A stretch of 58,347 nt of DNA from assembly GCA_028284955.1 (NCBI GenBank), contig JANQQS010000118.1:1-58347 (forward strand), in the 5' to 3' direction. The DNA is from Myxococcota bacterium. Its GTDB lineage: Bacteria; Myxococcota_A; Polyangia; Polyangiales; Houyiibacteriaceae. The notes beneath the pieces were generated by a model, which was not told where the DNA came from, made no database searches, and saw nothing but the letters and a program-made list of their open reading frames with translations. Made by a program: the position numbers and the translations under genes. The number at the start of each line of letters is the position of its first letter. The stretch's first letter is position 1. Below, in pieces: positions 1 to 58,347 of the stretch.

Positions 1-120
1 GGGATCGTATCCCAGCCAGAGGGTCTGGGTGCCAGACCCTCAAAAAACACAGCTGGGTGAATCGGCGGGGTCGTACCCCGACGAGAGGGTCTGGGTGCCT
101 TGGGTGCCAGGCCCTCAGGC
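1..120. repeat. Dispersed GC-rich palindromic repeat (copy at left edge)
   Basis: This stretch consists of nested palindromes, including GGGTCTGG with CCAGACCC and CGGGGTCGTACCCCG. Positions 55-99 are an exact 45-nt reverse complement of 32695-32739 in the repeat array of the atp region. It lies just beyond the 3' end of the neighbouring minus-strand gene. It resembles REP/BIME-type intergenic elements in placement and structure, although the family itself is not one I recognise. The left boundary lies outside the window. Confidence 0.85.
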
Positions 121-125
121 AAACT

Positions 126-3071
126 CTAGACGCGGTCGAACCGAGACGCGCCTTCTTTGTCCCACCATTTGCGGTATTTTCGTTGAGCGGTTTCCCGTTC
201 TTTTTTCGGCAGGCTATGGTGATAGCCGTAGTAGGCCTGGGTAAGGCGCTTGAGTTCCGTGCTCGCAGCCGAACGAACAGACTCGTCTGAGTGCGTCAGG
301 CTGTCGATTAGCCATTCGATGCGGTGCCGGGAGTCGTTTCGGTCGGCCCAGTCGCGCCATTTTTTGTCGGAGAATTCGAAGTTCTGGCGCGTGATCGCGA
401 CGAGGCTTTCGAGCGCAGCATTGGAGATCGAAGACTCTTTTGCGCTCAACGAGTCGATCAAACCACGGAGCGAATCTACGTCGCGAAGCTCGCCGAGCGC
501 GCGAATCGCAGCGGCGCGAGCATCGATATCCTTGCGTGGCGCCAACGCGATCGCACGGACGGCATCCATGGCTTGGCTGTATTCGTCGCGAAAGCGCCGA
601 TGTAGGCGCAGGGCGTGAACGCTCGCCGCGCGAACGTCTGCGGCTTTGTCGGTGATGCGTCGGCTGAGAGGCACCGCGAGCACGGGATGGGGAATTTCGC
701 GGGCCAGGAGTACCGCGTAAAAACGAATGTGATCTTTGCGATGGTCGAGCAACGAAGGGAGGTACGGCGCTGCGCGGTCGCGAAACGCGACGAGCGTATG
801 CGCAATCGCTGAGACTTCGCGTCCTTCGGGGAACGAGTTGATGTTTTCGGATTTCGGTTTTCTCGGAGGAACCCACAGAGGCCCGGGGAACTCGCGAACG
901 AGAACAGGGAGCGCGGCGTCGCCAACTTCGAGCACGGCGCGTTCGAACTCCCCGTGTTGGGTTTTGGTGCACTTCACGAGCTGCTCCACCACGTCTTCGA
1001 CTTGGCTGCTCATGGTCACAATGACGCTGGGCGTTTCCGACGTGCGCTCGTTTCTCCACGGAGTAGGGCGGCTCTTGGTTGCGACCGGAGCCTCTGTCGG
1101 CGCAGGCCGCTCCGATGAGGCATCGGAAGGTTCGATATCGGCTCCGCGATCGTGGTGGCCAAAGAGCACAACATCCGGAACAGAGGGCAAACGTGGTGCG
1201 GAGTTGGTTGCTGGGTTTGCGGGCTGCTGCAATGGCGAGCTTGCCGATGGTCCAGGACGCAGCGTGCGCCCCCGTATGCGGTCAGGGCGAGGCTTTTTGA
1301 AGAGCACCTTGTCTGTGCGCTCAGATCGAATGCTGTAGCGACCGGCATCCGCGAACGCGGCATCCGTGTCGCGTTCTTGGTTGCTCGGCTCAGACGCGGC
1401 GTCTTCTGAAGGTTGGTCGTTTTGTGACGGTAGCGTCGGGGCGGGCGGTGGAGGCGCGGAACGAGGCACGCCAAGCGCGTCAAATACGCGCGGACGAGAC
1501 GGTGCTTTGCGGGGTCCGGGGTCGTCTTTTTCCGGGCGATCTTGGGGTTCCCTATCTTGAGGGGTTGCAGTGTCTTTGGAAGTCGCAGTGTCTTTGTGAG
1601 TCGCAGTGTTTTGAGAGGTTGCGAGTGTTTGAGGAGCGCGATCTGATGGCGCGACGTCGTCGCTCAGGGCGTCTGGAGATGGCTGTGGTGTTTCTTCCGC
1701 GCGCAGCGATTTATGTTTTTTTTTATCGTCAGGGAACGCGGAACCAGATCGCTTCTGCTTGAGAATCAGGCGTTCCAGTGCACGACTGGTATGCGGCACG
1801 AGGGCCATGAGTTCCGGCAGATCTGACAGGGCGAACCGTTCGTTGCTGCGATCTCCGTAGAGCAGCAAAACCACCCGGCTGCGAATCGGCACAGGAACGA
1901 GGGCGGCAGGTTGCTCTTTATTGCGATCGAGTTCGCGGACCAGTCGTCGTTCGTCGTCTTTGCCGCGCAGACTCGACACCAACGCCTTCCCAGAAGTCTT
2001 GACCTCGTGCAGCGAGCTGCTGGGAATGAGCTGAACCGACACGAGCTGTACTGCTTCCGATGCGGCGCCTTCTCCATGCGCGCTGAGCCCTTCGAGCGCC
2101 TCCCCGTGGACAACGAAGAGCGCGGAGTAATCAAAAAACTGACGCGCGAAGGTAAAAAACAGTTCGACGATTTCGTCTCGTGTCTCGCATCCGTCCAGAA
2201 TCTCGACCGCGCGTTTTGCGGTAAGAGGTCCGCGCAGTCGCGCTTCAGCGATGCCTATCTTGGGCGTTTCGGAATCGAGAGTGCCTGGTTTGGACGGCCT
2301 CGGCTGGGGCGGTGCTCCCGATGGTCGACCGCGATCCATCTGCGAGGGCGGGCGTTCGGTAAACGAGACCCTTCGTACCCGGTTGCGACTTCCCACGCCG
2401 ACCACGCGCGTGACGCCCACGGTTTTGTCGTGCGCTGTTTCGGGAGGTTTTACGAACTGATCGGTTGCGCCTTCCGTCGGGTATCGAACGTCTGCCCCGG
2501 AGCGCGAGGTGACCGATCGAACGACGGCTTGATTGTTGGCTTCGGTAAATTCTGGTTCGTTGTGATCGTCGGGTGCCACAAACGGGATGCTGCCCGCGCC
2601 GCGATCATTGAGGCGCCGGGTCAACCGGCGCATTCGCGGGGTCGGCTCGATGCCGTAGTGTTGATGGAGCCCCGCGGCGATTCGTGCTTCGGTCGCGATG
2701 CGCATCTCGATATCGACACCAAGCAGGAAACTCAGTTTTTGATCCACATCCACCGAAAGCGGTTGTCGAACGGCGGCCACGAGTTTCCGGCCGTCGAGCA
2801 TCAACGGAACCAGGCGATGCTTCTTGGCGACCTCGCTGGGCACGAGTCGAATGGATTCGGCGGAGGCCTCCATGACTTCGCTTCGCGTCGCGGGAATTAA
2901 GCCGTGCAGCGCAGCGCAGTATGCGCTGATGACGTTCTCAGGAACCGCGTCGAGTTCGAGTAGGATGGTATCCAGCTCTCCGCCAGAGATTACCTGGCGT
3001 TGGATCGCTTCTTCGATCCGCTTGACGGATACCACCTGGTCCCGCGCGAGAAGAGAAGTCAGGGCAGACAT
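126..3071 (-). CDS. MshEN-like / GAF-like / HEAT-repeat protein
   Basis: Cytoplasmic multidomain protein of about 981 residues with no signal peptide or membrane segment. Residues 2-150 resemble the N-terminal domain of type II secretion/type IV pilus ATPases (MshEN/T2SSE_N), with two helical L-x3-L repeats followed by a small alpha/beta unit. The ATPase domain is absent. A segment near 285-430 looks like a GAF-type sensor domain. A long Pro/Ser/Thr/Asp-rich linker follows, then HEAT-like helical repeats from about 740 to the C-terminus. MshEN domains in other proteins bind c-di-GMP, but the RLG signature is not evident here. The linker contains four 18-bp tandem repeats at 1564-1635. The ATG at 3071 is preferred; an in-frame TTG lies three codons upstream. 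The last 130 residues resemble those of the protein at 8118-9272. Function unknown, probably scaffolding or regulatory. Confidence 0.8.
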   Translation of the reverse strand: MSALTSLLARDQVVSVKRIEEAIQRQVISGGELDTILLELDAVPENVISAYCAALHGLIPATRSEVMEASAESIRLVPSEVAKKHRLVPLMLDGRKLVAAVRQPLSVDVDQKLSFLLGVDIEMRIATEARIAAGLHQHYGIEPTPRMRRLTRRLNDRGAGSIPFVAPDDHNEPEFTEANNQAVVRSVTSRSGADVRYPTEGATDQFVKPPETAHDKTVGVTRVVGVGSRNRVRRVSFTERPPSQMDRGRPSGAPPQPRPSKPGTLDSETPKIGIAEARLRGPLTAKRAVEILDGCETRDEIVELFFTFARQFFDYSALFVVHGEALEGLSAHGEGAASEAVQLVSVQLIPSSSLHEVKTSGKALVSSLRGKDDERRLVRELDRNKEQPAALVPVPIRSRVVLLLYGDRSNERFALSDLPELMALVPHTSRALERLILKQKRSGSAFPDDKKKHKSLRAEETPQPSPDALSDDVAPSDRAPQTLATSQNTATHKDTATSKDTATPQDREPQDRPEKDDPGPRKAPSRPRVFDALGVPRSAPPPPAPTLPSQNDQPSEDAASEPSNQERDTDAAFADAGRYSIRSERTDKVLFKKPRPDRIRGRTLRPGPSASSPLQQPANPATNSAPRLPSVPDVVLFGHHDRGADIEPSDASSERPAPTEAPVATKSRPTPWRNERTSETPSVIVTMSSQVEDVVEQLVKCTKTQHGEFERAVLEVGDAALPVLVREFPGPLWVPPRKPKSENINSFPEGREVSAIAHTLVAFRDRAAPYLPSLLDHRKDHIRFYAVLLAREIPHPVLAVPLSRRITDKAADVRAASVHALRLHRRFRDEYSQAMDAVRAIALAPRKDIDARAAAIRALGELRDVDSLRGLIDSLSAKESSISNAALESLVAITRQNFEFSDKKWRDWADRNDSRHRIEWLIDSLTHSDESVRSAASTELKRLTQAYYGYHHSLPKKERETAQRKYRKWWDKEGASRFDRV
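1564..1635. repeat. 18-bp tandem repeat, 4 units, in coding linker
   Basis: Four imperfect units of 18 bp (first unit GTTGCAGTGTCTTTGGAA on the plus strand) encode a repeated six-residue TAT-x-KD pattern in the disordered linker of the MshEN/HEAT protein. The unit length is a multiple of three, so changes in copy number keep the frame. Confidence 0.85.
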
Positions 3072-3228
3072 GGTCGGCAATAAGCTCGTTTGGTTTGTCG
3101 ACGCTGCATGGTTTGCCCGCGCAGCAGGTCGCGCTGACGCAGGGCGCTAGCACACTCGACGGGCATTCTACCTCTTGAGCATGGTCGCTTCGGGGTGCTT
3201 TCGTGTCAATGTCTAATAGCGACAATGT

Positions 3229-5646
3229 TCAATAGATCAGGTGCTTTGCCCTGAGCGGAGCGAATGAGGCGATGGAATGCCGTGCCTGCCGCCGTAGAGC
3301 GGGCATATCAAGGCCTTTGCGAAACGCCCTGAGCGCCTCCTGATTCGCCAAAAGCTGCGCAAATCCGTCGAGGTTCCAGCGTTGGGGGTGCTGCTTGCGG
3401 ATCGTGCGAGCGATCGCGAAGGCGGTATGGGTCGGGTCGAGCGCGTTCCGGTCGGTGAGCTCCAGCGCGATGCCTCGGCAATGGCGACCGCGGTGTGGTT
3501 TGGCTCGTGGGGTAAACGTGGTGGTGCGGAAACGAACTCCGGCCAGCCCCGCGGCGTTTAATTCGCTCGCGATGGCTTGCGCGTTGAGCCAGGGCGCGCC
3601 GAATATCTCGAACGGCGTTTCGGTTCCCCGGCCCACCGAAACATGAGAGCGCTCGAGCATGCCCACCGCCGGATAGAGAAGCGCTTGTGTCGGCGTCCGG
3701 ATATTGGGAGACGGCGGGTACCACGGCAGGCCGGTGTCGGGCCACATGAGCCCGCGCGACCAGCCTTGCAATGCTACGACGTCCAGGCGTAGATCGAGCT
3801 TTCCCGATTCGCGAAACAGCGTTGCCAACTCCCCGATAGTCATTCCATGAACGAGAGGAAGGGGAGTGTGGTTGACCAGCGCGTTGGTCGTCGGGTCGGA
3901 CATGGGGCCTGCGACTCGATTTCCACCAAGCGGGTTTGGTCGATCCAGCACTACAAACCTCAAGTTTTTCGCCGCTGCCGCCTCCATAGCGAGCCGCATC
4001 GTCGCGCTGTAGGTGTAGTAGCGCGTGCCGACATCTTGAATATCAAACACTAGCGTATCGAGACCTCGAAGGGCGTCGGGCGAAGGGCGCCGATGTTGTC
4101 CGAAGAGCGAATACACGGGAACCCCGCTCGCATGCTGGTGCGACACCACCGAGCCTTCTCGGCGCGCCGACAGACCGTGCTCGGGAGAGAAAATGGCCCG
4201 CACTTCGACCTCGGAAGCGGCGAGAAGCAGGTCGAGAGTTCGCTTCCCGTCGCGCGCTCGTGCGTTCGCGTTCGTAATCAATCCCACGGTGGCGCCACGC
4301 AATCGATCGAAGTTCGATTGCCGCACTATGTCGATGCCGAGAAGCACTTCGCGGGTCGGCTTGGGACGCACCGAAGGTAGCGAAGCCACGGCAATTCGAA
4401 CGATCTTGCGAATGAGCGGGCGGTGACGACCCCGCCCGGTCGGATGCACGCTATTGCTCAACACGATCACGAACAGATCGCGCTGCGGGTCGATCCAGAG
4501 CGCCGTACCCGTATAGCCCCCTTGACCGTACGCGTCGGTAGAAAGTCCGGGGGGGACTGTGGCTCCACGGCTGAAGCCGAGTGGCGTCCCTGCCATGCGC
4601 TTCACCGTTTGCTTGTTGAGCACGCGCGCGCCATCGAGAATGCCGCCGCCGAGCATCATCCGGGCGAACCGCGCGACATCATCGGCGGTGGAAAAGAGAC
4701 CTGCGTTTCCTGCCATTCCGCCCAACCGATACGCTCGCGGATCGTTCACCGCCCCATGAATAAACGCTTCTGGCGAACCTCGCTTGTCGGCCCGTTCGGT
4801 CGGCGCGATCGCGACTCGAAGCGACGTCGGAGGTTGAAACAGCGTGTTGCGCATGCCCAGCGGGCTAAACACGTGCTTTCGAGCGAAGTTCCCAAGACTC
4901 GTTCCGGATACACGTTCGATCAATGCGCCGAGTACGATGAACCCGAGATCGCTGTAGTGATACGTTCCTCGCGGAAACCGGAGGGAAGTTTTGAGTATGC
5001 GCCGTAGTGCGGAGGTCCGGCTGCCTCGGTAGTCAGAGAGTGGGTTGATCGCGGGCAGGCCGGATGAGTGGGTGAGCAAGTCACGAATCGTCACGGCGTT
5101 TTTCCTGCCGCCGCCGAACTCGGGAACGTGCTGCGCGACCGGGTCGTCGATCCGCAGTCGACCTTGCTCAGCAAGTTTCAGTACGCTGGTCGCTGTGGCC
5201 AGCGGCTTGGTCACCGAAGCCAAATCGAACATCGTGGTTTCGTGCGCTGGCCGTCGTTCGGGCAATACCGCGCGGTTTCCATACGCGCGCCGGAACGTTA
5301 TTCCATCCGCGCGGCCCAGCACCACGACGCACCCGGGCACATCGTTGGCACGGATGGCCCGTTCCACGGCTTGGTCGATCTGCGCTTCGGCGTCGCGCGA
5401 AATCCGGATCACGGGCGCAACCGAGGTCCCGGTCGACTGCGCAGCATCGGATGGCGGCGCAGCATCAGATGGCGGCGCAGTATCGGATGGTCGTAGGGCG
5501 GTTCCTGACGGCTTCGGAGCGGTCGAGGTCTGGCGCTGGCGGGTGTCTCCGTGCGCCGTGTTGCGCGAGGCACCCGTTCGACATCCACCCCCCACCGTGG
5601 CTCCCCACAGGATCGCGGTCAGGGCCAACCATTCGCGCCACAACAT
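3229..5646 (-). CDS. Lipoprotein fusing a serine beta-lactamase-like hydrolase to a NamZ-type exo-N-acetylmuramidase
   Basis: 805 residues. A lipoprotein signal ends at GGGC (Cys22). A repeat-rich linker leads to a class C beta-lactamase-fold domain with SVTK (Ser144, Lys147), Y-S-D at 231-233 in place of the usual Y-x-N, and a GYTG motif near 377-380. Residues 435-805 form a DUF1343/NamZ domain with SPEHG, LVFDIQDVGTRYYTY, LDRPNP, HGMTIGEL and SVGRGTETPFE. Known NamZ enzymes release terminal MurNAc from peptidoglycan fragments; in Bacillus the NamZ gene sits beside a separate beta-lactamase-like gene. The fused protein is probably a membrane-anchored periplasmic enzyme of cell-wall turnover. 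The start at 5646 is chosen because it gives a proper signal peptide; further upstream extension would run into the divergent creatininase-family gene. Confidence 0.9.
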   Translation of the reverse strand: MLWREWLALTAILWGATVGGGCRTGASRNTAHGDTRQRQTSTAPKPSGTALRPSDTAPPSDAAPPSDAAQSTGTSVAPVIRISRDAEAQIDQAVERAIRANDVPGCVVVLGRADGITFRRAYGNRAVLPERRPAHETTMFDLASVTKPLATATSVLKLAEQGRLRIDDPVAQHVPEFGGGRKNAVTIRDLLTHSSGLPAINPLSDYRGSRTSALRRILKTSLRFPRGTYHYSDLGFIVLGALIERVSGTSLGNFARKHVFSPLGMRNTLFQPPTSLRVAIAPTERADKRGSPEAFIHGAVNDPRAYRLGGMAGNAGLFSTADDVARFARMMLGGGILDGARVLNKQTVKRMAGTPLGFSRGATVPPGLSTDAYGQGGYTGTALWIDPQRDLFVIVLSNSVHPTGRGRHRPLIRKIVRIAVASLPSVRPKPTREVLLGIDIVRQSNFDRLRGATVGLITNANARARDGKRTLDLLLAASEVEVRAIFSPEHGLSARREGSVVSHQHASGVPVYSLFGQHRRPSPDALRGLDTLVFDIQDVGTRYYTYSATMRLAMEAAAAKNLRFVVLDRPNPLGGNRVAGPMSDPTTNALVNHTPLPLVHGMTIGELATLFRESGKLDLRLDVVALQGWSRGLMWPDTGLPWYPPSPNIRTPTQALLYPAVGMLERSHVSVGRGTETPFEIFGAPWLNAQAIASELNAAGLAGVRFRTTTFTPRAKPHRGRHCRGIALELTDRNALDPTHTAFAIARTIRKQHPQRWNLDGFAQLLANQEALRAFRKGLDMPALRRQARHSIASFAPLRAKHLIY
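5441..5494. repeat. 18-bp tandem repeat, 3 units, in coding linker
   Basis: Three units of 18 bp (first GCAGCATCGGATGGCGGC on the plus strand) encode the PSDAA-type linker between the lipobox and the hydrolase domain of the NamZ fusion protein. Confidence 0.8.
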
Positions 5647-5728
5647 TCTGTTTCTATTTACAAATTTCAGTTGGCCATGCAATTGTTTCTGCACCCACAG
5701 AGCTGGTGCGGGATTGGAGGATGGTTGG

Positions 5729-6454
5729 GTGTCCCCAGAAACAACTCGAGTCGAGAACATGTCCTGGCCGGAGGTCGAGCGTCGGCTAAACCAAGGCGCG
5801 GTTGCGGTGTTGCCGGTGGGGGCGGGGGCCAAAGAGCACGGCTTTCACTTGCCGATGGGCACCGATCGGCTTCAGGCCGAGCTCCTCTGCGCTGAACTCA
5901 GCAAGCGTGTCGATGTGCTGGTGTGGCCCGTGGTGCCGTACGGGCACTATCCGGCGTTCATAGAGTTTCCCGGCAGTCTGAGCGTGTCTGCGCGCGTGTT
6001 TTCTGATTTTGTCCGAGAGCTAGTCGACGGCCTGCTCGCGGTCGCGCGTCGGGTGATGATCCTCAATACGGGAATAAGCACCATTCGTCCGCTTGAGTCC
6101 GCCCGCGCGTCGAGCGCTAATCCGGTTCGGGTTTCTTTGGCCAATGTCTATCGAGGCACGGCGTATCTAAAAGCACTCGAGGAAACGCAAACTCAGGAGC
6201 GCGGTACCCACGCCGACGAGGCCGAAACATCGCTCATGCTCACGCTGGCTCCGCACGTCGTCGACATGAGCGTCGCGACAACTTGCCTAACCCGAGGTGA
6301 CCTCAAAGGACGGTTTTCGCGACAGCCCGACCATCCCAACTACACCCCCAGCGGTGTGTTTGGAGATGCGAAGCGGGCCCATTCGGAAAGCGGGGCCAAG
6401 CTCCTGCAGGCGATGCTCGACGATCTCACGAACCTCATCGCTGCTGAGGCTTAG
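5729..6454 (+). CDS. Creatininase-family protein with degenerate metal motif
   Basis: 241 residues, the usual length for the creatininase/amidohydrolase family. The N-terminal M-S-W-P-E-V-E block, the E-H-G-F-H-L-P motif (Glu36, His37) with Asp46, and the H-A-D-E-A-E-T-S block (161-168) match metal-site and fold signatures. The central NGHxxN motif, which supplies a metal-ligand His in characterised members, is replaced by N-T-G-I-S-T (113-118). Activity may therefore be altered or lost. The GTG at 5729 is chosen because GGAGG lies at 5716-5720, eight bases upstream; an internal ATG at 5759 is the alternative. The gene is divergent from the NamZ fusion, and its stop codon overlaps that of the convergent peptide-binding protein gene. 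Confidence 0.85.
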   Translation: MSPETTRVENMSWPEVERRLNQGAVAVLPVGAGAKEHGFHLPMGTDRLQAELLCAELSKRVDVLVWPVVPYGHYPAFIEFPGSLSVSARVFSDFVRELVDGLLAVARRVMILNTGISTIRPLESARASSANPVRVSLANVYRGTAYLKALEETQTQERGTHADEAETSLMLTLAPHVVDMSVATTCLTRGDLKGRFSRQPDHPNYTPSGVFGDAKRAHSESGAKLLQAMLDDLTNLIAAEA

Positions 6455-8145
6455 CGCTCGCCACGAAGGCGCCGCGGGAGGTCGAGCCAAACGTCGCGAT
6501 AGTTGTGCATCCATAGCGGGTGCGGGGTGTACCGCCGCACGTAGGGCTGCCAGAGTTCCAGGATGACGGGTCGATAAGAAAATGCCCACGGCGCATCGCG
6601 AGCCACGATTTCGCCCGCCTTGCGATACAACGCTCGCCGCGCATCGGGCTCGGTTTCGATTCGCGCTCGGTCGAGAACCCGGTCGAGCTCGGCGTTGCGG
6701 TAAAACGCTCGGTTCGTGGTTCCTGGTCCGGAAATGGAACGGCTGTGGAACAGCGGATCGAAAAAGCTCGCGGGGTCAGGAAAATCGATGCTCCACCCGC
6801 CCACAAATGCCTGTACCGTCTTCGGCTTGCTCGCTTCGCGAAGGTACGTCGCAAACGAAACTTGTTTCAATCGAACCTGGATTCCAATTTGGGCAAGGTC
6901 ATGTTGTACCGCTTCGGCGTGTCGAACGGCATCCTCTCCGTGGGGAGTCCACATCGTCACCGGCTCTGGCAGGCCATGAGGATACCCCGCTCGTTTCATT
7001 TCTGCTTTTGCCCGTCGTTGGTCGAAGCGTTGAGCGTGCTTGAGATCGGGGTGGTGCCCCGCGAGCTCGGGAGGCATGAGCTGATGCGCCGGTTCTCGCA
7101 ATCCCACGCGAACTCCCGGCCAGCTCGATCGGCGGAGCGCAAACGCGACCGCGCGCCGCAGATGCACGTTGTTGAAAGGTGCCAGCTCGCAGTTCATTCC
7201 CAAGCCGAACGTGGCGAGTTTGGTGTGGCGTCGCCGATGCGTCTTCCAGCGTCTCTCGGCGGCGAAGCGACGATGGTGGGCCGGCGTCAACTGGCGGATA
7301 AGATCAAGCTCGCCGTTTTGAAAGCGCATGGTGGCTGTATGCCGAGCCACGCGTTCGTAGTAGAGGAGTCGGTCGGGCCCTTGGTGGTCACCCCAGTAGT
7401 GGGGGTTGCGTACGTATTCGATGCGTACTCCACGTTCCCAGTTCGCGAGCATGTAGGGGCCGGTTCCTGCGGGATGGGTATCGATGCGGTTGCCCCACGA
7501 TCGGTATTGCTCTCGCGGCACAGGATAGGCAAACGTCATGGCCATCGCGTGCAGGAACGTTTGGTCCGGAGCGTCGAGTACGATGTCGAGGGTATATCGG
7601 TCGACGACCCGAATCCCGGAAATGCTTGCCGCGGTTCCGCGATGATAGGCTTCGGCTCCCGAAATCGCGCGGTAGTAAATAAACCCTGGCGACGCGGTGC
7701 TCGGAGCCAGCATGTGGTGCAGCGACCAGCGTACGTCGCTCGCGGTCAGCTCGCGGCCTTTGGGGTACGGGCGTGAGCCGAGAGGACGCGGGGTAGCATG
7801 AAAGCGAACGCCCTTTCGGAGTCGAAAGCGAAACCGGGTGCCCGATTCGGATACCTCGGGCAAAGCTTCCGCGAGCCGAGGCACGATGCGAAGGTCGTGG
7901 TCGTAATCAAGCAGTCCTTCGAGCACCAACCGCATGGCTGCGATCGACGGTGGGTCGAACGCGATGTGGGGGTCGAGGCTGCGAACCGACACCTCCGAAT
8001 GGAACGAAAGCGTTCCCCCCGAGCGAGGTTCTGCTCGCCCTGCTCCCACAAATCGCGGGGCGATGTCTCTCGGCTCGCATGCGCCCATAACCATCAGCGC
8101 AGCGAACCATCGGGCGCTCAGAAGTATCTTTGCGTGCGCTCCCAC
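6451..8145 (-). CDS. ABC transporter substrate-binding lipoprotein, peptide/oligopeptide family (SBP_bac_5)
   Basis: About 564 residues. A lipoprotein signal ends at MGAC (Cys23). The rest has the family-5 substrate-binding layout: LDPHIAFDPPS near the start, VLEGLLDYD, RFRLRKGVRFH, DVRWSLHHML, and a C-terminal GGWSIDFPDPASF block. Relatives bind oligopeptides, dipeptides, nickel or muropeptides and deliver them to an inner-membrane permease. No permease or ATPase gene is visible here, so the transporter partner is unknown. Closeness to the NamZ fusion makes a muropeptide a reasonable guess but nothing more. The start is uncertain: the GTG at 8145 gives a normal signal peptide and overlaps the end of the upstream HEAT gene by 28 bases, suggesting translational coupling. 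Confidence 0.88.
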   Translation of the reverse strand: MGAHAKILLSARWFAALMVMGACEPRDIAPRFVGAGRAEPRSGGTLSFHSEVSVRSLDPHIAFDPPSIAAMRLVLEGLLDYDHDLRIVPRLAEALPEVSESGTRFRFRLRKGVRFHATPRPLGSRPYPKGRELTASDVRWSLHHMLAPSTASPGFIYYRAISGAEAYHRGTAASISGIRVVDRYTLDIVLDAPDQTFLHAMAMTFAYPVPREQYRSWGNRIDTHPAGTGPYMLANWERGVRIEYVRNPHYWGDHQGPDRLLYYERVARHTATMRFQNGELDLIRQLTPAHHRRFAAERRWKTHRRRHTKLATFGLGMNCELAPFNNVHLRRAVAFALRRSSWPGVRVGLREPAHQLMPPELAGHHPDLKHAQRFDQRRAKAEMKRAGYPHGLPEPVTMWTPHGEDAVRHAEAVQHDLAQIGIQVRLKQVSFATYLREASKPKTVQAFVGGWSIDFPDPASFFDPLFHSRSISGPGTTNRAFYRNAELDRVLDRARIETEPDARRALYRKAGEIVARDAPWAFSYRPVILELWQPYVRRYTPHPLWMHNYRDVWLDLPRRLRGER

Positions 8146-9272
8146 CAACGTCGGTAGTGCGCTTGAATCGCTAGATGCTCGTCGTACGAGGCGTGCACGG
8201 TCCAGCCATGATCGAGGCCGGTTTCCTGCGCCAGTTGCGCAGCGGCCATGCACCGAATTTCGACGCGTCGATCCGCGAGGCCGTCGATGAGCCATTCCAC
8301 CCGGTGTAGCCCGCCTTTGTTTCTTAGCCAGCGGCTCCACGACACGCGCATGCGACCAAAATCGTGACCGGTGATTTTTACGAGTGCGCCGTGCGCCATG
8401 CGCGCGACCGAGCGGTCTTGGTCTCCCAATAAGGTCACCAGGGGCGGCACGGATAAGCGATGGGGCAAGGCTCCAAGCGCTTCAATCCCCCGTAGGCGCC
8501 ATACCTGCCGCGTATGCGTCGACGTGACGGCGTCGTGAAACCACTGCAGAAGTGATTCGAGCTCCGCGCTACGCCGATAGCGCCGGAGCGTTTCTCGAGC
8601 CCTCGCGCGTTCTGTTTCGTTTCCGGTCAGCGCGATTTCGCCGAGCGACTGAATCACGTCACGAAGGGGAAACGCTTCCGCGAGCGATGCAGCGCGTTCC
8701 TGTACCGAACGATCGGGTGATGTGATGAGCTTGGCGATATAGGGCATCGCCGCGGGACCGAACGCGATAAATGCCCGATCGAGCACCGCCCGTTGCGGCG
8801 GCGATAGCGGAGCGCTCGACGCCATGCCGCGAAACGCCCGAGAAAGATGGGGGAGCGCGGCGCCCGGTGATTGGAGCAGCTGTTCGAGAACGGCTTCTTC
8901 CAACCCCGCGTCGCAGATGAGCAGCTGATCGACCCAAATGCCAACTGGGCTCGTGGTGTCTACCGAATCGCTGAGGGTTCGTTTTCGCGCCGCGCCGTAG
9001 TGTGATGGCAGCGAGGAGTGTGACGGAAGCGAGTCGTGAGAGGATGACGAGCGCGGCGGCAATGACGAATGAGTGGGAAACTTGGCCGATTCGTCTGGCC
9101 GTCGTTCCGGGTTTGGTTCGCGCTGAGTCATTCGGCCGAGGGGACGAATGGTGGAACGCCGCGGCGGCGGGTAGGAGGGCCTATCGTGAAGCACGTCTTC
9201 TGGAGCGTCGCGTACCACGTAGGCCGTATCTTGGTTTCGTCGAGTCGCCATCGCCCCTAGCCGCCGAATCAT
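8118..9272 (-). CDS. HEAT-repeat protein
   Basis: 384 residues. The N-terminal 120 residues are Ser/Pro/Arg-rich and look disordered, with a PSHSSLPSH-type short repeat. The remainder is a string of amphipathic helix pairs typical of HEAT repeats. The C-terminal block (W-S-R-W-L, then R-V-E-W-L-I-D-G-L, then Y-R-R-W-W) aligns by eye with the end of the protein at 126-3071, so the two are probably paralogues sharing a dedicated C-terminal module. No catalytic motif, signal peptide or membrane segment is seen. HEAT proteins usually act as protein-binding scaffolds. The start may be ATG 9272 or ATG 9251; neither has a clear ribosome-binding site. The gene overlaps the start of the peptide-binding lipoprotein gene downstream. 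Confidence 0.8.
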   Translation of the reverse strand: MIRRLGAMATRRNQDTAYVVRDAPEDVLHDRPSYPPPRRSTIRPLGRMTQREPNPERRPDESAKFPTHSSLPPRSSSSHDSLPSHSSLPSHYGAARKRTLSDSVDTTSPVGIWVDQLLICDAGLEEAVLEQLLQSPGAALPHLSRAFRGMASSAPLSPPQRAVLDRAFIAFGPAAMPYIAKLITSPDRSVQERAASLAEAFPLRDVIQSLGEIALTGNETERARARETLRRYRRSAELESLLQWFHDAVTSTHTRQVWRLRGIEALGALPHRLSVPPLVTLLGDQDRSVARMAHGALVKITGHDFGRMRVSWSRWLRNKGGLHRVEWLIDGLADRRVEIRCMAAAQLAQETGLDHGWTVHASYDEHLAIQAHYRRWWERTQRYF

Positions 9273-9380
9273 AGTTCATTTTGGGGTCATCCCGAAAGAA
9301 CTTGCTGCGTGCGCCGGGCACAGCTTGTTGGTTTTTCGTTTGAGGATTCACTCTGGTTCACAAGTTTATGAAATAAATGG

Positions 9381-10187
9381 TTAATCTTGTTGCCAGGATG
9401 GCGTCTCGAGCGCGCTCAACCGGTCCGCAGCGAGCGCGACAGCCACGATCGCGGCGGTTTCGACCCTGAGCACGTTCGAGCCCAGCGCAACCGGCGTCCA
9501 TCCGCACGCCCGTGCGGCCGCGACCTCGGCGTCTGAAAACCCTCCCTCCGGTCCGACTGTGACCCATACGTCGTGGGCCCTCGTCGATCGCGACGCCCCC
9601 ACCCCTGGCGCGGCGGCTGCGGCCGAGTTCATCGCCTCGAGCGGAGCGGGATGCGGATGGCAGAGCCATCGCGACGTTTCCGACGGCGCTTGCGACCAGA
9701 GCCTATCCGCGGGCTCGGGAGCAGAGATTTCAGGCACGACGCTGCGCCCGCATTGGCGTGCGGCTTGTTCAGAAACGCGTCGCAAGCGCTCGAGGCGGGA
9801 TGCTGCACGGTCTGATCCCCAGCGCGACACGCAGCGCTCTGCGTACATAAGCCGGATGGATTGCACGCCGATCTCTGTGGTGGCCCGGACGATCGCTTCC
9901 AGTTTGGAGCCCTTGGGGATCGCCTGCACCAGGGTCACGGCCACCGATTCGGCCTGGGAAACAGAATCGGAGGGCGATTCCGACATCGGTTGAACCCAAA
10001 CTCCGCCTGCGTCGACCGCGATCGAGGCGGTCATTTCTCCTCCTCGCCCGTCGAAGAGGCGCACGCGATCGCCATCGCGCAAACGCAGCACGCGAGCGTG
10101 GCGCTCAGCTTCTGGACCAAGCCGCGCGGACCGAGCCGGATCACGTATCGAGGGGAGCGGGTCTTGGAACAGTCTTCGGAGTTTCAT
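9381..10187 (-). CDS. rsmE: 16S rRNA (uracil1498-N3)-methyltransferase RsmE
   Basis: 268 residues, normal for the family. It has the PUA-like N-terminal start (HARVLRLRDGDRVRLFDG at 30-47), the central T-E-I-G-V and EQAARQCGR blocks, and the C-terminal SPOUT knot with TVGPEGGFSDAE (210-221) and LGSNVLRVETAA (235-246), where S-adenosylmethionine binds. The enzyme methylates U1498 of 16S rRNA during 30S maturation. The gene lies 16 bases downstream of prmA on the same strand, so the two are very probably cotranscribed with the small membrane protein gene upstream. A 108-base AT-richer gap separates it from the HEAT gene. Confidence 0.95.
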   Translation of the reverse strand: MKLRRLFQDPLPSIRDPARSARLGPEAERHARVLRLRDGDRVRLFDGRGGEMTASIAVDAGGVWVQPMSESPSDSVSQAESVAVTLVQAIPKGSKLEAIVRATTEIGVQSIRLMYAERCVSRWGSDRAASRLERLRRVSEQAARQCGRSVVPEISAPEPADRLWSQAPSETSRWLCHPHPAPLEAMNSAAAAAPGVGASRSTRAHDVWVTVGPEGGFSDAEVAAARACGWTPVALGSNVLRVETAAIVAVALAADRLSALETPSWQQD

Positions 10188-10203
10188 GCCAAAATTGCGA
10201 TGT

Positions 10204-11184
10204 TCATGCGATGTTTGTGGCCTTCATGCGAATAGCCATCCAATCTCCTTCGCCCTGGGTTTCCGTCACGCGCCAGGAGGCAGTCGCGCCATGCGTGAAC
10301 GCGCGCCGGACCTCTTCCTCTTCGGAGGCGAGAATCCCACTGAGTACCAGAGTTCCTTGTGGGGCGGTGCAACGGGCAAGATCGTCTCGCATGGCTGTCA
10401 GCACTGGGGCGCGGATATTGGCCAACACAACGTCGTAGCGCCCTGGGTCTGGATGCCGCTCTGGGTCTGGATGCCGCTCTGGGTCTGGATGCAGCCCTGA
10501 GATTTGACGTAGCCCTGAGATTTGATGCAGCGGAGTGGTGCTCGCCGATAGCGAAACGCCATTCGCCGTCGCGTTCTTGAGCGCGACCGGAATCGCATGC
10601 TCATCGTGGTCGATCGCCACGCACGAGCTGGCCCCGAGGCGCAGCGCAGCAATCGCCAAAATACCGCTCCCAGTGCCCACATCGAGCACTCGCTCGCCAC
10701 CACGAACGCCTGCATCGAGCATGCGCAACACCAGCCGCGTCGTCTCATGGATGCCACTTCCGAACGCGCCCTCGGGGTCGATGACCACGACGACGTCGCC
10801 TGGCAACGCCTCGTAGGGCTCCCAGGAAGGACGAATCACCAAACGCGCGCCGAGGCGCGTGGGTTTGAAATGTTTGCGCCATTCATGCGCCCATTGGTCG
10901 CCTACCACGAACTCAACGCGAGCCGGGTATCGCCCGGCCAGCTGCGTCGCGATCCGCCGCGCGTCTTGCTCCCGCTCGAACGACGCCACCAGCGTGACGT
11001 GGCCGCCCGGCTCGGATTCTCCACGCTTGGAGAGCTCATTTGGGGGCTGTTCGTTTCCGGGAACGAGCGTCGAGCCGTCGCGCTCTTCCACGCCCTGAGC
11101 GCCTTGTTCCCATAGCTCGAGCGAAACCAACTCAGCTGCGCCTGCTGGGACATCGACGTGTACGTATGGATAACGAGGTTGCAT
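10204..11184 (-). CDS. prmA: Ribosomal protein L11 methyltransferase PrmA
   Basis: 326 residues. Signature blocks are DPEGAFGSGIHETT (136-149; the family usually has DPGxAFGTGxHxTT), the Rossmann glycine loop VLDVGTGSGILAIAA (166-180) and ANIRAPVL (255-262). PrmA trimethylates ribosomal protein L11. A five-unit 18-bp tandem repeat inserts ISGLR/ISGLH and HPDPER-type hexapeptides at about 221-248, between the dinucleotide-binding half and ANI; this looks like a surface-loop expansion. ATG 11184 is preferred because GGAGG at 11191-11195 is six bases away. ATG 11190 overlaps the upstream stop codon (ATGA) but abuts the Shine-Dalgarno directly. Confidence 0.93.
   Translation of the reverse strand: MQPRYPYVHVDVPAGAAELVSLELWEQGAQGVEERDGSTLVPGNEQPPNELSKRGESEPGGHVTLVASFEREQDARRIATQLAGRYPARVEFVVGDQWAHEWRKHFKPTRLGARLVIRPSWEPYEALPGDVVVVIDPEGAFGSGIHETTRLVLRMLDAGVRGGERVLDVGTGSGILAIAALRLGASSCVAIDHDEHAIPVALKNATANGVSLSASTTPLHQISGLRQISGLHPDPERHPDPERHPDPGRYDVVLANIRAPVLTAMRDDLARCTAPQGTLVLSGILASEEEEVRRAFTHGATASWRVTETQGEGDWMAIRMKATNIA
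10443..10532. repeat. 18-bp tandem repeat, 5 units, inside prmA
   Basis: Three units of the CTGGGTCTGGATGCCGCT type (10443-10496) are followed by two of the CTGAGATTTGACGTAGCC type (10497-10532), all with an exact 18-bp period. The two types look like diverged forms of one ancestral unit. They encode repeated hexapeptides inside an otherwise conserved housekeeping enzyme and preserve the frame. Confidence 0.92.
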
Positions 11185-11186
11185 AG

Positions 11187-11429
11187 TCATCCTCCGGCGA
11201 CCCACCGCACGCTGAGATACGCGATCAGGGAAACGCCCCAGAGCACCGGAGCCACCCGATAGCCCGCGCGCCATGCCACCCACGGCGTCAGTGGCGGAAT
11301 CCACGCCAGCAGACGCAGCGTGCGCGTGGGGCCGCGGCGAACGCCGGCCAGCCAGTTGACCACATGCACCACGAACATCAGCGTACCGAGGCCGATGGCG
11401 AGAATCAGCAGCGGGATATCAGCGTTCAC
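11187..11429 (-). CDS. Small membrane protein, unknown
   Basis: 80 residues with two or three hydrophobic segments (about 5-28, 38-52 and 57-76) separated by a basic R-R-G-P-T-R-T loop. I do not recognise a family. It begins with GTG at 11429 and its TGA overlaps the first possible prmA start (ATGA), so it probably heads the small-protein/prmA/rsmE operon. It is divergent from the homoserine dehydrogenase gene, with an 89-base intergenic region that must hold both promoters. Confidence 0.65.
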   Translation of the reverse strand: MNADIPLLILAIGLGTLMFVVHVVNWLAGVRRGPTRTLRLLAWIPPLTPWVAWRAGYRVAPVLWGVSLIAYLSVRWVAGG

Positions 11430-11518
11430 CAGCTGGGCTGTAGCAGGTTTCGGCGCGAGATCAGGGTCAGCCTCCGACTTCGGTGGTCGGATGCGCGGGG
11501 GCTGCTAGGGTCGGCGAC

Positions 11519-12844
11519 GTGGCACAATCTATCCGCATCGGGCTGATTGGCTGTGGGGTCGTGGGCACGGGGATTTTGCGCCTGCTGCGTGACCACGCAG
11601 GCAGTATCGAAAGCCGGCTCGGCGCGCCCCTCGATATACGACGCATTGTCGTTCGAGACGCTTCCAGCGCGCGGGACGAGGTGGTCCCCCGAAACCTCCT
11701 GTCGACCGACGCGCAAGCGTTGCTCGACGATTCAGAAATCGACATCGTCGTCGAAGTGATGGGAGGCGTGTCCCGGGCCGGAGAGCTCGTCCGAGCGGCT
11801 CTTGAACGTGGCAAGCATGTCGTGACGGCCAACAAAGCGTTGCTCGCCGAACAGGGCGATGAGCTGGTGACCCTGGCCGAGGCACGAAGCGTCGACCTCT
11901 ACTTTGAAGCGGCCGTGGCGGGAGGGATTCCCATCATTCGCGTGCTTCGCGAAGCGCTTGCGTCCGACCAAGTGGTCGCCCTACGCGGCATCGTCAACGG
12001 CACCAGCAACTACATTCTGTCGCGGATGCAGTCTGAGGGATCGAGTTTCGAGGACGCGCTTCGGGAAGCTCAGGCCGCAGGCTACGCCGAAGCCGACCCC
12101 ACGCTCGACGTCAACGGTGGCGACGCGTGCCACAAGCTTGCCATCTTGGCCACGCTTGCGTTCGGGGCGCGCGTCCAGCCCACCGACGTACCCACCGAAG
12201 GCATCGAATCCATCACCGCGGGCGACATCGAGTTCGCGAAGCGGTTTGGGTTTGTCATCAAACCGCTCGCCGTTGCGCGGCAAGTTCTCGGAGCTTCGTC
12301 GCCTGAACAGCATTCGACGAAGCTCGACCTCCGGGTGCATCCCGCGTTGGTTCCTCAAGACAGCGTGCTCGCGTCGATTCCGGGTGCGATCAACGCGGTT
12401 CACATCGAAGGCGCGATGCTAGGCCCATGCGTGCTCTCGGGTCCGGGGGCGGGAGCGCTCCCCACCGCGATGAGCGTGGTCAGCGACATTGTCGACGTAG
12501 GCCGCAACTTGCTCATCGGCGCGCACGGCCGCGTTCCCTCGCGCGCGTTTCGCGGCGACCGGCTCAAGACCATTCCCATTCAAGACGCCGGCGACCATCG
12601 CTCCCGATTTTACTTGCGCACGATGGTGCGCGACGAACCTGGCGTGCTGGCTGCGATCGCCAACGTGCTCGGCAAAAACCACGTGTCCATCGAGCAAATG
12701 TTTCAAGACGGAAGCGACACGCCCGTGGCGGTGGTCATGCTGACCCATGAAGCGCGTGAACGCGACGTGACGGCCGCGCTAAAGCAAATCGATGCGCTGG
12801 CCAACGTCGTGAGCGCCGCCCAAGCGATCCGCGTCGAACACTGA
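11519..12844 (+). CDS. hom: Homoserine dehydrogenase with C-terminal ACT domain
   Basis: 441 residues. It catalyses NAD(P)H-dependent reduction of aspartate semialdehyde to homoserine, the branch point to threonine and methionine. Motifs: the nucleotide-binding loop GLIGCGVVGTG (8-18), TANKALLAE (103-111), GIVNGTSNYIL (157-167) and EADPTLDVNGGDACHKLAIL (191-210) with the probable catalytic Lys206. Residues from about 358 form an ACT domain (F-Y-L-R-T-M-V-R-D-E-P-G-V-L), the usual site for threonine feedback. GTG 11519 is chosen because AGGG at 11507-11510 lies eight bases upstream and the Rossmann loop then begins at the normal distance. It stands alone, not in a visible threonine operon. Confidence 0.95.
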   Translation: MAQSIRIGLIGCGVVGTGILRLLRDHAGSIESRLGAPLDIRRIVVRDASSARDEVVPRNLLSTDAQALLDDSEIDIVVEVMGGVSRAGELVRAALERGKHVVTANKALLAEQGDELVTLAEARSVDLYFEAAVAGGIPIIRVLREALASDQVVALRGIVNGTSNYILSRMQSEGSSFEDALREAQAAGYAEADPTLDVNGGDACHKLAILATLAFGARVQPTDVPTEGIESITAGDIEFAKRFGFVIKPLAVARQVLGASSPEQHSTKLDLRVHPALVPQDSVLASIPGAINAVHIEGAMLGPCVLSGPGAGALPTAMSVVSDIVDVGRNLLIGAHGRVPSRAFRGDRLKTIPIQDAGDHRSRFYLRTMVRDEPGVLAAIANVLGKNHVSIEQMFQDGSDTPVAVVMLTHEARERDVTAALKQIDALANVVSAAQAIRVEH

Positions 12845-12856
12845 TCGACGCGTTTT

Positions 12857-12903
12857 GTGACCTTGAATACTCCGCGTCCGAGGTTTCGGAGCCGGAAGGG
12901 TCA
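12857..12903. other. Imperfect intergenic hairpin after hom
   Basis: TGACCTT...CTCCG pairs with CGGAG...AGGGTCA across a short loop in the 190-base gap between hom and the Cys-rich lipoprotein gene. No T-run follows, so it is a weak terminator candidate at best. Nothing else is visible in this gap apart from the AAGGAG ribosome-binding site of the next gene. Confidence 0.3.
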
Positions 12904-13034
12904 TCTGACCTCAGTGCGTACGGTTTGGGTCGCTTCGATACACGCGAAAATCGCTGGCACGAAAACTGCTTTGACAGTCACCAACCGGGCGACTGGCGGC
13001 TCCGCGCGGAGGCAAGTTGCCGAAGGAGTGACCA

Positions 13035-13733
13035 ATGCATACTGGGTCTAATTGGAAGTTGTTTGTACTCGCGACGTTCGCAGGGGCTGGGTGGATGGGA
13101 GGTTGCGCGACGAACACCTCAACCGAAGTCGGCAACGCAACCGGACAAAATTCCGTGCTGGACAACAACATTCTTCTCAATCGAGTGTTTGGTCCATTGC
13201 CAGGATCGGCTGGAGTTGCCGCGACGGGTGGTGTGTCAGGGACGACCCTGTGCCAAGGGTCGACTCTGCTTGTCGCCACCGATGCGTTCGTCTGCGGGAC
13301 CGTTGAGTCGCGCTTGCAAAGCGATTCCTGCCCGGCCGGCTATGAACAATCCTCAGTCACAAGCATCTTCGCATCGGGAGGAATGGCGCCTATGTTTTCG
13401 TGCGCACGGGAGATCATCGATTCGCGGAGAGTCATTCAATACAGCTCCCTGCCAGCTCTAACGCCGTGCGCCCAGGGGGCGTCTGCGATCCGCGCGAACG
13501 GTGTGCGAACACCGATCAACGGAGCGAACGTATTGCTCTTCTCCTATGAGCTGCTCTGCAGCTGCCCGGCGGAGAACATCAGCATTCCGAGCGACTGGCC
13601 AGATCCAAACAATCAGGATGTGACCACCGCGGTAAGCGAAGCGACCTGCGGTCCCAGTGCGACCAGCGGTGGTTTGTGTCCGGGCGGGTCCGCACCCCGG
13701 TGCAACATCGACGGTACTGGCTGCGTCTGCTGA
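13035..13733 (+). CDS. Cys-rich lipoprotein, unrecognised family (paralogue A)
   Basis: 232 residues. A lipoprotein signal ends at MGGC (Cys24), with Ala at +2. The exported part carries at least twelve cysteines in a pattern shared with the protein at 21841-22605: CQGSTLLVATD with a following C-G-T, S-C-P, C-A-R-E...R-V-I-Q-Y-S-S-L-P...C, an L-C-S-C-P block, and a final P-R-C...G-C-V-C. The spacing suggests a disulfide-stabilised extracytoplasmic domain. I recognise no known family. The start is clear: AAGGAG at 13023-13028 lies six bases from ATG 13035. It is convergent, 37 bases apart, with the lipoprotein gene at 13771-14301. Confidence 0.8.
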   Translation: MHTGSNWKLFVLATFAGAGWMGGCATNTSTEVGNATGQNSVLDNNILLNRVFGPLPGSAGVAATGGVSGTTLCQGSTLLVATDAFVCGTVESRLQSDSCPAGYEQSSVTSIFASGGMAPMFSCAREIIDSRRVIQYSSLPALTPCAQGASAIRANGVRTPINGANVLLFSYELLCSCPAENISIPSDWPDPNNQDVTTAVSEATCGPSATSGGLCPGGSAPRCNIDGTGCVC

Positions 13734-13770
13734 CGACGGCGGCTCGTCCGTCGATGCGATGCGCGAACGC

Positions 13771-14301
13771 CTATCGTGCTATGATGGGGCTGCAGGTGCC
13801 TGGCTGATCGCGCTCCATGCAGCGTACGCCGCAACCGCAGATGCGGGCGCGGGAGCATGTTGTGAACCTTCCGGTGCAGTCTCGGTTGCTCCAGCATCCG
13901 GCGTCGAGCGGCGGTTTGCACACCCCTTCGCCGCCCAGGGTACATTGCGCGCGGTGGCATTGCTGGCCGCGCATGCAGTCGCTGTCGTCGAAGCAGCAGC
14001 CCTCGCGTGATGCGAGTCTACAGGTGGACCCTTCGCCGCTTGAGCCATCTAGTTGACCTCCGTCGGTCGGTTCGCCTCCGTCGCCGTCCGTGCTGGCGTC
14101 GCTGAGGCTGGCGTCACTCGAGCCGCCATCGTCGACGGTCGTCATTGCGCTGTCGCGCGTACTTCCGTCGTTCACTGTTTCGTTCGACGAAGCGTCGCGC
14201 GAAGCGCTCGAATCGTCACCACAGCCGACCGAGAACATCATCGAAGCAAGAACCAAGCAAATCCATTTCATGAGCGCAGTAAAGCAACGAAACGCCTGCA
14301 T
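13771..14301 (-). CDS. CGDD-type Cys-rich lipoprotein
   Basis: 176 residues. The signal peptide ends at SVGC (Cys27), followed by GDDSSAS and a long Asp/Ser/Gly-rich linker (residues 30-80). A Cys-rich domain follows with CCFDDSDCMRGQQC and CWSNRDCTGRFTTC, motifs common in surface lipoproteins of myxobacteria-like organisms. No enzymatic motif is seen. ATG 14301 lies two bases after the stop codon of the sucrase/ferredoxin-like gene (14304), so translation is probably coupled. An internal ATG at 14271 would leave too short a signal peptide. Role unknown; likely surface-exposed and disulfide-bonded. Confidence 0.75.
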   Translation of the reverse strand: MQAFRCFTALMKWICLVLASMMFSVGCGDDSSASRDASSNETVNDGSTRDSAMTTVDDGGSSDASLSDASTDGDGGEPTDGGQLDGSSGEGSTCRLASREGCCFDDSDCMRGQQCHRAQCTLGGEGVCKPPLDAGCWSNRDCTGRFTTCSRARICGCGVRCMERDQPGTCSPIIAR

Positions 14302-14303
14302 GG

Positions 14304-15290
14304 CTAGTCCGCGAATGCGGAGGAGGGCGAGGGCGCATCTTCGAATCGAAAGCGCTGGAGGGTGACCGGTTCTTCGCCGCAGCTCTTGACGATGGGGCGT
14401 GCGAGAACTTCCTCTTGAACCGCGATATGTTGCGTTTCGCCACCAAGTCGAACAGCGACGTAGGTGGGCTCGGCGGAGCGTGGAGCGAGCGCAAGTTCGG
14501 CTTGGTAATGCCGCGCGCCGGATCGCTCCAGGGCAAACGCATGAGCGGCTTGGGCCGGCGGCGGATAGCCGCAAAGACCGCGAAAGCGATCCAATCGATA
14601 GAGTTCGCCTCGCGCTTCGGCGTCGAGCAAAGATTGCGCTTCGTTTGCCTGAACTCGGCCGTAGCATGCGCCGGCAGGGAGCGAAACGACGTTCGCTGCG
14701 AATCGGTGGCCACCCACATGGGTGGTTTGCCACACGTTGGCGGTCAGCGCGGCCAAGGATTGGTAGACCGAGTTGCCGAGGCGCGCGCAGCAAGGGTCCC
14801 GTTTCCCATGAGTGCACACCAGATACAGAGGTTCGTTCTTCGCTGGGTCATCGGAGGCAACGTCTCGCGACGCGCTGGAAGAGCCCGAAGCTCCAGGAAG
14901 TTGTACATCAAGAAGGTCGTCCAATGTGTTGAGCGTCCATGACCATAGCGATGAGCCAGCCGAGCTCGTACGCGCCAGAAAAAGAGCGCGCTGCTGTTCG
15001 GGGATGGGCTTTCGAAGCTCAGGCTTTCGAAGCTCAGGCTTTCGAAGCTGGGGTTTTCGAATGAGCTGAATTCGGCAGGGCGACAGGAGCGTTTGCCATT
15101 CCGTCAGCCGGTCGACGATGTCCGAGGACAAACCGGCCGACTCAAGTGGCTTCGGCGCCCATGTGCCCGAGTGTTCGAGTAAGATCCAATGCTCTGCATG
15201 CGGCGCGGTGCCCCAAAGCGGTTCGCTGGCCGCGCGCGAGGAAGCCTCGCAGGGTAGTGTGTTGCGTGAAGGCTTGCTCGGGGTGGTCAT
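14304..15290 (-). CDS. Sucrase/ferredoxin-like family protein
   Basis: 328 residues. The central CTHGKRDPCCARLG block and the downstream T-H-V-G-G-H-R-F-A-A-N and YGRVQ motifs match the Suc_Fer-like family, whose members have a thioredoxin-like [2Fe-2S] ferredoxin fold. The biochemical role of the family is poorly defined. A 15-bp tandem repeat inserts KPQLR/KPELR pentapeptides in the N-terminal third. It probably forms an operon with the coiled-coil gene upstream (48-base gap) and the CGDD lipoprotein gene downstream (two-base gap). No clear Shine-Dalgarno sequence precedes the ATG. Confidence 0.85.
   Translation of the reverse strand: MTTPSKPSRNTLPCEASSRAASEPLWGTAPHAEHWILLEHSGTWAPKPLESAGLSSDIVDRLTEWQTLLSPCRIQLIRKPQLRKPELRKPELRKPIPEQQRALFLARTSSAGSSLWSWTLNTLDDLLDVQLPGASGSSSASRDVASDDPAKNEPLYLVCTHGKRDPCCARLGNSVYQSLAALTANVWQTTHVGGHRFAANVVSLPAGACYGRVQANEAQSLLDAEARGELYRLDRFRGLCGYPPPAQAAHAFALERSGARHYQAELALAPRSAEPTYVAVRLGGETQHIAVQEEVLARPIVKSCGEEPVTLQRFRFEDAPSPSSAFAD
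15009..15068. repeat. 15-bp tandem repeat, 4 units, in coding sequence
   Basis: CTTTCGAAGCTCAGG occurs twice exactly (15009-15023, 15024-15038), then in two diverging copies. It encodes a pentapeptide RKPEL-type repeat in the sucrase/ferredoxin-like protein, with copy quality decaying toward one end. Confidence 0.9.
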
Positions 15291-15338
15291 GGCGAGGGCG
15301 GCTGCGCGATCCTTGTCTACCGGGTGCGCGACCCTTGT

Positions 15339-15680
15339 CTATCGGGAGCCGGGCCGGTCCATGGCAGGAGGGGGGACGGGCAGAGGCGCGCTCATTTGTG
15401 CTTCCGCGCTCTGGATGGTGGCTTCGCGGCGCTCGAGGAGCGCTTGGTTCCAGGCGTCGTACTGCGCTTGAAAGGCTTGCGTTCGTCCGGCTGCTTGGGT
15501 TCGTAAACGTTCCAGTTGGCGTCGTCGGCTGCCATCTACCTCGGTTCGCAACGCGGATTCAACGTCGCGGAGCACCCGACGAGCTCTCACCACGGCTTCC
15601 GAGAAGTTTTCTCGAAGGGCAAAATTTTCGGCCTGAACCAGCTGAATGGCCCAACGCTCCTCGGGCGTCACGTCTTTCAT
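15339..15680 (-). CDS. Small coiled-coil protein, unknown
   Basis: 113 residues, rich in Arg, Glu, Gln and Ala, with heptad-like patterns over about 10-95 that suggest one long helical or coiled-coil rod. It ends in a Pro-rich tail (APLPVPPPAMD). There is no signal peptide or membrane segment. The family is not recognised. It is the first gene of the minus-strand group continuing into the sucrase/ferredoxin-like gene and is divergent from the bactofilin gene, so it shares an 87-base upstream region with it. Its reality is inferred from reading direction and amino-acid composition. Confidence 0.55.
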   Translation of the reverse strand: MKDVTPEERWAIQLVQAENFALRENFSEAVVRARRVLRDVESALRTEVDGSRRRQLERLRTQAAGRTQAFQAQYDAWNQALLERREATIQSAEAQMSAPLPVPPPAMDRPGSR

Positions 15681-15767
15681 TGCCGTCCACTCTACCCAAA
15701 TGGGCGAGCCCGTCCAGTGAATGAGCCCTGTTTGACCAGACGTGAGACGCTGCGTACGGTCCCGGCG

Positions 15768-16157
15768 ATGTCAAAGCCGGACACCAGCGGATGGGAAGAA
15801 ATCAACGCGTTGCTGGGCCGAGGAACGTCGTACGAAGGCAAGCTGAGCTTCGAGGGCCGGGTGCGTATCGATGGCAACTTTCGGGGCGAAATCTTCAGCG
15901 ATGACCTGCTGATCGTCGGAGAGGGAGCGGAGATTCACGCCCGCGTCGAAGTCGGTACCCTCATTGTGCTTGGTGGCGCGATTGTCGGGGACGTTTCTGC
16001 GCGCTACCTCGTAGAGCTTCACGCGCCCGGTAAGGTTCAAGGAGCGATTCACACGCCTCAAATTTTTATTGAAAAAGGCGTCGTGTTTGACGGCAACTGC
16101 ACGATGTCCCCGGAGACCGAAGTCCGCGAGTTCGACGGCGAAGCGACCCTTCTCTAG
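15768..16157 (+). CDS. Bactofilin
   Basis: 129 residues, typical for the bactofilin (DUF583) family of cytoskeletal proteins, which polymerise without nucleotide into filaments and help organise cell shape or polar assemblies. The core from about 15-115 shows the right-handed beta-helix pattern of short hydrophobic strands with glycines: Y-E-G-K-L-S-F-E-G-R-V-R-I-D-G-N-F-R-G-E, then L-I-V-G-E-G-A-E-I. Short unstructured termini flank it, as usual. ATG 15768 places the conserved core at the normal position; no strong ribosome-binding site is seen. The divergent coiled-coil gene could be a partner, but that is only positional. Confidence 0.93.
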   Translation: MSKPDTSGWEEINALLGRGTSYEGKLSFEGRVRIDGNFRGEIFSDDLLIVGEGAEIHARVEVGTLIVLGGAIVGDVSARYLVELHAPGKVQGAIHTPQIFIEKGVVFDGNCTMSPETEVREFDGEATLL

Positions 16158-16603
16158 GCGCCTGTAGGCAGGGCGACATTTCAGACCTGGAATGTTGGGA
16201 ATCGCGCGAAAGCTGGTGCGCGAGAGTCGAGTTCGCGTCTGACACGGCGAGCGATAGAGGTTGCGCGCTCCCCCTTGCAGGTGACATTGTTTCAAGCCGA
16301 ATTAGTGCTGCGAGAATTCCCGCGCTGCGGCCGAATCGTTCAACTCATGAAGAAGTTTTTTTAGTCCATACGCAACTGCTCGCGGCGTCAGCCGATAAAG
16401 GGACATTCTCTCGCGGTCGGTCTTCCGAGAGCTTGGAGCTCCCGGGATTGGCAGTGGGAGCCAGGTCGACGGCGTGAATGGGGTCGACGGCGTGAATGGG
16501 GTCGACAGCGTGAATGGGGTCGACGGCGTGAATGGGGTCGGCAAGAGGAAAACAGCCCAATCGTTTTTTGATGTGTACTTCGTGTTGGTTTTCGGAGGTT
16601 ACG
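16158..16603. other. Intergenic region with 18-bp repeats upstream of FG-GAP gene
   Basis: This 446-base gap carries no convincing gene. On the minus strand an 80-codon frame (16302-16544) exists, but its first half is just the translated tandem repeat. A shorter internal frame beginning M-S-L-Y-R-L could encode a 34-residue peptide and is preceded by GAGAGA; I rate that as weak. The main structure is the repeat at 16465-16542. GGAGG at 16594-16598 serves the following gene. Confidence 0.5.
16465..16542. repeat. 18-bp intergenic tandem repeat, 4 units
   Basis: Four units of GTCGACGGCGTGAATGGG (one with a single change) plus a partial fifth lie about 60-140 bases upstream of the first FG-GAP lipoprotein gene. 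Each unit contains a GTCGAC palindrome. The repeat could modulate promoter spacing or bind a protein, or be neutral. Confidence 0.93.
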
Positions 16604-18532
16604 GTGAACGGATTTCAGAGCTCATTGGTTTCGAGTTATCGGGTATTGATTGTAGCGGCGTGGATCGTGGTGGCGGGCTGCGGCGGTGCAGATTGCCCAG
16701 AAGGGCGCATCATGATGGACGGCGAATGCGTCTGTCCGGAAGACGCCGGCGCGACTTGTGCCCCGGCGGATGGTGGTATGCCGGCGGAAGAAGACGCGAG
16801 CCGACCTCTCGCTGATCCTCCATCGGCCAACGTGGTGGCTCGATTCCCTTGGAACGGGTACGCGACGGGCAGCATTCGTGCGGCCGGCGGGCGCGCGAAG
16901 GTAGACCCGCTACGCCCGAAGTTCATGTGGGAGATCATCGACGACGCCGTCTTCTATCAGTTTCAAGCCGACAACTCGTGCGAGATTGGCGCGTTTTCCG
17001 ACTGCGCATTCGACAGCCCCGAGCTCGACGTGCAGGTGACAGAATCGTTCGACGATTGGCGCGAACGCGGCGTGCCTGAAAACGTGATCGGTTTTACTCC
17101 CGACGAAGACTTTCCAATCGAGCGCAAAACCGCAGCGCCGGTCGGAGAGCGCTACTTTTGGCGCGTGCGCGCGTGCACCGAAGAAGAATCGTGCACCGAG
17201 TGGACGGATGTTCGCTACCTCGACGTGGGTCGACTGACCAACGACTACAACGGCGACGGGTTCGGAGATGTGCTGGTGGGCGGATCCGGAGACGATTCTC
17301 TCAGGGGAGCCGCTGTTGTTTACTTCGGCAACTCGGACGGAAGGATTTCGCCCGCGGCGTCGGAAGACCACGGGTGGTCGTCAGGAACGGCGTTCGGGGC
17401 ATCGGTTTCTGAGGCCGGCGACATCAATGGAGATGGGTTTGGCGACGTGATCGTCGGCGCTCCAAACTTCGGCACGGGTAGCGGTGCTAACAAGACGCTG
17501 GCGGGCGCGGTGCTGGTGTTCTACGGCTCAGCGACCGGGCTGACAGATGGCGAAATCCTCCAAAACCCTGATTTCCAAGGCGGACGTTTTGGCCGAATCG
17601 TATCGGGGGTTGGTGACGTGAACGGAGACGGTTTTGCGGACGTCGTCATCAGCGCGATTGATCAAGACCGAGGCGCAGCGCGAGAGGGAAATGCGTTTCT
17701 CTATCTAGGTTCGGCGGTTGGTCTGCGAGTGGAGCCAGTGGTGACATTTGACAATCCTACGAATCAGGAGGGCGGTCGGTTCGGCGTGGTCGCTCCAGTG
17801 GGTGACATAGATGGTGACGGGTTCGTGGATATCGTAATTGGCACGACCGAATACAATGCAGCAGAATCCAAAGCGGGCCGAGCGTATGTGTATCTGGGTA
17901 GCTCGGAAACGATATCGAACGAACCAGACGCGACGCTCGAAAATCCGGAGCCCGAAACCGCACTTCGGTTTGGTGCGGTCGGCACCGGAGGCGACTTCAA
18001 CGGTGACGGGCTGAGCGACTTGTTGATTGGTGCGCCGGACGAATTGCGATCCGAGTCGCCGGGCGCGGTCTACGTGTATTTCGGAATCACTACCGGGGTA
18101 GCTCTGTCGCCCGGGCAGCGAATCAGCAATCCACTTGATGAGCGCGGCACAAGATTTGGGTTCTCACTCTCTGGTGGGCACGACCTGGACGGCGACGATT
18201 TCGCTGACGTTGCGATTGGCGCCTACGGAGCAATCGGTGGCTCCGGGGAGCAATCGGGCACCGTCCATGTGTTTTCGGGCTCGGCGGAGGGCATCGAGGA
18301 AAGCGATTCGAGGAAGATCGACGGCCAAGAGACGGAATCCTTCGGTTTTTCGGTTTCTACCCAGACAGACACCCAGGGCGACGGCGTTTACGATTTGGTT
18401 GTTGGGGATCCTGGTTTTCGCAACGGCCGGGCATACGTCTTTCTTGGGATTGCCACCAGCGGCGTGCGACCCAACGACGCGACCATTGTGGGTTTCGGTG
18501 CGACCAAAAGATTCGGATTGTCCGTTCGCTGA
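16604..18532 (+). CDS. FG-GAP repeat lipoprotein (copy 1)
   Basis: 642 residues. The lipobox is V-A-G-C (Cys26). A short Cys-rich stretch (CPEGRIMMDGECVC) follows, then an Ig/fibronectin-like domain (about 85-205: P-L-R-P-K-F-M-W to Y-F-W-R-V-R-A-C), then about seven FG-GAP repeats with Ca-binding loops such as DYNGDGFGD and DINGDGFGD, which fold as an integrin-alpha-like beta-propeller. Such proteins usually bind ligands or surfaces outside the cell. GTG 16604 is chosen because GGAGG at 16594-16598 is five bases away. The next gene encodes a protein of the same length and architecture, so this is a tandem duplication. Confidence 0.9.
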   Translation: MNGFQSSLVSSYRVLIVAAWIVVAGCGGADCPEGRIMMDGECVCPEDAGATCAPADGGMPAEEDASRPLADPPSANVVARFPWNGYATGSIRAAGGRAKVDPLRPKFMWEIIDDAVFYQFQADNSCEIGAFSDCAFDSPELDVQVTESFDDWRERGVPENVIGFTPDEDFPIERKTAAPVGERYFWRVRACTEEESCTEWTDVRYLDVGRLTNDYNGDGFGDVLVGGSGDDSLRGAAVVYFGNSDGRISPAASEDHGWSSGTAFGASVSEAGDINGDGFGDVIVGAPNFGTGSGANKTLAGAVLVFYGSATGLTDGEILQNPDFQGGRFGRIVSGVGDVNGDGFADVVISAIDQDRGAAREGNAFLYLGSAVGLRVEPVVTFDNPTNQEGGRFGVVAPVGDIDGDGFVDIVIGTTEYNAAESKAGRAYVYLGSSETISNEPDATLENPEPETALRFGAVGTGGDFNGDGLSDLLIGAPDELRSESPGAVYVYFGITTGVALSPGQRISNPLDERGTRFGFSLSGGHDLDGDDFADVAIGAYGAIGGSGEQSGTVHVFSGSAEGIEESDSRKIDGQETESFGFSVSTQTDTQGDGVYDLVVGDPGFRNGRAYVFLGIATSGVRPNDATIVGFGATKRFGLSVR

Positions 18533-18581
18533 CCATCGATTGGTTTGTGCGCGACTCGATGTGTCGTTTCTGGAGTGATGT

Positions 18582-20510
18582 ATGGATTATGTAGTTGGGT
18601 ATTGTGGGCGCGCGTTGATCGTCGCAGGCATGGTCGGTTGCGGCGGTCTTGACTGCCCCGCGCCTCGGGTAGTCGGTGACGATGAAGCGTGCGTATGTCC
18701 TGATGGGTTTGCGGAAGATGGCGACGGATGTCGCGCCGTGAGCGCCGACGAAAACGAGGCACCGTCGGCTGTCGAACCTCCGGATGCGGTTGTTGCGCGG
18801 TACCCCTGGAACGGCTTTGCGACAGGAAGCGTGCATGCGGCGAGAGAGGTTGCAGTTCATCCGCTGCGTCCGAAGTTCATGTGGAGCTCAGCATCCGGCG
18901 CGGAATCTTATCAGCTACAAATCGAGGCCGACTGTGCGATTGCGTCGTTCCGTACGTGTGCGTTTGAAGAACCGGAGGCGGATATCCGAGTGGCGGAAAC
19001 TACCGCAGTGCTTTCTGAAGACCTGCCGGTGTCGATGGTGCCACCGGTGGGGCGGCGTTACTTTTGGCGCGTCCGCGCATGCGCCGCAGAGGATACGTGC
19101 TCGGCGTGGACGGAAGTTCGCTATCTCGATGTGGGTCGTTTGACGTCCGACTACAACGGCGATGGCTATTCTGATGTGCTCGTGGCAGCGCCGAGGGCCG
19201 ATGCGGGAGGATTGCAGGGAGCAGGTCTTGTGCGGGTGTTTCTCGGAGGCGCTTCCGGAGTGGCCCCCGATGCCGTCGCGACGCTGCAAGATTCGAGCGG
19301 CCGATTCGAAGGCCGATTTGGTCTTGCGATCGCCGCGGTCGGCGACATGAACGGAGATGGTTTTTCCGAAGCAGCGGTGGCTACTCACGGAGCAGAGTTT
19401 CGAGCCGACAGCCAGGTGCATCTGTTTTGGGGGTCGCCCGATGGTCTCCAGCCTGACGAGCGCACCGTCATTAACGAGCCGACGCCGCAGCCGATCAGCG
19501 GGTTCGGCGAAGCCATTTCCTCGGGTGGGGATCTTGATGGAGACGGCTTTCGTGATTTCGTGATCGCCGCACGAAGGCAAGCAAACGGCGCTCAGGATGA
19601 GGGCGCGGCGTTTGTGTTTTTTGGTTCCGAAGCGGGCGTGAATGCGGAAGAATTGGTCACGATCGACAGCCCGGAGAATCGCGCATCAGACAACTTCGGC
19701 GGTGCCCTTGACGTTGTTGGCGACCTGAACGGAGACGGGTATTCGGACATTGTGATCACTCGGCGAGGTGCCAACCCCCTGGACGCTATGCCTCGGATCG
19801 CAGAAGTGTACTGGGGCAACCAGGAACGGCGACTCGAAGAGTCTGCTCGGTCGCTTGCCGTCCATGTCGGGCCGGACAAAGAGACAACGCCCAGCGGAGT
19901 TGTCGGCGTCGGGGATCTAAACGGCGATGGGTTTTCGGATGTCTTGGTCAGCTCACGATCTCTAGATACAAGCGGCTTCTTGTCCGACGATTTTGAGACG
20001 AGAGGTCACGTATTCTTGGGCGATACCGAGATTCGTGAGCTTGGCGCAGTGGTACTTGAGGACCCTTCGGGAAACGATGAATCCTATGCTAGCGCACTAG
20101 GCCGCGCCGGGGATCTGAACGGCGATGGGTTCGCCGATTTGATCGTCGGGTCACCACGCGCCGAAGATCGCGGTATCGCTGAAGCCGGCCTCGTATATCT
20201 CTATTTCGGCGCATCTTTCTCGCCGCAAGAAGCTGAGTCGTGGCCAAAGCCAGAAGCGTTTTTCGCGGCGTCTCCTCAGGCCGGCGTGGGGTTCGCCTCC
20301 GCGGGGTGGGCCGATTCGGACACCAATGGAGACGGCTACTCTGACTTGATCGTCGGAATTCCAGACAAGCGAAATCCCAACAACCCCCGAGAACATGGTG
20401 CTGCGCAGGTGCACCCCGGTTCGCCACGCGGTCCGGTGGCAACCGAGTTTGTTCCGCTCCGGAATACGATTGTGGATGGATCCTCGAGCTTCGGTGAACG
20501 CGTTCGCTGA
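18582..20510 (+). CDS. FG-GAP repeat lipoprotein (copy 2)
   Basis: 642 residues, the same length as copy 1. The lipobox is MVGC (Cys20), followed by G-G-L-D-C-P and a VCPDGF Cys-rich stretch. The Ig-like domain ends R-R-Y-F-W-R-V-R-A-C, then W-T-E-V-R-Y-L-D-V-G-R-L-T leads directly into DYNGDGYSD, the first of about seven FG-GAP propeller blades. Strong collinearity with copy 1, against clearly different blade sequences, points to an old duplication followed by divergence of the binding face. GGAG at 18572-18575 lies six bases from ATG. The gap to copy 1 is 49 bases, so they are probably cotranscribed. Confidence 0.9.
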   Translation: MDYVVGYCGRALIVAGMVGCGGLDCPAPRVVGDDEACVCPDGFAEDGDGCRAVSADENEAPSAVEPPDAVVARYPWNGFATGSVHAAREVAVHPLRPKFMWSSASGAESYQLQIEADCAIASFRTCAFEEPEADIRVAETTAVLSEDLPVSMVPPVGRRYFWRVRACAAEDTCSAWTEVRYLDVGRLTSDYNGDGYSDVLVAAPRADAGGLQGAGLVRVFLGGASGVAPDAVATLQDSSGRFEGRFGLAIAAVGDMNGDGFSEAAVATHGAEFRADSQVHLFWGSPDGLQPDERTVINEPTPQPISGFGEAISSGGDLDGDGFRDFVIAARRQANGAQDEGAAFVFFGSEAGVNAEELVTIDSPENRASDNFGGALDVVGDLNGDGYSDIVITRRGANPLDAMPRIAEVYWGNQERRLEESARSLAVHVGPDKETTPSGVVGVGDLNGDGFSDVLVSSRSLDTSGFLSDDFETRGHVFLGDTEIRELGAVVLEDPSGNDESYASALGRAGDLNGDGFADLIVGSPRAEDRGIAEAGLVYLYFGASFSPQEAESWPKPEAFFAASPQAGVGFASAGWADSDTNGDGYSDLIVGIPDKRNPNNPREHGAAQVHPGSPRGPVATEFVPLRNTIVDGSSSFGERVR

Positions 20511-20621
20511 CCGAACGCCGTTTCTCGTCACAATTTCCGCGATCTTGCAGCCTCTAAATAGAATCGGCTGGCGTGCCGTCGAAAGACTCGGAACAATGGC
20601 ACGCAGAGCCGGGAGAACGAG

Positions 20622-21227
20622 ATGGGGCTGAGACGCATGGGGCTGAGAGGCCCAGGACGAGTGGTCGGGGCAATCCTAGCTGTCTGGATGCTGGCCGCTT
20701 CGGCGTCGGCCCAAACGCCTGCCGCGCTCGCTTCGCAACTCGGTTCGCGGATCCGCACCGGCAGCGTGGATGCGCCGAGCAGCAACGTCGGGTTCGGCGT
20801 GGCGGTAGGGGTGGTCAACGCACCTTACGATCGCGTGCTCCACGCGGTTGGAGACTACGCGCGTTACCACGAGTTTCTTCCTCATTTCAAAACTTCTCGG
20901 GTGCTCGCCGAGCGAGGTAACCGCGCCATGGTGTATATGGAATGCGGGATTCTCAAGGATACGGTCACGCTGTGGGCCCAGCTCAAGGTGCGAAGCAAAG
21001 ACGAAGGCGACAAGCGGCTTGTCGAAGCGCGCATGGCCCGCGGCAATATGGAAAGCTTCGTGGCCAAATGGGAAGTGAGCCCGCTGGACAACGGCCGCCG
21101 GGCGCTGGTTCGATTTCGTATCCTCGTCGACCCTGACCTTCCGCTTCCTTCATCCATCATCACCAAAGAAAACGTGAAATCAGCGCGGCGCACCATTGAA
21201 GCGCTGCGCAATCGTTTAAACACCTAG
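20622..21227 (+). CDS. Secreted SRPBCC / polyketide-cyclase-like protein
   Basis: 201 residues. A signal peptide ends at A-S-A-S-A-Q (cleavage after about residue 30), so the protein is probably periplasmic. The rest looks like the START/SRPBCC fold as in Coq10- or polyketide-cyclase-like proteins: Y-D-R-V-L-H-A-V-G-D-Y-A-R-Y-H-E-F-L-P near 70-88, then a curved sheet and a long C-terminal helix (K-S-A-R-R-T-I-E-A-L-R-N-R-L). These proteins bind hydrophobic ligands; the ligand here is unknown. GGGAG six bases before ATG 20622 fixes the start. The first ten codons contain a 15-bp direct duplication (ATGGGGCTGAGACGC, then a near copy). Confidence 0.75.
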   Translation: MGLRRMGLRGPGRVVGAILAVWMLAASASAQTPAALASQLGSRIRTGSVDAPSSNVGFGVAVGVVNAPYDRVLHAVGDYARYHEFLPHFKTSRVLAERGNRAMVYMECGILKDTVTLWAQLKVRSKDEGDKRLVEARMARGNMESFVAKWEVSPLDNGRRALVRFRILVDPDLPLPSSIITKENVKSARRTIEALRNRLNT

Positions 21228-21289
21228 CGCGCACGCAAAACACCAGCCTGCGAGCGCGAAATGGCGGAAGGTGCTAAGCGCGTATACTC

Positions 21290-21829
21290 TTGAGTCGCTC
21301 CAGCTACATTACGCCCGAAGGTGAGCAACGACTTCGAGGCGAACTCACTGCGCTGTGGACCGAAGAGCGCCCCAAAGTGACTCGCGCGGTGGCCGATGCG
21401 GCCGCCGAAGGTGACCGCTCTGAAAACGCAGAATACATCTACGGCAAGAAGCGCCTGCGAGAGATCGACCGCCGCATTCGCTTTCTTTCCAAGCGCCTCG
21501 ACGAACTTGAAGTGGTCGTCCCCGAGGGTCGACGTCGCGACGACCGCGTGTACTTTGGCGCATGGGTTCGGGTAGAAAACGCAGAGGCTGAACACGAAGA
21601 CGACGAAGTAGCCGAGTATCGCATCGTCGGCCCCGATGAAACGCATGTTCACGCCGGCGGCATCAGCATCGACTCCCCCGTGGGACGAGCCCTTATGGGG
21701 AAAGCGGTGGGTGACGAAGCGCTGGTTCGTCGCCCTAAAGGGGAGCTATTGCTCACGATCTTGGACATACGCTATTCGGCCAACCCCGAGTCTGATGATG
21801 ACAACCTCGGCGGAGCCACCGACACGTAG
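21290..21829 (+). CDS. greB: GreA/GreB-family transcript cleavage factor (GreB type)
   Basis: 179 residues. The N-terminal coiled coil has the GreB-like AEGDRSENAEYIYGKKRLRE block with the acidic tip (Asp42, Glu45) that enters the RNA polymerase secondary channel. R-R-I-R-F-L-S-K-R-L-D follows, then a C-terminal FKBP-like domain (SIDSPVGRALMGKAVGDE). It rescues backtracked elongation complexes by stimulating RNA cleavage. The only in-frame start is TTG at 21290; the preceding codons run back to a TAA without ATG or GTG. No obvious Shine-Dalgarno sequence lies at the usual distance. An acidic tail (N-P-E-S-D-D-D-N) ends the protein. It is convergent with the next gene. Confidence 0.9.
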   Translation: MSRSSYITPEGEQRLRGELTALWTEERPKVTRAVADAAAEGDRSENAEYIYGKKRLREIDRRIRFLSKRLDELEVVVPEGRRRDDRVYFGAWVRVENAEAEHEDDEVAEYRIVGPDETHVHAGGISIDSPVGRALMGKAVGDEALVRRPKGELLLTILDIRYSANPESDDDNLGGATDT

Positions 21830-21840
21830 CACGTTCGTGC

Positions 21841-22605
21841 TCAGCGTAGAATCGTGTCGAAGCACGAACAGCCAAGCGCGTCGCAGCGAGGCTGAACGCC
21901 GTGCGCGCATCCGCAGAAAGCTTTCGACTCCGCGGTGATTACGCTTGGATCGCTAGCGCTTTTCCATCCGCTAAAAACGAGATGCCCGATTGGGCATCGG
22001 CATGGCTGTGTGTAGGTATAACGAAAGACGTTGTCGGTGTTGGCTACCCGCACGCGCTTTCCGACGGCGACGATCGCGGTATCGCCCAATTCGCATTGCA
22101 CGTCCTTGGGCAGCGAGTTGTACGAGATGGCGACTCTTTTTTCCGGGAACTCTTTCGCGCAACGGGTGAACGACTCAAAGGATAGTTCGTTGGCTCCAGG
22201 AAAGCTCGAGCCCTGAGGGAGCGTTACGTTGGTGACCCCCTCGGTGAAGTACTGAGGTGGGCAGCTGTGTTGCTGAATGGTGTGGTTGCTCGTTGCACTT
22301 TTCCTGTTGATTCTGGAGTCTTCAAACGTGGCACAGATCAATCCGTCGGTGGCAAAGACCAGAGTCGAACCCTCACAAATCGTGTTGCCCTTCGGAACAG
22401 AAATCGGCGCGTTCGATGCGCTGATTTTCCCTTCCCACATGGCAAACGCTTCGTTGTCGGTGAGTGTTTCATCAAGCGGGATTGACGCCATCTTGGCGGA
22501 ACTTTCGCCAGTTGCGTCGTCGACCGAGGATGCGCAACCAAGCAAACCTATCGAGAATGCAACCGTTGCCGCGATCAATCGCTTCTGACTACCCTTTGCC
22601 TGCAT
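21841..22605 (-). CDS. Cys-rich lipoprotein, unrecognised family (paralogue B)
   Basis: 254 residues. The lipoprotein signal ends at LLGC (Cys24), with Ala at +2. It is homologous by eye to the protein at 13035-13733: CEGSTLVFATDGLIC then A-T-F-E, S-C-P-P, C-A-K-E...R-V-A-I-S-Y-N-S-L-P...C, G-K-R-V-R-V, a C-R-C-P block with F-S-G-W, and P-R-C...G-C-S-C. Cysteine order and spacing are retained while other positions differ widely. Probably a disulfide-bonded extracytoplasmic domain of unknown role. GGAGG lies about 12 bases upstream of ATG 22605, rather far. It is convergent with the GreB gene (11-base gap). Confidence 0.8.
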   Translation of the reverse strand: MQAKGSQKRLIAATVAFSIGLLGCASSVDDATGESSAKMASIPLDETLTDNEAFAMWEGKISASNAPISVPKGNTICEGSTLVFATDGLICATFEDSRINRKSATSNHTIQQHSCPPQYFTEGVTNVTLPQGSSFPGANELSFESFTRCAKEFPEKRVAISYNSLPKDVQCELGDTAIVAVGKRVRVANTDNVFRYTYTQPCRCPIGHLVFSGWKSASDPSVITAESKAFCGCAHGVQPRCDALGCSCFDTILR

Positions 22606-22823
22606 ACTTCGCGGTTACCTCCGGTTGCCTCACCCACTTAGCCTGGCTGCACGGACTGTACCAGGTCCAATGTCTAGGAAACCTGAGGGAACTCGAGATA
22701 AACAAGAAGAGAGTGGCAGGTTCAAAGTGACTGGAAGGGGACTGGAGACACCGCCGAAGCCGCTTTTTTACGACCAGCGACCCACGTTGACCAAGACGGT
22801 ATCTCCAGTTTCGATTGCGTTCA

Positions 22824-25800
22824 TCAGAGCGGATGGGGGCCTCCACCTCCGCCGGTACCGCAATAGGGTCCGGAACGGGACGTGGATGTGTACGCGCTGC
22901 AGCCTTGTGCGTTGCAGGAGCGAGCTCGGAGGTAGACGCGTTGCCGGCTGCCGGCATGAATGATGGGCGAACTGAGGGTGCGCCAGGAGCCGCTGGCAAT
23001 CTTGAACTCTTCGTCCATCGACGTTGCAGAAACGCTTCCGCGAGGCGAGACGGTGGAGATGAAGGAGTTGGTTCCCCGGGAGCAACCGACAAACTCGAGG
23101 TGCACAGAAGGGCTGTCCGGACGCGGCGGAATGCAGGCTGGGCCTACGAGCGATTGGGACGAAAACGCACTGCAGCCATTTTCGTTGCAGGCTCGCGCGC
23201 GAACTTCGACACGCTGGCCTCCGGAAGAGGTAAACGAGTTTCCGCTGAGGGTTCTCCACGCGCCGGTTCCGATTCGAAGCTGCTTCGTGGAAATGGTTCC
23301 CGAGATGATGCCGGGGGTTGCGGTGGCGCGAAAGCGGTTTGTGCCCGACGCGCAGCTTTGATGTTCGAGTTCGATATTCGGTGGGCTTGCGACTTGGCGC
23401 GCTGTCATCCAGATCGGGTTGGTGAACGCGTAGCGCCGGAGGAGCACGCCTCGGCCTTCGGTTTCGGCAAACGCGCGGGTGTAGAGACGCGCTGGCGTTT
23501 GCACGTCGATGGCGCGGCAGCGGGTAAACGAAATGGGAATCAGCGTGCCGTCATCATCCCGAATCGTATCGTGTTCCGTGACGCACTCGTGGTCGAACAC
23601 GTTGAAGTCGGTCGGCCGAAGGTTGAGAATACGAGTTCCGGCATATCCTTCGGATCGAGGAATCGTAAGCTGAAGGTTGCCGTTCGGGTCGCGCACGTAC
23701 CCATCGCGCATGGGGCAATATTCGCGCCCCGTGTCATCGGTGATGACCGTGTCTGATTCGATGCATTGGCCGCTCCCCGTGGTGCCGTGTCCGGCGGGTG
23801 CATACACCAAGCCTTCGTGATCCGAGCTTTGCACGCCCACGTAGAAATCGATGGTTTTCACTGGGCCAAACTCGGGCGTCGACTTCCACTCCACGAGGAC
23901 CGGGGCCGATGCTTCTGTGATGATGAAGTCGCCTCCCATCGGCACGTCCCCGTCGTCGATGGTTCCGTTCCCGTTGACGTCGATGGCGATGCGCAGCGCG
24001 GGGCCGTCGGTGACCGCGAAGCGGCCGGAAGCGAGCGACTCCACGACTTGGTTCTGGCCTACCCCTCCGGATGCACCGGGTCGCTCGGTGCCTACATAGG
24101 TAAGGTTTCGCGGTTTACCGATGGCAGTGTCATTCGCTGCCGCCCAGCCAAAGAACCGACCAGTGCGTCGATAGTTGAGGTCGCCATGTGCATCGGAGCC
24201 GCCTGCCATGAAGAACTTGCGGGGCGCCCCATCGGCAAGCCATTCGAGGTCCGCGGTCTTGGTCGGGTTGATGCCCCACTTGAGAACCTGGTCCCACATG
24301 CGTGCGCCATCGCCAAGCTCGACCCAGAGGCCTTGCTCGTCTTGCTCTTCCCAGCGCCAATCGAAGTTCACGACGACGTGTCCATCGAGCTCGGGGTCTG
24401 GGACGCCCTGGTCGTGCAGCATGGGAAAGCGCCGCGAGCCCGCGACCGATTTGTGCCGGGTGTCGGAGTTCCACAGCTGCAACCCGAGCACATAGGGCGA
24501 GTTAAACGCGGTACGCAGCTGGGTATCCGAAAAAGGGACAATATCCGGCCCCAGTCGATTGACGCCATTGCCGGATGCCTTCTCCACTGGGTGAGCAAGA
24601 AATACGTAGCCTTTTTTGGCCACTTCCAGTTCAGTGTTGAGGAGCTCGCCCAACCGGCGATTCGCGCCGCCATAGGTGGTGGTGTTGCCCGAGATAAACG
24701 AGTCGCGACCATTGATCGCACCAGGCTCGTCGGAATCGTAGGGCAGGTACACCATGTGCTGCCGGGACGCTTTGATTTGCCCGAGACCTTGCGGATCGCG
24801 TAGGGACCATTGATGGGGTGTCGAGCCGTCGTAGATGATCTCGTGTTCGCATCGACCTTCAAAATCAGTCCACTCGATGAGTGCGCTCGGTAGGTCGGTG
24901 CAGACGTCGCGCCAGCGGTAGAAGCGGTCGAAAGCGTATCGAAACCGGCCGAGCTGGCGCTCTTCGTCCGAGATTTCAGGAATGACATCGAGTTCTGCGC
25001 CGATAAAGACTTGTGGTGCCCGATTCGAACCACCGCTCCGGCGAACTTCGTGGTTTGCTCCGCTCGGAAGATTGAGCCAATCGTAGAGATAGCGAAATCG
25101 ATTGTCGCTGAGGTCACGCAGCGCGTCGGCGCGGTCGACGGGGACGCCCGCGCCGGCGTCGCGAAGCGTGTTCACCAGCCAGTCCTCCACGAAATCGAGC
25201 CAGGAAGGGAGGATGGGAATGTTGTCGACGAAGATTTGATGAAACCCAGTGATCTGATGGGAATCGGACGCATGGTCGGTGGCGAACACATAGTCGAGCC
25301 CCATCGACTTCATGGCTTGGCCAACCGTTCGATAGCTTGTGCCGCTTTCACCTTCGTTGTCGGTGCCCTGCGAGTGGTAGTGCAGGTCGCCGTACACCCA
25401 TTCGTCGCTGAACTTAGGGAGCGGCGCTTCGGCGAGATGCACCTTAAGAAAATCGCCGAAGAAGTACACCTCGGCGTCTCGCTCCACGACTCCTTGCCCC
25501 GCCGACGGCCGGCCCACGTTCACTCCGGAGCTTTCCCGTCCGCGCATCAGCTGCCAGAGCACCGCTTGGCGATCCATATCTTGGTTCGGGTGGCACCCGG
25601 CTGTTCCTGCGACCCGCACCATAACAATCAGTTCTAGGTCTTCTCCCGGGCTCTGGCTCCGCGGTTGGTAGAGCGCGGTCGCGTTCCACTCCGCCCAATC
25701 GTTGATGCGCACCACGTCGTCGGGCGACTCCCCGTCCCACATGCGTCGAAGCAGATGCGAATCGTTTCCCGGAGTCAGCTCGCCGGTGTTCAACCATCGA

Positions 25801-26225
25801 CGAGATGCTTCGATTTCGTGAAACTCTTCCGGCCCAAAGCGCGTGACGTGCCCGCCCTCAACGACGTAGAGGCTGCATACCGCGCCAATCGGTAGTGGAT
25901 CCTGATCGAAGGTGTCTTGATTGCGCGCGTCGTGAAAGGTCATCACGATGGGCACCGGATCGTACGACCTATCCGAGGCACTGGGTTCAAGACGCCACGG
26001 CGTATCCACCTGCCACTCGACGCCATTGAGCGGACCGAACCCGCTCACGTCGCTGTAGAGGTGCTCGCGATGTTCACCCACCGTCTCTTTCACCGCCGGC
26101 GGCTCGGTCGTGCACCCGAGCGCGCCGCCAACAGCGATGCCGACCCACGCCACACAGATCGCACCCATGCGACTGATTTTCTCGGCCCATGCAAAAGCGA
26201 CTCCCCTCAAATGAATTCTCGCCAT
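22824..26225 (-). CDS. Large PHP-domain lipoprotein with C-terminal Fn3-like repeats
   Basis: 1133 residues. The lipoprotein signal ends at ALGC (Cys38). After a beta-rich N-terminal region, a PHP-type metal-dependent hydrolase core shows GDLHYHSQGT (280-288; His282, His284), ATDHAS (316-321), GAELDV (409-414), LAHP (543-546) and GGSDAHGD (675-682). These motifs supply the metal ligands in PHP phosphoesterases. A propeller-like or Ig-like section follows, then two tandem Fn3-like repeats each ending R-A-R-x-C-N-x-x-G-C-S-A-x-x-S, and a Gly-rich tail. It may act on phosphate esters or glycans at the cell surface; the substrate is unknown. The ATG is chosen because AAGGAG lies nine bases upstream and gives a proper signal peptide. 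Confidence 0.88.
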   Translation of the reverse strand: MARIHLRGVAFAWAEKISRMGAICVAWVGIAVGGALGCTTEPPAVKETVGEHREHLYSDVSGFGPLNGVEWQVDTPWRLEPSASDRSYDPVPIVMTFHDARNQDTFDQDPLPIGAVCSLYVVEGGHVTRFGPEEFHEIEASRRWLNTGELTPGNDSHLLRRMWDGESPDDVVRINDWAEWNATALYQPRSQSPGEDLELIVMVRVAGTAGCHPNQDMDRQAVLWQLMRGRESSGVNVGRPSAGQGVVERDAEVYFFGDFLKVHLAEAPLPKFSDEWVYGDLHYHSQGTDNEGESGTSYRTVGQAMKSMGLDYVFATDHASDSHQITGFHQIFVDNIPILPSWLDFVEDWLVNTLRDAGAGVPVDRADALRDLSDNRFRYLYDWLNLPSGANHEVRRSGGSNRAPQVFIGAELDVIPEISDEERQLGRFRYAFDRFYRWRDVCTDLPSALIEWTDFEGRCEHEIIYDGSTPHQWSLRDPQGLGQIKASRQHMVYLPYDSDEPGAINGRDSFISGNTTTYGGANRRLGELLNTELEVAKKGYVFLAHPVEKASGNGVNRLGPDIVPFSDTQLRTAFNSPYVLGLQLWNSDTRHKSVAGSRRFPMLHDQGVPDPELDGHVVVNFDWRWEEQDEQGLWVELGDGARMWDQVLKWGINPTKTADLEWLADGAPRKFFMAGGSDAHGDLNYRRTGRFFGWAAANDTAIGKPRNLTYVGTERPGASGGVGQNQVVESLASGRFAVTDGPALRIAIDVNGNGTIDDGDVPMGGDFIITEASAPVLVEWKSTPEFGPVKTIDFYVGVQSSDHEGLVYAPAGHGTTGSGQCIESDTVITDDTGREYCPMRDGYVRDPNGNLQLTIPRSEGYAGTRILNLRPTDFNVFDHECVTEHDTIRDDDGTLIPISFTRCRAIDVQTPARLYTRAFAETEGRGVLLRRYAFTNPIWMTARQVASPPNIELEHQSCASGTNRFRATATPGIISGTISTKQLRIGTGAWRTLSGNSFTSSGGQRVEVRARACNENGCSAFSSQSLVGPACIPPRPDSPSVHLEFVGCSRGTNSFISTVSPRGSVSATSMDEEFKIASGSWRTLSSPIIHAGSRQRVYLRARSCNAQGCSAYTSTSRSGPYCGTGGGGGPHPL

Positions 26226-26595
26226 CGCCCTGTTCTCCTTGCTCTCGCGGTCCTTCATGCTCTCGAGCTCCGAGAGCGGATCCACGGATGTGCAAGGTGG
26301 TTAGAGCAAACCAAGTGCCACCCAAAAACTCAATCATTCTCGGGTCGGGCATGTGCGTCGAGCGTCGCCTTCGCGAACCGCCCGCGAGCCGTCCATCGAG
26401 TCCAACTCGGGATCTCGACGAACGCCATGGCGGTGATGTTTCAGTATCCAGATTTGGAATGCTTGCTTGAGCCTCTCCGAATCGGTCGAGCCATCGACAT
26501 CATCTCGAATTCCATTTCGTTGCTTGTTCGCCAGCGCAAGATGGATCTGGCGCGTCGCGCTGCCCCATTTCTACGGCGTTCAGAAAAGCTTTCGA
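26226..26595. other. Intergenic region without visible gene
   Basis: This 370-base gap lies between two minus-strand lipoprotein genes. It holds the AAGGAG ribosome-binding site of the PHP protein near its left end. I see no protein-like frame, strong hairpin or repeat; the promoter of the PHP gene is presumably here. Confidence 0.5.
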
Positions 26596-27102
26596 CTAGC
26601 GCCTTGGCCCGATAGGTGAACCGGCCGTGCACATCATTTGGTCGTTGCATTCGGGCTCAGGCGGCGCGACGCACAGAGGAACGGGGCAACGAGTTCTCAT
26701 CAGCCAATCGCTACAGACAGAATTGTACGCTTTGGTGTTTGTTTCGCACTGGGCTTTGGTCATCGGGTAGACGGGGCACAGTGGGCAGCGGCAATCGCGT
26801 TCGGTTCTCGGCGCGGTGCGATGGACGCAGAAGGTACAGTCGTCAGCGCTGCGGCAAGCTCCGGTCCCTGCGTCCGTAGTTGGATCTATACCGGCGTCGG
26901 TCTCGATGGAGGCGTCTTGCGAGGTTGTGCCGGAGTCGCTCGCGCTAGCGTCCGCGCTGCCACTCGAGCCTCCGTCGAGCGTCGTCGAGGCGTCGACCGA
27001 GCCATTGCTGTCATCGTCGCCGCAGCCAACGAAGAGGCCTCCCGCAACGATTGCGAAAGCGCAGAGAAGCTTGTGTGCGAAATAGTTTTCTTGATTGTGC
27101 AT
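26596..27102 (-). CDS. CGDD-type Cys-rich lipoprotein
   Basis: 168 residues. The signal peptide ends at FVGC (Cys27), followed by GDDDSNG and an Asp/Ser/Thr/Gly-rich linker to about residue 80. A small Cys-rich domain follows with CRSADDCTFC, CRCPLCPVYPM and C-x5-C pairs, ending PIGPRR. It resembles the lipoprotein at 13771-14301 in design but not obviously in the details of the Cys-rich domain. The start at 27102 is chosen because GGAAG lies seven bases upstream and the signal peptide is then normal; an upstream in-frame start at 27138 is less likely. Surface role unknown. Confidence 0.75.
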   Translation of the reverse strand: MHNQENYFAHKLLCAFAIVAGGLFVGCGDDDSNGSVDASTTLDGGSSGSADASASDSGTTSQDASIETDAGIDPTTDAGTGACRSADDCTFCVHRTAPRTERDCRCPLCPVYPMTKAQCETNTKAYNSVCSDWLMRTRCPVPLCVAPPEPECNDQMMCTAGSPIGPRR

Positions 27103-27243
27103 CGGATACTTCCAGGTCTGTGGACCCAGCCTGACCATGCGACCCGAGAGTCTTGCGTCGGCTGGATTCGGGCATCCGAATAGATTAGCAGTCGTGCGAT
27201 CGGGCGGTTAATCGCTGAACACCGAAGTGTTCGGTGGCCTACA

Positions 27244-28122
27244 CTATTGGCAATATCCCACTTCTCGGCTGCCTACGAAAAACGATGGACTCGTGCGCTC
27301 GCATTCGCGCCCCGAGGGGCATGCTGCGTTGCGGTCGCTCGCGTTGGGTTGACACCAGAAGCGGCAGGTCGAACGGCCGCTCGGCGTAGACACGCAATCG
27401 GCGCCAGCTTCGCAATCGACGTCGCTCGAACAGCGTTCGCCGGCTTTCTTGGAACCGTGTTCAAAACACGTAGTCGCGTGTTTGTCGACTCCATCATCGT
27501 TGTAGCGCACCACGTCGCAGTCTGTGCCCGCGGGGCAATCGAGGCGTCCATCCAAAAAGTCACATTCGGTGGTGCAGTAGTGGGCGCCGGTGCGGCGAGC
27601 GTTCCCGCCGGCGCCCAATACAATCGGTACGCAGCCGCTCGTTGTCCCGGAGCATTGGCTTGCGGGAGAGCAATAGCGCGAGCACAGTTTGATATTCGGG
27701 CCGGCGCCAATGCAGCCAAAGCCCCGCGCGCATTCCGCGTCGCTGGTGCAGACTTTGGCTTGCGTTCCGGCTGGATCGGTATCTGTGCACCGGGCTTCCA
27801 GCACGTTCGGCGATACCCCGTTTGAGGGGGCTCCTCCATCTGTGGCCGAGCCACTCGGGGGGACCAGGCGGCATGCTTGATTCGCGGCGCATATCGTCTG
27901 CGCAATCAAATCGTCAATGGTGCAATCGACCTCTCGCACGCCGATTCCGCCGTCTGTTGCGACGCCACCGTCGCCGATCGGTCCCACTCCAAACGGTCCC
28001 GCGGTGCCCGGCAAGGCGCTTGAACCAGCCGGCACCGGGGTGCCAACGCGACCCCCACTGTCGGCGCACGCGGTCGTCAGGATGAACACCGCAGGTAGAA
28101 CGATTCGATTCGGGGCAAACAT
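27244..28122 (-). CDS. Cys-rich lipoprotein, unknown
   Basis: 292 residues. The signal peptide ends at TTAC (Cys19), with Ala at +2 and Asp at +3. A Gly/Pro/Ala-rich linker (20-65) leads to a Cys-rich exterior domain with repeating C-T-S-D-A-E-C and C-S-S-D-V-D-C-E-A-G-A-D-C patterns, around twenty cysteines in all. Such x-D-x-x-C repeats are common in secreted proteins of Myxococcota-like bacteria; no catalytic motif is evident. ATG 28122 is preferred because GGAG lies nine bases upstream; ATG 28137 in the same frame is the alternative. It is divergent from the atp operon, sharing a 223-base upstream region. Confidence 0.78.
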   Translation of the reverse strand: MFAPNRIVLPAVFILTTACADSGGRVGTPVPAGSSALPGTAGPFGVGPIGDGGVATDGGIGVREVDCTIDDLIAQTICAANQACRLVPPSGSATDGGAPSNGVSPNVLEARCTDTDPAGTQAKVCTSDAECARGFGCIGAGPNIKLCSRYCSPASQCSGTTSGCVPIVLGAGGNARRTGAHYCTTECDFLDGRLDCPAGTDCDVVRYNDDGVDKHATTCFEHGSKKAGERCSSDVDCEAGADCVSTPSGRSTCRFWCQPNASDRNAACPSGRECERTSPSFFVGSREVGYCQ

Positions 28123-28345
28123 GCGAAATAACTCCATTGCGATGACGTGACCGCGAATGCTCGAAGTGTACGAAGCGAGGGAACTGCTCGCCAGGCGGGC
28201 GGCGCGAGGAACGCCTGAGCCGCCTATGTGGAACCGGGCCATGATGCAGCTTGACGGGCATCGGCTCGCTTGCTAGGTCCTGCGCGAATTAGCCGGGTAA
28301 TTTAGCCGGCGCGCGTAACTCCACGCCCTCAAAGGCACCGCCGCG

Positions 28346-28813
28346 ATGCACCCATTATCCATTGTGCTGTTGAGCGAAGGGTCAATTATTGATCTGGATG
28401 GCACGCTGTTTTTGCAGCTGGGCTTATTCTTTGTCGCATTCCTCGTGCTTCGCAGCTTGATTTTTAAGCCCATGGTGCGTCTTTTCGAAGCGCGCGAACA
28501 AGCGATCGACGGTGCCCGCGAGGAAGCGAAACAGCTGAGCGAGAAGGCGGACGACACCGGACACGCGTTCGACGAACAGATGCGTTCGGTACGGCTATCA
28601 GCTCAGAAAGAACGCGAGCGTCTTCGTCAGGACGGTCTCAAGTTGGAGCGCGAGACACTCGAGCGAGTCCGTCGGCACACTCAGTTGCAGCTCGAGGAGG
28701 CTGAGGCCCGCGTAGCGAGCGATGGTGAACGACTGCGTCGCGAGCTTGCTGCCAGAGTGCCCGTGCTCGCGAATCAAATCGCCTCCAGACTCTTGCACCG
28801 GGAGGTCCCGTGA
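28346..28813 (+). CDS. atpF': ATP synthase F0 subunit b'
   Basis: 155 residues: one N-terminal membrane helix (about 17-40) followed by a long charged helix rich in Arg, Glu and Gln, the layout of the peripheral stalk. The A-R-E-Q-A-I-D-G-A region is typical of the b/b' family. With the longer b subunit encoded next, it would form a b-b' heterodimeric stator. The gene opens the atp cluster; genes for subunits a and c are not nearby, an arrangement also known from some Deltaproteobacteria such as Geobacter. Its last four bases form a GTGA overlap with the next gene. Confidence 0.88.
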   Translation: MHPLSIVLLSEGSIIDLDGTLFLQLGLFFVAFLVLRSLIFKPMVRLFEAREQAIDGAREEAKQLSEKADDTGHAFDEQMRSVRLSAQKERERLRQDGLKLERETLERVRRHTQLQLEEAEARVASDGERLRRELAARVPVLANQIASRLLHREVP

Positions 28814-29595
28814 ACGACGCAGGCACACCGGCGACAGGTGCGATGAGCAACACGGCCATCGCCATGGCGGTATCGATCGCCGCAATAGGGTTTTTCGTGG
28901 TGCAGTTCGCGGCGGTAGATTCGTCGTTCGCTCAACATGAGCCAGCCGTGGGTGGTGAGACGGGCATTCATGGCGGAGCCTCGTCCGAGGAGGCGGAGCG
29001 TCACGGCGAACATCACGGGCTCTTGGGGCCAAACTATTCGTTTTGGGAACGGGTGCAGCCAGTTCTCAAGAACACCGAATTTCAGGGGTCCGTATTCAAC
29101 TTCGGTCTGCTGCTGGTGCTGATCGTGTACTTCGGACGCAAACCGATTCGGCGCTTCCTCGTTTCGCGGCGGCGCGAAATCGAAGACAACCTGGCTGAAG
29201 CGCAGCGGCTCAAAGCGGAAGCGGAGGCAAAAGCAAACGCCTATGCGCTTAGGCTAGAGCGCCTCGATGCAGAGCTGGAGCAGCTGCGAGCCGACATGGT
29301 GAAGGCGGGAGAGGCAGATCGGGAACGCATCGTGGTTGAAGCGGAGGCCAAGGCCGCGCGGATGCGAAAAGAAACACAGTTTTTGATCGATCAGCGCATG
29401 AAGCAGCTGCGAGAAGATTTGCAGCGATTTGCTGTCGACGCGGCGATCGAAGCGGCGGGGCGGGTTCTTCAGCAAGAAACGACGTCGACGGATCAGCAGC
29501 GGTTGGCCGACGCCTACGTGAAGCGTCTGGTGGAGCTTACGGGTGTCACGCCGACGAACTCGATGATTCCGCCCGACGGGGAGGCGTCGTCGTGA
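28810..29595 (+). CDS. atpF: ATP synthase F0 subunit b
   Basis: 261 residues, about 100 longer than a typical b subunit. The N-terminus carries an extra hydrophobic segment (about 14-40) and a His/Glu-rich region before the canonical membrane helix (about 95-110). The long charged stalk helix and a C-terminal dimer region follow. The first hydrophobic segment could be a cleaved signal or a second membrane anchor. GTG 28810 overlaps the stop of the b' gene (GTGA), and the end overlaps the atpH start in the same way, so translation is probably coupled through the three genes. Confidence 0.88.
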   Translation: MNDAGTPATGAMSNTAIAMAVSIAAIGFFVVQFAAVDSSFAQHEPAVGGETGIHGGASSEEAERHGEHHGLLGPNYSFWERVQPVLKNTEFQGSVFNFGLLLVLIVYFGRKPIRRFLVSRRREIEDNLAEAQRLKAEAEAKANAYALRLERLDAELEQLRADMVKAGEADRERIVVEAEAKAARMRKETQFLIDQRMKQLREDLQRFAVDAAIEAAGRVLQQETTSTDQQRLADAYVKRLVELTGVTPTNSMIPPDGEASS

Positions 29596-30134
29596 GTTCC
29601 TTGGCGCTGGGGCGGCGATATGCCAAAGCTTTGATCGGTCTAGCGGAAGAGGCGGGAAGTGTAGACGCCGTGGGCCAGGAGCTGCGCGCGTTCTGCGCGG
29701 TATGGAACGAAAGCAAGGAGCTGCGGGAACTTTTTGAAAACCCAGCGATTCCTGCAGATGCGAGCCGGCAAGTATTGGCAAAGCTGGCCGAGCGGTTGAG
29801 GCTATCGGGCCCGGTGCGTAACGCGCTGTTCATTCTCGCCGACCGTAAACGCCTTCGCTTTGTGCCGGAAGTCACAGAGGCATTTCAAAACCTGAGCGAA
29901 GCGCGCGGAGGTCAAGTTCGTGCCACCGTGACGACCGCAACCGAGCTACCGGAGAGTTTTTTTGGCCGGCTGCGACGCACGTTGCACGAGGCAACGGGCA
30001 AAGAGGTGGTGCTCACCCAGCGTGTAGATCCGTCGCTCGTCGCTGGCGTGGTCGCCCAGGTTGGGGGCAAGGTGTTCGACGGGAGCGTACGCAACCGTCT
30101 TCAAGAGATGAAAGAGGAGCTACGGGCTCTCTGA
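29592..30134 (+). CDS. atpH: ATP synthase F1 subunit delta
   Basis: 180 residues, normal for the delta subunit that links the F1 head to the b stalk. It begins S-S-L-A-L-G-R-R-Y-A-K-A-L and has the C-terminal V-D-P-S-L-V-A-G-V-V-A-Q-V-G-G-K-V-F-D-G-S motif, the best-conserved part of the family. GTG at 29592 overlaps the stop codon of atpF. The gap to atpA is 15 bases. Confidence 0.94.
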   Translation: MSSLALGRRYAKALIGLAEEAGSVDAVGQELRAFCAVWNESKELRELFENPAIPADASRQVLAKLAERLRLSGPVRNALFILADRKRLRFVPEVTEAFQNLSEARGGQVRATVTTATELPESFFGRLRRTLHEATGKEVVLTQRVDPSLVAGVVAQVGGKVFDGSVRNRLQEMKEELRAL

Positions 30135-31802
<1,668 letters not shown>

Positions 31803-31805
31803 TCG

Positions 31806-32678
31806 ATGGCCAGCCTGAAGGACATTCGCAAGCGCATCGGGAGCGTCAAAAACACGCAGAAGATCACCCGAGCGATGAAGCTCGTGGCGGCGGCGCGGTT
31901 GCGCAAAGCGCAGCAAAACATATTGGAGCTTCGACCCTACGCAGTGAAGACGATGGAGGTGCTCAGCGCAGTTGCCGCGCGGGCAGGCGAGAACGAAGAA
32001 GTTCATCCGCTCCTCGCGCGCAGGCCGCCGAAATCCACCATGCTTGTGGTGCTGAGCAGCGATCGAGGCCTAGCCGGAGCCTTCAACGCCAGCATCTGCA
32101 AAAAGGCGCACCAAAAATGGCGCGAGCTTGAGTCGGAAGGGAGCGAGGTGTGCTTTTCGGTGGTGGGCCGAAAAGGGCGAGATTATCTAAAGCGCCGCGG
32201 CGCGGATATTCGTCACGAGTTCACCGGCGTGTTCGAAGACCTTTCCCCGGAGCGTGCGGGAGACATCGGTCGCTACATTGTCGACCAGTACGTTCGTGAA
32301 GAGTCCGGCTTGGACGCTTGCTACCTCGTCTACAACGAATTCAAGAGCGCGATCAGTCAAGACGTGGTGATTGAACCATTGCTTCCCATTACCCCCACCG
32401 AGCTCAGCGAAGACCAAATGGGCGACTTTCTGTACGAGCCCGACAAAACTGCGCTGCTTGATACGCTCCTTCCTATGTACGTGGACATCGAGGTGTACCG
32501 CGCGTTGCTCGAGTCGGTAGCTTCCGAGCACGGCGCCCGGATGACAGCAATGGACGCAGCGACCAACAACGCGAGCGACATGATCGGCAAACTCACGCTG
32601 CAGTTCAACCGCGCTCGCCAAGCCGCGATCACCAAAGAGTTAATGGAAATCATCGGCGGCGCCGAGGCGCTGCGCTGA
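31806..32678 (+). CDS. atpG: ATP synthase F1 subunit gamma
   Basis: 290 residues, normal length. The N-terminal A-S-L-K-D-I-R-K-R-I-G-S-V-K-N-T-Q-K-I-T block and the C-terminal A-M-D-A-A-T-N-N-A-S-D-M-I-G-K-L-T-L-Q-F-N-R-A-R-Q pattern form the rotating coiled-coil shaft. It starts three bases after the atpA stop codon. Instead of atpD next, the sequence runs into a GC-rich repeat array 11 bases downstream and an opposite-strand kinase gene. Confidence 0.97.
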   Translation: MASLKDIRKRIGSVKNTQKITRAMKLVAAARLRKAQQNILELRPYAVKTMEVLSAVAARAGENEEVHPLLARRPPKSTMLVVLSSDRGLAGAFNASICKKAHQKWRELESEGSEVCFSVVGRKGRDYLKRRGADIRHEFTGVFEDLSPERAGDIGRYIVDQYVREESGLDACYLVYNEFKSAISQDVVIEPLLPITPTELSEDQMGDFLYEPDKTALLDTLLPMYVDIEVYRALLESVASEHGARMTAMDAATNNASDMIGKLTLQFNRARQAAITKELMEIIGGAEALR

Positions 32679-32689
32679 TTTAATTAGGG

Positions 32690-33425
32690 TCTGGCACCCA
32701 GACCCTCTCGTCGGGGTACGACCCCGCCGATTCACCCAAACTCCCCCGCCAGGAACCACGTGACATGGTTACGTGGGGTCGAACTGCCGGGGCCCCGCCG
32801 CTTCGCGGTGGGGCGGACGCGAAGCGGCCGGCGTCGGGAGGGGGGACCCGGTCGGGTCGTACCCGACTGGGGGGAGGGGCTGCGGCCAGCCCCTCCGGAG
32901 AAACGCAGTGCACCCAAACCCTCTCGTCGGGGTACGACCCCGCCGATTCACCCAAGCTCCCCCGCCAGGAAGCACGTAACCAGGTTTCGTTGTGCAGAAC
33001 TGCGGTAGCGGATCCGAGGTGTTGTCTTCGATCCGAGTCTTGTCCCACCGCGAAGCCCAACGTAACCGGGGCCCCGTCGCGCAGCGATGGGGCGGCCGCG
33101 CAAGCGGCCGGCGTCGGGAGGGGGGCCCCCGCGGCTGTTTTGTTTGAGGGTTTGGCACCCAAACCCTCTCGTCGGGGTACGACCCCGCCGATTCACCCAA
33201 GCTCCCCCGCCAGGAGGCACGTCACCTGGTTTCGTTGTGCAGAACTGCGGTAGCGGATTCGAGGTGTTGTCTTCGATCCGAGTCTTGTCCCACCGCTGAA
33301 GCCCAACGTAACCGGGGCCCCGTCGCGCAGCGATGGGGCGGCCGCGACAGCGGCCGGCGTCGGGAGGGGGGCCCCGCGGAATTGTATTCCGCGGGGGGAG
33401 GGGCTGCGGTCAGCCCCTCCAGAAA
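32690..33425. repeat. Array of GC-rich nested palindromic repeats within the atp locus
   Basis: Three modules recur. Module A (ACCCTCTCGTCGGGGTACGA and on to CACGT) begins at 32702, 32918 and 33163. Module B (GGGGCCCCG to CGGGAGGGGGG) begins at about 32789, 33068 and 33313. Module C (GGGGAGGGGCTGCGG with CAGCCCCTCC) ends at 32896 and 33420. Positions 32918-33129 and 33163-33375 are almost identical direct repeats of about 212 bases. Many self-complementary units are nested inside, for example CCGCGGAATTG with TATTCCGCGG. A 45-nt part matches the left edge of the window exactly in reverse orientation. All reading frames here translate the repeat and are not genes. It fills the space between atpG and the kinase gene. 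Confidence 0.92.
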
Positions 33426-33426
33426 C

Positions 33427-34638
33427 TTAGAACTGAGCGATGAGCATACCGCCGGCGATGGCGACGGCGATGCCCAGGCCGAAGCATAGGATGAGGGCGG
33501 TTTTGGAGAGCGGGGGGCGTTCGTTCTGAATCGCGATTTCTCGGGAGTCGCGCATCAATGGAGGTAGCTCGCCGCGAGCCGATTCGCTTTCTCGGAGCAG
33601 CGGCTCGACTTGGTGGGATGCTACCAGGGCGCGTGTGCTGCTTGGAGGAATGAGCGTGCTTGCTCGCCGTGTTCCCGTGATCATGAGCTCTTCGCAGCGG
33701 TCGTCGGAAACATGTGGGAGCAAGGCTTCGATGACCTCCATCATTGAAGCGAATCGGTCGGACGGTAGTTTTTCAAGTGTGCGGAGCACGATGTCGCGCA
33801 GCGCTTCGGGAATCGGCGTCCCGGAGGGGCTGGTGAGTGGTGGCACGGGTTCGTGCACGTGTGCAGAGAACACACGAATCGGCTGGCGATGTTCAAACGG
33901 CAGCCGTCCGCAGAGCATTCGGTACAGCAGGATGCCGAACGCATAGATATCCGTACGCGTGTCGACGGGCGCGCCTTGAATCTGCTCGGGCGCCATGTAG
34001 TTGGGCGAACCTAGGAACTGGCCCTTTTGAGTGACGCTCTCTTCGGACGAAAGGTTTTTGGCGAGACCAAAGTCGAGCACTTTCACGAGTTCGTCGGGGG
34101 TGCCCCGATCGGTCAGCACGATGTTGGCGGGTTTCAAGTCGCGGTGCACGATATTGAGCGCATGGGCCGCGTGAAGGGCTTGGGCGACCTGCAGCGCGAC
34201 GCGCGCAGCCACTCCAGCGTCGAGCGCGCCTTTGTGCGCGAGCACGTCGGCCAAGGTGGGGCCTTCGACCAGCTCCATGGCGATAAAGTAGAGCCCTCGA
34301 TCGGTTTTCCCGTGGTCGAAGACACGAACAATATTGCGATGACGCAATTCCGCGGCGATGGACACTTCGATTGAAAACCGAGCATGAAATTCTGCCTCGT
34401 CCCCAGCTGCAGGAATGCTGGGGTCAAGAATCTTGAGCGCTACATCAATGCCACGTTTGAGGTCGACTGCGTGATAGACCCGGCCCATGCCGCCTTTGGC
34501 GATCAGCCGAAGCACTGTGAATCGGCCGTTGAGCTCTCGGCCGACGAGCGGGTCGGGCCGGCTTTCGAGGCTCGTGTTTTGCTCAGAAACGATGTGCACG
34601 AGGGGTACGGCGTGGCCGCAACACCTTATGCGGCGCAC
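33427..34638 (-). CDS. Hanks-type Ser/Thr protein kinase with C-terminal membrane anchor
   Basis: Up to 403 residues. Kinase motifs in order: A-K-G-G-M-G-R-V-Y (47-55; Ala replaces the first Gly of the loop), catalytic Lys69 (VALK), HRDLKPAN (165-172), DFG (189-191) and SPNYMAPE (211-218). A Ser/Arg-rich linker follows and a single membrane helix near the end (379-401), so the kinase faces the cytoplasm on a C-terminal anchor with almost nothing outside. There is no sensor domain. It lies opposite to and inside the atp gene order. The start is uncertain: GTG 34638 or GTG 34599, neither with a good Shine-Dalgarno. Targets are unknown; neighbouring ATP synthase subunits are a speculative possibility. 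Confidence 0.9.
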   Translation of the reverse strand: MRRIRCCGHAVPLVHIVSEQNTSLESRPDPLVGRELNGRFTVLRLIAKGGMGRVYHAVDLKRGIDVALKILDPSIPAAGDEAEFHARFSIEVSIAAELRHRNIVRVFDHGKTDRGLYFIAMELVEGPTLADVLAHKGALDAGVAARVALQVAQALHAAHALNIVHRDLKPANIVLTDRGTPDELVKVLDFGLAKNLSSEESVTQKGQFLGSPNYMAPEQIQGAPVDTRTDIYAFGILLYRMLCGRLPFEHRQPIRVFSAHVHEPVPPLTSPSGTPIPEALRDIVLRTLEKLPSDRFASMMEVIEALLPHVSDDRCEELMITGTRRASTLIPPSSTRALVASHQVEPLLRESESARGELPPLMRDSREIAIQNERPPLSKTALILCFGLGIAVAIAGGMLIAQF

Positions 34639-34717
34639 CTATACAGTCTTCATGACTGGCTGCGCGGCGGCAAGCTTGACCGCCAAGGATTTGCCGCAGA
34701 GTGTCGTTCGCGCGGAG

Positions 34718-34751
34718 TTTTTTTGCGGTTTTTCAGCGTTTTTTGCGTTTT
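34718..34751. promoter_or_regulatory. Phased T-tracts (likely intrinsically curved DNA)
   Basis: Four T-runs (34718-34724, 34729-34733, 34739-34744, 34748-34751) have centres about 10, 10 and 8 bases apart, close to the helical repeat. Phased A/T-tracts bend DNA. The site sits in the 272-base divergent region between the kinase gene and atpD, a place where bending could affect both promoters. I cannot assign exact -35/-10 boxes. Confidence 0.6.
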
Positions 34752-34772
34752 GGGAGCCGTGCATGACGTTGA

Positions 34773-36347
<1,575 letters not shown>

Positions 36348-36350
36348 TCT

Positions 36351-36764
36351 ATGGCCACCGAAAAGCTCACGTTGGAAGTTGCGACACCTCGAGGGCTCGC
36401 GCTTCGCACCGAAACAGATTCCGTGCAGGCGCCTGGCGTCCAGGGCGAGTTTGGGGTGCTTCCGGGCCATTTGCCCGTGCTCTCGGCGTTGCAGTCAGGG
36501 GTGTTGAGCTATCGGGAGGGACAGGCCACCAAACGAGTCGCCATCGGCCCCGGCTTTGCGCAGGCGGAAGCCGAAAAGGTGCTGATCTTGACAGAGCTCT
36601 TTGCGCGAGCCGATGAAGTGGATGCCGAGACGGCTCGCGAAGAACGAAACAAGGCGGAACAAGCGCTTGCGTCGTTTGATGAGCCGCACGAAGGGCCCGA
36701 CCATCGCGAGCTGAAACGCGACTTAGATTGGGCGCAAGCCCGGCTCGACATTCTTGAATCGTAG
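36351..36764 (+). CDS. atpC: ATP synthase F1 subunit epsilon
   Basis: 137 residues, normal length. The beta-sandwich N-terminal domain (L-T-L-E-V-A-T-P-R-G, then GEFGVLPGHLPVLSAL) is followed by a two-helix C-terminal domain (about 88-137) rich in Ala, Glu and Arg, which in other species can inhibit ATP hydrolysis. It sits three bases after atpD and ends the atp cluster. The next gene converges on it after 69 bases, a gap without a clear terminator. Confidence 0.95.
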   Translation: MATEKLTLEVATPRGLALRTETDSVQAPGVQGEFGVLPGHLPVLSALQSGVLSYREGQATKRVAIGPGFAQAEAEKVLILTELFARADEVDAETAREERNKAEQALASFDEPHEGPDHRELKRDLDWAQARLDILES

Positions 36765-36833
36765 GCACGATGCGAATCGCAAACACGGCTGGAGCCGCTG
36801 GCTTGGTGCGAATATGCGCGCGGCGCGGCAATC

Positions 36834-38339
36834 TTAGCGGGGCGGATGCGTGCCACGAACGAGGGCGCGCATTTCTTGTTCCTGGCGAACGCGGTTGTCC
36901 TCCTCTGGGGCATAGCGATTGGCCTTGATGTACGCCGCGAGGGCCGCGTGTGGCTCACCGCGCCGACGGTGATCTCCGCCGACGAAACGGTAGAAGTCGA
37001 AGCGAACGGTGGTTTGCGTCAAGGCAATCCACATGAACGCCATCGAGAGAGCTGAGCCGGCGATCCACGCCATGGCTGCACGGCGAGCGAGCTTGCGTGT
37101 GAACAGTGTCAGCATGACGACGCCGATGAGCGTTCCTGCAACCAATAAGCCGGCGGTGAACGCGCCAGGTAGGTCAATCGACGCGCCCAGCGCGGCGGAC
37201 ACGATCGCGACGAGAATAGCGAAGATAGTGATTTCGAAAGAGTCGTCCGGCTTGTGTGGTTGTGATCGTTCCGCGATTTTGTGCGCGATGAAGCGAGCTG
37301 GCACGGTACATGTGCTCGCGATCCACGACAGCATCGAAGCAGGAAAGAAGTAACTCGCGGCGCAAAGCATCATATAGTAGCTGAACCAGCCGATGTTCAG
37401 GTCGAGGAGCTCGGTTCCGGCGTGAAACAAAATCGCAGCCGCGCCAAACATCAACTTGAACCCAAACATCAACTTGAGCCAGATACGGCCCGCGCCTCCT
37501 GTTCGATTCAATGACTCTGTTCGATGCAATAGCGGAGCCGCGGCGTAGCCGGACGCAATCAGGAGTTGACCAAAAACCGTCGCTTTGCCGAGAAGCCTCC
37601 AGAGCTGTGTGCGATCGAAGCCGGCTGATAGCCACCACTGCTCCAGCGCCATCACTGCTTCGCTTGATCGCCCAAGACGCATGAGGGCGTCGCCTTGCCA
37701 CCATTGGGGCTCAAGTTTGTGGATCGCGGCAAACACATAGACGATGGAGAACGTAAGCCCTAAGACAGCGAACGAAGCGCGCGTTTCGTGAGCTTCCGTT
37801 TGGCGCGCCGCGGCAGCATTCGAAACCGACGAGCGCGCGGCAAGTACTTGTTCCGCAGGCGTCATCGGAAAAAAGATTCCGCAGAGCAATACCAACGAGA
37901 GCAAGTAGTGGTGCTGGTAGCTGTCGAGCATGCTCATGGTCCAGCCATAGGTGTAGAGGCCCGCGAGCAGTGCCATCAGAGCGCGATGAGGACGCGTGCA
38001 CGCCATGCCTAGAGCGATCAGTCCGCACAAACATTGAACTCCGATATAGAGAGCGGGCGTGGGCAGTGGCGCTACGGCATCGAGCCATTCGAAATGTGCA
38101 ACGTTGAAGCCTCCTGCGCCGTAGCGGCCCGCATGCGGCACGAGCTCAATCCAACAATCAAACGCCAGCAGGAGCAACAGACCGCGCAACAGCACGTAGG
38201 GGCGAATGGGGTCATGGCTACCGAGCAAGTAGTTGGAGAAAAAAGTGAACGATGCGCGGCGGTGCGAGTCAGTGCGGTCGGTCGAGGTTGCGCTATCGTT
38301 TTCCTGAGGCATTCGCGGCAAGACTGATGTACTCTGCAT
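36834..38339 (-). CDS. HTTM-like integral membrane protein (vitamin K-dependent gamma-carboxylase-like)
   Basis: About 501 residues with roughly ten hydrophobic segments. The sequence R-P-Y-V-L-L-R-G-L-L-L-L near the start, the G-G-F-N-V-A-H-F-E-W loop, S-M-L-D-S-Y-Q-H-H-Y and I-H-K-L-E-P-Q-W-W-Q-G fit the HTTM (horizontally transferred transmembrane) domain related to vitamin K-dependent gamma-glutamyl carboxylase. Bacterial members are mostly uncharacterised. A cytosolic C-terminal tail is rich in Arg and Glu. A 15-bp-scale duplication gives L-K-L-M-F-G-F-K-L-M-F-G. The start is either ATG 38339 or ATG 38312. It diverges from the lipoprotein gene to its right. Confidence 0.75.
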   Translation of the reverse strand: MQSTSVLPRMPQENDSATSTDRTDSHRRASFTFFSNYLLGSHDPIRPYVLLRGLLLLLAFDCWIELVPHAGRYGAGGFNVAHFEWLDAVAPLPTPALYIGVQCLCGLIALGMACTRPHRALMALLAGLYTYGWTMSMLDSYQHHYLLSLVLLCGIFFPMTPAEQVLAARSSVSNAAAARQTEAHETRASFAVLGLTFSIVYVFAAIHKLEPQWWQGDALMRLGRSSEAVMALEQWWLSAGFDRTQLWRLLGKATVFGQLLIASGYAAAPLLHRTESLNRTGGAGRIWLKLMFGFKLMFGAAAILFHAGTELLDLNIGWFSYYMMLCAASYFFPASMLSWIASTCTVPARFIAHKIAERSQPHKPDDSFEITIFAILVAIVSAALGASIDLPGAFTAGLLVAGTLIGVVMLTLFTRKLARRAAMAWIAGSALSMAFMWIALTQTTVRFDFYRFVGGDHRRRGEPHAALAAYIKANRYAPEEDNRVRQEQEMRALVRGTHPPR

Positions 38340-38406
38340 TTTGTTGCTTGGCGAACTGCCGGACATCATCGAAGATGAAGCCGTGCACGAGGCACCTCTT
38401 GCGTGG

Positions 38407-39237
38407 ATGACGGCTTCGCGAACGACCGGATCACGCCGGCTTTCTGCATCAACGTTGAACTTTGCGGGCCGAGGCTTCGCAGCGTCGATTTGCGCGGCAT
38501 GTATCCTCGCGGGATCGATAACCGGCTGCTCCACGACTCCGCAGAACGACGTGGCATCGATATTTCGTTCGGACGTCGACGAAGTCATCTTGGAGGTCGA
38601 CTACCAAGAAGGCGCAGCCCCCTTCGTGGGTGACTTTCGGAACGGAACGCAGGTATGGGGACTCACGGAGGACAACGCCAACGCATTGTTTGGCGCGAGC
38701 TCGGCGATGCTCGATATCCCGACCACGCTCGACGACATGGAAGAGATCGAAGTCGCATCCGAGCAAGCGTTTGGCTCAGCGGACATCGTGGAGATCGCCG
38801 AAGCGAATCGCAGCCCACTCAATTCCGACGCTCGGCGCGGAATCTACGTTGTGTTTCTCGATGGTTTTTTTGAGCGAAACGGAACTCCGCAACGACAGGT
38901 TCTTGGCGTGTCGATCAACGGGCGCGGCATTATCGCGATGTTCAAGCCCGTGATCGAAAGCGCGGCGCCTGCGCCTCTGCGTGCGTTCGTCGAGCAATCG
39001 GTATTGATCCACGAGTTCGGCCATGCGGTAGGCCTCGTCAACTCAGGGCTACCACTTACTTCGGACCATCATGACGCGGAAAACGGAGCTCATTGCACCA
39101 ATCGTCAGTGCGTGATGTACCATCAGAACGAAGGCATCTCGGACATTATCGAATTCGCGGTTCGCGTCCGAGAAACCGGGAGCAACGTGCTGTTTGGGGA
39201 GGAGTGTGTAGACGATGCCCTCGCCGCCAGCGACTAG
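38407..39237 (+). CDS. Putative zinc metalloprotease-like lipoprotein
   Basis: 276 residues from ATG 38407. The lipoprotein signal ends at ITGC (Cys41), with Ser at +2. A zinc-binding helix HEFGHAVGL (His202, Glu203, His206) is followed by N-S-G, H-H-D-A-E-N-G-A-H-C and CVMYHQ, whose Met237 could form a Met-turn. The third ligand position of the classic HExxHxxGxxH is Asn rather than His, so the third ligand may come from the downstream His cluster. Probably a cell-surface peptidase of metzincin type; the substrate is unknown. Earlier in-frame starts exist (TTG 38341, GTG 38383) but the chosen one gives the most normal signal peptide. The stop codon lies inside the left arm of the inverted repeat that follows. 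Confidence 0.72.
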   Translation: MTASRTTGSRRLSASTLNFAGRGFAASICAACILAGSITGCSTTPQNDVASIFRSDVDEVILEVDYQEGAAPFVGDFRNGTQVWGLTEDNANALFGASSAMLDIPTTLDDMEEIEVASEQAFGSADIVEIAEANRSPLNSDARRGIYVVFLDGFFERNGTPQRQVLGVSINGRGIIAMFKPVIESAAPAPLRAFVEQSVLIHEFGHAVGLVNSGLPLTSDHHDAENGAHCTNRQCVMYHQNEGISDIIEFAVRVRETGSNVLFGEECVDDALAASD

Positions 39238-39364
39238 AGCGGCGGCCTTTTGGCCAGAGCGCGGCTTTCCTCCCCTGCTCGCTCGGACGAAGCACTATTC
39301 GTGCGTCATCCGAGCTGCGCTGCCGGGGCGCTCGCGCTCTGGCCAAAATTCCGCCGCTCTAGTC
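39232..39364. mobile_element. 133-bp inverted-repeat element (MITE-like)
   Basis: The outer arms 39232-39262 and 39334-39364 are 31 bases long and complementary at 29 positions; each starts GACTAGAGCGGCGG when read inward. An inner hairpin (CTCGGACGAAGCAC, TATTC loop, GTGCGTCATCCGAG) fills most of the middle, so the whole piece can fold as one long cruciform. No gene is inside. The TAG in the left arm is the stop of the protease-like gene, and the TAG in the right arm would stop minus-strand translation. It could be a miniature inverted-repeat element or a bidirectional transcription terminator; target-site duplications cannot be defined from this copy alone. Confidence 0.75.
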
Positions 39365-39577
39365 GATGCGACTTGTGTTGCAGTTGATCAATCTGGTCGC
39401 GGCCACCCGTTCGGGTCGGTCGTTCAGGATCTGATTCGGGCGCGATTCAGGTACGGGTGGAGAGTCGGATTCTGTATCGGTGTCTTGGTCTGTATCGGCG
39501 TCGGTGTCGGCTTCGGATGCAGGGTCTGCGTCTGGCTCGGGTTTGGCGCCAGCACGATGGTCAACGAAGTGCTGGTG
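39365..39577. other. Stretch with minus-strand in-frame extension past a TAG
   Basis: Between the inverted-repeat element and the next gene there is no separate start. Reading the minus strand onward from the TAG at 39580-39578 in the same frame gives 72 more sense codons, rich in Asp and Thr (D-A-D-T-D-Q-D-T-D-T-E-S-D), ending in the TAG of the element's right arm. It may be a former C-terminal tail of the gene at 39578-40135. Confidence 0.5.
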
Positions 39578-40135
39578 CTAGGCGGCGACGGGAAGGCGGA
39601 TGCCTTGGCCGCCGGGAGGCGCGGGGCAATATCTGTTTGCCAGGTCTTCGAGGGCGAGCAGACGGATCAAGACTTTCTCCAATCCAGGGCTGGCTCCCTG
39701 GTGGGCAAATGCCAATTCTTTCGCGATTTTCTGTGCTTTGCCGAGGGTGGAGTCAATGAGAGGGCGGAGCTTCTTGCACAACTTGCGTTTTGCGAGCTCA
39801 TCGTCGTTGTCGGGAGGGCCGCCGTCTAGCTCTGCATTGAGGATATGGTTGAGTTCTTCTTCGATCGCTTCGCTTTGGTTTTTGTTGAGTTTGTCTTTCG
39901 TGTCGTCCAGGAGGTCGCTGGCTTTGATGGGCAAGATCATGCTTCGTAGTCTCGCGCGCTCTTCGGATGATAGTTGCTGGGCCGCGGCGTCGAACTCACT
40001 GCGGGAGACGGTGCGTTTGTTGTTTCCCCATATCACGGTGATGTTGCCGGCGAGATCGGAAACGAGTTTGATGCCGAAGAGTGCGGCAAGCCCGCCAATG
40101 ACTAGCTTCGCGATCCAACCGAGCAGCCATCCCAA
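39578..40135 (-). CDS. Membrane-anchored protein of unknown function (possibly disrupted at both ends)
   Basis: 185 residues from a TTG at 40135, the only usable in-frame start. A hydrophobic segment (3-25) is followed by a helical, charged cytoplasmic or periplasmic domain with E-R-A-R-L-R and E-E-L-N-H-I-L patterns; no family recognised. There is no Shine-Dalgarno sequence. Removing one base in GGGATGG near 40131 would join it in frame to a well-formed lipoprotein signal encoded from ATG 40283, and its TAG is followed in frame by a protein-like Asp-rich tail. The gene may therefore be a decaying lipoprotein gene, or a separate small membrane protein. Confidence 0.5.
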   Translation of the reverse strand: MGWLLGWIAKLVIGGLAALFGIKLVSDLAGNITVIWGNNKRTVSRSEFDAAAQQLSSEERARLRSMILPIKASDLLDDTKDKLNKNQSEAIEEELNHILNAELDGGPPDNDDELAKRKLCKKLRPLIDSTLGKAQKIAKELAFAHQGASPGLEKVLIRLLALEDLANRYCPAPPGGQGIRLPVAA

Positions 40136-40283
40136 CGGGGATGACGCATGGGCCGCACTTCTCTACTTGGGTTTCGTTTGGGTGCGGGGGCGGAACTTCC
40201 GCGGCGCAGCTTGAGGCGAACATCCACAACGCCAAGCCAGCACACACCCGTCGGGCATAACGAGCTAAACCACATTTACGCAT
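39996..40283 (-). pseudogene. Lipoprotein signal frame, possible 5' part of the disrupted gene
   Basis: From ATG 40283 the first 48 codons give an excellent lipoprotein signal (M-R-K-C-G-L-A-R-Y-A-R-R...F-A-S-S-C) and a short Cys-containing linker (V-E-K-C-G-P-C-V-I-P). Beyond that the frame overlaps the gene at 39578-40135 in another register and becomes Arg/His-rich without protein character. A single-base change would fuse the two. Only the first half of this interval looks genuinely coding. Confidence 0.4.
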
Positions 40284-40300
40284 CGCTGCATTTAGCGAGC

Positions 40301-40328
40301 AAAAAACACGCCAAGTCTCTTGGGCGTG
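40301..40328 (-). terminator. Rho-independent terminator of asnS
   Basis: On the minus strand CACGCCCAA, loop GAGA, CTTGGCGTG form a nine-base-pair stem with one G-T or mismatch position, followed directly by TTTTTT. It sits 17 bases after the asnS stop codon. This is the clearest terminator in the window. Confidence 0.88.
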
Positions 40329-40345
40329 GGATGGCGATTTAACCG

Positions 40346-41749
40346 CTAGAATTCAGCCTGGTTGGGGGCGCGAGGGAAGGGAATCACGTCGCGGATGTTG
40401 TCTACGCCGGTGACATACTGCACCAGGCGCTCGAAGCCGAGTCCGAAGCCGGCGTGGGGTACGGTGCCGTAGCGGCGCAAGTCGCGGTACCACCAGTAGT
40501 CGTTTGGATCGAGATTGAGTTCGCGCAGCCGATCGTCGAGCACGGCGAGACGTTCTTCTCGCTGGCTCCCGCCAACGATTTCTCCGATGCCGGGCGCGAG
40601 AATGTCCATCGCCGCGACCGTGCGTCCGTCGTCGTTGACCCGCATGTAGAACGCCTTGATGTCTTTGGGATAGTGGATCACCGCGACGGGCCGACCCACA
40701 ACCTTTTCGGTCAGATGGCGTTCATGCTCCGACTGCAAGTCGGACCCCCATTGCACGGGGAACTCAAACTTCTTTTTGGCTCGCGACAATTGTTCGACTA
40801 CGTCGCCATACTCCATCACTTCGAAATCCGACTGCACGAGGTGCTCGAGCCGCGCCACGCATCCTTTGTCCACGAAGCGGTCGAAAAACTGGAGGTCTTT
40901 TTGACGCTCGTCGAGCGCCGCGCGTACGACGTATTTCAGAAAACGCTCAGCCAGCGCCACGTCGTCATGCAGATCGGCAAACGCGAGCTCTGGCTCGACC
41001 ATCCAGAACTCGGCCAGGTGGCGGCGCGTGTTCGAGTTTTCGGCGCGAAACGTGGGGCCAAATGTGTAGACGCGGCTCATCGCGAGGCAAAACGTTTCGA
41101 CGTTCAGTTGGCCCGAGACGGTGAGATGCGTTTCGCGGCCAAAAAAATCTTGGCCGAAGTTTACCGAACCATCCTCATTGCGGGGGAGGTTTGCCAAATC
41201 CAGCGTCGATACCCGAAACATTTCGCCCGCGCCTTCGCAATCGTTGGCGGTGATGATGGGGGTATGAATCCAGTAGAAGCCCCGCTCGTGAAAAAAGCGG
41301 TGAATCGCCTGGGCGAGCGTGTTGCGGACTCGGGTCACCGCACCGATTAGGTTGGTGCGGGGTCGAAGGTGCGCCACGTCGCGCAGATACTCGGGAGAAT
41401 GGCGTTTCGCTTGCATCGGATAGGTATCAGGGTCTTCGACCCATCCCACCACGCTGACTTTGTCGGCCTGCAGTTCAACACGCTGTCCTTTGGCCGGCGA
41501 TTCGCAGAGCTCGCCGTGCGCCTCGATGGCGCATCCAGTGGTGATTTTGCGAATGACCGATTCGTAGTCGTCGAGCTCGGCCGAAGCGATGATCTGCAAA
41601 GGGTCTATCGATGATCCGTCGAGTACGTGGATGAAGGAAAGCCCTGCCTTGGAATCTCGCCTCGTGCGCACCCAACCGCGAACGACAACTCGGTCCCCAG
41701 CCTCGGCTTTGCCGTCCAGCAAGTCGGCGATTCGTAGCGGCAGGTCCAT
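40346..41749 (-). CDS. asnS: Asparagine-tRNA ligase
   Basis: 467 residues, typical of bacterial asparaginyl-tRNA synthetase rather than the longer bacterial aspartyl enzyme. An N-terminal OB-fold anticodon-binding domain ([13 protein letters not shown]) is followed by the class IIb catalytic core: motif 2 [20 protein letters not shown] and motif 3 [13 protein letters not shown] near the C-terminus. It charges tRNA-Asn with asparagine. The ATG is preceded by no strong Shine-Dalgarno. It lies 37 bases downstream of a small membrane protein gene on the same strand and may be the last gene of the operon that begins with the kinase at 49410; a strong terminator follows it. Confidence 0.97.
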
Positions 41750-41786
41750 ATCTGCAGAATGTAGCGAGCAATCGCTCGCGCGTCTT

Positions 41787-42179
41787 CTATTCCCGGCAGT
41801 TGCGCGCGTATTTTTGGTGGGTCGGCGAGGCGCCAGGAGCTGCGACGCACGTATTGGTTAGGGTCACGGCGGCGACTTCGGGTCGTTCGCATCGATGTTT
41901 GAGAAACGCTTCGATGACGGGGCGTCGATTTCTTTCGATCGTGTTGATCCATGCGCGATGCAATGTCTCGTTCAGGGCCACCCGGCGCTCCGGGAAACGA
42001 GCGTCCATATCCAGCCGTTCGTGTACATCGGTGCGGCATCGTTCGAGCCGGACCGATGAAAACATGCGCCACGCGAAGCGTTCATCATAGCGATCGTCGC
42101 GCAGGTAGTACGAGAGCGGGATGGCCACTTGGAGCGCCAGAAACACCGCGCAGATGAACAGAACTCGACGCTCGATCAT
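41787..42179 (-). CDS. Small membrane-anchored protein with a gamma-carboxylase-like segment
   Basis: 130 residues. One N-terminal membrane helix (about 5-22) is followed by [17 protein letters not shown] and a charged exterior part with a C-terminal P-T-H-Q-K tail. The block from the helix to F-A-W-R-M resembles the stretch LP-x-R then F-S-W-R-M found in vitamin K-dependent gamma-carboxylase/HTTM relatives, so it may be a short offshoot of that family; this is inference from a short match. ATG 42179 is preferred over 42197 because AAGGAG lies six bases upstream. It sits 29 bases after the MopE-motif lipoprotein gene at 42209. Confidence 0.68.
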
Positions 42180-42208
42180 CGCGGGCTCCTTGGTCATATC
42201 TGGCTCTA

Positions 42209-44173
42209 CTAGAGAAAACGTCCTGCCGGGGCGCTTTGCCGAGCGGTTCGACCGAGCAGGCCGCGAACGCCGTCTAAGCCTTCATACACGAGCTCGACGG
42301 TGCTGTCGCGTCCTACCACGCTTGGCGAGCGGACGCCGAGCCGATCGAAGCCGCTGCTCGACGCCTCCAAGACGGGGTCGCCGCTATTGAGCGGGCGCCA
42401 GAAGACCAGCTCGTCGGAGGCGAGCGCGCCGATACTCCAGCGCGTTCCTCGTCGCAGCGAGTAGTAGAGTTGGTACGCGCCGCCGCGAACCATCAGCGAG
42501 GGATCATCGACCTCGTCGATCTCTGCCAGGTTGATGGACTCGAGCGCGAGCGCGCTTTCGAGATCGATGCGTGTAACTTCTCCCCACGTGACTCCTCGGT
42601 CGGTGGATTGGAACGCACGGAGTTCGATATTTCCTTCGTTCGTCATCACCGACGCGACCATGACCCAAAACCCACTTGGATGAATCGTGACGCCGGGGCT
42701 TCCAAAGCTGCTTACCTGATAGTCAGCGGGCGCGAGCGCGGGCGCGTCGTCATCCACAAACGTTGCTGCCGACGCGGCGGCGACGGCGCGTCCGATGCTT
42801 CGTTCGCCCGCGTTCGATTCGCCTACATAAAATACCACCCACTGATTGTTTTCTTCGTCCCATACGAGTTCGGGGTCGCTGATTTTTCGCTCGTTCCACG
42901 GCGCCGAGCCCGAGAGCGCGGGCGCATCGACATCGGTGGTGGTTTGAAATTCGATCGGCGAACCATCGCGGGAGCGCGCGAGCCAAATGCCGTTCGCGCG
43001 TTCAAATGCGACCGCCGCGCGGCCCGTTCCATCATACGCGAGCGAAGGCGATTCGGCGTCTTCGATCGCGGCGGGCATGTTCTGATTGGTCAGCAACGCG
43101 AGCTCCTCGCGTTCGGCCCAGCCGCCGGGGATATCGCAGAGGCTTGTCTGTACGGTCACTTGCCGCAGCCGGGCGCCGGGTGGGGTGCCCGGTGTGGGGG
43201 TGCGGGAGTGCCCGTGGAGCACCACGCGGGCGACGCCCGTCGCTTCGAACGGAACGCGAATCACCTCGTTGCCGTCGCGAAACGCGCTCACCTCGCCCGA
43301 AGGGCGCGCGACGAGCTGCCAATTTTCGGTTTCGGTCACCGGCCATCGCATCACCACTGAGCCAGCGACCGAAAAAGTCATCTCTTGTCGCGACCCGGAG
43401 AGCAAGAGCTGCGCAACGGCCCGAATGCGGGTTTCGAGTTCGGTCGTGTCCTGGGTCGAGAGCGAGACACCTGCGCTCTCCAAACAGCCCGTGCCGCAGT
43501 TTTCAGCCGGCACAAACGTGGCTTGAACCGCGATGCGCTGTTCCTTGAGGTTCAACCCATCCGAAATGATGGCGCCCGTCTGACCGGTTGCGTCACCACC
43601 CAGCGAAAGAAGCCCGTCTCGAACAAAGGGAAGCGGGTCGCCGAACTCGCTCGCGGAGATCGTTTGGTTTGCCAGGCAGTCCGTGAGCGACATGCCTTCG
43701 CATCCCGAAAACGTGATCGCTATCTGTGAGGCTAGCGTGCAACAATCGCCATCGCCCACGCAGCACGAACCGAGCGCCTTACAGCTCGAATCTTGGCAAT
43801 CGAGTGCGCCGTCGCCATTGTTGTCGAGGTTGTCGTAGCAAGCGCGGGCCGAATCGGTGCCTTCGCCCTGCGTTACAACGCCCGGAGCGTCGCTGCTGTT
43901 GCCAGCGCGGAGGCCGGCGTCTTCATTCGCATCTTCGAACCCGCCATTCGTGGCGGTTCCTGCGTCGTCGGTGGCTTCGCTTGAAAAATCCCCGAAATCG
44001 TCGCCGCAGGCCGACGCGCCGAGGGCCAGCACGATCGTGGCCAGAGCGATCTTGGCGGGCGCGATCGTGGCCAGTGCGATCATGGCCGGGGCGACGCCAG
44101 CATGTCTGCTCCCCATCTTCCTCGTCGCCCAACGTGTTCCGATCACCATGCTTCGGCCTTTCGCTCCGCTCAT
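42209..44173 (-). CDS. MopE-motif lipoprotein with glycoside-hydrolase-like propeller (copy 2)
   Basis: 654 residues. A long signal region reaches a lipobox A-S-A-C (Cys56) followed by GDD. Its hydrophobic core is translated from five 15-bp repeats. A CYDNLDNNGDGALDCQDSSC motif resembles the MopE-type metal-binding repeat. A jelly-roll-like middle domain (about 165-340) leads to a C-terminal region with D-P-E-L-V-W, Y-V-G-E-S-N and D-P-S-L-M-V-R-G-G-A-Y-Q-L-Y-Y-S, reminiscent of five-bladed GH43/GH32-type propellers. It may bind or cleave surface carbohydrate. ATG 44173 overlaps the stop of the upstream paralogue (ATGA), implying coupled translation; internal ATGs at 44116 or 44083 would also leave a usable signal. 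Confidence 0.82.
   Translation of the reverse strand: MSGAKGRSMVIGTRWATRKMGSRHAGVAPAMIALATIAPAKIALATIVLALGASACGDDFGDFSSEATDDAGTATNGGFEDANEDAGLRAGNSSDAPGVVTQGEGTDSARACYDNLDNNGDGALDCQDSSCKALGSCCVGDGDCCTLASQIAITFSGCEGMSLTDCLANQTISASEFGDPLPFVRDGLLSLGGDATGQTGAIISDGLNLKEQRIAVQATFVPAENCGTGCLESAGVSLSTQDTTELETRIRAVAQLLLSGSRQEMTFSVAGSVVMRWPVTETENWQLVARPSGEVSAFRDGNEVIRVPFEATGVARVVLHGHSRTPTPGTPPGARLRQVTVQTSLCDIPGGWAEREELALLTNQNMPAAIEDAESPSLAYDGTGRAAVAFERANGIWLARSRDGSPIEFQTTTDVDAPALSGSAPWNERKISDPELVWDEENNQWVVFYVGESNAGERSIGRAVAAASAATFVDDDAPALAPADYQVSSFGSPGVTIHPSGFWVMVASVMTNEGNIELRAFQSTDRGVTWGEVTRIDLESALALESINLAEIDEVDDPSLMVRGGAYQLYYSLRRGTRWSIGALASDELVFWRPLNSGDPVLEASSSGFDRLGVRSPSVVGRDSTVELVYEGLDGVRGLLGRTARQSAPAGRFL
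44025..44099. repeat. 15-bp tandem repeat, 5 units, encoding a signal-peptide core
   Basis: Units such as GCCAGCACGATCGTG, GCCAGAGCGATCTTG and GCCAGTGCGATCATG tile 44025-44099 with exact 15-bp period. On the minus strand they encode APAMI, ALATI, APAKI, ALATI and VLALG-type pentads, which make up the entire hydrophobic region of the lipoprotein signal peptide. Confidence 0.9.
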
Positions 44174-46167
44174 GGAAGCCGCAAAAACTGCTCGAGCGGC
44201 ACCAGTTCGTAGCTCGTTGCAGAATTTGTATTCACGCGCCGTGCCACCACGAATCGAAGCGTCGAATTCTGCTCCGCATCGCGCACCACGGCGAGGCTAT
44301 GCAGAGGGCAGTCGTCTCCCGGGCAGCCGCCAAATGCGGCAGCGTTTGCGCGAAGTACAGGGTTTCCAGGATAGGGCTCGAGGGCAGGGAGCGAAGCGAT
44401 CGGGCTTTCGGCTTGCGCTTGGGCGAAGGAGAAGGACGTTTCCCCGGCGCGGCTTCGTGAGACAAACCACAGGCGGAGGGTGGCGGTGTTGTCGCGGGTC
44501 TCCACCAGCGCTTCCGGTCCGCGCACGCCTCCTTCGGCGAACGCGCCAATCTGATCGCCGCGGATCACGATCTGGTGGCGGTCGGGATCGACGGTCCAGT
44601 CGGCCGCTGCGAATATCGCGTGAATCTCGCTCGGCTGACCGAGTCGTTCGCAGGTAAAGAACACCCAGTAGCCCGTGTCGTCGCCGGCCGGAACCGCGCT
44701 CGGATCACGCAGCGACCGGCAGTCTCCAGGCACTTGGGCCCGCTGCACCAGCGGCATCGAGCTCATGACGGCGGTAGCGGGCGCGAAGGGCACCGATGCC
44801 GCCACGTGAATATCGAAGCAGTCGGTGCAGGTGGAGGCGTCTACCTCGCGGGCGAAGGTCAAACTGAGCGCCGAGAGCATGCTCCCGGAGTTCAGCCGCG
44901 CGAGAAGATGGGGCTCCCGTAGGCTGACCAAGCCGTCCGGGCAGGGGGCAACCAGGCAGCTTGGGGGGTCGTCGCCAAGCTTCGGATCATCGCCCCCCGT
45001 CCAGGGCACGCTGTCCCACACTGTGGTCTGCGCGTGTCCTAGCGCGTATCCGATGCGCGCGCTGTTGCCGAGGTCAGGGTCGACATCGGTCGATTCGACC
45101 ATCAAATCCCAGCGCACCGCGGAGCCGCTGAGCGAGCTCACCAGCGTTGGTGCGCCGAGCCCCTCCGCGCTCCAGGTGTCCGAAAAGCCCAAATCGGACG
45201 ATCCCGACATCAATGTCCGGCTGCCGACCGCGGGGCGCTGAAACTGGCTCGGATTGACACACCGTTTGGTGTCGACCTCGAATTCACCGACGTGGGCCGA
45301 TTCGCCGACTCCTTCGATGGCTACCCGCAGGCCGGCCACCCCTTCGCAGCCAGGCGATTCGAGCAGCAGTTGGTCTTGGTCGGTGAACGCGAATTCGTCG
45401 AGCACGGAGACGGTTTGATCGCCGCCCCCGATCGCGCGAAACGAAATGCTGGCCAGCAACGTGGGGCGGCCTCCACTACGGAGGCCGGGCGCGATCTGCA
45501 CCGTGAACTCGTGCTCGAGGAGGGGCGTGAGCGTCAGCGCAGGCGTGGGCACGACATCGTTTCCGCGGGTGACGCGCAGCTGGCCGTTGGGCGCGATTTC
45601 GATCGCCAGCTCACGCAAGAGCGATGCGCCCGACTGCATATTCGTCACCGGGGTCCATACGATGGCGGTGTATTCGCGGCAGTCGTCGTCGCAGCTCCGG
45701 TTGCCTTGCGGCGTGATTCGAAATCTGAGTTCTGCGCCGGTCGCGAGGGGGATGCACTCGCGCGCGATGATCGATCGCGGAACGTCATCTGGCTCGAACT
45801 CAACCAGCATCGTTTGCTCGCTATTGCGTCGTGGCAACGCGGCACTGGGGGCGCTCAGCCATTGCTCGTTCAGCGTGGTGCGATCCCATTCGGCGGCGAA
45901 AAAACCTTTTTGGCCTTCTGCGCAGCATTCAGGTTGCGCGATGCAATCAAAATCTGCGCAGTCGGTGAGCTGGTCGCCATCGTCGTCGATGCCGTTCTGG
46001 CAGTTTTGCTCGCCCACGGGGCCGCCGTCGGGACCGCCGTCGCCCGGTCCCCCATCGGGCATCGCATCGAGCCCTCCGTCGTTGGGAATCAAATCTCGGT
46101 CCGGCGCATTAAAAATACTGCAGCCCGTCCACCACAAAGAGAGCCCGCAAAACAGCAAGGCTCTCAT
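44170..46167 (-). CDS. MopE-motif lipoprotein with glycoside-hydrolase-like propeller (copy 1)
   Basis: 665 residues. The lipobox is W-T-G-C (Cys16). A Gly/Asp/Pro-rich linker (M-P-D-G-G-P-G-D-G-G-P) precedes a MopE-like motif CQNGIDDDGDQLTDCADFDC. A lectin-like middle domain and a C-terminal propeller-like half with D-P-S-A-V-P-A-G-D-D-T-G-Y-W-V-F and R-G-P-E-A-L-V motifs follow. Same architecture as the next gene, so a tandem duplication. ATG 46167 overlaps the stop of the PEGA gene (ATGA), and AGGTGG lies five bases upstream. The Shine-Dalgarno and start codon lie in a worn copy of the 15-bp repeat that ends the upstream gene. Confidence 0.82.
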   Translation of the reverse strand: MRALLFCGLSLWWTGCSIFNAPDRDLIPNDGGLDAMPDGGPGDGGPDGGPVGEQNCQNGIDDDGDQLTDCADFDCIAQPECCAEGQKGFFAAEWDRTTLNEQWLSAPSAALPRRNSEQTMLVEFEPDDVPRSIIARECIPLATGAELRFRITPQGNRSCDDDCREYTAIVWTPVTNMQSGASLLRELAIEIAPNGQLRVTRGNDVVPTPALTLTPLLEHEFTVQIAPGLRSGGRPTLLASISFRAIGGGDQTVSVLDEFAFTDQDQLLLESPGCEGVAGLRVAIEGVGESAHVGEFEVDTKRCVNPSQFQRPAVGSRTLMSGSSDLGFSDTWSAEGLGAPTLVSSLSGSAVRWDLMVESTDVDPDLGNSARIGYALGHAQTTVWDSVPWTGGDDPKLGDDPPSCLVAPCPDGLVSLREPHLLARLNSGSMLSALSLTFAREVDASTCTDCFDIHVAASVPFAPATAVMSSMPLVQRAQVPGDCRSLRDPSAVPAGDDTGYWVFFTCERLGQPSEIHAIFAAADWTVDPDRHQIVIRGDQIGAFAEGGVRGPEALVETRDNTATLRLWFVSRSRAGETSFSFAQAQAESPIASLPALEPYPGNPVLRANAAAFGGCPGDDCPLHSLAVVRDAEQNSTLRFVVARRVNTNSATSYELVPLEQFLRLP

Positions 46168-47450
46168 CGGTTCCACCTAGACTGGTCCCATCTAAACTGG
46201 TTCCATCTAAACTGGTTCCATCTAAATTGGGCCGTCATCATCACGCCCCCGGGTTGGGCGCCGAAGGCGACCGAGCGGAGACTTGCGGCGCGACGCTTCC
46301 TTTTTCGGTTGATCAAATAGAGGACGAGCGTGGTCGTCGCGAACGCGGCCGACATGCCCCAGAACACGTCGGCGAAGAAGTTCGCGTCCTCGGTATCGTC
46401 TGCCGCGGCAGCGGTGGGGTTGTCTTCGAAATCGCGTCGTAGTCGCAATGCACGAATGGAAAGGCCCGTTGCCGTCGCGGCGACTGCGCCGGTCGCGATG
46501 AGCGAAATCAGCGGCCACGGGTCGAGCGTCTTGGTTTTCTTGTCGCGCAGGGTTGTTTCATCGCGTTGGGCATGACGAGAGGCCTGCGATGACGTTGCCC
46601 GGAGACGTACGGTTCCGGGGGTACCTGGCTCGACCGTAAACGATCGCTCAAACGAAGCCCCTTGTTCCGGCGAAAAACGAGCTTGGTGCGTTCCCGGAGC
46701 GAGCAGGATGGGTGCTTCGGTCTGCGCCGACTGACCGTCGATCGTCAGCGTCCCATCGCTGGGAACATCAAAACGAATCTGCACCTTTTCTGGCGCAAGC
46801 GCAGCTTCGACGTCTACCGCTTCTCCGGTCACCGCGGTGATGTTCGCTTCTCCGTCTTTGTGATGATCGAGCCGAAGGAACAGGCGGTGCTCTCCTGGGG
46901 GTAGCGCAATTTCGAGCGGAGTTCTGCCACGCGGCGCGAGATCCAAGCGATCGACGAACACCTGGGCGCCTTCGGGCTGGCTGGTCACGCGAACCACCGC
47001 GACCTTCGCGGCGAGCGCGTTTTTGCGTTTAGCTCCATCTTCGCGCTCGCGCGACGACAGACCAGGGATCATCAGATACTCGGAGTAGTACGAGTACGCC
47101 GATTCCAGCCGCCCGAGCTCTTCGAGCACCAAACCGGCGTTGAACAGAGCGTTTCGGCTGCGCACGATGCGCAAGCTCGATACGTAGGCTTGGAGCGCAC
47201 GTTCCAGTGCGCCGCGTCGCTTAGGCCCTTGCGCTTCGCGTGCGGCATCGAAATGGCGGTTGCCTTCTTCAAAGAAGACCCGCGCTTCAGCGTTGACGTC
47301 GGCGCGGGCTTGAGCTCGTTCGCTCTGTGCGTGCACCTCTGAAGTACCGATGCTCGGCATCGGAATCATTTCGGCCACGATCATTTGGGCCACGATGGTG
47401 GCGACCACGATGGTTGCGAAGCGCGTGGCGGTGAACGCTACGCGCCGCAC
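46164..47450 (-). CDS. TPR/PEGA-domain membrane protein with repeat-built ends
   Basis: 428 residues. A repeat-encoded signal peptide ends near V-H-A-Q (residue 42). TPR-like helices (about 50-145) are followed by a PEGA domain (about 150-215: V-R-V-T-S-Q-P-E-G-A-Q-V-F-V-D and G-R-T-P-L-E), a second beta domain, and two membrane helices (about 310-330 and 365-385). The C-terminus ends in F-R-W-N-Q repeats. PEGA domains occur with kinases and surface proteins, usually as binding modules. GTG 47450 is the only good start with this signal. It follows the kinase gene by 34 bases and overlaps the next gene by four, so it is the middle of a signalling-surface operon. Confidence 0.83.
   Translation of the reverse strand: MRRVAFTATRFATIVVATIVAQMIVAEMIPMPSIGTSEVHAQSERAQARADVNAEARVFFEEGNRHFDAAREAQGPKRRGALERALQAYVSSLRIVRSRNALFNAGLVLEELGRLESAYSYYSEYLMIPGLSSREREDGAKRKNALAAKVAVVRVTSQPEGAQVFVDRLDLAPRGRTPLEIALPPGEHRLFLRLDHHKDGEANITAVTGEAVDVEAALAPEKVQIRFDVPSDGTLTIDGQSAQTEAPILLAPGTHQARFSPEQGASFERSFTVEPGTPGTVRLRATSSQASRHAQRDETTLRDKKTKTLDPWPLISLIATGAVAATATGLSIRALRLRRDFEDNPTAAAADDTEDANFFADVFWGMSAAFATTTLVLYLINRKRKRRAASLRSVAFGAQPGGVMMTAQFRWNQFRWNQFRWDQSRWNR
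46171..46230. repeat. 15-bp tandem repeat spanning a gene junction
   Basis: ACTGGTTCCATCTAA-type units lie at 46181-46195, 46196-46210 and 46211-46225, with worn copies on both sides. They encode the F-R-W-N-Q pentads ending the PEGA protein; the most worn copy supplies the AGGTGG ribosome-binding site and leads into the ATGA junction with the next gene. Confidence 0.92.
47359..47418. repeat. 15-bp tandem repeat encoding a signal-peptide core
   Basis: GCCACGATCATTTGG (47374-47388), GCCACGATGGTGGCG (47389-47403) and ACCACGATGGTTGCG (47404-47418), with a worn unit before them, have a 15-bp period. On the minus strand they encode A-T-I-V-V-A-T-I-V-A-Q-M-I-V-A, the hydrophobic core of the PEGA protein's signal peptide. 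Confidence 0.88.
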
Positions 47451-47484
47451 GGATGGGACTCTCTAAGCATCGAATATCCAAGCA

Positions 47485-49410
<1,926 letters not shown>

Positions 49411-49564
49411 CCGCGTGTTGACAGCCTGCCCGAGAATACCAACTCCCTGATATTGTACACAATCCCGCGTGGCTGACGTTTTTCTCGAGAGCTGCTAGCG
49501 TGCCGCAGGCGGGTTGTATCCCCGCTTACAGCTTCACTTCTTCGACAATCGATCGAGGCAAATC

Positions 49565-50113
49565 ATGGCGCTTCAGTACTCCAAAGGCATGGCGGTAGGA
49601 ACGCCAGCGCCGGATTTTTCTCTCCCCGGTGTGGACGGGAGCGACTGGTCCGTGCAGTCGTTTGCGGATGCGCAACTGCTCGTGGTGGTCTTTACGTGCA
49701 ACCACTGCCCCTACGCGATTGCATGCGAAGACCGCTTGGTTCAACTGCAAGCCGACTACCTGGACCGCGGTGTGCGCCTGGTGGCGATCAATCCCAACGA
49801 CGCGGAACGCTACCCGGGCGACGACTTCGAGCACATGAAGGTCCGCGCTCAGGAGAAGTCATTCAATTTTCCTTACTTGAGAGACGAAACGCAGAGCGTC
49901 GCGCGTGCTTACGATGCCGCGTGTACGCCTGATATTTTCGTGTTCGATGCCGATCGCCGTCTGGTTTACAACGGTCGCCTCGACGACAACTGGCAACAGC
50001 CCGAGCAAGTTACGCGCCACGACCTCCGCGAAATGTTGGATGCGGCGCTCGCCGGAAACGCGCTGTCGTTTGATCCTGTTCCCTCGATGGGATGCAGCAT
50101 TAAGTGGAAGTAA
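49565..50113 (+). CDS. Thioredoxin-like (AhpC/TSA/TlpA-type) protein
   Basis: 182 residues, without signal peptide, so probably cytoplasmic. The thioredoxin fold shows G-T-P-A-P-D-F-S-L-P-G and an active-site motif F-T-C-N-H-C-P-Y (Cys45, Cys48), then A-I-N-P-N-D and C-T-P-D-I-F-V-F with the conserved cis-Pro. It ends PSMGCSIKWK, a tail seen in a widespread thioredoxin-family subgroup. It is likely a thiol-disulfide oxidoreductase. ATG 49565 is supported by GAGG about seven bases upstream. It diverges from the kinase operon; the 154-base region between them contains ATTGT-AC-ACAAT at about 49452-49463, a possible small operator. Confidence 0.88.
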   Translation: MALQYSKGMAVGTPAPDFSLPGVDGSDWSVQSFADAQLLVVVFTCNHCPYAIACEDRLVQLQADYLDRGVRLVAINPNDAERYPGDDFEHMKVRAQEKSFNFPYLRDETQSVARAYDAACTPDIFVFDADRRLVYNGRLDDNWQQPEQVTRHDLREMLDAALAGNALSFDPVPSMGCSIKWK

Positions 50114-50142
50114 CTTTTTTGACCCAGAAATAAGTGCGCAAA

Positions 50143-50170
50143 CCCACCCTAAGGGGTGGTAGCAATTTTT
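50143..50170 (+). terminator. Possible terminator after the thioredoxin-like gene
   Basis: CCACCC, loop TAAG, GGGTGG form a six-base-pair GC stem 30 bases after the stop codon; TTTTT follows after six intervening bases. Plausible but imperfect because of that spacing. Confidence 0.5.
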
Positions 50171-50233
50171 GTGGTTGTCGTGTGAACTACGCGCGTTGCC
50201 TGAGCAACTAAGAATCTCGTCGAGGAGGGACGG

Positions 50234-52930
50234 ATGAACATGTGCGCTTGTTCGATGCGGTTTCGATGGTCTCTTGTCATCTTCATTACAGCAGTCTTCG
50301 CGACGAGCGCGTTCGCCTGCACCGACGAAGTCGCAACCGATCCCGAGGTATCGATCGAGGGAGTAGGAGGCGGCGACGATGAAGAATCTAAGCAACTGCG
50401 CATCGACGAGGTCACTCCGGCTGAAGGATCGGCGGAAGGAGGAACGCTCGTCACACTGATCGGTCGAGGGTTCTCCGCGAACACGCAAGTCTTGTTTGGT
50501 GACCACAAGGCGCCGCACGTTCGCGTGTTGAGCAACAAGGTTTTGCAGGTGCGCACGCCGCCTGGCAAACCAGGGTCGGTCGATGTGGTGGCAAAAAAGC
50601 GTCGCGCCCGCGCCCGTCGCAAACGCGGATTCAAATACGTCGCGAAGTTTGCGTGCCGCATCCACAAAGTGACGCCGAGCTTTGGCGAAACCGATGTCGC
50701 GATACGGCCGGCGTTGCGCGTGGAGTGGGGAAAGCCCATCAACCTTGAGAATATTGAAGATCGCCTTCGTGTGACCCGGCTGCCGGGCTCTCACCCAGAA
50801 GAAACGCCGGGCGATGAAGTTCCGTTCCGCGTGGTCTCCACCGATCGCAACGCGGTCGAGCTCGAGCTCACTCGTTCGCTACGTTTCTTCAACGTCTATG
50901 CGCTGTCGATCGATTCCGTCCGGAGCGCCAAAGGGGAACGATGCGAACCGGGGGCTGTAGCCTTCGCAACCGTCGTTCCGCATGCCGTGGAGCAGCCGCA
51001 GAGAGTTTCGGTGAGTGAAACGATGGCGGTGGTGGGCGATACGTTGCTTTCCGTAGCGCGGGATGCACGCAGCCTCCAGGTTCTCGACGCGACCGATCCG
51101 GAGACGCCCGTGCTCGAAGACGAGCTTCGAGTCTCGATCACTCCGCTTCATATGTCGGTGTCTCCCGACGAAACGCGTGCCTACGTGGCAGGCGGCTTTC
51201 AAGGCGTGCTGATCGTAGACATTGCGATGCCTCGACAGCCGCGCGTGCTCGGGGTGGCCGGTACACCGGGTTTCGCCCGCCAGACGGTGGCGTTTGAGCG
51301 AGATGGCCGTCAGTTGCTCGCGGTTGCCGACGGTCGCTGGGGCGTGCGTTTGCTCGATGTGTCAGACCCCGAAGGGGTGCAGAACCTCGCCACTGTCTTG
51401 TTCGGTCGCGAGCCAGGTCTCGGCGGAAACGACGTGCGAGCCCTCGCGCGTTCGGGCGATCGATTGGGCGTCGCGAATGGCGCGTTTGGAACAGCGGTGA
51501 TTTCTCTTAGCGACCTTCGTCGGCCGACTGTTGTGGCGGAGCGAGAGGCACCAGGGGCACCCGTCGATCAGGTTGCCATCTGGAACGATTTACTCTTCAC
51601 CAATCGCGGAGTGGTCTTTGTCGACGCGCTCGATCTCTCAGACGCCACCTTGCCCACGCTCGGCAGTCTGCGCGCGTGCGACGAATGTTTCCAGCAGTTC
51701 CCGCTTCGATTCACGGTTCAGTCGCCAGCGCCAGGCTCGGCTGAGCTCCACATCGTGGGCGCACGGGAAGGGTTTCGTGCGTTTTCCTTGGATGGCGCGC
51801 TGGACCCCGGAGGCGCGTTTTCGTTCGGCGGGTCGCGCATCCCTGACGCGGCGGTTTCGCGCCCTTACGTAGAGGCGCCGTCGACGTTCTTGGCGACGGC
51901 GGGCGCGATCTACGCGTCGACCCGCTCGGGGCTGTTTTCGTTTGATCGCATCGGCGACGACCCTTCGCGTCGCGCGACGCTTCAGGGGCACGGGCTCGTG
52001 ACTTCGGTGGGTAGCCAGGGCGGCACCCTCTACGCCGCAGCCCTCAACGCGGGCGTAGAAGTATTTCAACTGGAAGACGTGGAGCAGCCGGCGTTTCTTC
52101 GTCGGGTCGCAACGCCGGCATCGCCGCTTGGTGATCTGAGTTCGTTTACGGTTACGCCGCGCGAACGCGAAGGCAATACTCTTGTGGTGGGCGACGCGCG
52201 AGGAGGCGTGGTCGTCTTCGATGCGAGCGATCCGCTGCTCCCGGTGCTTTCGGGCCAGCAGATGGCGCTCGATGCGGTCCGCCGAGTTTCGCTGGGCGAA
52301 GAACTTATCTACGCCTGCGAAGACAACGTGGGCCTCATTATCTCGGAGCTCAATCCTGCGGGAGTGCCCAACTTGGTGGCCCGGGTGCGCTTCGAGGACA
52401 TTCGTCCGGGGTCGCGCGATCAATGCTCGGATGTATTGGCGGACGAAGCGCGAGGCGTGCTTTTTGTGGCGAGCCGGCTCGGCCTCGCAGTGCTCGACGT
52501 GTCTGACCCCGCCGCGCCGCGGGTGCTGACGGCGGTCGATCTACCGGCGCGCGATCTTCTAGGGTCGCTTGCGCTAAGGGGAGACGCGCTTTTCGCCGGC
52601 ACCACAGCAGCTGATTTCGAGGGTCGATTCGAACGCAACCACCGGGTTCAAATCTTCGATGTGTCCGACCCGGCAATGCCCGAGCGCGTTTGGGTGTCTG
52701 AGGAGCTCGGCTCCGTGCAAGACGTCGTGGTACGGGCTGACGTGCTGTTCGTGTCGAGCGCCGACCTCGGCGTTCGGTTCTACGACGTGGCCGATTCGTT
52801 TGCGCCCGTGCTTGAAGGCCGTGCATCGACGTTTGGCAATGCCACCGAGCTCGACGCGGGCGACAACGCGCTCTACATCGCGCAACGGTCCGGCGGGGTA
52901 GGAGTCATGCATACCGGCCCGCTCCCTTGA
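50234..52930 (+). CDS. Lipoprotein with IPT/TIG domain and LVIVD-type propeller repeats
   Basis: 898 residues. The signal peptide ends at A-F-A-C (Cys29), followed by TDE. An IPT/TIG domain (about 57-137: D-E-V-T-P-A-E-G-S-A-E-G-G-T-L-V-T-L-I-G-R-G-F) is followed by an Ig-like domain (about 140-250), then a long series of blades with V-L-D-V-S-D-P-A-A-P-R-V-L type signatures, the LVIVD beta-propeller pattern, probably two propellers. Such proteins are surface adhesion or scaffold lipoproteins. Good ribosome-binding site GAGGAGGG before ATG 50234. Its 3' end runs directly into a 16-bp tandem repeat. No operon partner is obvious. Confidence 0.87.
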   Translation: MNMCACSMRFRWSLVIFITAVFATSAFACTDEVATDPEVSIEGVGGGDDEESKQLRIDEVTPAEGSAEGGTLVTLIGRGFSANTQVLFGDHKAPHVRVLSNKVLQVRTPPGKPGSVDVVAKKRRARARRKRGFKYVAKFACRIHKVTPSFGETDVAIRPALRVEWGKPINLENIEDRLRVTRLPGSHPEETPGDEVPFRVVSTDRNAVELELTRSLRFFNVYALSIDSVRSAKGERCEPGAVAFATVVPHAVEQPQRVSVSETMAVVGDTLLSVARDARSLQVLDATDPETPVLEDELRVSITPLHMSVSPDETRAYVAGGFQGVLIVDIAMPRQPRVLGVAGTPGFARQTVAFERDGRQLLAVADGRWGVRLLDVSDPEGVQNLATVLFGREPGLGGNDVRALARSGDRLGVANGAFGTAVISLSDLRRPTVVAEREAPGAPVDQVAIWNDLLFTNRGVVFVDALDLSDATLPTLGSLRACDECFQQFPLRFTVQSPAPGSAELHIVGAREGFRAFSLDGALDPGGAFSFGGSRIPDAAVSRPYVEAPSTFLATAGAIYASTRSGLFSFDRIGDDPSRRATLQGHGLVTSVGSQGGTLYAAALNAGVEVFQLEDVEQPAFLRRVATPASPLGDLSSFTVTPREREGNTLVVGDARGGVVVFDASDPLLPVLSGQQMALDAVRRVSLGEELIYACEDNVGLIISELNPAGVPNLVARVRFEDIRPGSRDQCSDVLADEARGVLFVASRLGLAVLDVSDPAAPRVLTAVDLPARDLLGSLALRGDALFAGTTAADFEGRFERNHRVQIFDVSDPAMPERVWVSEELGSVQDVVVRADVLFVSSADLGVRFYDVADSFAPVLEGRASTFGNATELDAGDNALYIAQRSGGVGVMHTGPLP

Positions 52931-53040
52931 TTTGGAGGTGGCTTAATTTGGAGGTGGCTTAATTTGGAGGCGGCTTAGATTTGCGGATGGCCTAGATTTC
53001 GAGACAGCTTGAGATTGGCGGTGGCGTAGGGTTGGCAGCT
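52930..53040. repeat. 16-17-bp intergenic tandem repeat with decay gradient
   Basis: ATTTGGAGGTGGCTTA occurs exactly twice (52930-52945, 52946-52961), then with one change (52962-52977), then in increasingly worn copies through about 53040. Unlike the in-gene repeats the unit is 16-17 bases, not a multiple of three. It starts at the last base of the stop codon of the TIG/LVIVD gene. Confidence 0.9.
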
Positions 53041-53079
53041 TCGTATTGGCGATGGCCTCGCATTCGCTAGAGTATCGCC

Positions 53080-53634
53080 ATGAGAGTGCCGCCCATGGGC
53101 ATGCCGCGCGACGAGATTTGCGCGGAGCTCGACCAAATCCGCCATCCCCTTCGAATCGCCGTCGATCGGGCTAAAAACCCGTTCAACATCGGGTCGATCG
53201 TGCGCACCGCGCACAGTTTCTTGGCGCGTGAAATTATTCTTATTGGCTCCGAGCCCTGGTATGAGCGTGCGGCCATGGGCATGCATCGCTACGAGCACAT
53301 CGTGGAGCTACCGGACCACCGCTCATTTCTCCAGCGGGCCGAGGAGCAGCAATGGACGCTCGTTGCATTCGAAAAAGACCACGCGCGCACCGGGCTCTGG
53401 GAGGCCGAGATTCCGGAAGATGCGGTGCTTGTGTTCGGCAACGAAGACGACGGAATTTCGGCCGAAGTGCTGGCGGCGGCCCATGAAATCGTTGGAATTC
53501 CGATGTATGGCATCAACCACAGCTATCCCATATCGATCGCCGCAGGCATTGCGATGGCCGAATGGGCGCGCCGTCGCTACCAGCGGGGGCGGGTGGTGAC
53601 CCCAAACGCTTGCGAAGCGCTCGCTGGCCGCTAG
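53080..53634 (+). CDS. TrmH/SpoU-family RNA 2'-O-methyltransferase
   Basis: 184 residues. Three SpoU motifs are clear: NPFNIGSIVRTAHSF (33-47, with the catalytic Arg in motif 1), VFGNEDDGIS (motif 2), and IPMYGINHSYPISIAAGIAM (motif 3), which together form the SPOUT knot that binds S-adenosylmethionine. It probably methylates a ribose in tRNA or rRNA; length and motifs do not decide which. The ATG at 53080 gives a normal length; other Met codons follow at residues 6 and 8. It ends 15 bases before a tRNA cluster. Confidence 0.92.
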   Translation: MRVPPMGMPRDEICAELDQIRHPLRIAVDRAKNPFNIGSIVRTAHSFLAREIILIGSEPWYERAAMGMHRYEHIVELPDHRSFLQRAEEQQWTLVAFEKDHARTGLWEAEIPEDAVLVFGNEDDGISAEVLAAAHEIVGIPMYGINHSYPISIAAGIAMAEWARRRYQRGRVVTPNACEALAGR

Positions 53635-53648
53635 ACTCCCCGCCTCTT

Positions 53649-53724
53649 GGTGGGTGTAGCTCAGTGGTAGAGCACTGGATTGTGGCTCCGGGAGTCGCGG
53701 GTTCAATTCCCGTCACTCACCCCA
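53649..53724 (+). tRNA. tRNA-His (anticodon GTG)
   Basis: The seven-base-pair acceptor GTGGGTG (53650-53656) pairs with CACTCAC (53714-53720). G at -1 (53649) faces C73, the hallmark identity pair of tRNA-His, and CCA is encoded (53722-53724). The anticodon loop TTGTGGC and T-loop TTCAATT are in place. Confidence 0.96.
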
Positions 53725-53813
53725 AAACGCACGGATTTTCATTGACAGCCGCGCGGGTTCGGGTCAAAAGCCTCTCCCGCGGAAGGCGTCTTACGAAGTC
53801 TAAAGCAGCACAC

Positions 53814-53890
53814 GCACCCGTAGCTCAGCTGGATAGAGCGTCGGACTTCGAATCCGCAGGTCGTAGGTTCGAATCCTACCGGGTGTGCCA
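53814..53890 (+). tRNA. tRNA-Arg (anticodon TCG)
   Basis: The acceptor GCACCCG (53814-53820) pairs with CGGGTGT (53880-53886), with a G-T at the first position, and CCA is encoded. The anticodon loop CTTCGAA gives TCG, reading CGN-type arginine codons. T-stem GTAGG with CCTAC and T-loop TTCGAAT are normal. Confidence 0.95.
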
Positions 53891-53934
53891 TCGCTTGCGG
53901 CGCGCAGTTTGCGCCGTGGGCTTTTTGACAACCG

Positions 53935-54007
53935 GGGTCATTAGCTCAATCGGTAGAGCAGTGGATTCTTAATCCATTGGCTGAAGGTTCGAGTCCTTCA
54001 TGACCCA
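53935..54007 (+). tRNA. tRNA-Lys (anticodon CTT)
   Basis: The acceptor GGGTCAT (53935-53941) pairs with ATGACCC (54000-54006), discriminator A at 54007. The anticodon loop TTCTTAA gives CTT. The 3' CCA is not encoded (CTA follows), unlike the two tRNAs before it, so it must be added enzymatically. Confidence 0.95.
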
Positions 54008-54101
54008 CTACAGATCAATCGCGATTCGCTGGTTGGCTGCGCATGAGCAGCGTAATTTTCGCATGGGTGGCGTAGTTTTCGCATAAGCGTGTATGAGCAG
54101 A

Positions 54102-55139
54102 CTAGATCTGCATCCGTACCGTTTTTTGTACATTGGGGGGTGCCGTCGCCGATCGGCCCTCCGCTGATTGACGCAGGAGCTTCAAGATGTGCGGCCCGAG
54201 CACGTCGAGCTCGGTGGAGGAGTATTGTTCTCCTTCAAACCGCTCGACGACCCGGGTCTGGCGTTCGAGGATGTCGGCGTCTTGCTTCAGGATGGACATG
54301 AGCACCGGTCTGAGGCCGGCCGCCACGAGTTTTCCGGGTAAGGGAACTCGGAAGGTCACGGTGGCGAACATGCGGGTCAAGCGATCGCGGAGGGGAGTGA
54401 GCGCGCTGGTGGCGATGAGGTGGCTCGCATCGCCCAAGCGATATTCGACTTGGGTGATGCACGGCATGATGAACCGGTCAAAATGCTGTACCGCGCCACC
54501 TCGAGGCGCGAGCAGGCGTCCGGCGAGGCCGCTCGGTCGTTGCTCGCCGATGTACTCCGCTTGAACCCGCTCCGCGGTCCGAGTGACCACGACGTCGACC
54601 TGCTGCGGCTCGCCTGAGCGAAAAAGGCCGCGGTGCAAGAACGAAGTGTGCAGTACGTCGAGCACATTTTCTGCGACCGCGTGAAGCGATGCCTGAAAGT
54701 CCATGGTTTGCCGAACCGTGAAGTAGCTCGGGTCGTCAAGGTGGGGCAGCGCAAATGGCGAAGTGTCGGGCGTGGCGCCAGCTGCGCCGTATACCCAGAT
54801 GAAACCGTCCTGCTCGCGAGCGGGGTAGCTGTCGACCCGATAGCGAGCCCGGCCTCCGGAGCTCACGAGCCCAGGAATCCTCTGGCAGGCGCCCGCGCGG
54901 TCGAATTGCCAGCCATGGTAGGGACACTCGAGGTTTGCTCCTCGTACTTGGCCCGCCGACAGCGGTGCGTTTCGGTGGGGGCAGCGGTCGAGCAGCGCGC
55001 CCGGCGTTCCGTCCGCGCCTCGGAAGAGAACGAGCGGAATATTGAGTAAATTCACCTCCAGGGGTGCTTTACCTAACGCGGAAGATGTGCTTACAACGTA
55101 CCAGCCGTGGGGGACGTGGATGACAGCGGATGCGACCAT
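54102..55139 (-). CDS. Rieske [2Fe-2S] oxygenase (ring-hydroxylating type)
   Basis: 345 residues. Rieske cluster ligands: CPH (Cys53, His55) and CPYHGW (Cys72, His75). The mononuclear iron site is ENVLDVLHTSFLH with His164 and His169 and bridging Asp161, the standard N-x2-D-x2-H-x4-H pattern. The C-terminal domain looks like the substrate-binding helix-grip fold. Family members hydroxylate or demethylate aromatic, steroid or pigment substrates with electrons from a reductase; no reductase gene is next to it. ATG 55139 has no strong Shine-Dalgarno. It is divergent from the TetR regulator, which is a likely controller. Confidence 0.9.
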   Translation of the reverse strand: MVASAVIHVPHGWYVVSTSSALGKAPLEVNLLNIPLVLFRGADGTPGALLDRCPHRNAPLSAGQVRGANLECPYHGWQFDRAGACQRIPGLVSSGGRARYRVDSYPAREQDGFIWVYGAAGATPDTSPFALPHLDDPSYFTVRQTMDFQASLHAVAENVLDVLHTSFLHRGLFRSGEPQQVDVVVTRTAERVQAEYIGEQRPSGLAGRLLAPRGGAVQHFDRFIMPCITQVEYRLGDASHLIATSALTPLRDRLTRMFATVTFRVPLPGKLVAAGLRPVLMSILKQDADILERQTRVVERFEGEQYSSTELDVLGPHILKLLRQSAEGRSATAPPNVQKTVRMQI

Positions 55140-55182
55140 GCTTGCGCATCATACCAGCGTCCATGGGTTGCGGGGATCTGGT

Positions 55183-55201
55183 GTTCTTTTTTGATCAGAA
55201 C
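55183..55201. promoter_or_regulatory. Candidate operator between Rieske and TetR genes
   Basis: GTTCT, ten bases, AGAAC form an inverted repeat in the 103-base divergent region, where a TetR-family protein commonly binds to control both genes. The arms are only five bases, so this is a tentative site. Confidence 0.3.
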
Positions 55202-55242
55202 ATTCGGCCCTTTTTGGCGAGAAGTGAGGGAGGGACAAGCCA

Positions 55243-55947
55243 ATGGGATCGTCACGACGGGTGAATAAAGAGCGAACCCGCGCCAGGCTAATTGAAGCGA
55301 CGCTCGAGCTGCTTCGAACCGAAGGGCGTTCTTCGCTCACAACCGGGCGTGTCGCCCAGCAAGCCGGGGTCGCCCAGCCGACATTCTATGTTCATTTTGG
55401 CCAGATGGATGAAGCCTTGGAGGGCGCTGCCGAAGCGATGGTGCATCGACTGATGGAGCGCCTCGAACTCGTCCCCAATGCTCCCGCCGTATCTGGCGCC
55501 TCCGCGATGTCTAGCGACTCAGCCGCGGCCAGCGCCTCCGTTTCGGGCGGCGCCTCTGTTTCATCAAACTCGCTCAACGCAGATCCAATGCGTTGCACTA
55601 TCGCTCGCCTGGTGGGTGCGCTGCTCTCGGAACCTCAGCTTGCCGAGGTATTTCTGCGCCACCGTCGGGATTCAGCCTCTCCTCTGGGACGAGAATCGCG
55701 GGTCCTGACTCGCTATATTGAACGCCAAGTCGTTAGCGCGCTCAAGGTGGTTGGCTCAGCTCCGGCCCAGTCGAGTCCCGAGTTGCATGCCGAGCTCATC
55801 GTGGGAATGGCGCTTGCCGTGGTGGAAGGATCGCTGGACCAGCGCATCACCGACCTAGACGTAGCCATCGATGTCGTCGCGCGATCTGCAGAGCGCGCCG
55901 TAGGCGCGGCGGACGTTCCGGCGAATCCTGTTCGATCAGCTTTATGA
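55243..55947 (+). CDS. TetR-family transcriptional regulator
   Basis: 234 residues. The N-terminal helix-turn-helix is clear: R-A-R-L-I-E-A-T-L-E-L-L, then S-L-T-T-G-R-V-A-Q-Q-A-G-V-A-Q-P-T-F-Y-V-H-F (about 32-53). The C-terminal ligand domain is interrupted by an Ala/Ser/Gly-rich stretch (about 83-110), an unusual insertion for the family. GAGGGAGGGAC lies about nine bases before the ATG. It could regulate the divergent Rieske oxygenase and the acyl-CoA dehydrogenase that follows after 39 bases, which may be cotranscribed. The inducer is unknown. Confidence 0.9.
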   Translation: MGSSRRVNKERTRARLIEATLELLRTEGRSSLTTGRVAQQAGVAQPTFYVHFGQMDEALEGAAEAMVHRLMERLELVPNAPAVSGASAMSSDSAAASASVSGGASVSSNSLNADPMRCTIARLVGALLSEPQLAEVFLRHRRDSASPLGRESRVLTRYIERQVVSALKVVGSAPAQSSPELHAELIVGMALAVVEGSLDQRITDLDVAIDVVARSAERAVGAADVPANPVRSAL

Positions 55948-55986
55948 GGAGCTTTCGGAGGAGGGTCTTCGTGATATGTTGACCCT

Positions 55987-57183
55987 ATGGTCGATGGAGA
56001 CAACACGGGCACGCTCTATGCGCCATCTCCAGAACACCAGGCGTTGCGCGAGATGGTTCGACGGCTTGCCGAGCGCGAAATCGAGCCGCAAGCCGCCGAA
56101 CACGACCGTTTAGAACGGTTCAATCGAGCGCTTTTCGAGAAACTTGGAGGGCTTGGTTTGCTGGGGATCACCGCCGACCCGAAGTTCGGAGGAGCGGGGA
56201 TGGATGCGGTGGCGGCGGTGATCGCCCACGAAGAAATCAGCGCTGCAGACCCGGGATTTGCGCTTGCCTATCTCGCGCACGCTGTTCTGTTTGTGAATAA
56301 CCTTTCGGTCCACGGGAGCGAAGAACAAAAGCGCCGATTCCTTCCCGACGCATGCGCAGGTCGAACGGTCTGCGGCATGGGAATGAGCGAGCCGGGTGCC
56401 GGCACCGATGTGTTGGGCATGCAGACGACAGCCACCAAACAAGGAGCGCGCTACTTGCTTGATGGAACCAAGATGTGGATCACCAACGGAGCGGTTTCTC
56501 CCGGAGAATTGGGCGACGCGTTCTTGGTGTACGCGCGCGTTGCTGGTGCGTCGCGGAAACACTTGTCCATGTTTTTGGTGGAGAAAGGCGCCGCCGGATT
56601 TTCTTTGGGGCAGGTTATCAAAGACAAATTAGGGATGCGCGCGTCGACCACGGCGGAGCTTGTGTTCGCGCAGTGTGTAGTCCCCGAGCAGAACCTCGTC
56701 GGCCAAGAAGGCGAAGCCACACTGCACATGATGTGCAATCTCGAAATTGAGCGATTGACCCTCGCCGCTATGGGGCTGGGAATCGCGCGAAGGTCGATCG
56801 AGATCATGAATGCGTATGCGCGTGATCGAACTTCGTTTGGTCGACCGCTTCGCGAGTTCGGCCAGGTGCAGCGTCATCTTGCGGAGTCGTACGCCGAATA
56901 TGCGGCGGGACGTGCGTATGTGTACAGCACCGCCGCGCGCCTCGATCTGAACCGGCCTGGACATCGTCTTGATTCCGATGGCGCGAAGCTATTTTGCGCG
57001 ACGATGGCCAAGAACGTCGCCGACCGCGCAGTTCAGGTGCTGGGGGGCAATGGATACGTCGGGGAGTATGTCGTGGAGCGTCTTTTTCGCGACGCCAAGC
57101 TGCTCGAGATTGGTGGTGGCACGCTGGAGGCCCATCAGAAGAACATGGCGCGTGAGCTTGGCGGGCTCGATCGGCTCGGGTAG
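55987..57183 (+). CDS. Acyl-CoA dehydrogenase, isovaleryl-CoA dehydrogenase-like subgroup
   Basis: 398 residues, full length. FAD-binding motifs C-G-M-G-M-S-E-P-G-A-G-T-D (129-141) and M-W-I-T-N-G (163-168) are present, as is the C-terminal Q-V-L-G-G-N-G-Y block. The catalytic glutamate is probably Glu255 in N-L-E-I-E-R-L, matching the position used by isovaleryl-CoA and long-chain enzymes (L-D-L-E-R-L); the other family position is Gly (G-G-G-T-L-E) rather than Glu, as in isovaleryl-CoA dehydrogenase. It oxidises a branched or longer acyl-CoA and passes electrons to ETF. No carboxylase or other leucine-degradation gene is adjacent. The ATG lacks a clear Shine-Dalgarno. Confidence 0.93.
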   Translation: MVDGDNTGTLYAPSPEHQALREMVRRLAEREIEPQAAEHDRLERFNRALFEKLGGLGLLGITADPKFGGAGMDAVAAVIAHEEISAADPGFALAYLAHAVLFVNNLSVHGSEEQKRRFLPDACAGRTVCGMGMSEPGAGTDVLGMQTTATKQGARYLLDGTKMWITNGAVSPGELGDAFLVYARVAGASRKHLSMFLVEKGAAGFSLGQVIKDKLGMRASTTAELVFAQCVVPEQNLVGQEGEATLHMMCNLEIERLTLAAMGLGIARRSIEIMNAYARDRTSFGRPLREFGQVQRHLAESYAEYAAGRAYVYSTAARLDLNRPGHRLDSDGAKLFCATMAKNVADRAVQVLGGNGYVGEYVVERLFRDAKLLEIGGGTLEAHQKNMARELGGLDRLG

Positions 57184-57194
57184 TCACGCGAGCG

Positions 57195-57285
57195 AATCGC
57201 CTTCGCAATCGAATCGCCTTCGCAATCAAATCACCTTCGCAATCAAATCACCTTCGCAATCAAATCGCCTTCGCAAGCAAATCAC
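57195..57285. repeat. 17-bp intergenic tandem repeat, 5 units
   Basis: AATCGCCTTCGCAATCG-type units tile 57195-57279 with 17-bp period (units differ by one to three bases), plus a partial sixth. The repeat lies between the acyl-CoA dehydrogenase stop and the next gene. As at 52930, the non-coding repeat has a unit length that is not a multiple of three. Confidence 0.93.
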
Positions 57286-57339
57286 ATGGGGCGCGTAAAG
57301 GGTGTGTCGTGGCCGCGTGTTCCGTTGTACTCTCGCGCC

Positions 57340-57822
57340 ATGTCGGACGACGCGCGTGATCCTTCGGAGCCACCCCTTGGCGCACGTACCATGCAAGTCG
57401 ATGCGTTCACGGACGCCCTAGAGTTTGTCGAGCCCGGCGCTCAAACGCAAAGTGGACACTATGGCGACGATCAGGCAGCCGAGAATGATGCATCCGATGG
57501 GCGCCGTTCTTCCGTTCCGCCGCCATTACCGCGAGCCGGAAGCCCGCGTTCGCCAATGGGTGCTGGCGCGCCTGCGGATAACTCGCCCTCAGCGCAGAGT
57601 CGATGGATACGGGTCTCGCTGATCGCGGCTGTAGCGCTCGTGGCGGTCGTGTTGGGCCTGTGGGTGGGCAATCTCGTCATGGGCGGTTCGGAGCCTGCCG
57701 AAGGGGTTGACGCCGCGTCCGAGCCGTCCGCCGATCCCGATCGGAACTCAAGGCCGTCCTCGGGCGCTTCCTCGATTCAGCTTGGCGAAATTCGCGTGAC
57801 TCCTTCGTCGATGGACCCCTAG
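57340..57822 (+). CDS. Single-span membrane protein, unknown
   Basis: 160 residues. A disordered acidic/Pro-rich N-terminus (with PPPLPRAGSP) is followed by one membrane helix (about 90-113: V-S-L-I-A-A-V-A-L-V-A-V-V-L-G-L-W-V) and a short acidic Ser/Pro tail. No family recognised. ATG 57340 is chosen by position; an in-frame upstream ATG at 57286 is at the end of the tandem repeat and less likely. A nearly repeated G-T-C-G-A-T-G-G-A-x-C-C-C-T-A-G pair spans its stop codon. Confidence 0.5.
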   Translation: MSDDARDPSEPPLGARTMQVDAFTDALEFVEPGAQTQSGHYGDDQAAENDASDGRRSSVPPPLPRAGSPRSPMGAGAPADNSPSAQSRWIRVSLIAAVALVAVVLGLWVGNLVMGGSEPAEGVDAASEPSADPDRNSRPSSGASSIQLGEIRVTPSSMDP

Positions 57823-57924
57823 GTTCGTCGATGGATCCCTAGAACGCGAGCCAAACGTCGGTAAACACTACGCAATCCCCGTAGCCAAAGGCGAGTGTGG
57901 TCTTCGTGCGTTGGCTTACTAATC

Positions 57925-57948
57925 GAAATTGATATTGATTTTCATTTC
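57925..57948 (+). promoter_or_regulatory. Fur-like box upstream of Bfd
   Basis: GAAATT-GATATT-GATTTT-CATTTC consists of four adjacent hexamers close to the NATWAT array recognised by the ferric uptake regulator. It lies 34 bases upstream of the Bfd start codon, where it could block transcription under iron-replete conditions. It is the most AT-rich stretch in the neighbourhood. Confidence 0.6.
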
Positions 57949-57981
57949 CCTGCTGCTACCTTGAGGTCAAAGGGTGAGCGA

Positions 57982-58239
57982 GTGCTGATTTGTCATTGTC
58001 ATGGGGTGTATGAAGAAGAAGTACGTGACGCTGTGCGGTCGGGCGCGCGCACTCGACGAGAGGTCACCTTGCGATGCCGCGCCGGCGCTGGCTGCGGTGG
58101 ATGCCGACCGCTGATCGAAGAGCTCGTTGCGCAAGACGGCCTTCCACGCCCCGAGCGAGCCGTCACGCTTCCCGTGCTGAGAAATGCCCCCGCTACGGAC
58201 TGTGGTGTCAGCGCGACTGACCTCAAAGCCACCGGATAG
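57982..58239 (+). CDS. bfd: Bacterioferritin-associated ferredoxin-like (Bfd) protein
   Basis: 85 residues from GTG 57982. The [2Fe-2S] ligands are Cys4 and Cys6 (I-C-H-C-H-G-V) and Cys38 and Cys41 (G-A-G-C-G-G-C-R-P), the spacing of Bfd, which reduces ferritin iron for release. The C-terminal 30 residues extend beyond the usual 60-65 residue protein. A Fur-like box just upstream fits iron-starvation induction. No bacterioferritin gene is visible in the remaining 108 bases, where nothing further is evident. Confidence 0.85.
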   Translation: MLICHCHGVYEEEVRDAVRSGARTRREVTLRCRAGAGCGGCRPLIEELVAQDGLPRPERAVTLPVLRNAPATDCGVSATDLKATG

Positions 58240-58347
58240 TAATGTAGACTAGAATCTAGAGCAGCGATCAGATGGGTTGATGGTCGAACCAAGCGTCAAA
58301 AGCCGAGCCGGACCCGCTGAATCTGACGCGGACTCGGATACCGACGC

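Follow-up and report, generated by a model that had tools for sequence, protein, structure and literature searches.

The window, namely, the whole stretch of 58,347 nucleotides analysed here from a bacterium of the class Polyangia, carries a composite array of hairpin repeats at 32686-33426. This array occupies the gap between atpG, on the plus strand with its TGA stop at 32676-32678, and a Ser/Thr kinase gene on the minus strand, whose stop lies at 33427-33429. An earlier note, made from the sequence of the window, had already recognised the array but placed it at 32690-33425; the corrected bounds take in nearly the whole gap between the two genes. The closest named matches of atpG come from Sandaracinus and other Myxococcota assemblies, with a best identity of 79%. 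Over 31806-36347, the array and the opposite-strand kinase gene split atpG from the next plus-strand ATP synthase gene (34788-36347), and in several relatives another ORF starts at most about 30 nt after the atpG stop. Elsewhere in the window, short tandem repeats of 17 and 18 nt lie at or beside ORF ends (57187-57290 and 16464-16535), and nine copies of a 43-nt repeat at 17414-20148 encode a GD.NGDGF-like motif, which we take to resemble FG-GAP/VCBS repeats. The features of the array, of a second array and of a partner element termed F2 are included in Table 1.

Table 1. Hairpin array, second array and partner element in the window.
Feature	Positions	Strand	Basis
AT-rich 5' tip, from atpG stop to hairpin 1	32679-32685	+	CTGATTNAATTAGGG recurs behind another gene (C213:48369)
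Unit 1, hairpin H1 (AGGGTCTGG CAC CCAGACCCT)	32686-32706	+	fold; arms covary
Unit 1, hairpin H2 (32708-32730) and conserved ATTCACCC tail	32708-32737	+	covariation, covariance model
Unit 1, B module: H3 palindromes, TCGGGAGGGGG linker	32787-32849	+	self-comparison
Unit 1, C module: H4, then H5 (32873-32896, GGAGGGGCTGCGGCCAGCCCCTCC)	32847-32896	+	repeat comparison, fold, covariation
Unit 2: A (without H1 5' arm), long linker hairpin, B; then CCGCGGCTGTTTTGTTTGA junction	32910-33134	+	self-comparison
Unit 3: A and B with the long linker hairpin between them; 226 nt shared with unit 2 at 96.5% identity	33147-33379	+	blastn, fold
Unit 3, C module: H4, H5 (33397-33420); ends 6 nt before opposing kinase stop	33373-33420	+	fold, cluster scan
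Second array, truncated by contig end: two H1-H2 units behind stop of gene 126-3080 (-)	1-114	-	
F2, MITE-like element of 123 bp, flanked by TA at either end; ends GAGCGGCGG/CCGCCGCTC	39237-39359	.	inverted ends

Three units drawn from a common set of hairpin modules make up the array, in the order A-B-C / A-B / A-B-C. Module A comprises H1, H2 (TCGTCGGGG-TACGA-CCCCGCCGA), the ATTCACCC tail and a C-rich linker; module B, the H3 palindromes and TCGGGAGGGGG; and module C, H4 and H5. Comparison of the region with itself by blastn bore out the fixed order of modules proposed in the earlier note, with weaker copies of both parts in 32694-32899, as well as the near-identical copies (32910-33134 and 33155-33379) and an exact reverse copy, in which 54-99 is 100% complementary to 32693-32738 over 46 nt. 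The latter sits in the second array, on the minus strand. As a correction to the earlier description, the middle unit lacks the 5' arm of H1. Units 2 and 3 are adjacent, with a spacing of 245-246, and these near-identical 245-bp units likely reflect gene conversion or tandem duplication within arrays. The two units tested gave RNA fold z-scores of -4.66 and -6.42, with none of 200 shuffles as stable; H2 and H4 of unit 1 have largely complementary arms and can therefore pair with one another as well.

Copies of the repeat are by no means confined to the window, and the refuting condition set by the earlier note, a genome without further copies, is not borne out. The 6.07 Mb genome, assembled in 223 contigs, holds 228 exact 20-base cores, TTCACCCRARCTCCCCCGCC (128 on the plus and 100 on the minus strand; none for the core read backwards), and at least 80 aligned pieces were found with 40 of 288 candidate places scored. 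Dispersed copies are up to 95% identical to each other. Many contigs end within repeats (for instance, C137:1-114, C111:1-324 and C184:97149-97736), which implies that the assembly breaks there and that copies may have been undercounted. Stop codons also adjoin another repeat family, which starts TAGAGCRCTGATCTTTTGGCCTGATTGCGGC and often lies at contig ends (C18:3140, C20:5839, C88:97).

Outside this genome the distribution is patchy. The core occurs 18 and 7 times in G007 and G014, both of one genus of the same family, and is absent from the remaining 180 of 183 genomes of the order, the backwards control giving 0 throughout. A pattern for the 3' part, with 41 matches in the genome itself, has 34, 11 and 8 in three genomes of another family (G034, G180 and G053), and 1, 2 and 1 in G160, G166 and G175, some of which look like chance. 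Viral contigs, plasmids and phages held no match to the repeat, and no Rfam family came near a gathering score for it.

Repeats were compared in a sample of 1,805,906 bases, 76,839 of them N (1.73 Mb unmasked), from 44 contigs including the window, part of which was picked for strong matches; it includes 71 of the 228 cores, and its module matches group into 70 clusters. Within this sample the stems change by compensatory substitution. First, all 68 H1 copies pair at three variable positions (TCT/AGA in 52, TTT/AAA in 16), where shuffles average 55.7 and reach 60 at most. Second, 65 of 67 copies of H5 are paired, with three arm types. Third, 26 of 42 H4 copies are fully paired, against a shuffle mean of 9.7. 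The same holds between genomes, since 11 sequences from three of them have two-sided changes at 9 of 18 pairs (shuffle mean 4.7). Template switching can also keep the arms of a palindrome equal.

A covariance model of H1-H2-tail, termed R1, was then used to search 317 genomes of the class, with a cut-off of E <= 0.001, and matched 18 of them. Three are the genome itself, G007 and G014, and another six all belong to one genus and gave between 6 and 16 scored hits apiece; family f22 accounts for four, where hits number 6 to 13, and the last five have one weak hit each. One of the six (G157) is Polyangium sp. 15x6 (100% over 4000 nt), and the genus is thus taken as Polyangium. Its motif, GTCCC-GAGGGGGACGC-CTC-GCGTCCCCCTC-TCGTCCGGGC-AAA-GCCCGGACGA-TTCACCC, has little in common with that of the window beyond the frame GAGGG...CCCTC...ATTCACCC. 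In Polyangium and f22 together, 38 distinct sequences show two-sided changes at 15 of 18 pairs, and 96.3% of the cells of their alignment pair, as compared with 76.1% for shuffles and at most 64% for slid versions, in an alignment that was fitted to the model and favours structure to that extent.

Position relative to gene ends, which the earlier note had marked for checking, was evaluated in the sample with genes from our own simple gene caller (81% coding). The repeats adjoin 3' ends and are enriched between convergent genes. Of 56 clusters with a gene upstream of hairpin 1, 47 have the nearest one on the same strand and nine have it opposing; 14 more lack such a gene. When it lies within 60 nt, the strand is the same in 32 of 36. 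Downstream, the nearest gene is opposing in 39 of 59 clusters, a further 11 being without one; for genes at most 60 nt away the figure is 20 of 22. Where both neighbours are present (45 clusters), 25 pairs are convergent, 17 tandem and three divergent, whereas convergent gaps make up 20% of intergenic bases (p about 2e-7).

This relation extends to the stop codon itself, which forms part of the repeat tip. Among 77 H1 pattern matches, a few of them due to chance, 44 lie no more than 120 nt from the end of a coding ORF, and the offsets of that end from H1 recur and track the sequence of the repeat, namely, 0 or -1 (TTGAGGG, ATTAGGG), 8-9 (CTGATTNAATTAGGG, CTAGTTAATTTGAGGG) and 21 (TAGAGCACTGATCAGTTTGCCTGAGGG). 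Tips of TAGAGC type, which belong to the family of the window and to F2, coincide exactly with the in-frame TAG of a predicted gene in 19 of 35 cases, and in the window's family there are also tips that provide a TGA or a TAA. Of 1123 predicted stops in the sample 517 are TAG, more than any other codon, and the most frequent context of a stop is TAGAGC (48 of 1122). CTAG is scarce there, with 1459 occurrences against about 6151 expected from base composition, of which 189 are C plus a TAG stop.

At the array in the window, atpG ends in AEALR*, while 20 of the 22 relatives printed have two residues after that leucine (KG, KA, NG or HG) and the remaining two end in K. This would fit a swap of the last codons for a repeat tip, although it is weak evidence alone. 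TTAG is present at both 32684-32687 and 33427-33430, which is at most a possible TA duplication, as a match of four bases may be due to chance. In 80 named Polyangia atpG loci (639 kb), R1 found no match (best E 0.56) and a regular-expression scan likewise none.

More can be said of the ends of the partner element. F2 has clear inverted ends, and TA flanks both of them in 11 of its 13 copies of 123-bp length, in a search that did not require TA, which represents 1.8% of dinucleotides. The genome contains a 21-base end of it 47 times, and the TAG stop of ORF 38341-39237 is made of TA plus the first G of F2. The TAG of F2-type tips does not always follow C, and CTAG is hence not obligatory. The family of the window starts directly after the TA of an F2 end at five places; its own ends, GCTGTGTTTT.TGAGGG and CCCTCC..AAAACACAGC, appear to be inverted, though many of the copies deviate. 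A search of the genome gave no clean empty site within F2.

In Polyangium, 25 fetched loci gave 22 distinct elements, 19 of them with a coding stop within 150 nt. The stop is a TAG exactly 4 nt before GAGGG in six of the 22, and the right end reads CTC then TA in 13 (counted by eye). The same pattern gave seven elements in f22, in three of which a coding stop precedes GAGGG by 0-1 nt, the other four lacking one within 150 nt. One orthologous site could be followed across six Polyangium species. First, in G155 and G157 a single CTAG is common to two convergent genes, so that TAG is read from both sides. Second, in G154 the element lies between two CTAGs, each of which is the stop of one gene. 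Third, G153 has tips only (TAGTCCCGAGGGGGAGTGTTCTAG), as might be left after an internal deletion. The site has diverged in G158. That of G156 holds other hairpin repeats, about 280 bp in length (L419, query positions 902-1011 of the L379 comparison). Insertion at a shared stop codon is thus shown once, by the filled and empty states of this single clean site, where the duplicated target appears to be TA or CTAG. At a second site, filled in G154 and empty in G155, CTAG is kept on the right but not on the left, where the flank is not TA, and for a third element, carried by G155, the corresponding place in G154 is occupied by unrelated DNA. Tenzen and Ohtsubo reportedly found in 1991 that IS630 prefers TA in CTAG.

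Taken together, it seems probable that the array was put together from non-autonomous mobile repeats, similar to MITEs and BOX elements, which enter at TA, often that of a stop codon, and rebuild TAG. This reading builds on direct observations of copy number, position and orientation at gene ends, the stop in the tip, compensatory stems and one filled and empty site in Polyangium. The units of the class Polyangia would be strings of GC-rich hairpins, modular like BOX, that enter at TA dinucleotides, often inside CTAG, and are tolerated mainly at the 3' ends of genes. On insertion, the G of the tip would join the TA of the stop codon to rebuild TAG, given that G is the first base of those element tips that adjoin TA, and both convergent genes would thereby retain a stop codon. 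Repeated insertion within or next to older copies, together with tandem duplication, may then give arrays such as A-B-C / A-B / A-B-C. A DDE or other transposase supplied in trans presumably moves the elements, and a reason for keeping the hairpins may be that folding is important for mobilisation or for the 3' ends of mRNA.

The element is short, present in high copy and without a transposase gene, as in MITEs. The mobilised or gene-converted non-autonomous element of the earlier note is retained insofar as the repeat is high-copy, modular, placed at gene ends and more than a simple REP sequence, but not as regards a REP-associated tyrosine transposase (RAYT). Mobility itself is demonstrated for the homologous Polyangium motif by the filled and empty site; for the family of the window we infer it from copy number, identity of up to 95%, patchy distribution and shared ends, and its target would be that of the Polyangium element. 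The IS630-type domain DDE_3 (PF13358) is absent from the assembly and from two element-bearing Polyangium genomes (G156 and G158), and the TA-flanked ends of IS630 genes of relatives, when found, differ from the repeat tips. A MITE driven by IS630/Tc1-mariner is therefore not supported. Against the favoured reading as a whole count the failure to find a transposase with matching ends, the doubtful TA duplication at the array of the window, the left flank of the second Polyangium site, the different DNA of G156 and G158, F2-type tips without a preceding C, tips with TGA or TAA, and the fact that a DDE transposase does not need hairpin conservation.

Much less probable is that the repeats are host-owned structures of mRNA 3' ends, acting as barriers to exonucleases or to read-through from one convergent gene into the other, which are kept by selection and made alike by gene conversion rather than transposition. 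Orientation and position at stop codons, compensatory changes of the stems both within the genome and class-wide, and the fold z-scores all agree with such a role. However, the distribution is patchy, with the core in three of 183 genomes of the order and R1 in 18 of 317 of the class; no intrinsic terminator-like site, that is, a GC hairpin with a T run, occurs in 32300-33800 (shuffles average 1.2); and the element is present or absent at an orthologous Polyangium site. The arrays may nevertheless possibly play a part at host mRNA 3' ends.

We consider unlikely a REP, REPIN or BIME system mobilised by a RAYT (a Y1 HUH transposase), despite palindromes, high copy number, mosaic units and a 3'-end location as for REPs (PMC3733652, in the part available). 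There is no conserved GTAG tag, and H2 variants such as TGGCTGGGATACCATCCCAGCCA have lost CGTC; the REP super-families with GTAG or CGTC were rejected because neither tag stands unpaired at the foot of a hairpin. The RAYT that the earlier note suggested looking for was not found: the genome has a single, weak Y1_Tnp gene (30.6 bits), a Y1/HUH transposase-like gene of 302 aa at 1432-2340 of L031 (G000:C158), with no repeat adjoining. Moreover, G053 has repeats but no Y1_Tnp, and the lone 3-core match near a Y1 gene (L305) belongs to G177, a genome without the 3'-part pattern. Finally, local tandem duplication alone, by slippage or unequal exchange of the 245-bp units and spread by ordinary recombination, accords with the adjacency, spacing and identity of units 2 and 3 and was likely the last step of the array in the window, but as the sole explanation it is refuted by the recurrence of the unit junction and the modules at dozens of unlinked sites and is hardly credible.

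Entry of non-autonomous repeats at TA, with a tip that begins with G, suggests how such elements could stay nearly harmless in a gene-dense genome, because at a CTAG common to convergent genes insertion would give each gene its own stop. Gene C-termini can be supplied by repeats, which also explain contig breaks in the assembly. A bolder extension, which we offer tentatively as somewhat less probable than its contrary, is a mobile superfamily across the class Polyangia that is recognised by structure, GAGGG-stem-CCCTC-stem-ATTCACCC, the stems being rewritten but still paired. Its members would be mobilised by an enzyme, enter the CTAG shared by convergent genes and bring their own stop, and their arrays might serve host mRNA 3' ends. 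If the stems truly drift while paired, they would offer a natural test of structure versus sequence as seen by the enzyme or the host.

Among the titles and abstract openings listed in searches of open literature, none describes repeats of this kind in myxobacteria, Sandaracinus or Polyangium, or MITEs that carry stop codons. The general kind of repeat is already known in bacteria; a tip that rebuilds the stop, and hairpin strings conserved in layout but not in sequence, are not mentioned in the portions of the descriptions of RUP and other TA-ended MITEs used for comparison below. REPs, BOX, RUP and SPRITE all typically lie next to the 3' ends of convergent genes, a position that selection against other sites can produce (PMC3733652, PMC3049150, both in part). 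First, TA-ended MITEs such as RUP, Correia/NEMIS and ERIC are, in the section consulted, short non-coding repeats with inverted ends and TA termini (PMC2229807), and RUP, with about 110 copies, is over-represented between convergent genes (PMC3049150). The TA ends found here recall MITEs of IS630/Tc1-mariner, and ISY100 is described, in the available portion, as inserting almost only at TA, which it duplicates (PMC2170065). However, the ends of RUP match IS630-Spn1, while no matching IS was found for the Polyangia repeats. Second, REP, BIME and REPIN sequences are palindromic, often composite and located within 20 bp of the 3' ends of both convergent ORFs (PMC3733652, in part), from which the present repeats differ by having no GTAG or conserved CGTC tag, no adjoining RAYT and larger, multi-hairpin units. 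Third, BOX elements are modular (boxA-B-C), 67-637 bp in length, nested in clusters, folded and biased towards convergent genes (PMC3049150, in part). By this description the Polyangia repeats are like BOX in their modules, composite arrays, folding and convergent bias, and unlike it in being GC-rich, in belonging to a different phylum and in having as modules pairs of hairpins with stop-codon tips.
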